The notes under the pieces were generated by a model. The model was not told the DNA's origin. It ran no database searches and saw only the letters and a list, made by a program, of their open reading frames with translations. Shown here piece after piece: positions 1 through 34,871 of a stretch of DNA of 34,871 nt; position 1 is the first letter of the stretch; each line of letters opens with the position of its first letter. Source of the DNA: Elusimicrobiota bacterium (lineage in GTDB: Bacteria; Elusimicrobiota; Elusimicrobia; Elusimicrobiales; UBA9959); assembly GCA_012517235.1 (NCBI GenBank), contig JAAYVI010000073.1, positions 1-34,871 of the forward strand. The letters run 5' to 3'. The position numbers and the translations under genes are program-made.

Positions 1-5
1 ATATG

Positions 6-34
6 TTTACATAAATAAGATTTATTTATATAAT
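6..34 (+). promoter_or_regulatory. Sigma70-type promoter of the hyp operon
   Basis: TTTACA (6-11) and a perfect TATAAT (29-34) are separated by exactly 17 bp. Initiation near 41 would give a leader of about 24 nt carrying GGAGG at 53-57, 7 nt before the hypC ATG. This suggests that the operon starts at hypC. Inside the spacer is a perfect 8-bp inverted repeat, ATAAATAA (11-18) and TTATTTAT (22-29), with a 3-bp centre. It could be an operator, although the sequence is very AT-rich. Confidence 0.8.
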
Positions 35-64
35 TTAATCTAATAATTATCCGGAGGAATATTT

Positions 65-286
65 ATGTGTCTTGCTGTGCCGGCTAAAATAAAAGAGATA
101 AAAGGTCATACGGCTACCGTCGATTTCGGCGGTACTCAAAGAGAAGTTTCTATTTCATTGGTGCCGCAGGTAAAAAAAGGCGAATATGTTTTGGTTCATG
201 CCGGATTTGCCATAGAGATTTTGAGTCAAAAAGAGGCAAAGGAAACACTGGACGTATTTGAAGAAATATATAAAAATGAACATTAA
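65..286 (+). CDS. hypC: Hydrogenase maturation chaperone HypC
   Basis: A 73-residue protein beginning MCLAVPAKI, the HypC/HupF signature; Cys2 is the residue exposed after Met removal. In the known pathway HypC works with HypD in the cytoplasm to hold the Fe(CN)2CO unit and deliver it to the [NiFe]-hydrogenase large subunit. Length is normal for the family. GGAGG lies 7 nt upstream of the ATG. It is the first gene of a hyp operon and its end overlaps hypD by 11 bp, which suggests translational coupling. No hydrogenase structural gene lies in the window, so the client enzyme must be encoded elsewhere. Confidence 0.96.
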   Translation: MCLAVPAKIKEIKGHTATVDFGGTQREVSISLVPQVKKGEYVLVHAGFAIEILSQKEAKETLDVFEEIYKNEH

Positions 287-1391
287 TTATTTCGAAGAAA
301 AATTTTGGAGAAATAAAGAATTGGCTCATAGTATGCTTTGCGAAATAGCTTCTCTATCTCAAAAAATAAACAAAAGCATAAATATAATGGAAGTTTGCGG
401 AACTCATACGATGTCAATAGCCGCTTCGGGTATAAGGAATATATTGCCTAAAAATATAAATTTAATATCCGGCCCCGGATGTCCTGTATGCGTTACTTCG
501 GCCGGAGACATAGATAGAATTCTTAAGTTTCCCAAAATAAATAAAAATTTAATAATTGCTACTTTTGGAGATATGATAAAAGTTCCCGGCAGCGAAAAAA
601 AAACATTAAGCGAAGCAAAAGCTTACGGAGCAGATGTCAGAATAGTTTATTCTCCTTTGGATTGTTTAAGAATAGCCGTTGAAAATAGCAGGAAAGAAAT
701 AATTTTTATAGGAGTAGGATTTGAAACTACCGCTCCATTAATCGCCGCTACCGTTAAAGAAGCTCATAATAAAAATATAAAAAATTTCTCTGTGGCACCG
801 CTATTTAAGCTTGTTCCTCCGGCATTACGTTATCTTTTAGATTCGAAAATTTCAAAAGTTGACGCTTTCATATTACCCGGACATGTAAGCGCAATAATAG
901 GATATAGACCATATTTTTTCCTGTCAAAGGAATATTTTATGCCCGGCACCATAGTAGGATTTGAGCCTTTGGATATTTTGAGAGGAATAATATTAATATT
1001 AAAACAAATAATATATAAAGATCCGGAACTTAAAATAGAGTATTCCAGAGCGGTATCGATCGGAGGCAATAAAACGGCTTTAAAACTTATGAAAGATGTG
1101 TATGGCACCTACGATGCTGATTGGAGAGCGATAGGTCCCATTAAAGATTCGGGATACGAATTTTCAAAAAAATATGAGAAATTCGATGCTTTTAAGAAAT
1201 TCTGTGTGGCACCGATAAAAGCTAAGGAGCCGGCGGGATGCTTATGCGGTAAGATCTTATTGGGACTTTCCAAGCCTGTCGAATGTCCGCACTTCGGCAA
1301 AAGCTGCAATCCTCAGCATGCCATAGGTCCTTGTATGGTATCGGCGGAGGGGGCTTGCGCGGCCTGGTATAAATACGGAATAAAAAAATGA
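276..1391 (+). CDS. hypD: Hydrogenase maturation protein HypD
   Basis: 371 residues from ATG 276. An upstream in-frame TTG at 258 is possible but less likely. Conserved HypD motifs appear in order: EVCGTHT, GPGCPVCV, TFGDMIKVPGS, VGFETTAP and LPGHVSAIIG. A C-terminal Cys-rich segment (CLCGK, VECPHFGKSC, GPCMVSAEGAC) should hold the [4Fe-4S] cluster. HypD is the scaffold on which the iron receives CN and CO ligands, with HypC and HypE as partners. The stop overlaps the start of the lysR gene in ATGA (1388-1391). Full length with all key motifs present; identification is secure, the start slightly less so. Confidence 0.96.
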   Translation: MNINYFEEKFWRNKELAHSMLCEIASLSQKINKSINIMEVCGTHTMSIAASGIRNILPKNINLISGPGCPVCVTSAGDIDRILKFPKINKNLIIATFGDMIKVPGSEKKTLSEAKAYGADVRIVYSPLDCLRIAVENSRKEIIFIGVGFETTAPLIAATVKEAHNKNIKNFSVAPLFKLVPPALRYLLDSKISKVDAFILPGHVSAIIGYRPYFFLSKEYFMPGTIVGFEPLDILRGIILILKQIIYKDPELKIEYSRAVSIGGNKTALKLMKDVYGTYDADWRAIGPIKDSGYEFSKKYEKFDAFKKFCVAPIKAKEPAGCLCGKILLGLSKPVECPHFGKSCNPQHAIGPCMVSAEGACAAWYKYGIKK

Positions 1392-2305
1392 ATATAGAAA
1401 CTCTTAAAGTTTTTAAAGATCTGATAGAAACCGGAAGTTTTTCCAAAGCGGCCGAAATGAATTACATATCTCAATCGGCCGTCAGTCAGCAAATTAAAAA
1501 ATTGGAATTTATTTTCAGAACCAGACTTTTTATAAAAAAAGAAAACGGACTTCAGCTTACAGAACCGGGAAAAATATTTTATAATTCGTCCAGAAAAATA
1601 GTTACCATATACAACGATACCATATCCGGGATAAAAAAAGACATAGCGCTTAAAAATAACGAAAAACTTAAAGTGGAAGCCATATATAGCGCCGGAATAT
1701 ACGTAATAGGAGATTATATTAAAGATTTTTTGAATTCAAATCCTTATACTCAAATAGATTTGCAGTATAAAAAATATAATGAAATTTTAGACGATATTGA
1801 AAAAAATAGAGCCGATTTCGGTTTTGTCGCATGCGGCGCTTCGGAAAGAAAAAACATATCGGGTATATATTTGAAGGAAGAAGAAATGGTTTTAATAGCA
1901 CCTATTAACGGCGCTCCTCACGGAGGGGAAATTTCCACAAAGGAAATTTCTTCTTTTAAACTCGTATTATTCGATAAGTGTTCTCCTTCGAGAAAATATA
2001 TAGAAAAAGCTCTTAAAGATAAAAAAGTTAAAATCAACGTTACTATGGAGATGGATAATATAGAGGCGATAAAAGCAACCGTAATTTCCGGAGCCGGAGT
2101 CTCGATAGTTCCTTCGTCTTGCGTAAGGCCCGAAGAGCCCGACTATAAATATAAAGTTTACAGGTTTTCCGATATGAAAATTACAAGACCGATTTATATG
2201 GTTTACAATAAAAAAAGAAAAATGTCTTCTTCCGCGTCGGCTTTTTTAAACAAAATGCTCGAGAGAAAAAGAATAGGATTGGAGGCTAAAGTAAATGCTT
2301 TTTGA
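1388..2305 (+). CDS. LysR-family transcriptional regulator inside the hyp operon
   Basis: 305 residues, the normal LysR length. The N-terminal winged HTH (about residues 1-60) has the typical pattern ETGSFSKAAEMNYISQSAVS followed by QQIKKLE. Residues from about 90 form the periplasmic-binding-protein-like effector domain, including the common segment VISGAGVSIVPSS. It overlaps hypD by 4 bp and hypE by 11 bp, so it is embedded in the operon rather than divergent, which is unusual for LysR proteins. I infer that it controls hyp and/or hydrogenase genes, possibly through the inverted repeat in the operon promoter. The effector is unknown. Confidence 0.93.
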   Translation: MNIETLKVFKDLIETGSFSKAAEMNYISQSAVSQQIKKLEFIFRTRLFIKKENGLQLTEPGKIFYNSSRKIVTIYNDTISGIKKDIALKNNEKLKVEAIYSAGIYVIGDYIKDFLNSNPYTQIDLQYKKYNEILDDIEKNRADFGFVACGASERKNISGIYLKEEEMVLIAPINGAPHGGEISTKEISSFKLVLFDKCSPSRKYIEKALKDKKVKINVTMEMDNIEAIKATVISGAGVSIVPSSCVRPEEPDYKYKVYRFSDMKITRPIYMVYNKKRKMSSSASAFLNKMLERKRIGLEAKVNAF

Positions 2306-3302
2306 AAATATCCCTTTGGCTTGCGGCAGCGGCGGCCGCTTGACTTCCGAATTAATAAAAGAAATATTTCTTAAAAACTTCTCTAACGAACACTTAAGAG
2401 ATTTGGAAGATTCGGCCGTTTTAAATCTCGATTCTCGCAATATAGCTTTTACCACAGATTCTTATGTGGTAAATCCTTTGTTTTTTCCGGGAGGAAACAT
2501 AGGAAAAATAGCCGTTTGCGGAACAGTAAACGATTTATCGGTAAAAGGAGCGGTTCCTCTTTTTATATCCTGCGGTTTCATAATAGAAGAAGGATTCCCC
2601 TTGGAAACTTTAAAAAAAATAGTTTTATCGATGAAAAAAGCGGCCGAAGATGCTAAAGTTAAAATAGTTACCGGCGATACGAAAGTCGTCGAGAGAGGTA
2701 AGGCGGATAAGCTTTTTATTAATACTTCGGGAGTTGGAGTTTTTGGAAAAAATTCCGCTTTAAATCAGAAGAATATAAAGCCCGGAGATTATATAATCGT
2801 GAACGGAGATTTGGCTTCGCACGGTATAGCGGTATTAAACGCAAGAAATAATTTGGGGATAAAAGGCGACATAAAAAGCGATTGCGCTCCTTTAAACGAA
2901 TTAATACATAAGTGCGTTTTGCCTTACAATCCTTCTTCGGTAAGAGACGCTACAAGAGGCGGATTGGGTATGATACTTAACGAAGCCGCTTTGTCTTGCG
3001 GATACTGTATTGAAATAGACGAAGATTCTTTGCCTGTTTCGACTCCCGTTAAAAGCGCTTGCGACATGTTGGGTATAGATCCTATTTATGCAGCCAACGA
3101 AGGAAAAGCCGTGATTTTTATAAGCGAAAAATCCGCTAAAAATGCTCTTAATTCTATGAGAAAGCATAAATACGGTAAAAAATCGGCGATAATAGGAAAA
3201 GTTTCATCTAAAAGAGGCGGAAAGGTCTGGATTAAAACCTCCATAGGCGCCGAAAGAATGATAACTATGCCCGAAGGCGAGCAGCTGCCGAGAATATGCT
3301 GA
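2295..3302 (+). CDS. hypE: Hydrogenase maturation protein HypE (carbamoyl dehydratase)
   Basis: 335 residues of the AIR-synthase/ThiL-like fold. N-terminal ACGSGGR, a nucleotide-binding region with TVNDLSVKGA and TGDTKVVERGK, and DATRGGLG are visible. The C-terminus ends PRIC: the last Cys is the residue that HypF carbamoylates and HypE then dehydrates with ATP to a thiocyanate, the source of the iron CN ligands. The intact PRIC tail predicts an active enzyme. GGAGG lies 9 nt upstream of ATG 2295. The start overlaps the lysR end, and the stop overlaps the next gene by 7 bp. Confidence 0.97.
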   Translation: MLFENIPLACGSGGRLTSELIKEIFLKNFSNEHLRDLEDSAVLNLDSRNIAFTTDSYVVNPLFFPGGNIGKIAVCGTVNDLSVKGAVPLFISCGFIIEEGFPLETLKKIVLSMKKAAEDAKVKIVTGDTKVVERGKADKLFINTSGVGVFGKNSALNQKNIKPGDYIIVNGDLASHGIAVLNARNNLGIKGDIKSDCAPLNELIHKCVLPYNPSSVRDATRGGLGMILNEAALSCGYCIEIDEDSLPVSTPVKSACDMLGIDPIYAANEGKAVIFISEKSAKNALNSMRKHKYGKKSAIIGKVSSKRGGKVWIKTSIGAERMITMPEGEQLPRIC

Positions 3303-4114
3303 GAATAAATATCTGGATTATAAGTTTTTTAATTACATTGTTTACCGCTTTTTTTCAAAGAGTTACCGGTCCGACATATCCGATAAAAGATAAAATAGAA
3401 ATTTCGGGAGAAAAAGTATTTTATAAATTTTCCAGAAGCTGTACGTCAAATAAAAACGATTGTATTCTTAAAATTTATTCTCAAAAAGATATGGATTTTT
3501 ACGTTTTATACAAAAGATATAAAACAAAAGATATTTTTTCGGAAATAAAATTTGAAAGAGAAAAAGGAAATAACTATTATACCGCTTATTTGCCGAGTCA
3601 TCCTCCGGCGGGAAAAGTAGAATACGAAGTTTATGCGGTTAACGAAAAAAAAGGAAAGGATAAAATTTATTTTTTAAAAAAATCAGTAGTAACAAGATTT
3701 AAAGGAGAAGTTCCAAATTTGATTTTAATTCCTCATATCATATTTATGTTTTTATTCATGTTGTATACGGTTAAAATTTTCATATCGGCAAATTTTTCGA
3801 ATCTAATAAATAAAAAAGAGATTTTTTTAAATATTTTTTTTCTTATTGCCGGAGGCTTTATACTCGGACCGATTACTCAGTATTACGCTTTCGGCGAGTT
3901 TTGGACCGGATTTCCTTTCGGAAAAGACCTTACGGATAATAAAACTTTAGTCATGCTTTTTGCCTGGTTATGGTCGGGATACTGCGTAATTAAAGATAAA
4001 AATAAAAAAACGGCGGTTAATATCGCTTTTATTTTGACATTTTTAACTTATCTTATACCGCACAGTTTGTTGGGAAGCGAACTCGATTATTCAAAATACG
4101 ATGCCGTCAAGTAA
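3296..4114 (+). CDS. Uncharacterised membrane protein in the hyp operon
   Basis: 272 residues, function unknown. The N-terminal hydrophobic segment (about 5-22) is followed by a probably extracytoplasmic, strand-rich domain (25-135) with a Cys pair (C49, C56). Four more membrane segments follow at about 141-163, 176-196, 217-233 and 240-261. Between the third and fourth lies a strikingly polar-aromatic stretch, QYYAFGEFWTGFPFG then DLTDNKT, that looks conserved. I believe similar motifs occur in uncharacterised membrane proteins of other bacteria, but I cannot name a family. It overlaps hypE by 7 bp and hypF by 14 bp, so it is co-translated with the maturation genes. A role in hydrogenase maturation or membrane attachment is inference from position only. 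Confidence 0.8.
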   Translation: MLRINIWIISFLITLFTAFFQRVTGPTYPIKDKIEISGEKVFYKFSRSCTSNKNDCILKIYSQKDMDFYVLYKRYKTKDIFSEIKFEREKGNNYYTAYLPSHPPAGKVEYEVYAVNEKKGKDKIYFLKKSVVTRFKGEVPNLILIPHIIFMFLFMLYTVKIFISANFSNLINKKEIFLNIFFLIAGGFILGPITQYYAFGEFWTGFPFGKDLTDNKTLVMLFAWLWSGYCVIKDKNKKTAVNIAFILTFLTYLIPHSLLGSELDYSKYDAVK

Positions 4115-6374
4115 AAAAATAATAATTTCCGGAACTGTTCAAGGGGTCGGCTTTAGGCCTTTTGTATGGAGAACAGCCGTAAAAAACAATATAAAAGGCT
4201 TCGTCTCAAATACTTCGGCCGGGGTTTTTATAAAGGCTGAAGGAGAAAATAAAGATTTAAAAAGTTTCGTAGAGGATTTGAGAAAACAAGCTCCTCCGGC
4301 TTCTAAGATATCGTCTTTTGAAATTTCCGATTTAAAATACGAGGGTTTAAAAAATTTTTATATAAAAAAAAGCAAAGAATCCAAAACGATCTCGGCTTCG
4401 GTTCCGGCCGATTTGGCCATATGTAAAGCATGCGCCGAAGATATAAAAGATTCTAAAAACCGCAGATACGAATATCCTTTTACAAATTGTACGGATTGCG
4501 GACCTCGCTTTACCATAGTTGAAAAACTTCCTTATGACAGACCTTTTACTTCAATGAAAAAATTTAAGATGTGTCCTTCTTGTTTTAAAGAATATAAAGA
4601 TCCGTCTAATAGACGTTTTCACGCTCAGCCTAATGCTTGTCCCGTTTGCGGACCTAAAGTTTTTTTATGGGAAGAAGGAAATATAACCTGCGAAAATAAA
4701 GAGGCTATTGAAAAAGCCGCCGATAATATAATTTCCGGCAATATATTGGCGATAAAAGGTCTGGGAGGATTTCATTTGGCCTGCGATCCTTTTAATTTTA
4801 AAGCGGTAAAGAGGTTGAGAGATTTTAAAGACAGACCTTTTAAGCCTTTTGCTTTGATGACGGACGACTTGAATACCGTTAATAAATATCTTCATATTTC
4901 AAAAAAAGAAGAAGAAATAGTATTTTCTTCCAAAGCTCCGATAGTGACTTTGAAAAAGAAAAAAAATAATTATTTTAATTATGTTTCTCCCAATTTGGAT
5001 AGTGTTGGCGTAATGTCGGCGTATACTCCTTTGCATCTCGTACTTTTTAAAATATTAAGAGAAAAAAAATTTCTAAGTCCTCTAATAATGACATCGGGAA
5101 ATCATAGGGATGAACCCATAACTAAAGATAACGAAGAAGCGGTAAAATTATTTTCAAGTTTAGGCCCTATCTTATTGCATAATAGACCGATACATAACAG
5201 AATAGACGATAGTTTGGTTTATGTCGACGAATTTTCTCAAGAAAGAATAATAAGAAGAGCCAGAGGATATGTTCCCGATTTTATTTCTCTTCCATTTTCC
5301 GCTAAAAAAGATATTTTCGCTTCCGGAGCCGATATAAAAAATTCTTTTGCTTTTACAAGAAAAAAAGAGCTTTTTGTTTCTCAATATATAGGAGATTTGG
5401 ACGATCGTAATAATTCGAATTTTTTTTGCGAGACATACAAGAAAACTAAAAAACTTCTCAAAGCGAATCCCGCTTCGGCGGTATCCGATTCTCATCCCGG
5501 TTATAGATCTTCTTCTTTGGCTTCTTCTTTGGGCTTTAAGCCTCAGTTTGTTCAGCATCATATCGCTCATTTTTTCTCGGTTATGGCGGAACATTCCATT
5601 CTAAATGATTGTATAGGCGTATCTATAGACGGTACCGGATACGGGACCGACGGAAAAATTTGGGGATGCGAGTTTTTTGTTTATAGAAATAATAAAGTTT
5701 ATCGGAAAGCTTCTTTGGAAGAATTTTGTTTGCCGGGGGGAGAGATATGTCTTTGGGAACCCTATAGGATTTTAGTTTCTTTGGCCTATAAGTTCGGCTT
5801 AGGAGAAAATTTAAACAAAATATTTAAATTAAAGGAAAAAGAAGTTATGGAGAAAATGATAGAAAATAAGATAAATTCTCCTTTGACTACTTCGGCCGGA
5901 AGGTTGTTTGACGCTTTTTCCTGTCTAATATTGGATAAAAAATATTCCACTTACGAAGCTCAGCTTCCCATGGAAGCGGAATCTATTTGTCCTAAAATTA
6001 GTTCGGCCGAGCCTTACAATTTTGAGATAGTAAAAGATAAGAATATTTTGAGAATATGTCCGAAAGAAGCTTTGGCGAAAGCTTTTAAAGATAAGAAAAA
6101 TAATACCTCGCAAGATATAATGTCTTATAAGTTTCATTTTGGTTTTGCTTCGGCCGTTTCGGAAATATGTTTATTATTGGCAAAGGAAAATAAAATAGAA
6201 AATATATGTTTTTCCGGAGGTTGTTTCCAGAATAGAAAATTTTCTTATTTTTTGACAAATATTTTGAAAAATAAAAAATTAAATCTTTATTTTAATTCAA
6301 AACTACCTTCAAACGACGGATGTATTTCCGCCGGACAGATATATTTTAAACTGCTTAAAGCAACAATAGCTTAA
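4101..6374 (+). CDS. hypF: Carbamoyltransferase HypF
   Basis: 757 residues, full length for HypF. Domains in order: N-terminal acylphosphatase (about 4-90, ISGTVQGVGFRPFVW); two zinc-finger-like CxxC pairs (about 105-185, including CKAC, CTDCGPRF, CPSC and CPVCGP); YrdC-like domain (about 195-375); and a Kae1/HSP70-like carbamoyltransferase domain (about 390-750) with VQHHIAHFFSVMAEH, GVSIDGTGYGTDG and FSGGCFQNRKF. HypF converts carbamoyl phosphate with ATP to carbamoyl-AMP and carbamoylates the HypE C-terminal Cys. The start overlaps the preceding gene and has no strong ribosome site, which fits coupling. hypA and hypB, for nickel insertion, are absent from the window. Confidence 0.97.
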   Translation: MPSSKKIIISGTVQGVGFRPFVWRTAVKNNIKGFVSNTSAGVFIKAEGENKDLKSFVEDLRKQAPPASKISSFEISDLKYEGLKNFYIKKSKESKTISASVPADLAICKACAEDIKDSKNRRYEYPFTNCTDCGPRFTIVEKLPYDRPFTSMKKFKMCPSCFKEYKDPSNRRFHAQPNACPVCGPKVFLWEEGNITCENKEAIEKAADNIISGNILAIKGLGGFHLACDPFNFKAVKRLRDFKDRPFKPFALMTDDLNTVNKYLHISKKEEEIVFSSKAPIVTLKKKKNNYFNYVSPNLDSVGVMSAYTPLHLVLFKILREKKFLSPLIMTSGNHRDEPITKDNEEAVKLFSSLGPILLHNRPIHNRIDDSLVYVDEFSQERIIRRARGYVPDFISLPFSAKKDIFASGADIKNSFAFTRKKELFVSQYIGDLDDRNNSNFFCETYKKTKKLLKANPASAVSDSHPGYRSSSLASSLGFKPQFVQHHIAHFFSVMAEHSILNDCIGVSIDGTGYGTDGKIWGCEFFVYRNNKVYRKASLEEFCLPGGEICLWEPYRILVSLAYKFGLGENLNKIFKLKEKEVMEKMIENKINSPLTTSAGRLFDAFSCLILDKKYSTYEAQLPMEAESICPKISSAEPYNFEIVKDKNILRICPKEALAKAFKDKKNNTSQDIMSYKFHFGFASAVSEICLLLAKENKIENICFSGGCFQNRKFSYFLTNILKNKKLNLYFNSKLPSNDGCISAGQIYFKLLKATIA

Positions 6375-6378
6375 ATAT

Positions 6379-7743
6379 TTATTGATAAAGCCATTTTAAA
6401 AAATCGTCCCAAATCCCTACCTGAGAAAACTTTAAGCCGTCATATTTATTGTCATAAGAATATTCGGGAAGATAAACAGCCAATCCGCCGGCTTTTTTGT
6501 ATGAATCTCCGGCATAGGTGTTTTTTATCAATATTGAATTATTTATAAAGTATTCTATGTCTTTCGCCTGAGAAATCAAACTTTGATTCTGAGAATCCTG
6601 CGAAGCTATTTTTATAAAATCTATCAAATCTCTCGAACCGGAAGCTTCGAATCCCAAAGATTTCTTTAAAGACTCTTTAATCTTTTCCTTTGAAACATTT
6701 TTCATGGCGGCATCGGCCCATAAATCCAATTTGTATCTTAATTCGTCTATTTTTGCGGTTTTTAAAGCCGATTGCGTAACTCCCTTTCCTTTTTCGGTGT
6801 AATATTCTCCGTATGCTTCTACCGCCGCTTTAGCCACTTCTTGCGTAGATAAAGAGGAGAGAGAATGAATCTTTTTTAGAAAATAATCGTATGCCCAGCC
6901 GTCTCCCGGTTCCGTTTCTTCCGAACCTACGATGATAGGTACGGAATCTTTAAGTTCGTAAACCACTTCCATCATCTGCATAAGACAGGCATCGGAAGCG
7001 TAAATATCCAGTTTGCCTATTTTGGATAAGGCCTGTCCAAGTTCCGGCGTAGAGATATCGTTACCGGTTTCGTCGTCCGAAGAAATGCCTTTTATCAGAT
7101 CCGGCATTATATTCTTCCTCTTCCATCCGTCGCCGTGATTCCATACCATAAGCATATATTTTTTTGCCGGGAAATTCTTTTTTGCCCAGAGAGCGAAATT
7201 AACAAGCTCCTGAGGATCTCCCATGTCCGATTTTGACAAGGTTTCTATTTCTTTGGATCCTATCAAATTTGTATCGGCGTCTTTTTGTATCAGAAATCTT
7301 TTAACTCCGGTGAAAGATGAAATACCTGTCGACGCCGCTGCGGAATTTTTATTCATATACGGAGGCATGGGAGGCCAATGAGGATGTATTCCCGGTCCGC
7401 CCCACGGATACGGATCATAGGGGTCATAAGGATCGTACGGATCGTAAGAGGGCGGAGTATAATTTATCCTTCCAGCTTGAACGACTATGTTCATATCGTT
7501 TCTCGGTCCGTAAACTTCCATTTCATTGATGTCTTTTAATACATAGTCGGCAAGATTATTTTTGCCGTTCATGAAAATCATTATCGTAAGTTCTTTTTGA
7601 GCCGATTTGTCCGTATTTAATTTCGGAGCAGGAATGTCCGAAGAATAATTTTTAATAAAATCCTTATTTATATTAGAAGCCTGTCTGTCAAAATCTTGCG
7701 CCTGCATAAATAAAGACGATAATATAACTATGTTTAATATCAT
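6379..7743 (-). CDS. Secreted clostripain-like (C11) cysteine peptidase
   Basis: 454 residues with a Sec signal (MILNIVILSSLFMQAQ), so probably exported or a surface enzyme. The C11/clostripain catalytic pair is recognisable: His in LMVWNHGDGW and Cys in YASDACLMQMMEVVYEL. AGGAGG lies 4 nt before the ATG. Before the catalytic His the chain has an unusual Pro/Tyr/His-rich loop with four tandem DPY triplets (coding DNA about 7398-7450), then a His/Trp/Pro segment. Clostripain-type enzymes are Arg/Lys-directed and often self-process at an internal linker; whether this loop is such a linker is unknown. The gene converges on hypF with 4 bp between stops and diverges from the histidine kinase. Confidence 0.9.
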   Translation of the reverse strand: MILNIVILSSLFMQAQDFDRQASNINKDFIKNYSSDIPAPKLNTDKSAQKELTIMIFMNGKNNLADYVLKDINEMEVYGPRNDMNIVVQAGRINYTPPSYDPYDPYDPYDPYPWGGPGIHPHWPPMPPYMNKNSAAASTGISSFTGVKRFLIQKDADTNLIGSKEIETLSKSDMGDPQELVNFALWAKKNFPAKKYMLMVWNHGDGWKRKNIMPDLIKGISSDDETGNDISTPELGQALSKIGKLDIYASDACLMQMMEVVYELKDSVPIIVGSEETEPGDGWAYDYFLKKIHSLSSLSTQEVAKAAVEAYGEYYTEKGKGVTQSALKTAKIDELRYKLDLWADAAMKNVSKEKIKESLKKSLGFEASGSRDLIDFIKIASQDSQNQSLISQAKDIEYFINNSILIKNTYAGDSYKKAGGLAVYLPEYSYDNKYDGLKFSQVGIWDDFLKWLYQ

Positions 7744-7763
7744 TGTGCCTCCTTAACTTCAAT

Positions 7764-7769
7764 ATTATA
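7764..7769 (-). promoter_or_regulatory. -10 element for the clostripain gene
   Basis: On the minus strand TATAAT is followed by a leader of about 14 nt containing AGGAGG (7748-7753) ahead of the ATG. No convincing -35 was seen, so the promoter may need an activator. Confidence 0.5.
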
Positions 7770-7793
7770 TCTTTATATGGTTTTAATGTTATG

Positions 7794-7853
7794 GGTCCTA
7801 TTTCCCTAATCTGAAATGGAAAAAGACCTATTCTATATCGGTTCTTTTTCTCC
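7794..7853. promoter_or_regulatory. Candidate operator array: three alternating 12-mer-like motifs
   Basis: Three related motifs occur between the divergent clostripain and kinase genes: GGTCCTATTTCC (7794-7805, plus), GGTCTTTTTCC (7818-7828, minus) and GGTTCTTTTTCTCC (7840-7853, plus). Their centres are each about 23.5 bp apart, close to two helical turns, and their orientation alternates. The last copy sits where the kinase -35 should be. The regulator is unknown. Confidence 0.4.
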
Positions 7854-7860
7854 GTAAATC

Positions 7861-7869
7861 TGGTATAAT
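7861..7869 (+). promoter_or_regulatory. Extended -10 promoter for the hybrid histidine kinase
   Basis: TGGTATAAT is an extended -10 (TGn plus perfect TATAAT). Initiation near 7876 gives a leader of about 29 nt with the ribosome site AGGGAGA at 7893-7899. Confidence 0.65.
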
Positions 7870-7904
7870 ACTATAACGGAATTCTACATATAAGGGAGAA
7901 TCTT

Positions 7905-10900
7905 ATTAAAAAATTTTTTACCAGCATTCTTTTTTTTGCTTTTCTTTTAGTTTTTTTATTCGGTTTATTATCTTTTTATTCTTCAAAAATAATAGAGCTT
8001 CATTCGAATATATACGAACATCCTCTTGCGGTTACAAAAGCTTCGGGAGAACTTTTAATAAACTCTCTTAAAAAGCCTTCTAAAACAAATTTTGATTCGT
8101 GGAATTTGGAAAATTTGGAGCAAATAAATATTATTTTCGAAAGATATCTTGGGCCCAGAGAAGATCTAAAAAAACTAAAAGAATACTATTATTTATATGT
8201 TTCCGCTTTAAAAAAAAACTTGCCTGCGGAAAATGAAAAAACTTTACTGGAAAATAAAATAAAAGATATTAGAAAATTTGCCGCTTTTAAAGCATATTCT
8301 TTGTATGAAGAAGCTTCTAAAAAGCATGACAATGCGATTTTATTATTTTATTTTTTGGTAGTTCTAACCGGCTTAATAATAGGATGGTCCGTTTATTTAT
8401 TTTTCAAAAATTTAGAGCATTCGATTACTTCCCAAGAATTAAGCATAAAATTGGAGAAAACTCAAACGGAATATAAAAATTTAGTAGAAAATATAAACGA
8501 TATATTTTTTATGACCGATTGTCAGGGTAAAATAATATATATAAGTCCCGTATGCGAAAAGATCGGCGGATATAAACCCGCCGAACTTATAGACAAAAAT
8601 TTTCAGGATTTCATACATCCGCAAGATTTAACATTAGTTATAAACGCTTTTAAAGAAATTCTATCCGGAAAGGTTTTTCCTTCGGAATATAGAGTTAAGA
8701 AAAAAGACGATTCGTGGCTTTGGGTTAGAAGCTCGGCAAAGCCTTTTTACGAAGGCGCTTTGCCGAAAGGAATAATGGGCGTGCTATCGGATATAACTCT
8801 TCTTAAAGAAAAAGAAGAGAAAATAACGGAAAGCGAACGCTGGTATAAAGATATGTTTGAAAAACATAAAGCAATGAAATGGATAGTGGATCCCAAAGAC
8901 GGTAAAATAGTGGATGCCAACGATGCTGCGGCCGAATTTTACGGATATCCGAAAGAGAAACTCATAGGGATGAGAGTTTCGCAGATAAACGTGATGGGAG
9001 AAAAAATAAAAGAGGAAATAGATAAGGCGGTGAAAAAAGAAAAGAATTATTTTGAATTCGTTCACAGATTGGCCGACGGGAAAATTAAAAATGTAAGAGT
9101 ATATTCTTCTCCTGTAAAAAAAGGCGATAAAGAGTTCCTTTATTCGATAATGCAGGATGTTACGAAAGAAAAAGAGGCATTGGATAAAACAAAAACTCTT
9201 TTTAATATGATAGATTCGAGTCTGAACGAAATATATGTATTCAGGGAAGACGATTTAAAATTCGAATATGCCAATGCCGGAGCTCTTGAAAATTTGGGAT
9301 ATTCTTTGGAGGAGATAAAATTTCTTACGCCTTTGGATATAAAACCCGAGATGTCTAAAAGTAAATTCTATGAGTTGATTAAACCCTTAAAAAAAGGAGA
9401 AAAGAGGAAAGTTGTTTTTTATACCGCTCATAAAAGAAAAAACGGTTCTTCTTATCCGGTCGAGGTGCATTTGCAGTATTACACCGAAGATTCCAAAGGA
9501 TATTTTTTTGCCGCCATAGACGATATAAGCGAACGAGTTAAAGCCGAAGAAAATATAAAAAAACTCAATTCTTTATATTTTACTTTGAGCCAGTCAAATC
9601 AGGCTATGGTTAAAGTTAAAAGCGAAAAAGAACTATTTGAGGAAATCCCTAAAGTTTTGGTAAAGTACGGAGGTTTTCATACGGTATGGATAGGGATGAT
9701 GGAAAAAGATAAAAGCGTCAAATGCGTATTTAGCTTCGGTTCTGGCGCGGATTTTATACCGAATTTAAAAATAAAAGCGGAGAAAAATAATCCTCAAGGC
9801 GAATGCCCTACGGCAAAATCTTATTTGACCGAAGATATTTGTTACGAAAACGATTGGCAGTCAAAAGTTCCGGAGAACTTTAAGGAAATAAGCGAAAAAA
9901 CTAAAATAAAAAGCGTTTGTTCTTTGCCTATAAAAAAGAACGGTAAAATTTATAGAAATCTCTCGGTTTACTCCTCGGAGAAGGATTATTTTACCGCGGA
10001 AAGGATAGAACTTCTAAAAGAATTAATAGGAGATATGGAATATGCTTTGTCTAAAATATCGGCGGAAGAAAATCTTGTAAAAAGCGAGGAAAGATACCGC
10101 GCTCTTTTCGAAAATATGAGCGCGGCTTGCTGCGTGGACGAAGTAATATATGACGAAAAAGGTAACCCTAAAGATTATCGTATATTGGATATAAATTCTT
10201 CTTTTGAAAAAGTAATCGGCTATAAAAAAGAAGATGTCATAGGCAAGCTTTCGGCTCAAGTATACGGCGGGCCAAACCCTTTGGCCGACATATTTTATAA
10301 AGTCGCGGATACCGGCGAATCTATAAGCATGGAAACTTATTTCGCTCCGTTAAAAAAACATTTATATATTACGGTTTCAAGCCCTAAAAAAGGAATGTTT
10401 TCCACGGTGTTTTACGATATAACCGATAAAAAGAAGTATGAAGAAGATCTGGAAAAAACAAGAGCGGCCATAGAACAAAGCGGAGATACCGTAGTTATAA
10501 CGGATATTATGGGCAATATAGAATATGTTAATCCCGCATTTGAAAAAATAACCGGATATTCAAAAGAAGAAGCTTTAGGGAAAAATCCGAGAATACTTAA
10601 AAGCGGAGTTCAAGAAAGAAAGTTTTACGAAGAATTATGGGAAACCGTATCTTCCGGAATGATATGGTCGGGCATAATGGTTAATAGGAAAAAAGACGGT
10701 TCATTATACACGGAAGAAGCCGTTATATCTCCCGTTTTCGGCAAAAACGGAAATATAATAAATTTTGTGGCCGTAAAAAGAGACATATCTGAAAAAATTA
10801 AAACTCAAAAAGAATTGATGCATGCTCAAAAAATAGAGGCAATAGGACTTCTTGCGGGAGGAGTGGCTCACGATTTTAACAATATACTTACGGCCATAAA

Positions 10901-11942
10901 TTCGTATGCGGAAATAATTTATCAAAATTCTTCGCAAGAAAACAAAGAGGATATTAAGGAAATAATTTCCGCCGCCCAAAGAGGCGTTTCTCTTACAAAA
11001 CAGCTTTTGGCTTTTACCAGAAAGCAGGTAAGTTCTCCGAAAATATGCGATATAAACGAAGTCATAAAAGGGTTTGAAAAAATGTTGAGACGCTTGATAG
11101 GCGAAAATATAACTTTATCTATTAAATACTGCGATAAACCGTGTCTGACAGTTATAGACCCTTCTCAGCTGGAACAAATTATAATGAATTTAGTATTAAA
11201 TTCCAGAGATGCCGTAGGGGAATCCGGATATATAGAAATAGAAATTTCCAAAAATAAAATCGAAACTTTTCTTGCCTCAAAATTTTCCGATTCGTCGGAA
11301 ATAATTTCTTTAAAAATTAAAGATAACGGCTGCGGATTTGACGAAGAATCTAAAAAGCATTTATTTGAGCCTTTTTATACTACTAAAGAAAAAGGAAAAG
11401 GAACTGGCTTGGGATTGTCTACCGTTTTAAACTTGTTAAGACAAAACAAGGGTGAAATTTATCTTGAAAGCGAAAAAGGGAAAGGGTCGGTTTTTACTTT
11501 GCTTTTTGCGGAATCAAAAAATAACAATGAAGAAAATCGACAAGAACCATACTCTTTTTCGATAAATAAAGAATATAGGGAAACCGTTTTGCTTGTAGAA
11601 GACGAAGATTCCCTTTTGAAACTTGGGAAGAGAATTTTGAGCGGCTTGGGTTATAAAGTTTTTACCGCTTCAAACGCTCAAGAAGCTTTGTCGTTGGCTT
11701 TAGAAATAGAAAAAATAGATATTTTGATTACGGATTTGATAATGCCGGGCATGAGCGGTAAAGAACTTTCGGATAAACTTATTTCTCAAGGGAAAATAAA
11801 AAAGACACTTTTTATGTCCGGATATACCGACGATATAATAGGCAAACACGGAGTTCTGGAAAAAGGAGTCGCTTTCATATATAAACCTTTCAGCGTAAAC
11901 TCTTTTTTGGCAAAAGTACGGGAAACATTGGATAGTAAGTAA
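7905..11942 (+). CDS. Multi-PAS hybrid histidine kinase with receiver domain, ATT start
   Basis: Open from 7869. With an ATT start at 7905 the product has 1345 residues. AGGGAGA sits 5 nt upstream, and the first residues (KKFFTS then a hydrophobic run) form a typical first membrane anchor. No ATG, GTG or TTG occurs in frame until TTG 8106, which has no ribosome site and would remove that anchor. Domains: membrane segment about 5-24, short external region, second segment about 144-167, three PAS domains, a GAF-like domain, two more PAS domains, HisKA with His989 (GLLAGGVAHDFNN), HATPase (DNGCGFDEESKKHLFEPFYT, GTGLGLSTV), and a receiver from about 1227 with Asp1277 (ITDLIMPG). It senses unknown signals and has no output regulator next to it. 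Confidence 0.9.
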   Translation: MKKFFTSILFFAFLLVFLFGLLSFYSSKIIELHSNIYEHPLAVTKASGELLINSLKKPSKTNFDSWNLENLEQINIIFERYLGPREDLKKLKEYYYLYVSALKKNLPAENEKTLLENKIKDIRKFAAFKAYSLYEEASKKHDNAILLFYFLVVLTGLIIGWSVYLFFKNLEHSITSQELSIKLEKTQTEYKNLVENINDIFFMTDCQGKIIYISPVCEKIGGYKPAELIDKNFQDFIHPQDLTLVINAFKEILSGKVFPSEYRVKKKDDSWLWVRSSAKPFYEGALPKGIMGVLSDITLLKEKEEKITESERWYKDMFEKHKAMKWIVDPKDGKIVDANDAAAEFYGYPKEKLIGMRVSQINVMGEKIKEEIDKAVKKEKNYFEFVHRLADGKIKNVRVYSSPVKKGDKEFLYSIMQDVTKEKEALDKTKTLFNMIDSSLNEIYVFREDDLKFEYANAGALENLGYSLEEIKFLTPLDIKPEMSKSKFYELIKPLKKGEKRKVVFYTAHKRKNGSSYPVEVHLQYYTEDSKGYFFAAIDDISERVKAEENIKKLNSLYFTLSQSNQAMVKVKSEKELFEEIPKVLVKYGGFHTVWIGMMEKDKSVKCVFSFGSGADFIPNLKIKAEKNNPQGECPTAKSYLTEDICYENDWQSKVPENFKEISEKTKIKSVCSLPIKKNGKIYRNLSVYSSEKDYFTAERIELLKELIGDMEYALSKISAEENLVKSEERYRALFENMSAACCVDEVIYDEKGNPKDYRILDINSSFEKVIGYKKEDVIGKLSAQVYGGPNPLADIFYKVADTGESISMETYFAPLKKHLYITVSSPKKGMFSTVFYDITDKKKYEEDLEKTRAAIEQSGDTVVITDIMGNIEYVNPAFEKITGYSKEEALGKNPRILKSGVQERKFYEELWETVSSGMIWSGIMVNRKKDGSLYTEEAVISPVFGKNGNIINFVAVKRDISEKIKTQKELMHAQKIEAIGLLAGGVAHDFNNILTAINSYAEIIYQNSSQENKEDIKEIISAAQRGVSLTKQLLAFTRKQVSSPKICDINEVIKGFEKMLRRLIGENITLSIKYCDKPCLTVIDPSQLEQIIMNLVLNSRDAVGESGYIEIEISKNKIETFLASKFSDSSEIISLKIKDNGCGFDEESKKHLFEPFYTTKEKGKGTGLGLSTVLNLLRQNKGEIYLESEKGKGSVFTLLFAESKNNNEENRQEPYSFSINKEYRETVLLVEDEDSLLKLGKRILSGLGYKVFTASNAQEALSLALEIEKIDILITDLIMPGMSGKELSDKLISQGKIKKTLFMSGYTDDIIGKHGVLEKGVAFIYKPFSVNSFLAKVRETLDSK

Positions 11943-11960
11943 TATCGTTTTTGTTCAATA

Positions 11961-11969
11961 TGTTATAAT
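11961..11969 (+). promoter_or_regulatory. Extended -10 promoter for argF
   Basis: TGTTATAAT (TGn plus perfect TATAAT) lies ahead of argF. Initiation near 11976 gives a 40-nt leader ending in AAAGGAG (12004-12010). The -35 is poor, as is common with extended -10 promoters. Confidence 0.65.
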
Positions 11970-12015
11970 ATTTTTGTCGGAATAACCCGATAATTCTTTT
12001 ATAAAAGGAGATTTT

Positions 12016-13017
12016 ATGCCGATAAACCTTAAAAACAGACATTTTCTAAAAGAACTTGATTTTACAAAAGAAGAATTGGTTTTTCTTCTTAGACTTTCAA
12101 AAGATCTAAAAGCTGCAAAATATGCGGGTAACGAAGTTCCGAAACTTGTCGGCAAAAATATAGCTTTAATATTTGAAAAAACCTCTACCCGAACCAGATG
12201 CGCTTTCGAGGTCGCCGCTCACGACCAGGGCGCTCATGTTACATATTTGGAGCCTACCGGAAGTCAGTTGGGTCATAAAGAGACAGTTAAAGATACGGCC
12301 AGAGTTCTGGGAAGGATGTATGACGGAATAGAATATAGAGGGTTCGGTCAGGAAATAGTCGAAGAGCTTGCCAGATATGCCGGCGTTCCTGTTTGGAACG
12401 GACTTACTAACGAATGGCATCCTACTCAAATGCTTGCGGATGTTTTGACGATGATGGAACATTCTCACAAACCTCTGGAAAAAATAGCCTACGCTTATTT
12501 GGGAGATGCGAGATTTAATATGGGGCGCTCTCTTTTGACAATAGGCGCCATATTGGGCATGGACGTAAGAATAGGCGCTCCTAAAGGTCTTCAGCCGCCC
12601 GCGGACCTTATAAATACTTGCCTTAATATAGCCAAGACTTCCGGCGCCAGAATTACTGTAACGGATAAAGTCGAAAAAGCCGTTAAAGGAACCGATTATA
12701 TACATACCGATGTTTGGGTTTCTATGGGAGAACCGAAAGAAGTATGGGCGGAAAGAATAAAACTTTTAAAACCTTATCAGGTAAATTCCAAAGTTATGAA
12801 AAAAACCGGAAATAAAAATGTCAAATTTATGCATTGCCTGCCGTCTTTCCATAATGCCGATACCAAAGTAGGCAAACAGGTTTCCGAACAATTCGGAATG
12901 AAAGACGGCATAGAAGTTACCGAAGAAGTATTCGAATCTAAAGCTTCAATAGTATTCGATCAGGCGGAAAATAGAATGCATACCATAAAAGCCGTTATGG
13001 TAGCCACATTAGGATGA
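12016..13017 (+). CDS. argF: Ornithine carbamoyltransferase
   Basis: 333 residues, matching the enterobacterial-type OTCase length. The carbamoyl-phosphate site STRTR (57-61) is followed by [20 protein letters not shown] and HCLPSFHN give the ornithine and active-site signatures (the usual form is HCLPAFHD, so Ser and Asn are mild variants). It makes citrulline and phosphate from ornithine and carbamoyl phosphate in the cytoplasm. It stands alone: no other arginine synthesis genes and no arcA or arcC are near, so biosynthetic versus catabolic direction cannot be told from context. AAAGGAG precedes the ATG. Its stop is one base from the end of the convergent sensor gene. An aspartate carbamoyltransferase is unlikely given the motif set. 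Confidence 0.95.
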
Positions 13018-13018
13018 T

Positions 13019-14881
13019 TTAAATAAGCTTTTTAGGCTCGTATTTTTTATTTTCTTCTTGAAATTGCGGGTAAAGTTTTTTCTCGCAGTCGGGACACAGA
13101 CTATGGCTGAAAGAAGCTTTGCTGTGTTTTGATATGTAAGACTCCACTTTATTCCAGTATCCTTTGTCGTCTCTTATTTTTTTACAGTTAGCGCATATCG
13201 GTATTATCCCTTCCAATGTCTCTACTTTTTGCGAAAGTTCCAGCATAGCTTGAGCGTTTTCTTTTGCGGTTTGTTCGCTTACCAAAAAAATGAAAAACAA
13301 TAATACCGTAAGCGAAAAAACTATTATGAAAAGTATTCCGTAAAATCTTACCGAATCTACCCGATGAAGGTTATGGAGAATTACAACCGACCATCCGAAA
13401 TCCGATAAATAGGCTCTTGATACCAATACATTCTTACCGGATACTTGAATTATTTCGTCGTCTTTTATTTCTTTTTTTAAATAAGGTTCGTTTTTCAAAT
13501 CGCCGAATTGGTTGCTCTCAGATATTTTAGAAATTAGTTCGCCTCTTATGGGCCACATAGGGCTCCCTTCCGATTGAGAATCGGAAGATGAGAAGATTAT
13601 TCCTTCCGGACTTAAGAGGTATGCGTTTTCGGAAATGGAAAAGATTTCGTTCATTAAAGAGATATTGGTTTTAATAGCGGCTACGCCGGCTATTTCTCCG
13701 TTTTTCTTTATAGGGGCGGCCGCATAGAATCCTTTTTCTCCGCTTGTTACTCCTTTGGCAAAATATTTTCCTATTTTCCCTTTGATAGCGCTTTGGAAAT
13801 AAGGTCTGAAAGAATAATTTTTATTCATGAAAGTTTTTTCGTTTTTCCTATCGGAAGAAGCTCTCACGGTTCCTTTTTTATCCATTATATAGCAAACGGA
13901 AAAAGAAAAAGACGAACAGTATCTGTCTAAAACCGAATTGGCGTTGTTTATATAATTTTTATTTTCAAAGTCGGGAGATTTTACCCATGGGGATTCCGCT
14001 ATCGCTTTTGACGCTCCTTCGGCCGCTCTCATGTGATTTCTTATGGTTCCTGAAAAAGCCTTTTCCGTATTCTCGCTTATTTCTTTTACATTTTTAAAAG
14101 CGGAACGCCCCAAATAATCGGTAAAAATCCAGCCGAAAATTAAAATCGCCGCTATTTCAAATGCCAGCATATTACCGTAATATTCTCTTTTTGAGGAATT
14201 GGCGGAGTTTTCTATGGACGATAAATATAGGCGCCATAATATAAAAGCCGATAATGAAGCTAAAAAAGCTCTTATTAGCTGAACCGGTATGTGAAATATA
14301 TTTTGAAAACTATCGTAATTTAATACGCTTGCCGGGAAAAAATCGGCTTTTGGCACTACCAGTCCGGAGAATAAAGAATAAATAAAAAAAGCCAAAGCGG
14401 CCGATAAAAGTATTTTTTTATCTTTTCCTTGTATTTTTTTATAAAAAGAAAACAATATAAAAGAAGCAAATAATGACGATGGAAAAGCAAAAAAATATCT
14501 TGCCGCCGCATTGCCCGCAAAATGATCGTATTTTACAAAAAATATGGCGGTTAATGCGGTCGGAAGTATATAAAATTTATACGTTTCCTTTAAGTCTTTG
14601 CTAATGGATAAAGTTTTAAAAGAAAATTCGAAAAGAAAAAAGAAAGAAAGAATCATCAAAAAAGTTCTAAAAGAATTAAAAACAATCGAATCTCCGAATA
14701 TAAAGGCTATCATATCGAGCCATTCGGATAGGCCGTGTGTCAATGCAAAATATGATATTTGTTCCCAATAAATCCCGTCATTTCTGTTCTTTTTTAGAAA
14801 AAAAGCGGCCGCGGATAAGAGAAAAAAAGAAAATCCGTAAATAAAGAAAATATAGTCCGTTTGGGATTGAAAGAAATTCAT
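13019..14881 (-). CDS. Membrane Cache-domain sensor with C-terminal CxxC/CPDC module
   Basis: 620 residues. About seven N-terminal membrane segments (residues 10-230) are followed by another near 248-265, an extracytoplasmic double-Cache-like sensor region (about 270-475, with SFRPYFQSAIKGK and GFYAAAPIKKNGE), a membrane segment (about 510-535) and a short coiled coil. The C-terminus is a small module, IPICANCKKIRDDKGYW through SHSLCPDCEKKLYP. I recognise this module from the ends of many bacterial sensor kinases, where its two CxxC pairs may bind metal. Here no kinase, GGDEF, EAL or methyl-accepting domain is present, so the output is unknown. Partner-dependent signalling is inference. Confidence 0.85.
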   Translation of the reverse strand: MNFFQSQTDYIFFIYGFSFFLLSAAAFFLKKNRNDGIYWEQISYFALTHGLSEWLDMIAFIFGDSIVFNSFRTFLMILSFFFLFEFSFKTLSISKDLKETYKFYILPTALTAIFFVKYDHFAGNAAARYFFAFPSSLFASFILFSFYKKIQGKDKKILLSAALAFFIYSLFSGLVVPKADFFPASVLNYDSFQNIFHIPVQLIRAFLASLSAFILWRLYLSSIENSANSSKREYYGNMLAFEIAAILIFGWIFTDYLGRSAFKNVKEISENTEKAFSGTIRNHMRAAEGASKAIAESPWVKSPDFENKNYINNANSVLDRYCSSFSFSVCYIMDKKGTVRASSDRKNEKTFMNKNYSFRPYFQSAIKGKIGKYFAKGVTSGEKGFYAAAPIKKNGEIAGVAAIKTNISLMNEIFSISENAYLLSPEGIIFSSSDSQSEGSPMWPIRGELISKISESNQFGDLKNEPYLKKEIKDDEIIQVSGKNVLVSRAYLSDFGWSVVILHNLHRVDSVRFYGILFIIVFSLTVLLFFIFLVSEQTAKENAQAMLELSQKVETLEGIIPICANCKKIRDDKGYWNKVESYISKHSKASFSHSLCPDCEKKLYPQFQEENKKYEPKKLI

Positions 14882-14893
14882 TGTATGATTAGA

Positions 14894-14899
14894 ATTATA
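14894..14899 (-). promoter_or_regulatory. -10 element for the Cache sensor gene
   Basis: TATAAT on the minus strand lies 12 nt before the ATG. Initiation would leave a leader of only about 5 nt and no Shine-Dalgarno. No good -35 was found. Confidence 0.5.
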
Positions 14900-14918
14900 T
14901 CAAATAAAAAAAGCGCCT

Positions 14919-14947
14919 TTGACTAAATATGCGTTTTTTGATAAATT
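14919..14947 (+). promoter_or_regulatory. Promoter of the flavin-reductase-like gene
   Basis: TTGACT (14919-14924) and TAAATT (14942-14947) are separated by 17 bp. AGGAG follows at 14966-14970, 9 nt before ATG 14980. Confidence 0.55.
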
Positions 14948-14979
14948 GTCGTAAAGAAAATTTTTAGGAGAAAAATATT

Positions 14980-15498
14980 ATGAAAGAAATAAAATTAAAT
15001 AAAGTAAATACTTTTCTGCAAAGCGGACCGGTAATACTTCTTTCCACAAATTATAAGGGAAAAAATAATTTTATGCCGATGAGCTGGCATACTATGATAG
15101 ATTTTGATCCTCCTTTAATAGGAGTGGTAGTAGGCCGAGAAAGTTTTACTCATAAAGCTTTGCTGAAAACTAAAGAAGCGGCGATAAATATTCCGTCCGT
15201 TAAGATGATAAAGCAATCTTTATTAGCCGGAAAAATTAGCGGAAGTAAAACGGATAAATTCATAAAAACAGGACTTGAAGCAATCAAAGCTTCCGGCGTA
15301 AAAGCTCCGCTTATAGAAGGATGTCAGGCTTGTATGGAATGCGTGCTTCATGATTATTCTATGGCAAAAAAATACGATTTTTTTATTCTCAGAGTCGTGA
15401 AAGCATATCTAAACGAATCGGTTAAAATTACCGATACTTTCAGGCATATAACCGGAGATATGTTTATGTTAGGGGGAAAAATAAAAAAAGTAAGATAA
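14980..15498 (+). CDS. Flavin reductase-like FMN-binding split-barrel protein
   Basis: 172 residues. The sequence GPVILLSTNYKGKNNFMPMS, then DFDPPLIGVVVGRESFTH and EAAINIP, matches the DIM6/NTAB flavin-reductase-like family, which binds FMN in a split barrel. Such proteins act as cytoplasmic flavin or iron-complex reductases or as flavoproteins of unknown substrate, and no partner oxygenase is nearby. A CQACMEC cluster around residues 110-120 could be redox active or metal binding. AGGAG precedes the ATG. The MscS-type gene follows 43 bp downstream and may be partly co-transcribed. Substrate cannot be assigned. Confidence 0.85.
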   Translation: MKEIKLNKVNTFLQSGPVILLSTNYKGKNNFMPMSWHTMIDFDPPLIGVVVGRESFTHKALLKTKEAAINIPSVKMIKQSLLAGKISGSKTDKFIKTGLEAIKASGVKAPLIEGCQACMECVLHDYSMAKKYDFFILRVVKAYLNESVKITDTFRHITGDMFMLGGKIKKVR

Positions 15499-15528
15499 TT
15501 ATTTGTGATTTTTTCACTTTTAATTTCC

Positions 15529-15534
15529 TAAAAT
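15529..15534 (+). promoter_or_regulatory. Candidate -10 for the MscS-like gene (leaderless geometry)
   Basis: TAAAAT ends 7 nt before ATG 15542. An overlapping TATAAT at 15534-15539 is a better hexamer, but it would start transcription inside the gene. No Shine-Dalgarno precedes the ATG, and the -35 is uncertain. Confidence 0.4.
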
Positions 15535-15541
15535 ATAATTT

Positions 15542-17053
15542 ATGGAAAATATCGGCGGATTTTCATTTTTCGGACTTTTCTTTTTTCTTTTTCTTTTTTT
15601 ATTTTTATATGCCGTAAAAATTATTTTTAAAAATAAAATAAAGAGAATAAAATCGGCTTTTTATTTGGCCGCGGCGGCTTTTTGTATTTGGATTGTCTGC
15701 TATTTTTTTAGATCTTTTATCCCCGCGGGTTTTTTAAAAACGGCTAATATTTCTTATTCTTTGCTTTCGATATTTTCTGTCTTAACGGCTTTTTCCGGAA
15801 TAATTTTTAATTTATTTTCGGAAAAAACAAAAATAAATATTTCGACTTTCGCTCAAGATATGGCTTTGGCCGTATCTTATATTTTGTCCTCTTTCATAGT
15901 ACTTTCGGCATACGGAGCCAATTTAAGCGGTATATTGGCTACGTCGGCCGTTTTAACCGGAGTGGTAGCTTTTTCTATTCAGGACACTCTTTCAAATATA
16001 ATAGGCGGAACGGTAATACACTTGGAAAATTCCTTTAAGCCGGGAGATATGATAGAAATAGACGGTAAGCAAGGGATATTAAAGGAATTAAGGTGGAGAT
16101 ACGCATCTTTGGAAACTCTTGACGGAGACTTGCTTATAATTCCGAATATAATGCTTATGAAAGGAGTAGTAAACGTAATGGGTAAAGCGGCCGGAAATAT
16201 AAGATTTAGAGAAGTGGTTTTTAATGTTTTTTACGATGTCCCGCCGGGGAAAATAATAAAAATAATAGAAGACGCATTTGTAAAAAATCCTCCTAAAAAT
16301 GTTTCTCCTAATCCTAAACCGTATTGCGCTTTAAAAGAATTTCAGCCGAATTGCGCGGTGTATTCTTTGAGATATTATCTTTCCGATTTATATTCGCCCG
16401 GGAGGACCGATTCCGACGTCAGAATAAAGATATATTATGCTTTGGCGCGCGAAGGAATAGAACTTTTTGTTCCCAATAGATCCGTAGTTACAAGCGAAGC
16501 CGCGAAAGAGTTTAGAGAAAATAAGGAAAATCAAGAGCATTCAAAACGGGTTTCCGCTCTTAAAAGTGTCGACATATTCAAACCCTTAAACGAAGAAGAA
16601 TTAAAATCTTTGGCTTCCTCGTTGGAAATATCTCCTTTTCATAAAGGCGAAATAATAATGAATCAAGGAGAGTCGGCGGATAGTTTTTATATAATTTGCT
16701 CGGGTCAAGTGGACATAATTTTATCATCCTCTTCAAATTCTTTTGAAAATAAAGTTATAAAAACTTTGGGATCCGGGGATTTTTTCGGAGAAATGGGGCT
16801 GTTAACCGGAGAACCGAGAACCGCTACCGCCGTTTCTAATGACGAAACTCTCTGTTATCGTATAAGTAAAAAAGGATTTTCATCGATAATTTCTTCCAGA
16901 CCCCAAATAGCGGAATCCGTAGCCGAAATTTTAGCCGGCAGAAAAAGCGAATTGTCTCAGGCAAAAGAAAAGATGAAAAACGGAGAAACTATTTCCGCAT
17001 ACGGCGAGAAAAAAAACATACTTTCAAAAATAAGAAATTTTTTTAATATTTAG
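15542..17053 (+). CDS. MscS-family channel with cyclic-nucleotide-binding domain
   Basis: 503 residues. About five membrane segments lie within 9-145, the last being the MscS pore helix (about 124-145). The MscS beta domain follows (about 150-215, with FSIQDTLSNIIGGTVIHLEN, FKPGDMIEIDG and LLIIPN). The C-terminal part (about 342-467) is a CAP-type cyclic-nucleotide-binding domain with HKGEIIMNQGESADSFYII and GDFFGEMGLLTGEPRTATA. This is the architecture of bacterial cyclic-nucleotide-gated members of the MscS superfamily, inner-membrane channels with weak mechanosensitivity and possible gating by cAMP or cGMP. Its stop overlaps that of the convergent GNAT gene by 4 bp. Confidence 0.93.
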   Translation: MENIGGFSFFGLFFFLFLFLFLYAVKIIFKNKIKRIKSAFYLAAAAFCIWIVCYFFRSFIPAGFLKTANISYSLLSIFSVLTAFSGIIFNLFSEKTKINISTFAQDMALAVSYILSSFIVLSAYGANLSGILATSAVLTGVVAFSIQDTLSNIIGGTVIHLENSFKPGDMIEIDGKQGILKELRWRYASLETLDGDLLIIPNIMLMKGVVNVMGKAAGNIRFREVVFNVFYDVPPGKIIKIIEDAFVKNPPKNVSPNPKPYCALKEFQPNCAVYSLRYYLSDLYSPGRTDSDVRIKIYYALAREGIELFVPNRSVVTSEAAKEFRENKENQEHSKRVSALKSVDIFKPLNEEELKSLASSLEISPFHKGEIIMNQGESADSFYIICSGQVDIILSSSSNSFENKVIKTLGSGDFFGEMGLLTGEPRTATAVSNDETLCYRISKKGFSSIISSRPQIAESVAEILAGRKSELSQAKEKMKNGETISAYGEKKNILSKIRNFFNI

Positions 17054-17517
17054 TTTTTGAGTATCGGACCTTTTGTTTTTCTCATTAAATACTCGTCGCG
17101 GCCTTTAACTAAGAAATCTTTTAATATGCCCACTCTTTTATATCCTAATTTCTTATAGAAAATAAAAGCTTTTTTATTGAAGGAAGAGACGCATAAAAAA
17201 ACATTTTTAGAGTGAGAAAAAATTATTTGTTCGGCTTTTTTTATTAACGATTTTCCTATGCCTTTTCCTCTAAAATCTTCGGATACGCATAATATTTTTA
17301 TATATCCTTTAAAAGAGCCGAAGTTTTCCAAAAGTACAAATCCGGCCAATTCCCTATTTTCGCAAGCGTAATAAAAATCATATCTCTTGCTTTTAATGGT
17401 TTTAATACAATCTTTTCTTTTTATTCCTAACTTTATCCAGGGGGAACTTTCGGACATTATGTCGGCCGCTTTTTCGACTATTTGTCCGTTTTTGTTTTTT
17501 AATAAAAAGATTTTCAT
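17050..17517 (-). CDS. GNAT-family N-acetyltransferase
   Basis: 155 residues. The acetyl-CoA loop motif is clear (EDFRGKGIGKSLIKKAEQI), followed by NKKAFIFYKKLGYKRVG, the conserved C-terminal GNAT strand and helix. The substrate is unknown; small GNATs acetylate amines on proteins, antibiotics or metabolites. The ATG (17515-17517) lies 6 nt downstream of a minus-strand TATAAT with no ribosome site, so the mRNA is probably leaderless. The gene converges on the MscS gene with overlapping stop codons and diverges from the purine permease gene with the two -10 boxes almost touching. Confidence 0.9.
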   Translation of the reverse strand: MKIFLLKNKNGQIVEKAADIMSESSPWIKLGIKRKDCIKTIKSKRYDFYYACENRELAGFVLLENFGSFKGYIKILCVSEDFRGKGIGKSLIKKAEQIIFSHSKNVFLCVSSFNKKAFIFYKKLGYKRVGILKDFLVKGRDEYLMRKTKGPILKN

Positions 17518-17523
17518 ATTCTT

Positions 17524-17536
17524 ATTATAGTATAAT
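17524..17536. promoter_or_regulatory. Back-to-back -10 boxes for divergent GNAT and permease genes
   Basis: ATTATAGTATAAT is a perfect palindrome made of a minus-strand TATAAT (17524-17529) and a plus-strand TATAAT (17531-17536) with one base between. They lie 6 and 8 nt before the respective ATGs. The -35 regions would fall inside the opposite coding regions (TTTCCA 16 bp away for the minus promoter; nothing clear for the plus). The two promoters cannot be occupied together. Confidence 0.6.
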
Positions 17537-17544
17537 TGAAAAAT

Positions 17545-18969
17545 ATGGAAACTTTTTTTAGGCTAAAAGAAAGAAATTCCAGTTTGAAAACGGAGTTTCT
17601 GGCCGGACTTACAACTTTTCTTACGATGGCATATATAATTTTTGTAAACCCGGGCATATTATCGGCTGCCGGAGTGCCTTTTGCAGGCGCGGTGACCGCA
17701 ACGGCATTGGGAGCCGCGATTATGTGTATTGCTATGGGAATTATATCAAACAGACCTTTGGCTATGGCTTCCGGTATGGGTATAAATGCGGTTTTGGCTT
17801 TTTCGGTTATAGGATTTCAGCAAGCCAATGTCCCATGGCAAGTAGGGATGTCGGTAATTTTTGCCGAAGGAATTATAATACTTATTTTAGTTATGACCGG
17901 TTTTAGAGAAGCCGTAATGGACGCAATTCCCGTAAATCTTAAGAGGGCGATAGGAGTAGGAATAGGTTTATTTATAACTTTAATAGGACTTAACGAAGGC
18001 GGGATAATACGTCCGGCTCCGATAACTTTGGTCGCTTTGGGCGATTTTTCTCAACGTTACGTATGGGTAACGCTGATAGGTTTTTTCTCCGCGGTTTTTT
18101 TGATGTCCGCTAAAGTTAAAGGAGAAATTCTTTGGGGAATAATAATAGCCGGTATTTCAGCAATGGCGCTAAAGGTGGTTTCCGTTCCTTCTTCTTTTTT
18201 TTCGGCTCCCGATTTTTCTACTTTTATGGCTCCGTTTCATAACTTAGAAGGAAAAGCCGCCGTTTTTTACATTTTTACTCCGGCTCTACTAACTGCGGTT
18301 TTTGCGATAATGCTGACAGATTTTTTCGATACTATGGGAACAGTTGTCGCGGTAGGAGAACAGGCCGGTTTTGTAGATAAAAACGGTTCGGTTAAAGACG
18401 CTAAAAAAATCCTTTTTGTAGATTCTGCGGCGGCCGCGATAGGAGGGTTATTCGGATCAAGTTCTATTACTACCTATATAGAATCCGCGGCCGGGGTAGC
18501 CGAAGGGGGAAGAACCGGGCTTACGGCGGTGTTTACCGGAATATTTTTTGCATTATGCGCTTTTTTTTCTCCTCTTATACAAATGATCGGAGGCGGCTAC
18601 AGAATGCCTAATAAAGAACATTATTCTTTGATGGCTGCCGGAGGATTTCAAATCCCGCCAGACATAATGCCGCCGGGAAACGGAGATTATTTTGTCTATC
18701 CCATAACGGCGGGCGCTCTAATAATAGTAGGGGCGCTTATGATGAAAACCGTTAAGGAAATAGATTGGGATAAATTTGACGAATCTTTGCCGGCTTTTTT
18801 GACAATGACCGGCATACCTTTGACATATAATATAAGCCACGGCATAGGGTTCGGTTTTATTTCTTATGTCGCCGTTAAGGCCGCGAAGGGGAAATGGAAC
18901 GAAATAAAACCTCTTATGTGGATAATAAGCTTTGCGTTTCTTATTTCGTTTATTATTTCCAATAAATAG
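17545..18969 (+). CDS. NCS2/AzgA-type purine permease
   Basis: 474 residues from ATG 17545; an upstream TTG at 17536 overlaps the -10 box and is rejected. The AzgA (guanine/hypoxanthine/adenine permease) signatures are plain: MAYIIFVNPGILSAAG, MASGMGINAVLAF, LTDFFDTMGTVVAVGEQAG and GSSSITTYIESAAGVAEGG. About 12-14 membrane segments are expected in the inner membrane, and uptake of a purine base is proton-driven in characterised relatives. It stands alone; no purine salvage gene or purine-riboswitch-like leader is visible. The mRNA is probably leaderless, since TATAAT ends 8 nt before the ATG and no Shine-Dalgarno is present. Confidence 0.94.
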   Translation: METFFRLKERNSSLKTEFLAGLTTFLTMAYIIFVNPGILSAAGVPFAGAVTATALGAAIMCIAMGIISNRPLAMASGMGINAVLAFSVIGFQQANVPWQVGMSVIFAEGIIILILVMTGFREAVMDAIPVNLKRAIGVGIGLFITLIGLNEGGIIRPAPITLVALGDFSQRYVWVTLIGFFSAVFLMSAKVKGEILWGIIIAGISAMALKVVSVPSSFFSAPDFSTFMAPFHNLEGKAAVFYIFTPALLTAVFAIMLTDFFDTMGTVVAVGEQAGFVDKNGSVKDAKKILFVDSAAAAIGGLFGSSSITTYIESAAGVAEGGRTGLTAVFTGIFFALCAFFSPLIQMIGGGYRMPNKEHYSLMAAGGFQIPPDIMPPGNGDYFVYPITAGALIIVGALMMKTVKEIDWDKFDESLPAFLTMTGIPLTYNISHGIGFGFISYVAVKAAKGKWNEIKPLMWIISFAFLISFIISNK

Positions 18970-19007
18970 AATAGCATATCGAGTTTTTTATATCACAGGC
19001 ATATTTG

Positions 19008-19042
19008 TTGACAAGTATTTGGCTATTTGGTAAAATAGCCAA
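19008..19042 (+). promoter_or_regulatory. arsR1 promoter with overlapping palindromic operator
   Basis: TTGACA (19008-19013), 17 bp, TAAAAT (19031-19036), then ATG only 7 nt later, so a leaderless transcript is predicted. A perfect 10-bp inverted repeat, TTGGCTATTT (19019-19028) and AAATAGCCAA (19033-19042) with a 4-bp centre, covers the spacer, the -10 and the start point. This is the expected place for an ArsR-family repressor. Confidence 0.85.
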
Positions 19043-19043
19043 T

Positions 19044-19334
19044 ATGAAAGAAAATATAATTAAAAAGCATAAAAAAGAATCTGAAATATTTAAAGCCTTG
19101 GGGCATCCAACAAGACTTTTTATAGTTCATCAATTGGGAAAGGAAAATACTTGCGTATGCGATTTGACCGAAATGATAGGAGACGACATATCTACCGTGT
19201 CTAAACATCTTTCCGTTTTAAAGGCGGCCAAGATAGTAGAAAGCGTAAAAATAGGAAATAAAATAGTTTATAAGCTTAAACTAAAATGCGTACTTTCCAT
19301 AGCTCTTTGTATAAAAAGAGATAAAGGAGAATAG
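19044..19334 (+). CDS. arsR: ArsR/SmtB-family metalloregulator (first copy)
   Basis: 96 residues from ATG 19044; an upstream TTG at 19005 would lie in the -35 region and is rejected. Winged helix: FKALGHPTRLFIVHQLG, then TCVCDLTEM and ISTVSKHLSVLKAAKIVES. C37 and C39 in CVCDL correspond to the As(III)/Sb(III) thiol site of classic ArsR proteins. More Cys residues lie near the C-terminus (LKCVLSIALC). As a repressor it should release the palindrome that overlaps its own promoter when it binds a thiophilic metalloid. It is followed after 1 bp by the permease and then the thioredoxin-like gene, evidently one operon. Confidence 0.94.
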   Translation: MKENIIKKHKKESEIFKALGHPTRLFIVHQLGKENTCVCDLTEMIGDDISTVSKHLSVLKAAKIVESVKIGNKIVYKLKLKCVLSIALCIKRDKGE

Positions 19335-19335
19335 T

Positions 19336-20634
19336 ATGAATATGAAAGAGGAAAGGAAAATACTGTTTATTTTTATATTCATATTTTTTACTTTTTATTT
19401 TTTACCTATAGGCCGTCCGATATTCGATAATGCCTTAAGAGAGTCTCTCGAATTGACAAAGTGGTATGTAAGAGAGCATGTAATACTTTGTCTTATTCCC
19501 GCTCTTTTTATAGCGGGAGCTATTTCTGTTTTTGTAAGTCAAGCTTCGGTTATGAAATATTTCGGCGCAAAAGCCGATAAAATTTTGTCTTATGCCGTAG
19601 CTTCCGTATCGGGATCGATACTTGCGGTTTGTTCTTGCACGGTTTTGCCTCTTTTTGCGGGAATATATAAACGCGGAGCGGGATTGGGTCCGGCAATAGC
19701 TTTTTTATATTCCGGGCCGGCCATAAATATTTTGGCGATAGTTTTGACGGCTCGAATTCTCGGCTTTAAAATGGGCTTTGCCAGAGCCGCAGGAGCTATT
19801 TTATTCAGCTTAATTATAGGATTTATAATGCATTTAATTTTTAAAAAAGAAGAGAACGAAAAAAATAAAACTTCGGATTTGCCTGAAGAAGAACCTAAAA
19901 GACCTCTATGGCAAACCTTTCTTTATTTCGCGGCTATGTCGGCCGTGCTTATTTTTGCAAATTGGTCGAAAACCGACGCTTCGGATAAATTTTTTTATGC
20001 CGTATATGTTATAAAGTGGCCCCTTACCGCATTATCTGCGGTAACTTTGGGATTTATGTTAGCGGCATGGTTTGGCGCCGATTGGAAAAAGCTTTCGATA
20101 GCTTCCGTTCCGGTCGTATTTTTTTCGTTTTTTTTCTCCGATTTACCCGTACTTTCATTCTCGGCCGGTTTTATCGGATTGTCTTTTGTTTTGAAATCTT
20201 CTAAAAGAGAAGAATTACAAGATTGGCTTTCGGCCTCTTGGACTTTGACTAAAGACATATTTCCGCTGCTTATAGGAGGCGTATTGGTTTCGGGTTTTTT
20301 GTTGGGAAGGCCCGGACATGAAGGAATAATTCCTTCTTCATGGGTAGCATGGGCGGTCGGAGGAAATTCTTTTTCGGCTAACTTTTTCTCTTCCGTAGTA
20401 GCGGCTTTTATGTATTTTGCGACGCTTACAGAAATACCCATACTGCAAGGTCTGATAGGATCGGGTATGGGTAAAGGTCCTGCTTTGGCTTTGCTATTGG
20501 CGGGTCCCGCTTTATCTCTGCCAAATATGCTGGTCTTGAAAAATATAATGGGATTTAAAAAGACTGCGGTTTATGTTTTTCTTGTCGTAATTATGGCTAC
20601 TTTAAGCGGCATGTTTTACGGAGCTTTTTTTTAA
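19336..20634 (+). CDS. PF03773-type permease of the first ars module
   Basis: 432 residues, polytopic (about 10 membrane segments), of the PF03773 (ArsP/YraQ, COG0701) permease family. The hallmark CSCTVLPLFAGI carries C99 and C101 in the first half; FLYSGPAINILAIVL, and in the second half ALLLAGPALSLPNM, form the repeat pair. ArsP members export trivalent organoarsenicals; others are of unknown substrate. The company of arsR and a thioredoxin-like protein supports metalloid or thiol-reactive export, but the exact substrate is inference. AAGGAG precedes ATG 19336. The charged loop around residues 175-195 is cytoplasmic by the usual rules. Confidence 0.88.
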   Translation: MNMKEERKILFIFIFIFFTFYFLPIGRPIFDNALRESLELTKWYVREHVILCLIPALFIAGAISVFVSQASVMKYFGAKADKILSYAVASVSGSILAVCSCTVLPLFAGIYKRGAGLGPAIAFLYSGPAINILAIVLTARILGFKMGFARAAGAILFSLIIGFIMHLIFKKEENEKNKTSDLPEEEPKRPLWQTFLYFAAMSAVLIFANWSKTDASDKFFYAVYVIKWPLTALSAVTLGFMLAAWFGADWKKLSIASVPVVFFSFFFSDLPVLSFSAGFIGLSFVLKSSKREELQDWLSASWTLTKDIFPLLIGGVLVSGFLLGRPGHEGIIPSSWVAWAVGGNSFSANFFSSVVAAFMYFATLTEIPILQGLIGSGMGKGPALALLLAGPALSLPNMLVLKNIMGFKKTAVYVFLVVIMATLSGMFYGAFF

Positions 20635-20643
20635 GGAGGAAGA

Positions 20644-20880
20644 ATGAAAAAAATACAAATACTCGGAATGGGATGTCCGAAATGCGCAAAACTCTATGCT
20701 GCGGCGGAAGAAGCTGCAAAAGATTTGGGGATAGAATATGAAATGGAAAAAATAGCCGACATAAATAAGATAACCGATATGGGAGTTATGATGACTCCGG
20801 CTTTGGCTATAAACGGAGAAGTGAAAATTACCGGAAGAGTTCCTTCTCGCGAAGAACTTAAAAAAATAATTTCGGAATAA
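20644..20880 (+). CDS. Small redox-active thioredoxin-like protein (CPKC)
   Basis: 78 residues with a thioredoxin fold. GMGCPKCAKL places the CxxC at C11 and C14, and MMTPALAINGEV is the cis-Pro region. It matches the TM0996/MTH895-like 'redox-active disulfide protein 2' family, which is often linked to ArsR and PF03773 permeases. It may reduce the permease or regulator thiols, or carry the metalloid to the pump; this is inference. AAGGAGG lies just upstream, 9 bp after the permease stop. Confidence 0.9.
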   Translation: MKKIQILGMGCPKCAKLYAAAEEAAKDLGIEYEMEKIADINKITDMGVMMTPALAINGEVKITGRVPSREELKKIISE

Positions 20881-20970
20881 AAATCCTCGTAAGAATTGCG
20901 AAATATACGATTAATTTTAACGAGAGTAGGGAAATTTTAAACGAATAGTTTTTTACTTTATCGAATAAAT

Positions 20971-21000
20971 TTGACAATCATATGCTTATATGTGTATAAT
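20971..21000 (+). promoter_or_regulatory. arsR2 promoter with operator-like inverted repeat
   Basis: Consensus hexamers TTGACA (20971-20976) and TATAAT (20995-21000) are 18 bp apart. The ATG comes 7 nt later without a Shine-Dalgarno, so the mRNA should be leaderless. CATAT (20979-20983) and ATATG (20988-20992) form an inverted repeat with a 4-bp centre in the spacer. A second pair, ATATGC (20980-20985) and GCATAT (21002-21007), brackets the -10. Confidence 0.85.
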
Positions 21001-21007
21001 TGCATAT

Positions 21008-21394
21008 ATGAGTAAATATATTTGCGATATAAAAGATACCGTAAAAAAAATAAAATCCTTATCCGATGAGAAAAGACTAAGGACGGCTGTCCTTCTTTAT
21101 TATGCCTCTGCTCCTCTTTGCGTTTGCGAAATAGTAGACTCTCTCAAAGAAAGCCAATATAATATATCGCGCTGCCTAAAATCATTGCAGGATTGCGGCA
21201 TAGTATCGAGCGAAAAAAAAGGAAGATGGGTCATGTATTATTTGAGCGATAATATCGGTGTCGCGGAAAAGATGATATCCGAGCTTTCTTCTAATTTTGA
21301 AAAATACTCAAATATAAAAGACGATATAGATAGGCTAAAAAAAAGATTGTCTTTACGCAGAAACGGAATGTGCGTAATCGGCTGTAAATGCTGA
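21008..21394 (+). CDS. arsR: ArsR-family metalloregulator (second copy) with Cys-rich tail
   Basis: 128 residues from ATG 21008. The winged helix contains LSDEKRLRTAVLLYYAS, PLCVCEIVDSL (C38, C40) and QYNISRCLKSLQDCGIVSS. The tail ends MCVIGCKC, giving three extra thiols (C122, C126, C128) that could form a second or alternative metalloid site. It is diverged from the first ArsR of the locus and heads arsC-acr3. It should repress from the inverted repeat in its own promoter and respond to As(III) or a similar ion. The upstream in-frame ATG at 20990 sits between the promoter hexamers and is rejected. Confidence 0.93.
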   Translation: MSKYICDIKDTVKKIKSLSDEKRLRTAVLLYYASAPLCVCEIVDSLKESQYNISRCLKSLQDCGIVSSEKKGRWVMYYLSDNIGVAEKMISELSSNFEKYSNIKDDIDRLKKRLSLRRNGMCVIGCKC

Positions 21395-21408
21395 AATAAG
21401 TAAATAAA

Positions 21409-21828
21409 ATGAAAAAAATTCTTTTTTTATGTACCGGTAATTCGTGCAGAAGTCAAATGGCCGAAGGTTTGGCCAAAGAAATATTACCCAAAGATGAATT
21501 TGAGATTTACTCCGCCGGGACAAAACCATCTTTTGTAGATCCTAATGCCATAAAAGTTATGGGGGAAATAGGAATAGATATTTCTTCTCAAAGATCAAAA
21601 CATGCGGACGAATTTAAGGGTATGGATTTTTATGCCGTAATAACGGTTTGCGATAAAGCCAAGGAAAGCTGTCCCTTGTGGCTGGGTAAGGCAGTCTTAA
21701 AACTTCATAACAGTTTTCAGGACCCTCCGGCTTTGGCCAAAGATTCCAAAACCGAAGAAGAAGCTCTGACGCATTATAGAAAAGTCAGAGACGAGATAAG
21801 ATTTTTTTTAGAGAATCTTAAATTATAA
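21409..21828 (+). CDS. arsC: Arsenate reductase, low-molecular-weight phosphatase type
   Basis: 139 residues, matching the thioredoxin-coupled ArsC of Bacillus and Staphylococcus. The P-loop LCTGNSCRS has nucleophile C8 and R14, and the redox pair is C81 and C88 in [13 protein letters not shown]. All three catalytic cysteines are present, so it should reduce As(V) to As(III) using thioredoxin in the cytoplasm. The product would be exported by Acr3, encoded 12 bp downstream. No strong ribosome site is seen, so coupling to arsR2 (14-nt gap) is likely. The Cys pair separates it from ordinary low-molecular-weight tyrosine phosphatases. Confidence 0.95.
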
Positions 21829-21839
21829 AGGAAATAAAT

Positions 21840-22889
21840 ATGGAGAAAAAAATAAATTTTTTTGAAAAATATCTTACCGTATGGGTATTCTTATGTATGA
21901 TAGCCGGAGTATTTATAGGAAAAAACTTTTTATCTTTAACAGAAAAGTTAAGATCGTTGGAATTCGGTTCCGGTTCTCACATAAACATTCCCATTGCGAT
22001 TTTACTTTGGCTTATGATATATCCGATGATGCTTAAAATCGATTTCGGCTCTCTTAAAAATGTGGGGAAAAAACCTAAAGGTCTTATGATAACTATTTTT
22101 GTAAATTGGTTTGTAAAACCTTTTTCAATGGCTTTGTTAGGTTATTTGTTTTTTAAAAATATTTTCGGCTTATGGATAGATTCTTCTACCGCCGAGCAAT
22201 ATATAGCCGGCGTGATAATATTGGCCGCGGCGCCGTGTACCGCTATGGTTTTCGTATGGAGTTATTTGGTAGACGGCGATGCCGCCTATACTTTGGTTCA
22301 GGTGGCTTTGAACGATTTGATTATGCTTATAGCCTTTGCTCCCATAGTAAAACTGCTTGTTAGCGGCGCGTCTAATCTTATTGTTCCTTTTAATGTCCTT
22401 TTGTGGTCCGTTTTCATATTTGTAGTTATACCTCTTTTATTGGGATGGATTACCCGTTCTTTTTTGATAAAGTCAAAGGGGAAAGAGTGGTTTGAAACTA
22501 ATTTTTTGCCAAAATTCGGTCCGATAGGAATAACGGCTTTGCTTATAACTCTCGTTTTTATTTTCGCTTTTCAAGCCGATAATATAACTTCCAAGTTTTT
22601 TCACGTGATTTTGATAGCAGTTCCCATATTGATACAAGTTTACTTTAATTCTTCTTTGGTATACTGGCTTATGAAAAAATTTAAAGTCGAATTTTGCGTA
22701 GCGGCTCCCGGAGCCTTAATAGGCGCGAGCAATTTTTTTGAGCTCGCCGTTGCCACGGCGATAGCTTTATTCGGGCCTTCTTCCGGAGCCGCACTGGCTA
22801 CGGTTGTGGGAGTTCTGGTGGAGGTGCCGGTAATGCTAAGCGTAGTAAGTTTGTGTAAAAAAACTAAAACATGGTTTGAAAAAGAATAA
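21840..22889 (+). CDS. acr3: Arsenite efflux permease Acr3
   Basis: 349 residues with about ten membrane segments, the bile-acid/Acr3 transporter fold. APCTAMVFVWSYL holds the essential Cys (C133) of Acr3 proteins, followed by DAAYTLVQVALNDLIML. The C-terminal half has APGALIGASNFFELAVATAI, another family hallmark. It expels arsenite (and antimonite in some) from the cytoplasm using the membrane potential or proton gradient. AAAGGA precedes the ATG. It is third in the arsR2 operon, between arsC and the Cys-rich peptide gene. Confidence 0.96.
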   Translation: MEKKINFFEKYLTVWVFLCMIAGVFIGKNFLSLTEKLRSLEFGSGSHINIPIAILLWLMIYPMMLKIDFGSLKNVGKKPKGLMITIFVNWFVKPFSMALLGYLFFKNIFGLWIDSSTAEQYIAGVIILAAAPCTAMVFVWSYLVDGDAAYTLVQVALNDLIMLIAFAPIVKLLVSGASNLIVPFNVLLWSVFIFVVIPLLLGWITRSFLIKSKGKEWFETNFLPKFGPIGITALLITLVFIFAFQADNITSKFFHVILIAVPILIQVYFNSSLVYWLMKKFKVEFCVAAPGALIGASNFFELAVATAIALFGPSSGAALATVVGVLVEVPVMLSVVSLCKKTKTWFEKE

Positions 22890-22899
22890 GGAGAATAAT

Positions 22900-23151
22900 A
22901 TGAAAGACGGAAAAAAAAGTTTATGCGAATTGGCCAAAGAAAAGAATAAAGAAGAGTTAAAATCCTTGGCTTTAAAAGCGGAATATATTTGTCATTGCTG
23001 TTTTAGAGTTTCAAACGATCAGCAGCGCATATGCTGCGAGGCCGAAAAAATAGAGAATAAAGGTTTTTTTAAAAAAATAATAGCCAAAATAGACGGAAAA
23101 CTTTCCGAAGAATCTAAAAAAGACTGCTGCAAAGGCAAAGGCTGCTGCTGA
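22900..23151 (+). CDS. Cys-rich small protein of the ars operon
   Basis: 83 residues from ATG 22900, preceded by AAGGAG that overlaps the acr3 stop; an upstream TTG at 22876 is unlikely. It has ten cysteines: C9, a CHCC cluster (31-34), CC (45-46) and a tail DCCKGKGCC (76-83). The rest is Lys/Glu-rich and soluble. It resembles a degenerate zinc-ribbon or metallothionein-like binder. I do not recognise a named family with certainty. Position between acr3 and a permease gene suggests As(III) or metal binding, buffering or delivery, which is inference. It has no signal peptide, so it is cytoplasmic. Confidence 0.85.
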   Translation: MKDGKKSLCELAKEKNKEELKSLALKAEYICHCCFRVSNDQQRICCEAEKIENKGFFKKIIAKIDGKLSEESKKDCCKGKGCC

Positions 23152-23163
23152 GGAGAATTATAA

Positions 23164-24123
23164 ATGTTTGAATTAATATCTTCGTTTATTGCCGCCGACT
23201 TGCTCAATTTGAACAAAAGTTCAAAATTCTACGAAATAATTCATTTTTTCATTTATGACAGCTTGAAAATATTTTTTATGCTGTTTTTTTTCGTAGCCGT
23301 TCTCGCTTTTTTAAGAAGTTATGTTTCCGATGAAAAAATAAATTTTTACATAGGAAGCAAGAAAATTTCTTCTTATTTTTTTGCCGCTTTATTCGGCGCG
23401 ATTACTCCTTTTTGTTCTTGTTCTTCTTTGCCTTTATTTATAAGTTTTATAAAGTCGTCCGTTCCTTTGGGAGTAGCTTTTTCGTTTCTTGTAACTTCGC
23501 CTTTGGTTAACGAATATTTGGCCGTTCTTATGTTAGGTTTCTTCGGATATAAAGTTACGCTTGTTTATGTGCTGAACGGAATTCTGCTGGGAGTAATAGT
23601 TGGAAAAATCGCCGATAAATACGGATTTGAAAAATATGTTTTAAGAGATATAAAGCCGGAATATTGCGAATCGCAAGAATCGGAAAGATTCGATTCTTTT
23701 TATTCCAGAGTCAAATACGGATTTAACGAAAGTACGGATATAATAAAAAAAATGTGGCTCTGGATATTGGGATCGGTTCTATTGGGTTCTTTGATACACG
23801 GATATGTTCCTAAGGAAAATATAGAGAAAATAGTTTCTTTTGCGGGCTTTATGCAGGTGCCCGCGGCGGTAGCCGTAGGTGTTCCTCTTTACGGCGGATG
23901 TGTGTCTATTTTGCCCATAGCTTATGTTTTATTTTCCAAAGGAATTCCTTTGGGAACCGTTTTGTCTTTTCTTATGGCGGTAAGCGCTTTGTCTTTGCCG
24001 GAAGCTATTATGCTTAGAAGAGTCATAAAAACCGAACTTATTCTTATATTCTTTTCCATAGTGTCTCTCGGAATAATACTAATAGGATATATGTTTAATT
24101 TTCTGCAAGTATTTTTGATTTAA
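23164..24123 (+). CDS. PF03773-type permease of the second ars module
   Basis: 319 residues, about eight membrane segments. FGAITPFCSCSSLPLFISF carries C84 and C86, the thiol motif of the ArsP/YraQ permease family, followed by FLVTSPLVNEYLAVLM. The second half repeats the pattern with YGGCVSILPI and MAVSALSLPEAIML. It is clearly diverged from the permease of the first module. In ArsP the paired Cys residues bind trivalent methyl or aromatic arsenicals, so this could complement Acr3 by exporting organic forms; this is inference. AGGAG overlaps the stop of the preceding gene. Its own stop overlaps that of the convergent gene. Confidence 0.88.
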   Translation: MFELISSFIAADLLNLNKSSKFYEIIHFFIYDSLKIFFMLFFFVAVLAFLRSYVSDEKINFYIGSKKISSYFFAALFGAITPFCSCSSLPLFISFIKSSVPLGVAFSFLVTSPLVNEYLAVLMLGFFGYKVTLVYVLNGILLGVIVGKIADKYGFEKYVLRDIKPEYCESQESERFDSFYSRVKYGFNESTDIIKKMWLWILGSVLLGSLIHGYVPKENIEKIVSFAGFMQVPAAVAVGVPLYGGCVSILPIAYVLFSKGIPLGTVLSFLMAVSALSLPEAIMLRRVIKTELILIFFSIVSLGIILIGYMFNFLQVFLI

Positions 24124-24884
24124 AATTTAAAAGAAATATTCGCCGAGAGCATTTCCATCTTGTCATTTTCACTCGAAGCAAAATAAGATTCGTAAAATAC
24201 TATCAGGTTTAATGAGTTTGGAATGTATTGTGCCGCCGTTTCAATTTTTGCGGCAAAGAATGGATTTATTACTCCGGATTTCATATTAGAGTAATACTCT
24301 CCGCCTTCGTATTTTTCATTATATCCGGATATTACTTTTATGTTTGAGGACATCTGTAATAGGAAAGATTTTTTTTGAGTCGCATATCCGGCCGATTCTG
24401 AGACTCCCAAAAGAATGTTATAGAAAGATAGATTGTCTTTGTTGGTATTTCCTATCTCAAATTTTCCGAAGGATACAGGTATTGAAAATGATAGAAAAAA
24501 ATTTTTAAAGTTTCCTTGCCCATAGTATTTTCTTACGGATGATTGTCCGTAAAAAGTCGTCCCTACGGTTCTCTTTTTCTCTAGGTAAATTTTAGTAAAT
24601 CCTTTTTCCGGAAAGCCGAATAAGGCCGTACCGAAAGACGAGGTCGTATATGTGTCGGAAGATTTTTTTTTGGAAAATGACATATTTACATTAGGTCCGG
24701 GTAGTTTTGTGTATTTATTCTTTAAAGAAAAGTATCCGAAATAAAAATCATTTGACGTATCTGCCGAGATTATCGGTTCAGGAGCGGAAATAAAAAAATT
24801 ATTCTGCATAGAATAAAGATTTTTGCCGAATAAACAAAAAATTGGAAAGAATAAAAAAATCGCGAAATATGTTTTCCTCATCAT
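24120..24884 (-). CDS. Putative outer-membrane beta-barrel protein
   Basis: 254 residues from ATG 24884 (a second ATG follows at once; an upstream TTG at 24890 is less likely). A signal peptide (RKTYFAIFLFFPIFCLFG) is followed by many short alternating, aromatic-rich strands and a last strand ending in Phe (SANISFKF), the usual C-terminal signature of outer-membrane barrels. No family is recognised and no function is proposed. A minus-strand TATACT ends 7 nt before the ATG without a ribosome site, so the mRNA may be leaderless. It converges on the permease gene with a 4-bp stop overlap and is divergent from leuS. Confidence 0.72.
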   Translation of the reverse strand: MMRKTYFAIFLFFPIFCLFGKNLYSMQNNFFISAPEPIISADTSNDFYFGYFSLKNKYTKLPGPNVNMSFSKKKSSDTYTTSSFGTALFGFPEKGFTKIYLEKKRTVGTTFYGQSSVRKYYGQGNFKNFFLSFSIPVSFGKFEIGNTNKDNLSFYNILLGVSESAGYATQKKSFLLQMSSNIKVISGYNEKYEGGEYYSNMKSGVINPFFAAKIETAAQYIPNSLNLIVFYESYFASSENDKMEMLSANISFKF

Positions 24885-24891
24885 TTGCAAT

Positions 24892-24897
24892 AGTATA
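24892..24897 (-). promoter_or_regulatory. -10 element for the outer-membrane-like gene
   Basis: TATACT on the minus strand lies 7 nt before ATG 24884. No good -35 was seen, so support is moderate. Confidence 0.45.
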
Positions 24898-24933
24898 GCA
24901 AATACCTTTTCTATTATGTTCGGACAAATTTTA

Positions 24934-24939
24934 TATAAT
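24934..24939 (+). promoter_or_regulatory. -10 element for leuS
   Basis: TATAAT gives a start near 24946 and a 29-nt leader with GGAAGG (24962-24967), 7 nt before ATG 24975. The -35 is unclear. No T-box-like leader is present. Confidence 0.5.
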
Positions 24940-24974
24940 TTACATTAAAGTTGAAGGTATCGGAAGGTGTATTT

Positions 24975-27821
24975 ATGGACTACGAACATTTGAAAATAGA
25001 ATCGAAATGGCGAAAATACTGGGCTGATAATAAAATTTTCAAAACCGAAAACGGCGGAAATAAACCGAAATATTACATATTGGATATGTTTCCTTATCCC
25101 TCCGGAGCCGGACTGCACGTAGGACATCCTTTAGGATATATAGCTTCCGACATTTATGCCAGATATAAAATGCTTAAAGGATTTAACGTACTTCATCCCA
25201 TGGGATACGACGCATTCGGTCTTCCGGCAGAACAATATGCGGTAGAAACAGGTCAGCACCCCGCGGTTACCACCGATAAAAATATAAAAAGATATAGAGA
25301 GCAAATGGATTTGTTCGGCTTTTCTTACGATTGGGATAGAGAGTTTAGAACTTCCGACCCCGATTATTACAAGTGGACCCAGTGGGTATTTATAAAGCTT
25401 TTTCATCATTATTACGATATTAATGCGGGTAAGGCCAAACCGATAAAAGATTTAATTTCCCATTTTGAGAAAAACGGAACCAAAGATTTGCCGGCATTTT
25501 CTTCTTTTGAAGGAAATTTTACCGCTCAAGATTGGATTTCGAAATCCGAATCGGAAAAATCGGAAATATTAATGAATTTTAGATTGGCATATTTGGCCGA
25601 GACATCGGTTAATTGGTGTCCCGCTTTGGGAACCGTTTTGGCCAACGACGAAGTAAGCGACGGATTTAGCGTGCGGGGCGGTCATCCCGTAGAAAGAAAA
25701 AAAATGAAACAATGGTCTTTGAGAATAACGGCTTATGCCGACAGATTATTGGAAGGTCTGGATAGAATAGATTGGCCTGAAAATGTCAAAGAAATGCAGA
25801 GAAATTGGATAGGCAAAAGCAAAGGAACTATTTTGCGTTTCGAATTGGAAGAGCATAAAGGAAAATATTTGGAGATTTTTACTACCAGACCGGATACGGT
25901 TTTCGGCGTAACATTTATGTCGGTGGCTCCGGATCATAAATATTTGGATATTTTGTCAAAACCGAATTTAAAATCGGAAGTTCTGAAATACGCGCAGGCG
26001 GCAAAGAATAAAAGCGAACTTGAAATAATAGCATCGGCAAAAACTCCGAGCGGTGTTTTTACCGGTTCTTATGCTATAAATCCTTTTAACGGGGAAAAAG
26101 TTCCCGTTTGGGTAGCCGATTATGTAATAGGAGGATACGGGACCGGCGCGGTAATGGCCGTTCCCGCTCACGATTCGAGAGATTATGCTTTTGCAAAATA
26201 TTTTAATCTTCCGATTAAAGAAGTCATAAAAGGCGGAGACATTTCTAAGGAAGCTTACGAATCCAAAGAAGGAATTTGCGTAAACAGCGGCTTTATAAAC
26301 GGACTTTCTCCTATTGAAGCGGCTGAAAAAGTTTCCGATTATGCGCAGGAAAAAGGTTTCGGAAAAAGAAAAATAAACTATAGATTAAGAGACGCTATTT
26401 TCAGCAGACAAAGGTATTGGGGCGAGCCTTTTCCCGTATACTATAAAAAAGGAATTCCTTTTACTTTGGACGAATCCGAATTACCTTTGAAACTTCCGGA
26501 AATAGACAAATATCAGCCTACCGAAACAGGCGAGCCGCCTTTGGCGAGAGCTAAAAATTGGACCAGCAAAGAAGGATATCCTTTGGAAACTTCCACTATG
26601 CCTGGTTTTGCGGGTTCAAGCGGTTATTATTTGAGATATATGGACCCTAAAAACGATAAAGAATATTTTTCCAGAGAAGCCGTTAACTATTGGAAAAGCG
26701 TAGATTTTTATGTGGGCGGTTCGGAGCATGCCACGGGCCATTTGATATATGCGAGGTTCTGGAATAAATTCTTATACGATTTGGGGATGACTCCCGAGGA
26801 CGAACCGTTTAAAAAACTCTTTAATCAAGGCATGATACAGGGAAGAAGCAATTTCGTATACAGAGCCAAAGCCGAAAATTTAAAAAAGTTAAAAGAAATT
26901 TTGGCTTCGGCCGCGGACGCTTCTATCCTTTCCGAAATAGAAAATAGTGACGCCCCGGTTTTTGTGTCTAAAAATTTGCCGGGAGTAAAAGAATATTGCT
27001 TTCCGGTTCATGTGGACATAAACATAGTCGATAACGATGTTTTAGATTTGGAAGCTTTCAAAAAATGGCGTCCTGAATACAAAAACGCAAAGTTTATAAC
27101 AGAAAACGGAAAATATATATGCGGATGGGAAGTGGAAAAAATGTCCAAATCCAAGTATAATGTGCAAAATCCCGACGATTTGATAGAAAAATACGGCGCC
27201 GACACTTTAAGAATGTATGAAATGTTTTTGGGGCCGGTAGAACAATCTAAGCCTTGGGATATTAAAGGCATAGAAGGCGTTCACAGATTTTTAAAAAAAT
27301 TTTGGAAATTATTTTTTAACGAGAAAGGAGAATTTTCACTTTCCGATCAAGAAGCTACTCAAGAAGAGTTAAAAATACTTCATAAAACAATCAAAAAGGT
27401 TTCCGATGACATAGAAAGATTTTCTTTAAATACATGCGTAAGCGCTTTTATGATATGCGTAAACGAATTAACCGAAATAAAATGTTCAAAAAAATCCGTT
27501 TTAGAACCTTTGATAATAGCCATATCTCCTTTTGCCCCTCATATGGCGGAAGAATTATGGGCTATGTCCGGAAACAAAAGTTCGGTTTCAAAAGCGGCTT
27601 TTCCTGTTTACGACGAAAAGTATTTGGCTGAAAATAAAATAAAATACCCCGTATCATTTAACGGAAAAACAAGATTTTTTCTCGAAGCCGATGCCTCGGC
27701 CGATAAAGCGGAATTGGAAAATTCCGTAATATCCTCTCCGGAAGCTCAAAAATGGCTTAAAGGCGAAAAGCCCAAAAAAATAATAGTGGTGCCGGGCAGA
27801 ATAATAAACGTTGTTATATAG
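24975..27821 (+). CDS. leuS: Leucyl-tRNA synthetase
   Basis: 948 residues from ATG 24975, chosen over TTG 24951 because GGAAGG is correctly spaced and [16 protein letters not shown] is a normal LeuRS N-terminus. Class I signatures: [16 protein letters not shown] (HIGH equivalent HVGH) and KMSKSKYN. The CP1 editing domain has [18 protein letters not shown] and [15 protein letters not shown]. It charges tRNA-Leu with leucine and ATP in the cytoplasm and hydrolyses mischarged products. The long stretch between the second half of the Rossmann fold and KMSKS probably includes a leucine-specific insertion. Single housekeeping gene, divergent from the outer-membrane-like gene. Confidence 0.98.
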
Positions 27822-27838
27822 GTGTCAGGCACTGTTAA
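27821..27838. repeat. Possible REP-like motif directly after leuS
   Basis: GGTGTCAGGCACTGTTAA begins at the last base of the leuS stop. The core GTGCCTGACAC (reverse strand) recalls palindromic REP-type units I have seen in other bacteria. Only one copy was noticed here, so this is tentative. Confidence 0.25.
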
Positions 27839-27901
27839 TAAAAAAAATCGACAAAATAAAGATAAAATAAAATATCCTTATATTTAATGTAGGTCTATAG
27901 T

Positions 27902-27918
27902 CCTATGTGCGCAATAGG
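27902..27918 (+). other. Small hairpin upstream of the MBL-gene leader
   Basis: CCTAT (27902-27906) and ATAGG (27914-27918) enclose a TGCGCA palindrome. It could be an operator or the 5' part of the structured leader. Confidence 0.3.
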
Positions 27919-27968
27919 TCTTTTGGCACTTGAGGGTTTGATATTAGTCAAGTAAAGTATCTTTGCAT

Positions 27969-28057
27969 CCTTGTAATCTCCGGAATCGGCCGGAGAGCAT
28001 CCACCTTCGGACCTTAATCCGAAGTCACCAAGGTAAGGCGGCTAAGGAAACCGGAGG
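27969..28057 (+). promoter_or_regulatory. Structured leader (candidate riboswitch or attenuator) of the MBL gene
   Basis: A three-way-junction-like fold is visible. The outer stem is CCTTG (27969-27973) with CAAGG (28029-28033). Hairpin 1 is TCTCCGG (27977-27983) with CCGGAGA (27990-27996). Hairpin 2 is CTTCGGA (28005-28011) with TCCGAAG (28018-28024). The ribosome site CCGGAGG (28051-28057) repeats the right arm of hairpin 1, so the left arm could pair with either. This would allow a switch between an open and a sequestered Shine-Dalgarno. I could not match it to any riboswitch class I know. Confidence 0.5.
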
Positions 28058-28062
28058 CGGAT

Positions 28063-29076
28063 ATGAATATTCCCTCGAAAGTAAAAAACCTTTTTTTGGC
28101 CTTATCTTTTCTTTATATAAACAATTCTTTTTCTCAAGGTAAAATTTTAGATTTTGACGGAAGCGGATTTTCATCTTTTTCTTTTTCAAATAATTTAAAA
28201 GAGACATCTTTGCCTGTTCCTTATTCTCCGTCTTATGAAAATGAAGATTCTTCTCAAACTCAAAGAGGAAGCTGCGAATTTCAAGTGTATTTCATAGACG
28301 TAGGACAAGGCGACGCGGAATTTATCCGTCTTCCTAACTGTAAAACGGTTTTAATAGACGGAGGTCCTTCGGCCTCTTCTTCTTCAAAGCTTTCAAAATT
28401 CTTAACCGAACATAAAATTACCTCCCTGGATTATGTGGTTCTTACTCATCCTCATACCGATCATTTCAGAGGTCTTCAATATGTTTTTGATAATCTTTCC
28501 GTATCTAATTTTTACGATACCAGGATAGATAATCCCGAATCTTCTACACTCCAAAAATTCAGGCAAACGGTTTTGTCCGAGCCGGGAATAAATATTTTTT
28601 ATCCTTTCGAAGGAGAAGAGTTTCAATGGGATTCTCAGGTAAAGGTAAAAGTTTTGCATTCTTGTCCGAATTATTCTCAAAGCAGTCAGGGGGAAATACT
28701 TAATAATTGTTCCATAGTAATGAAAATTTCTTATCAAAATGTTTCCTTGCTTTTTATGGGCGACGCCCAAGGGGAAACCGAAAGCTATATCGCCGATAAA
28801 TACGGTTCTCAGCTTCGTTCCGATGTTTTGAAAGTCGGACATCACGGTAGCCCTACGTCTTCTTCGGAAAAGTTTCTTTCTTACGTGTCTCCCAAACTTG
28901 CCTATGTGGAAGTAGGGAAAAACAGCTACGGCCATCCGTCCGACGCCACATTGAGCCGTATAGAATCTTTCGGAGCAAGGGTTTTTAGAAGCGATAGGGA
29001 CGGCACGTCTCTTTTTATTCCCGGAGACAAAATATTTTACTGTCAATACCCGCAGACTTCGGAAAATGGTAGGTAA
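28063..29076 (+). CDS. Secreted ComEC-type metallo-beta-lactamase-fold hydrolase
   Basis: 337 residues with a Sec signal (about 1-25, ending NSFSQG) and a Ser-rich linker. From about residue 75 it has the metallo-beta-lactamase fold of the ComEC C-terminal type: FIDVGQGDAEFIRLP, LIDGGPS, VLTHPHTDHFRG (the HxHxDH zinc site), LLFMGDAQGE, LKVGHHGS and YGHPSDATLSRI. The ComEC channel domains are absent, so this is a free-standing exported hydrolase. Nuclease or phosphodiesterase activity is known for relatives, but the substrate here is unknown. GGAGG lies 5 nt before the ATG, inside a structured leader. Confidence 0.9.
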   Translation: MNIPSKVKNLFLALSFLYINNSFSQGKILDFDGSGFSSFSFSNNLKETSLPVPYSPSYENEDSSQTQRGSCEFQVYFIDVGQGDAEFIRLPNCKTVLIDGGPSASSSSKLSKFLTEHKITSLDYVVLTHPHTDHFRGLQYVFDNLSVSNFYDTRIDNPESSTLQKFRQTVLSEPGINIFYPFEGEEFQWDSQVKVKVLHSCPNYSQSSQGEILNNCSIVMKISYQNVSLLFMGDAQGETESYIADKYGSQLRSDVLKVGHHGSPTSSSEKFLSYVSPKLAYVEVGKNSYGHPSDATLSRIESFGARVFRSDRDGTSLFIPGDKIFYCQYPQTSENGR

Positions 29077-29088
29077 ATAATATTTTTT

Positions 29089-29173
29089 AATGTTTTTAAT
29101 CATATCCGTATTAAAATCATAGCATGTGTTCGCGACAACGTCTTGTCGCGAAAAAAAGTATTAAAAAAACATT
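29089..29173. repeat. Nested inverted-repeat element with perfect 10-bp hairpin
   Basis: Inner hairpin: TTCGCGACAA (29129-29138), loop CGTC, TTGTCGCGAA (29143-29152). Outer arms: AATGTTTTTAAT (29089-29100) and ATTAAAAAAACATT (29160-29173), which pair with two extra A. There is no T-tract on the 3' side in either orientation, so it is not a standard terminator. It is GC-rich against its surroundings and may be a dispersed palindromic repeat or operator. Confidence 0.5.
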
Positions 29174-29239
29174 TTTATCTTTTGTCGAGGTTCATATTTT
29201 GTAAAATTTATTAATAGAATTTATTTTACGGATAAGCAG

Positions 29240-30820
29240 ATGCTTTCAAAAATTAGATTTTTTCTTAAAAAAGAAGTCGATGCGGATTTGTTCTCTTTAT
29301 TTTATTCTTTATTTAATTTGATTTATAATATTCCTCTTTTTATATTTGCGGCTAAAAATTTGGATTTTCATTCTTACGGAGGATATGCTTCTTTCATAGG
29401 ACTTTTTTTAGCTCAGATATCTTTCGTATATATTTTTTTAACCGTATTTTCTTTTATTCCGTCTCTTCTTAAAATTATTTCGTCGATTTTATTTTTGTCT
29501 AATTCCGTAGCTTTATATTTCGTATGCGAATATAATGCCGTTTTGGATAAAACTATGATGGGAAATGTTTTCAATACTAATACCGGAGAGGCGGGGGAAT
29601 TGATAGGATATAAGTTTTTTATTTATATATTTTTTCTCGGAATAATCCCTTCATTATCGGTTCTCGCTTTAAATATCAAGAAAACTTCCGTAATAAGAAA
29701 AATTTATTTGCTGATCTCTATAGTATTGGCGATATCAGTTTTTGCTTATCTTAATTCCAAAACATGGCTTTGGTTTGACAAAAATTCTAAGAAAATAGGC
29801 GGTCTTACTATGCCCTTTTCTTATATCGGAAATACAATGAGATATTTTTCCGAGAAAGCGGCTTTGAATAAAGTTCCGGTAAAACTTCCGGACGCATCTT
29901 TTGAAAACAAAGATAAGACTACGGTTATTTTAGTAATAGGAGAATCGGCGAGATCTTCCAATTTCTCTCTATACGGATATCCGAGAATAACAAACGCTTA
30001 TTTAAAAAACGATTCGGTTGTGGCTTTGCCTAATGCTCGTTCTTTATCCACTTATACCACCGAATCGGTCGCTTTTATGCTTTCTCATTTGGGAAGCCAA
30101 AAAACTAAAATTTTTTACGAGCCGCTGCCTTCTTATCTGCAAAGACAAGGTATAAATGTCTTTTGGTTTAGCAATAATTGGGGAGAACCTAAACTTGACG
30201 TTTCTTATTATAAAAAAGCCTCTAAACTGAGAGAAGAATGCGGTGCCGCTTGCGGGAATCAAAATTATGACTCTCTAATGATTCGCGGTTTAAAAGAAGA
30301 GTTAAATAAAAATCAAAGTTCCGATAATTTTATGGTTTTTCATTTGACGGGCAGTCACGGCCCTTTATATTCTTCAAAATATCCCGCGGAATTCGAAGTT
30401 TTTAAGCCCGCTTGCAAATCGGTAGATTTGCAGAAATGTTCTTCTCAGGAACTTATTAACGCATATGATAATACCATACTTTATACGGATTATTTCCTCC
30501 ATGAGGTAATCTCTTTTCTCCGCTCTATCAAAAAAATGTCTTCCGTTATGATTTATATCTCGGATCACGGAGAATCTTTGGGAGAATACGGATTTTATCT
30601 GCACGGCGCTCCTTATTCAATGGCCCCCGATTTCCAAAAAAATATTCCGTTTATAGTATGGATGTCCGACGAGTTTAAAAAAAGAAGAAAAATTTCCGAT
30701 TCGGATTTTAAAGAAATAAAAAATCTTTCTCAAGATAATATTTTTCATTCGGTTATGGGCGCTTTTTTGATGAAAAGCCCGGTTTATGAAAAATCCAAAG
30801 ATATTTTCGCAAAAAGGTGA
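29240..30820 (+). CDS. EptA-like phosphoethanolamine transferase
   Basis: 526 residues. About five N-terminal membrane segments (within 15-172) are followed by an extracytoplasmic alkaline-phosphatase/sulfatase-fold domain. The metal and nucleophile region is VILVIGESARSSNFSLYGYP (E235) and STYTTESVAFML (Thr nucleophile within 271-276). HLTGSHGPLYSSKYP, then a Cys-bearing segment, and YISDHGESLGEYGFYLHGAP complete the family pattern. EptA-type enzymes move phosphoethanolamine from phosphatidylethanolamine to lipid A, lowering surface charge. The usual SVPC after the nucleophile is SVAF here, so one conserved Cys is lost. Its stop lies 6 nt before the PAP2 ATG, implying one operon. Confidence 0.88.
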   Translation: MLSKIRFFLKKEVDADLFSLFYSLFNLIYNIPLFIFAAKNLDFHSYGGYASFIGLFLAQISFVYIFLTVFSFIPSLLKIISSILFLSNSVALYFVCEYNAVLDKTMMGNVFNTNTGEAGELIGYKFFIYIFFLGIIPSLSVLALNIKKTSVIRKIYLLISIVLAISVFAYLNSKTWLWFDKNSKKIGGLTMPFSYIGNTMRYFSEKAALNKVPVKLPDASFENKDKTTVILVIGESARSSNFSLYGYPRITNAYLKNDSVVALPNARSLSTYTTESVAFMLSHLGSQKTKIFYEPLPSYLQRQGINVFWFSNNWGEPKLDVSYYKKASKLREECGAACGNQNYDSLMIRGLKEELNKNQSSDNFMVFHLTGSHGPLYSSKYPAEFEVFKPACKSVDLQKCSSQELINAYDNTILYTDYFLHEVISFLRSIKKMSSVMIYISDHGESLGEYGFYLHGAPYSMAPDFQKNIPFIVWMSDEFKKRRKISDSDFKEIKNLSQDNIFHSVMGAFLMKSPVYEKSKDIFAKR

Positions 30821-30825
30821 TTACT

Positions 30826-31416
30826 ATGATAAAAGATTTGTTTAAAAGAGCATGTACCGAAGTATGTTTGCCGAAGAAAATGCTTTATTGTTTTATCCCT
30901 ATTTGTATTATTATGATGTTTTATCCTTCCGATATGAAATATTATCAATCGAGAGAGAAAAATAAGGGGATTTTCGTATATTCGATAGAACATTACGTAA
31001 GATATGTAAATACCGCGGCTCAAGCTATTTTACCGATAGTTTACAGAGATCCTATCGGCATAGCTCAGGCTTGTATGGTCGGAGCTTCGACTACTATTGC
31101 GGTTCACTCTTTAAAAAGAATATTCGATAAAATAACTATTTTCGGAACCAGACTGGGGGAGAGGCCTTATAATAAAAACAGTTCTCATAATGTACCTTCC
31201 GGACATTGCGCGATGGCTTCTTCGGCAATGTATTTCGTATATAGAAGATACGGATGTAAGCATCTATATTATCTTTTGCCTATCACCGCTTTGACAATGT
31301 ATGCGAGATTCGCATTAAAAGCTCATACCGTTTCCGCCATAGCGTCGGGATGTTTGGTGGGAATAATAGCGGCGGCTTTCTTTACTTCCGAATATTTTTC
31401 AAAAAATAAGAAATAA
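30826..31416 (+). CDS. PAP2-family membrane phosphatase-like protein
   Basis: 196 residues from ATG 30826; a GTG at 30817 overlapping the upstream stop is the alternative, but AAGG is better placed for the ATG. PAP2 motifs: RLGERPYN (about 109-116), NVPSGHCAM (PSGH 124-127) and RFALKAHTVSA (R161, H167). The third motif normally continues to an Asp (HxxxD); here that position is Ala171, which may weaken catalysis. About five membrane segments. Following the EptA-like gene, it probably acts on lipid A phosphates or undecaprenyl pyrophosphate. Adjacency suggests that the pair remodels lipid A, which is inference. Confidence 0.82.
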   Translation: MIKDLFKRACTEVCLPKKMLYCFIPICIIMMFYPSDMKYYQSREKNKGIFVYSIEHYVRYVNTAAQAILPIVYRDPIGIAQACMVGASTTIAVHSLKRIFDKITIFGTRLGERPYNKNSSHNVPSGHCAMASSAMYFVYRRYGCKHLYYLLPITALTMYARFALKAHTVSAIASGCLVGIIAAAFFTSEYFSKNKK

Positions 31417-31441
31417 AAAACCCCGCTTTAAGCGGGGTTTT
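31417..31441. terminator. Bidirectional intrinsic terminator
   Basis: AAAAA, CCCCGCTT, T, AAGCGGGG, TTTT: a strong GC stem flanked by an A-tract and a T-tract, so it works in both directions. It separates the convergent PAP2 (plus) and ferritin (minus) genes. Confidence 0.93.
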
Positions 31442-31457
31442 AGAAAGATATATGCTA

Positions 31458-31952
31458 TTACTCTTTTCTTTTTGCCAGATGTCTGTCTATATACATAAGG
31501 CTTCCGCGCGATTCGCCTATCATTTTTAGCTGCTGGACTACCGCGTCTGTTTGCGCTTCTTCTTCTACCTGCTCGCTTACAAACCAATTTAGAAGCTGAA
31601 CGGCCGCATAGTCTTTCTCCGCCAAAGCTGCTTCCATCATTTTGTTTATTTCTTTGCTTACGGCTATTTCGTGATCCAATGCCGATTGAAAAACATCAAG
31701 AGCATTTTTATAATTCGCCGGAGGCTGCGGTACTTGGGAAACTTTAATATTTCCTCTCCTTTCTTTTAGATGATTATAGAATTTCAAGGCATGCTTTCTT
31801 TCTTCTTCGGCTTGAACTTCCATCCAGGAAGCAAAGCCCGGCAGATTTTGATTTTCAAACCATGCCGCCATCGCCATATACAAATGAGAGTTATAAAACT
31901 CCGCGTTCATTTGCTTGTTTAACATCTCTTCCATTTTTTTGTTAGGTATCAT
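31458..31952 (-). CDS. ftn: Bacterial non-haem ferritin
   Basis: 164 residues, FtnA size. Ferroxidase-site residues lie in NAEFYNSHLYMAMAAWFE, then EEERKHALKFYNHL and a later EVEEEAQ-like segment (SEQVEEEAQTDAVVQQL). It forms 24-mer cages that oxidise and store iron in the cytoplasm. Its ATG overlaps the stop of the Fur-family gene (ATGA), and AGGAGG lies inside the end of that gene, so the two are translationally coupled. This suggests iron- or peroxide-responsive control of storage. No haem-ligand pattern of bacterioferritin was noticed. Confidence 0.95.
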   Translation of the reverse strand: MIPNKKMEEMLNKQMNAEFYNSHLYMAMAAWFENQNLPGFASWMEVQAEEERKHALKFYNHLKERRGNIKVSQVPQPPANYKNALDVFQSALDHEIAVSKEINKMMEAALAEKDYAAVQLLNWFVSEQVEEEAQTDAVVQQLKMIGESRGSLMYIDRHLAKRKE

Positions 31953-32353
31953 TTTTCCTCCTTTAATTTTTTGCCTATTATAACCAAATAGTAATCTTCC
32001 GTTTCGAAACCGGGAATACTAATCTTTTCCGGGAGTTTTGCTTTATCCCAAGGGATATCGTATATTTTTCCGGAGATTTTGTCTACAAAGTGATGATGGG
32101 GGGATATTACCGGGTCATAAATAAATCTTCCGCTTTTTATGGCTCTCTTTTTGGCAAGACCTTTCTTGGCCAATAGTTCCAATGTGTTATATACCGTAGC
32201 TCTGGAAATATAAGAAAACTTTTTTTGTATTTTTAAAAGCAGATCTTCCGCGGAGGGATGGTCGAAGCTTTCAAAAAATATTTCGGCTACGGCCAATCTC
32301 GTCATAGTGGGTCTTATTTTTTTGCTTTTAAGGGCTTCGGCTATTTTGTTCAT
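31949..32353 (-). CDS. Fur/PerR-family transcriptional regulator lacking cysteines
   Basis: 134 residues from ATG 32353; an ATG 15 nt upstream lies inside the -10 region and is rejected. The HTH reads RPTMTRLAVAEIFF and SRATVYNTLELLAKKGL, and the metal region SPHHHFVDKISGKIYD. The protein has no Cys at all, so it lacks the structural CxxC zinc sites of typical Fur and PerR. Metal or peroxide sensing must rest on His/Asp ligands. It is coupled to ferritin and probably controls it with itself. Its promoter is consensus with a palindrome in the spacer, and the mRNA is predicted leaderless. Confidence 0.92.
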   Translation of the reverse strand: MNKIAEALKSKKIRPTMTRLAVAEIFFESFDHPSAEDLLLKIQKKFSYISRATVYNTLELLAKKGLAKKRAIKSGRFIYDPVISPHHHFVDKISGKIYDIPWDKAKLPEKISIPGFETEDYYLVIIGKKLKEEK

Positions 32354-32359
32354 ATTTTT

Positions 32360-32388
32360 ATTATACATCTAAATTTAGACATTGTCAA
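32360..32388 (-). promoter_or_regulatory. Promoter and operator of the fur-family/ferritin operon
   Basis: On the minus strand TTGACA, 17 bp and TATAAT are fully consensus. The ATG follows 6 nt after the -10, with no Shine-Dalgarno. The spacer holds a perfect 12-bp palindrome, TCTAAATTTAGA (32368-32379), the likely autoregulatory Fur-family site. Confidence 0.88.
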
Positions 32389-32408
32389 TAGTTTTTGATA
32401 TATCGGAC

Positions 32409-32436
32409 TTGAAAATTACTTTAAATTGCGTATAAT
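32409..32436 (+). promoter_or_regulatory. Promoter of the M28 peptidase gene
   Basis: TTGAAA (32409-32414), 16 bp, TATAAT (32431-32436). ATG 32445 lies 8 nt later and has no ribosome site, so a leaderless mRNA is predicted. It is divergent from the fur-family promoter; the two -35 boxes are about 20 bp apart. Confidence 0.8.
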
Positions 32437-32444
32437 ATCGTAAT

Positions 32445-33533
32445 ATGATTAAAATTCTCTTTTTGGCTTTATTTTCTTTAAATTTAGCCTCTTTTTGTCA
32501 GGAGAATTATTATCTGTTAATCTCGAGAGACGAGGCTTTTATTTCGCAAATAAGCGAATTTTCCGATATAGTCTACGATTCGGGAAGAACCAGAGCGGTA
32601 AAACTTAAAAAACCTTTATCCGATATTCCATCGGATATTAAGGTATTTTTAAAACCGGTAAAAATAGGCGAGCTTTACAATGCTCCGGCGGATCATATTT
32701 CAAAAAAAGCTTTTAATAAAGAAATATCCGATTTGATTTCGACGATAAATCTTTCGACTTATAAGTCTTATGTCGAAAACATAACATACTCGGGCAAACG
32801 TAATACGGGGGGATTGGATCTATCTTCCGATTCGGGAAATAGAAAAACGGCCGATTTTATATGGGAAAAATTTTCTTCTTTCGGTTATAAAACGGAAAAA
32901 CATTGTTATAAAGACAGAAAAGCCGATAAGGAATGCAATATTATAGCCAGAACTAAGGGGAATTTTGAGAATAAAAGAAAAATAGTAATAGTAGGTCATT
33001 TTGATTCCGTCGGATATCAGGATGCCGGAGCCGACGATAATGCTTCGGGAGCCGCGGGCGTGCTGGAGTTGGCAAGAGTTTTTTCCCAATATAAAACGGA
33101 AAGAGAATTGATATTTGCCGCAGTTAACGGAGAAGAAAATTCCATAGCCGGCACATACGCTTTGATAAACAGATTTAAAGAGACCGGAGATTTGGGAAAA
33201 ATAGATTTTGCCGTAAATATGGATATGATAGCTTGGAATAAAGACGGAATAATAGAAATAGAAACAAACAAAGAGTTTAAGGCCAAAGCCGAAGAGGTCG
33301 CTTCTTTGGCAAAAACTTATACGTCTCTAAAACCTTATATTGCCATGCCGGCTTGGGGCAGCGATCATGTTCCTTTTTTGGAACAAGGAATTTTTTCATA
33401 TCTTTCCATAGAGCATTGGCAGGATCATAATCCGTGCTATCATAAGTCTTGCGATAAAATAGATTCCCTTAATTGGAATTATGCTCTGGAAATTTTAAAA
33501 CTTAACGCCGCGGTAATAGCGGAAAATAAATAA
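32445..33533 (+). CDS. Secreted M28-family zinc aminopeptidase
   Basis: 362 residues with a signal peptide (MIKILFLALFSLNLASFCQ). The catalytic domain (from about 150) shows the two-zinc M28 pattern: VGHFDSVGYQ, GADDNASGAAGVLELARVF, NGEENSIAGT, NMDMIAW and a final His in WQDHNPCYHKSCDKID. Such enzymes remove N-terminal amino acids from peptides outside the cell or in the periplasm. The N-terminal 130 residues may be a propeptide-like region. With the clostripain-type enzyme it suggests use of external protein. The gene ends 7 bp before the 3' end of the opposing tRNA gene. Confidence 0.92.
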   Translation: MIKILFLALFSLNLASFCQENYYLLISRDEAFISQISEFSDIVYDSGRTRAVKLKKPLSDIPSDIKVFLKPVKIGELYNAPADHISKKAFNKEISDLISTINLSTYKSYVENITYSGKRNTGGLDLSSDSGNRKTADFIWEKFSSFGYKTEKHCYKDRKADKECNIIARTKGNFENKRKIVIVGHFDSVGYQDAGADDNASGAAGVLELARVFSQYKTERELIFAAVNGEENSIAGTYALINRFKETGDLGKIDFAVNMDMIAWNKDGIIEIETNKEFKAKAEEVASLAKTYTSLKPYIAMPAWGSDHVPFLEQGIFSYLSIEHWQDHNPCYHKSCDKIDSLNWNYALEILKLNAAVIAENK

Positions 33534-33540
33534 TTTTGAT

Positions 33541-33617
33541 TGGCGCCCTCAAGGGGATTCGAACCCCTGATCTCCGCCTTGAAAGGGCGGCGTCCTAGGC
33601 CTCTAGACGATGAGGGC
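33541..33617 (-). tRNA. tRNA-Glu (anticodon TTC), CCA encoded
   Basis: The minus strand folds as a full cloverleaf. Acceptor GCCCTCA pairs with TGAGGGC, followed by G and an encoded CCA. The anticodon stem CCGCC/GGCGG has loop CTTTCAA, giving anticodon TTC for glutamate. The T-arm is AGGGG, TTCGAAT, CCCCT. Confidence 0.97.
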
Positions 33618-33627
33618 GTAAGGAATA

Positions 33628-33656
33628 TTTATAGTTTACAATTTATTTTAGTATAA
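33628..33656 (-). promoter_or_regulatory. Promoter of tRNA-Glu
   Basis: On the minus strand TTATAC, 17 bp and TATAAA lie 10 bp upstream of the mature tRNA. Its -35 occupies the same bases as the -10 of the divergent gene on the plus strand. Confidence 0.55.
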
Positions 33657-33657
33657 T
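33652..33657 (+). promoter_or_regulatory. -10 element for the STI1-repeat membrane protein gene
   Basis: TATAAT is followed by a leader of about 10 nt with GAGGG before ATG 33674. The best -35 is TTTATA (33628-33633), 18 bp upstream. Confidence 0.5.
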
Positions 33658-33673
33658 GTCAAATTGAGGGTTT

Positions 33674-34390
33674 ATGGAAGAAAATATTCAAAATGAACAT
33701 AAAAATTCGAGTATTAAACCGCCTGAGGCAGGAAATCAAAATTGCGTATCCGAAAATGAAAAATTATCCGTCGAAATAGAAAGAATAAGAAAAAGACAGA
33801 AAGTTTTAAGAATTTTTGTTTTTGTTTTGGCTTTTATTTCAGTAAGCGGAATATTGTTCGTGTATTGGTTTTATAAAAAAATTAACGAATACAAACCTTT
33901 TGTCGAAACGGCGGCGGAAATGGCGAGACAGTCTTCCGAGTTTATGGAAGCAAATAAAATTCAAAATCAATCTTATTCTCAATCTATTTCTTCTCCGTCC
34001 GCTTATTCTCAATCTTCTTTTTCCGGCTCTTCTCTTTCGATGATAAGTTTCGGTCAAAGCGCCGCCGAAGCCGCCAAAGACCCGGAGAACCGTCAGGAAA
34101 TGGAAAAAGTGATAGACGAATATAAGGAAACGCCCGAAATGCAAGCCATGCTGGAAGAATTTAAAAAAGATCCCGAACTTTCCAAAATAATGGAAGGCGC
34201 CAAAGGGGAAGACCCTTCGGCAATGATGAAGAAAATAAACGATCCGGCCGTAATGAAAAAGGTTATGGACAAAATGATGAAAAATCCGCAATTTATGACG
34301 ACTATGATGAAAATGGCTTCGGATCCCAGAGTGATGAATGCCGTAAAAAATCAAAAATCTTCCGTAGGTTCTCAAAGCGAAAAAAAATAA
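33674..34390 (+). CDS. Membrane-anchored protein with STI1-like DP repeats
   Basis: 238 residues. A polar N-terminus (1-42) precedes one membrane segment (about 44-66), a helical stretch, and a low-complexity Ser/Gln/Tyr linker (about 95-128). The C-terminal half is helical, with repeated Asp-Pro turns at about 136, 166, 180, 190 and 217 and Met-rich helices (for example DPAVMKKVMDKMMKNPQF). This resembles STI1/DP domains of Hsp70/Hsp90 co-chaperones, which bind hydrophobic segments in a Met-lined groove. Function in bacteria is unknown; holding hydrophobic or membrane clients is inference. GAGGG precedes the ATG. Confidence 0.78.
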   Translation: MEENIQNEHKNSSIKPPEAGNQNCVSENEKLSVEIERIRKRQKVLRIFVFVLAFISVSGILFVYWFYKKINEYKPFVETAAEMARQSSEFMEANKIQNQSYSQSISSPSAYSQSSFSGSSLSMISFGQSAAEAAKDPENRQEMEKVIDEYKETPEMQAMLEEFKKDPELSKIMEGAKGEDPSAMMKKINDPAVMKKVMDKMMKNPQFMTTMMKMASDPRVMNAVKNQKSSVGSQSEKK

Positions 34391-34572
34391 GCAGCTTTTA
34401 TTTTAGTATAGATTTCATTCGTCTCATAATTAGCAATTTTCTTCCATACATCTACGCCCCTATCCGTTTCCCTCTAATCATCCGATCCTCTGGTCATCTA
34501 ATCCTCTACATGCTCGCTTGCTATTCTCGCCGCTAAAAAGCCGCTTAACAATGTCCTCAAAATTTAGCCCAT
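34391..34572. repeat. Non-coding stretch with degenerate pyrimidine-rich short repeats (left block)
   Basis: No gene is visible. From about 34441 the sequence is a run of variants of CATCTAATC, such as CTCTAATCATC, GGTCATCTAATC and CCTCTACATG. On the minus strand these read as GATTAGATG-like units. The order is irregular, so it is not a clean tandem array. A similar block lies at 34740-34830. Confidence 0.5.
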
Positions 34573-34682
34573 AGCTTTCGGCAATTTCTCGCCGGCCCGA
34601 TTGGGAAACCGGTCCCGTCGGTTTCCCCCGATAAATCGGGCCCCCCTTCGGATACGGGCCGTCTTCAAAACCGCCGAAAGCT
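34573..34682. repeat. 110-bp nested inverted-repeat element
   Basis: Outer arms: AGCTTTCGGC (34573-34582) and GCCGAAAGCT (34673-34682), perfect. Inner arms: GGCCCGATT (34594-34602) with AATCGGGCC (34634-34642), and directly inside GGGAAACCG (34603-34611) with CGGTTTCCC (34619-34627). The latter close on a 7-nt loop, with a 6-nt bulge at 34628-34633. It is much richer in GC than the surroundings. It contains no gene and could be a non-autonomous mobile or REP-like element, or a structured RNA. Confidence 0.7.
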
Positions 34683-34739
34683 TTTTCGTACGACTATACT
34701 CTTTACATCTATCGTATTATATTTTTCGGATCGAAAACG

Positions 34740-34871
34740 CAATCTCACTTCTTTTCCAATCTTCTATTCATCTAATCGTCTAATCTTCTTTTTGCCGTAC
34801 ATCCACGCATCTATACATCTAAGTCTCTACTTTAGGCATTTCTTAAAAGCTTAATATTTGATATATTATTA
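34740..34871. repeat. Degenerate pyrimidine-rich short repeats (right block) to the window end
   Basis: Variants such as CTATTCATCTAATCG, TCTAATCTTC, CATCCACGCATC and TATACATCTAAG recur, matching the block on the other side of the inverted-repeat element. No coding signal was seen. Confidence 0.5.

Follow-up and report, generated by a model that had tools for sequence, protein, structure and literature searches.

A 2'-dG-II riboswitch predicted to switch on translation of a putative ComEC-type nuclease gene in Elusimicrobiota

Introduction

Four described systems are close to the locus analysed here: (i) the guanine and adenine riboswitches, including the translational adenine switch add; (ii) the 2'-dG-I riboswitch of Mesoplasma florum; (iii) the 2'-dG-II riboswitch class, RF03165 in Rfam; and (iv) the C-terminal metallo-beta-lactamase (MBL) nuclease domain of ComEC/Rec2. 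Canonical purine riboswitches usually switch by means of a P1 strand, and add is a translational ON switch. Compared with guanine riboswitches, the 2'-dG-II class is characterized by C51, which selects the nucleoside, by a G21-C79 pair, by an insertion in J3/1 whose U75 contacts A24, and by C78, which pairs with the ligand (PMC8872408). The 2'-dG-I riboswitch, on the other hand, has no J3/1 insertion, carries A-U at the end of P1 and has a shorter L3 (PMC8872408). Both the 2'-dG-II class and its association with ComEC are already published, and the downstream genes named for the class include ComEC and endonuclease I (PMC8872408). Regarding ComEC itself, the C-terminal domain of the Moorella protein is a Mn-dependent DNA nuclease (PMC8579336), and the fused domain has been gained and lost elsewhere (PMC6299819).

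The locus lies in a stretch of 34,871 nucleotides from an uncultured Elusimicrobiota bacterium, hereafter the window; all coordinates are positions in it, and both leader and gene are on the plus strand. Its leader resembles the RF03165 class in its full-length covariance match, its three-way junction and its pocket bases, but differs in that (i) it belongs to Elusimicrobiota, while PMC8872408 deals with Bacteroidetes; and (ii) the pocket strand doubles, at the MBL genes, as a predicted anti-Shine-Dalgarno strand. The scaffold is common to the guanine and adenine riboswitches, add included, but where these have U51 and A-U the window has C51, G21-C79 and a two-base insertion in J3/1. Going by class, the ligand is the one that 2'-dG-I recognizes. 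Finally, the protein encoded downstream matches positions 440-663 of TIGR00361 and the solved ComEC nuclease domains but, unlike ComEC/Rec2, it stands alone, is probably secreted and is not fused to a channel.

The leader and its class

The features of the leader are the following:

27966 to 28036, plus strand: 2'-dG-II riboswitch aptamer, RF03165 (cmscan 80.5 bits against a gathering score of 60, E 1.7e-19, model positions 1-71 of 71)
27969 to 27973, plus strand: 5' strand of P1, CCUUG, pairing with 28029-28033; G27973-C28029, next to the junction, is G21-C79 of the class
27977 to 27996, plus strand: P2, a perfect 7-bp hairpin with loop AAUCGG (read from the sequence; 7 of 7 pairs covary in relatives)
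27977 to 27983 and 27990 to 27996, plus strand: the P2 arms, TCTCCGG and CCGGAGA
27997 to 28005, plus strand: J2/3 ligand-pocket strand, GCAUCCACC; C28002 is C51
27999 to 28010, plus strand: predicted anti-Shine-Dalgarno strand, AUCCACCUUCGG, made of the pocket strand and the P3 5' arm; complement of 28051-28062
28005 to 28024, plus strand: P3, a hairpin of 7 bp counting C28005-G28024, with loop CCUUAA, whose CC is for the L2-L3 contact (read from the sequence; 6 of 6 model pairs covary)
28005 to 28011 and 28018 to 28024, plus strand: the P3 arms, CTTCGGA and TCCGAAG
28024 to 28028, plus strand: J3/1, GUCAC, containing the insertion specific to the class (U28025 is U75) and C28028 (C78); base roles from PMC8872408
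28029 to 28033, plus strand: 3' strand of P1, CAAGG
28051 to 28062, plus strand: ribosome binding site and flank, CCGGAGGCGGAU; Shine-Dalgarno (SD) sequence GGAGG at 28053-28057

Membership of the known 2'-dG-II purine riboswitch class is well supported by sequence comparison: in addition to the Rfam match, the aptamer scores 82.4 bits against model R1, and the Rfam search of the leader returned no match from any family outside the RF03165 clan. The original prediction had described a three-way junction with two perfect 7-bp hairpins ahead of the gene and a ribosome site, CCGGAGG (28051-28057, with the ATG at 28063), resembling the P2 3' arm CCGGAGA; all of this is present in the sequence. Its broad guess of a switch-like, cis-acting leader with translational logic agrees with the RF03165 match and with the conserved complement to the ribosome site presented below. 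By contrast, it had placed the leader outside the riboswitch classes known to it, naming an exact Rfam match as what would speak against it, and RF03165 is such a match: the core is that of the purine family, in its 2'-dG-II variant. As for the control by a protein that it offered as an alternative, no sign of this was found in the leader.

Shuffled sequence seldom folds as well as the leader (z -2.1; 3 of 200 shuffles do), and the stems of the leader are conserved as structure. Among 32 diverse Elusimicrobiota aptamers, changes on both sides occur at 19 of 21 pairs, including every pair of P2 (7/7) and P3 (6/6); cells with such changes number 134, versus 45 in shuffles, and 92% of cells remain paired despite the variation in P2 and P3. 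The covariation score is 0.594, as opposed to 0.228 in shuffles and 0.07-0.21 when the alignment is slid, and none of 500 shuffles reaches it. An origin as a dispersed repeat or from a phage was considered and rejected: there is no phage match, and the aptamers vary with compensatory changes.

Distribution and regulon

RF03165 was found over the cut-off in 52 of 59 genomes from the window's family and in 88 of 341 from the phylum; a single genome can carry as many as nine copies. A sample of 396 Bacteroidota genomes (the phylum of the Parafilimonas record L013) yielded 11 with RF03165 matches, one of them over the cut-off. Related records are from Elusimicrobiota; isolate bin104 (Elusimicrobiota bacterium, L006) is 70% identical over the MBL gene. 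The genome of the window has a second, weaker copy of RF03165 (L002) upstream of a secreted-looking protein, and on one contig of G033 two 2'-dG-II aptamers are separated by about 1.5 kb (L071).

Altogether, 185 sites were collected. Seven of them, sub-cut-off RF03165 matches in family f29 (L079, L081, L082, L084 and L090-L092), were rejected as ordinary guanine-type riboswitches, with a core of the GUAUAA...UUUCUAC...CUACGG type, leaving about 178-179; the counts on 173 leaders given here and below also exclude them. The largest downstream group is the MBL family of the window (28 of about 178-179 sites). When the best MBL homologues from 30 genomes of the family were inspected, the aptamer was upstream in 27, while none of the stored flanks shows an aptamer at the MBL genes of L007-L019, 13 loci that belong to other classes and phyla. 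A start resembling a signal peptide is present, by a simple composition test, in 139 of 173 downstream ORFs. In Bacteroidota, the genes behind the aptamer are an Endonuclease_1 gene and one with an Exo_endo_phos domain; hence, the MBL-family and Endonuclease_1 sites reproduce the association with ComEC and endonuclease I that is published.

Other groups were also observed: (i) the second largest, cluster 1, with 23 sites, is a mostly secreted-looking family of ~290 aa (L002, L004, L005, L078, L105, L133 and others), a scanned representative of which had no Pfam match; and (ii) twelve 2'-dG-II sites precede radical-SAM-type proteins (L027, L030, L045, L048, L054, L056, L057, L061, L065, L069, L102 and L104). 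In several of the latter, as well as at comparable sites such as L023, L024 and L064, a signal-bearing peptide of ~60-70 aa comes first, an arrangement resembling a RiPP-like peptide-modification operon under 2'-dG control.

The downstream gene and the split ComEC

The gene behind the leader is the following:

28063 to 29076, plus strand: ORF of 337 aa with a signal-like N-terminus, a ComEC-type MBL-fold nuclease domain (residues about 72-317) and HPHTDH at residue 129

The secreted MBL gene foreseen by the original prediction is borne out as an MBL-fold gene (PF00753, 58.2 bits) whose product is probably secreted, judging from its N-terminus. The part of TIGR00361 that it covers (positions 440-663) is the MBL part only, residues 72-317 match the ComEC nuclease domains of solved structure 9ic4 (E 1.1e-30), 30bt and 9vc6, and HPHTDH provides the metal motif of such domains. 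Unlike a ComEC/Rec2 protein, in which channel and MBL domain are joined, the window protein is MBL only, and the host ComEC channel (L220, 578 aa, matching TIGR00361 positions 70-427) has no MBL domain. The two halves of ComEC are therefore separate here, with the nuclease half behind the riboswitch. None of the 17 ComEC ORFs examined in the window's family has an MBL domain, while both of those examined in family f29 do. However, neither of the two ComEC ORFs examined in family f2, nearly devoid of the riboswitch, has the domain either, so the split is found outside the riboswitch carriers too. From these matches and the signal-like N-terminus, the product, a putative nuclease, is probably secreted and corresponds by itself to the C-terminal nuclease domain of ComEC.

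It is unlikely, by comparison, that the protein is another secreted phosphodiesterase, linked to DNA only by accident. Proteins of the MBL fold act on many substrates, and the more distant PDB matches are to the choline esterase CbpE, but the ComEC nuclease domains are by far the best matches in the PDB (110 bits versus 30) and in Bacteroidota Endonuclease I is under an aptamer of this class.

Beyond this gene, the window contains (i) at 29240-31416, a two-gene unit encoding a phosphoethanolamine-lipid A transferase (EptA, over the cut-off) and a PAP2 protein akin to the lipid A 1-phosphatase LpxE; and (ii) at 31458-32368, on the minus strand, adjoining ORFs that by eye suggest a ferritin and a regulator of the Fur family.

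Proposed switching at the MBL gene

In the mechanism proposed, J2/3 together with the P3 5' arm (27999-28010) would pair, when the ligand is absent, with 28051-28062, thus blocking initiation. Binding of 2'-deoxyguanosine would hold J2/3 and P3 in the three-way junction and free the ribosome site, the net effect being a translational ON switch: a product of DNA breakdown would induce a DNA-degrading enzyme, the probably secreted counterpart of the ComEC C-terminal nuclease. We consider it probable that a 2'-dG-II riboswitch switches on, through this J2/3-P3 anti-SD strand, the translation of a probably secreted ComEC-type nuclease. The ON direction is predicted because ligand binding and SD blocking would need the same strand. 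No promoter was recognized upstream of the leader.

The helix formed by AUCCACCUUCGG and CCGGAGGCGGAU has a single A.C mismatch in the window and a predicted energy of -16.5 kcal/mol; in many relatives, an GAGGTGGAT-ATG ribosome site gives an unbroken helix with J2/3 and the P3 5' arm. Only 1 of 300 shuffles offers an equally good complement in the window, 0-3 of 300 do so in 21 of the 28 MBL sites, and 8-10 of 300 in three more. In the 59 genomes, the pattern GAGGTGGATATG and its reversed control are of similar frequency (53 and 48 times); by cross-comparison, however, 28 of the 53 occurrences are directly behind a riboswitch, and one more immediately precedes an MBL gene where a contig ends. 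The J2/3-P3 complement is conserved without covarying, since the ligand constrains the bases on its aptamer side.

Folding predictions bear on the exposure of the ribosome site. With the RNA ending at the start codon, forcing the aptamer raises the mean predicted SD accessibility of 20 MBL leaders from 0.26 to 0.58. Adding 30 nt of coding sequence leaves little of this predicted gain: in the window, accessibility goes only from 0.29 to 0.31, since a local hairpin is also able to cover the SD; the start-codon hairpin may thus interfere with SD exposure in the window. This prediction, in which the SD stays paired with the aptamer forced, agrees either with an OFF switch or with a structured leader that is constitutive, where the ligand would leave the ribosome site unexposed, for instance under the start-codon hairpin. 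So does the position of the 2'-dG-I class upstream of a ribonucleotide reductase gene (PMC8872408), since repression is what one expects for a gene of biosynthesis. We regard such a design as quite unlikely at the MBL genes, considering that (i) the complement between pocket strand and SD is conserved; (ii) in 125 of 173 leaders of the regulon, versus 7 in shuffles, the 3' strand of P1 shares bases with a terminator, implying an ON switch at most of the other genes too; and (iii) the induction of a nuclease by a product of DNA breakdown makes sense.

Regarding the ligand, 2'-deoxyguanosine is inferred from class membership. The window carries every class determinant tested (C51, G21-C79, A24, U75 and C78), and the guanine riboswitch hallmarks, U51 and A-U at the junction end of P1, are replaced by C and G-C. 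Throughout 151 ungapped 71-nt sites, the pocket bases U22, C51, C78 and G21-C79 are kept in at least 95%: C51 (C28002) and C78 (C28028) are conserved at 149 and 150 sites, and G21-C79 (G27973-C28029) has G in 145 and C in 144. A24 and U75 (A27976 and U28025) are an A/U pair in 104 of the 151. Columns 23 and 24 (G) and 47 and 48 (C) of alignment A1, the GG and CC of the L2-L3 contact, are invariant. Variant aptamers with G for A24 and A for U75 were observed at 27 of the 151 sites, mostly in other families of the class (L161, L170, L186, L198 and others in families f14/f15); U75A by itself reportedly weakens binding (PMC8872408), which makes an altered specificity or a new contact conceivable. 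It is very unlikely that the same scaffold serves another natural ligand, be it guanosine or another guanine nucleoside: according to modelling work, 2'-dG-II also binds riboguanosine (PMC8872408), and related variants differ in specificity (PMC9295807), but the full set of determinants in the window, as well as the often DNA-acting nature of those downstream genes whose function is recognizable, argue for 2'-deoxyguanosine.

Finally, a role for the 5' arm of P2 (27977-27983) as the sequestering strand, as originally predicted, is highly improbable, because its pairing with the ribosome site, although possible in the window (a 7-bp complement, TCTCCGG/CCGGAGG, of -10.9 kcal/mol, with 9 of 300 shuffles as good) and similar to matches at L131 and L136, is at chance level in about 25 of the 28 MBL sites (the sister species L052 among them), would require the opening of a perfect 7-bp P2 that is just as strong (-11.3), and is not used in the minimum-energy fold of the leader, which is the blocked form, with P2 kept and J2/3-P3 turned against the ribosome site. 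It is J2/3 and the P3 5' arm that carry the conserved alternative pairing.

Significance

In the literature surveyed, which covers the genes and taxa of the class through PMC8872408, the expansion in Elusimicrobiota, the anti-SD role of the pocket strand and the control of a split ComEC appear undescribed, and so does an expression platform in which, as read from sequence, the ligand-binding strand of a purine riboswitch would act as anti-SD. As a tentative but quite possible generalization, 2'-deoxyguanosine may be, for much of Elusimicrobiota, the inducing signal that reports extracellular DNA, sensed by means of up to about nine riboswitches per genome located before mostly secreted proteins, the largest group being the split ComEC nuclease, where the ligand strand would be the anti-SD.

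The 2'-dG-II class is rare, and its biological purpose is poorly supported. With the aptamer before MBL nuclease genes in most genomes of the lineage, and with conserved platforms of predicted ON type, that purpose becomes a testable hypothesis, namely, that DNA breakdown products are sensed and DNA scavenging is induced. It would also provide a simple case in which ligand pocket and ribosome-site blocker are on one strand.
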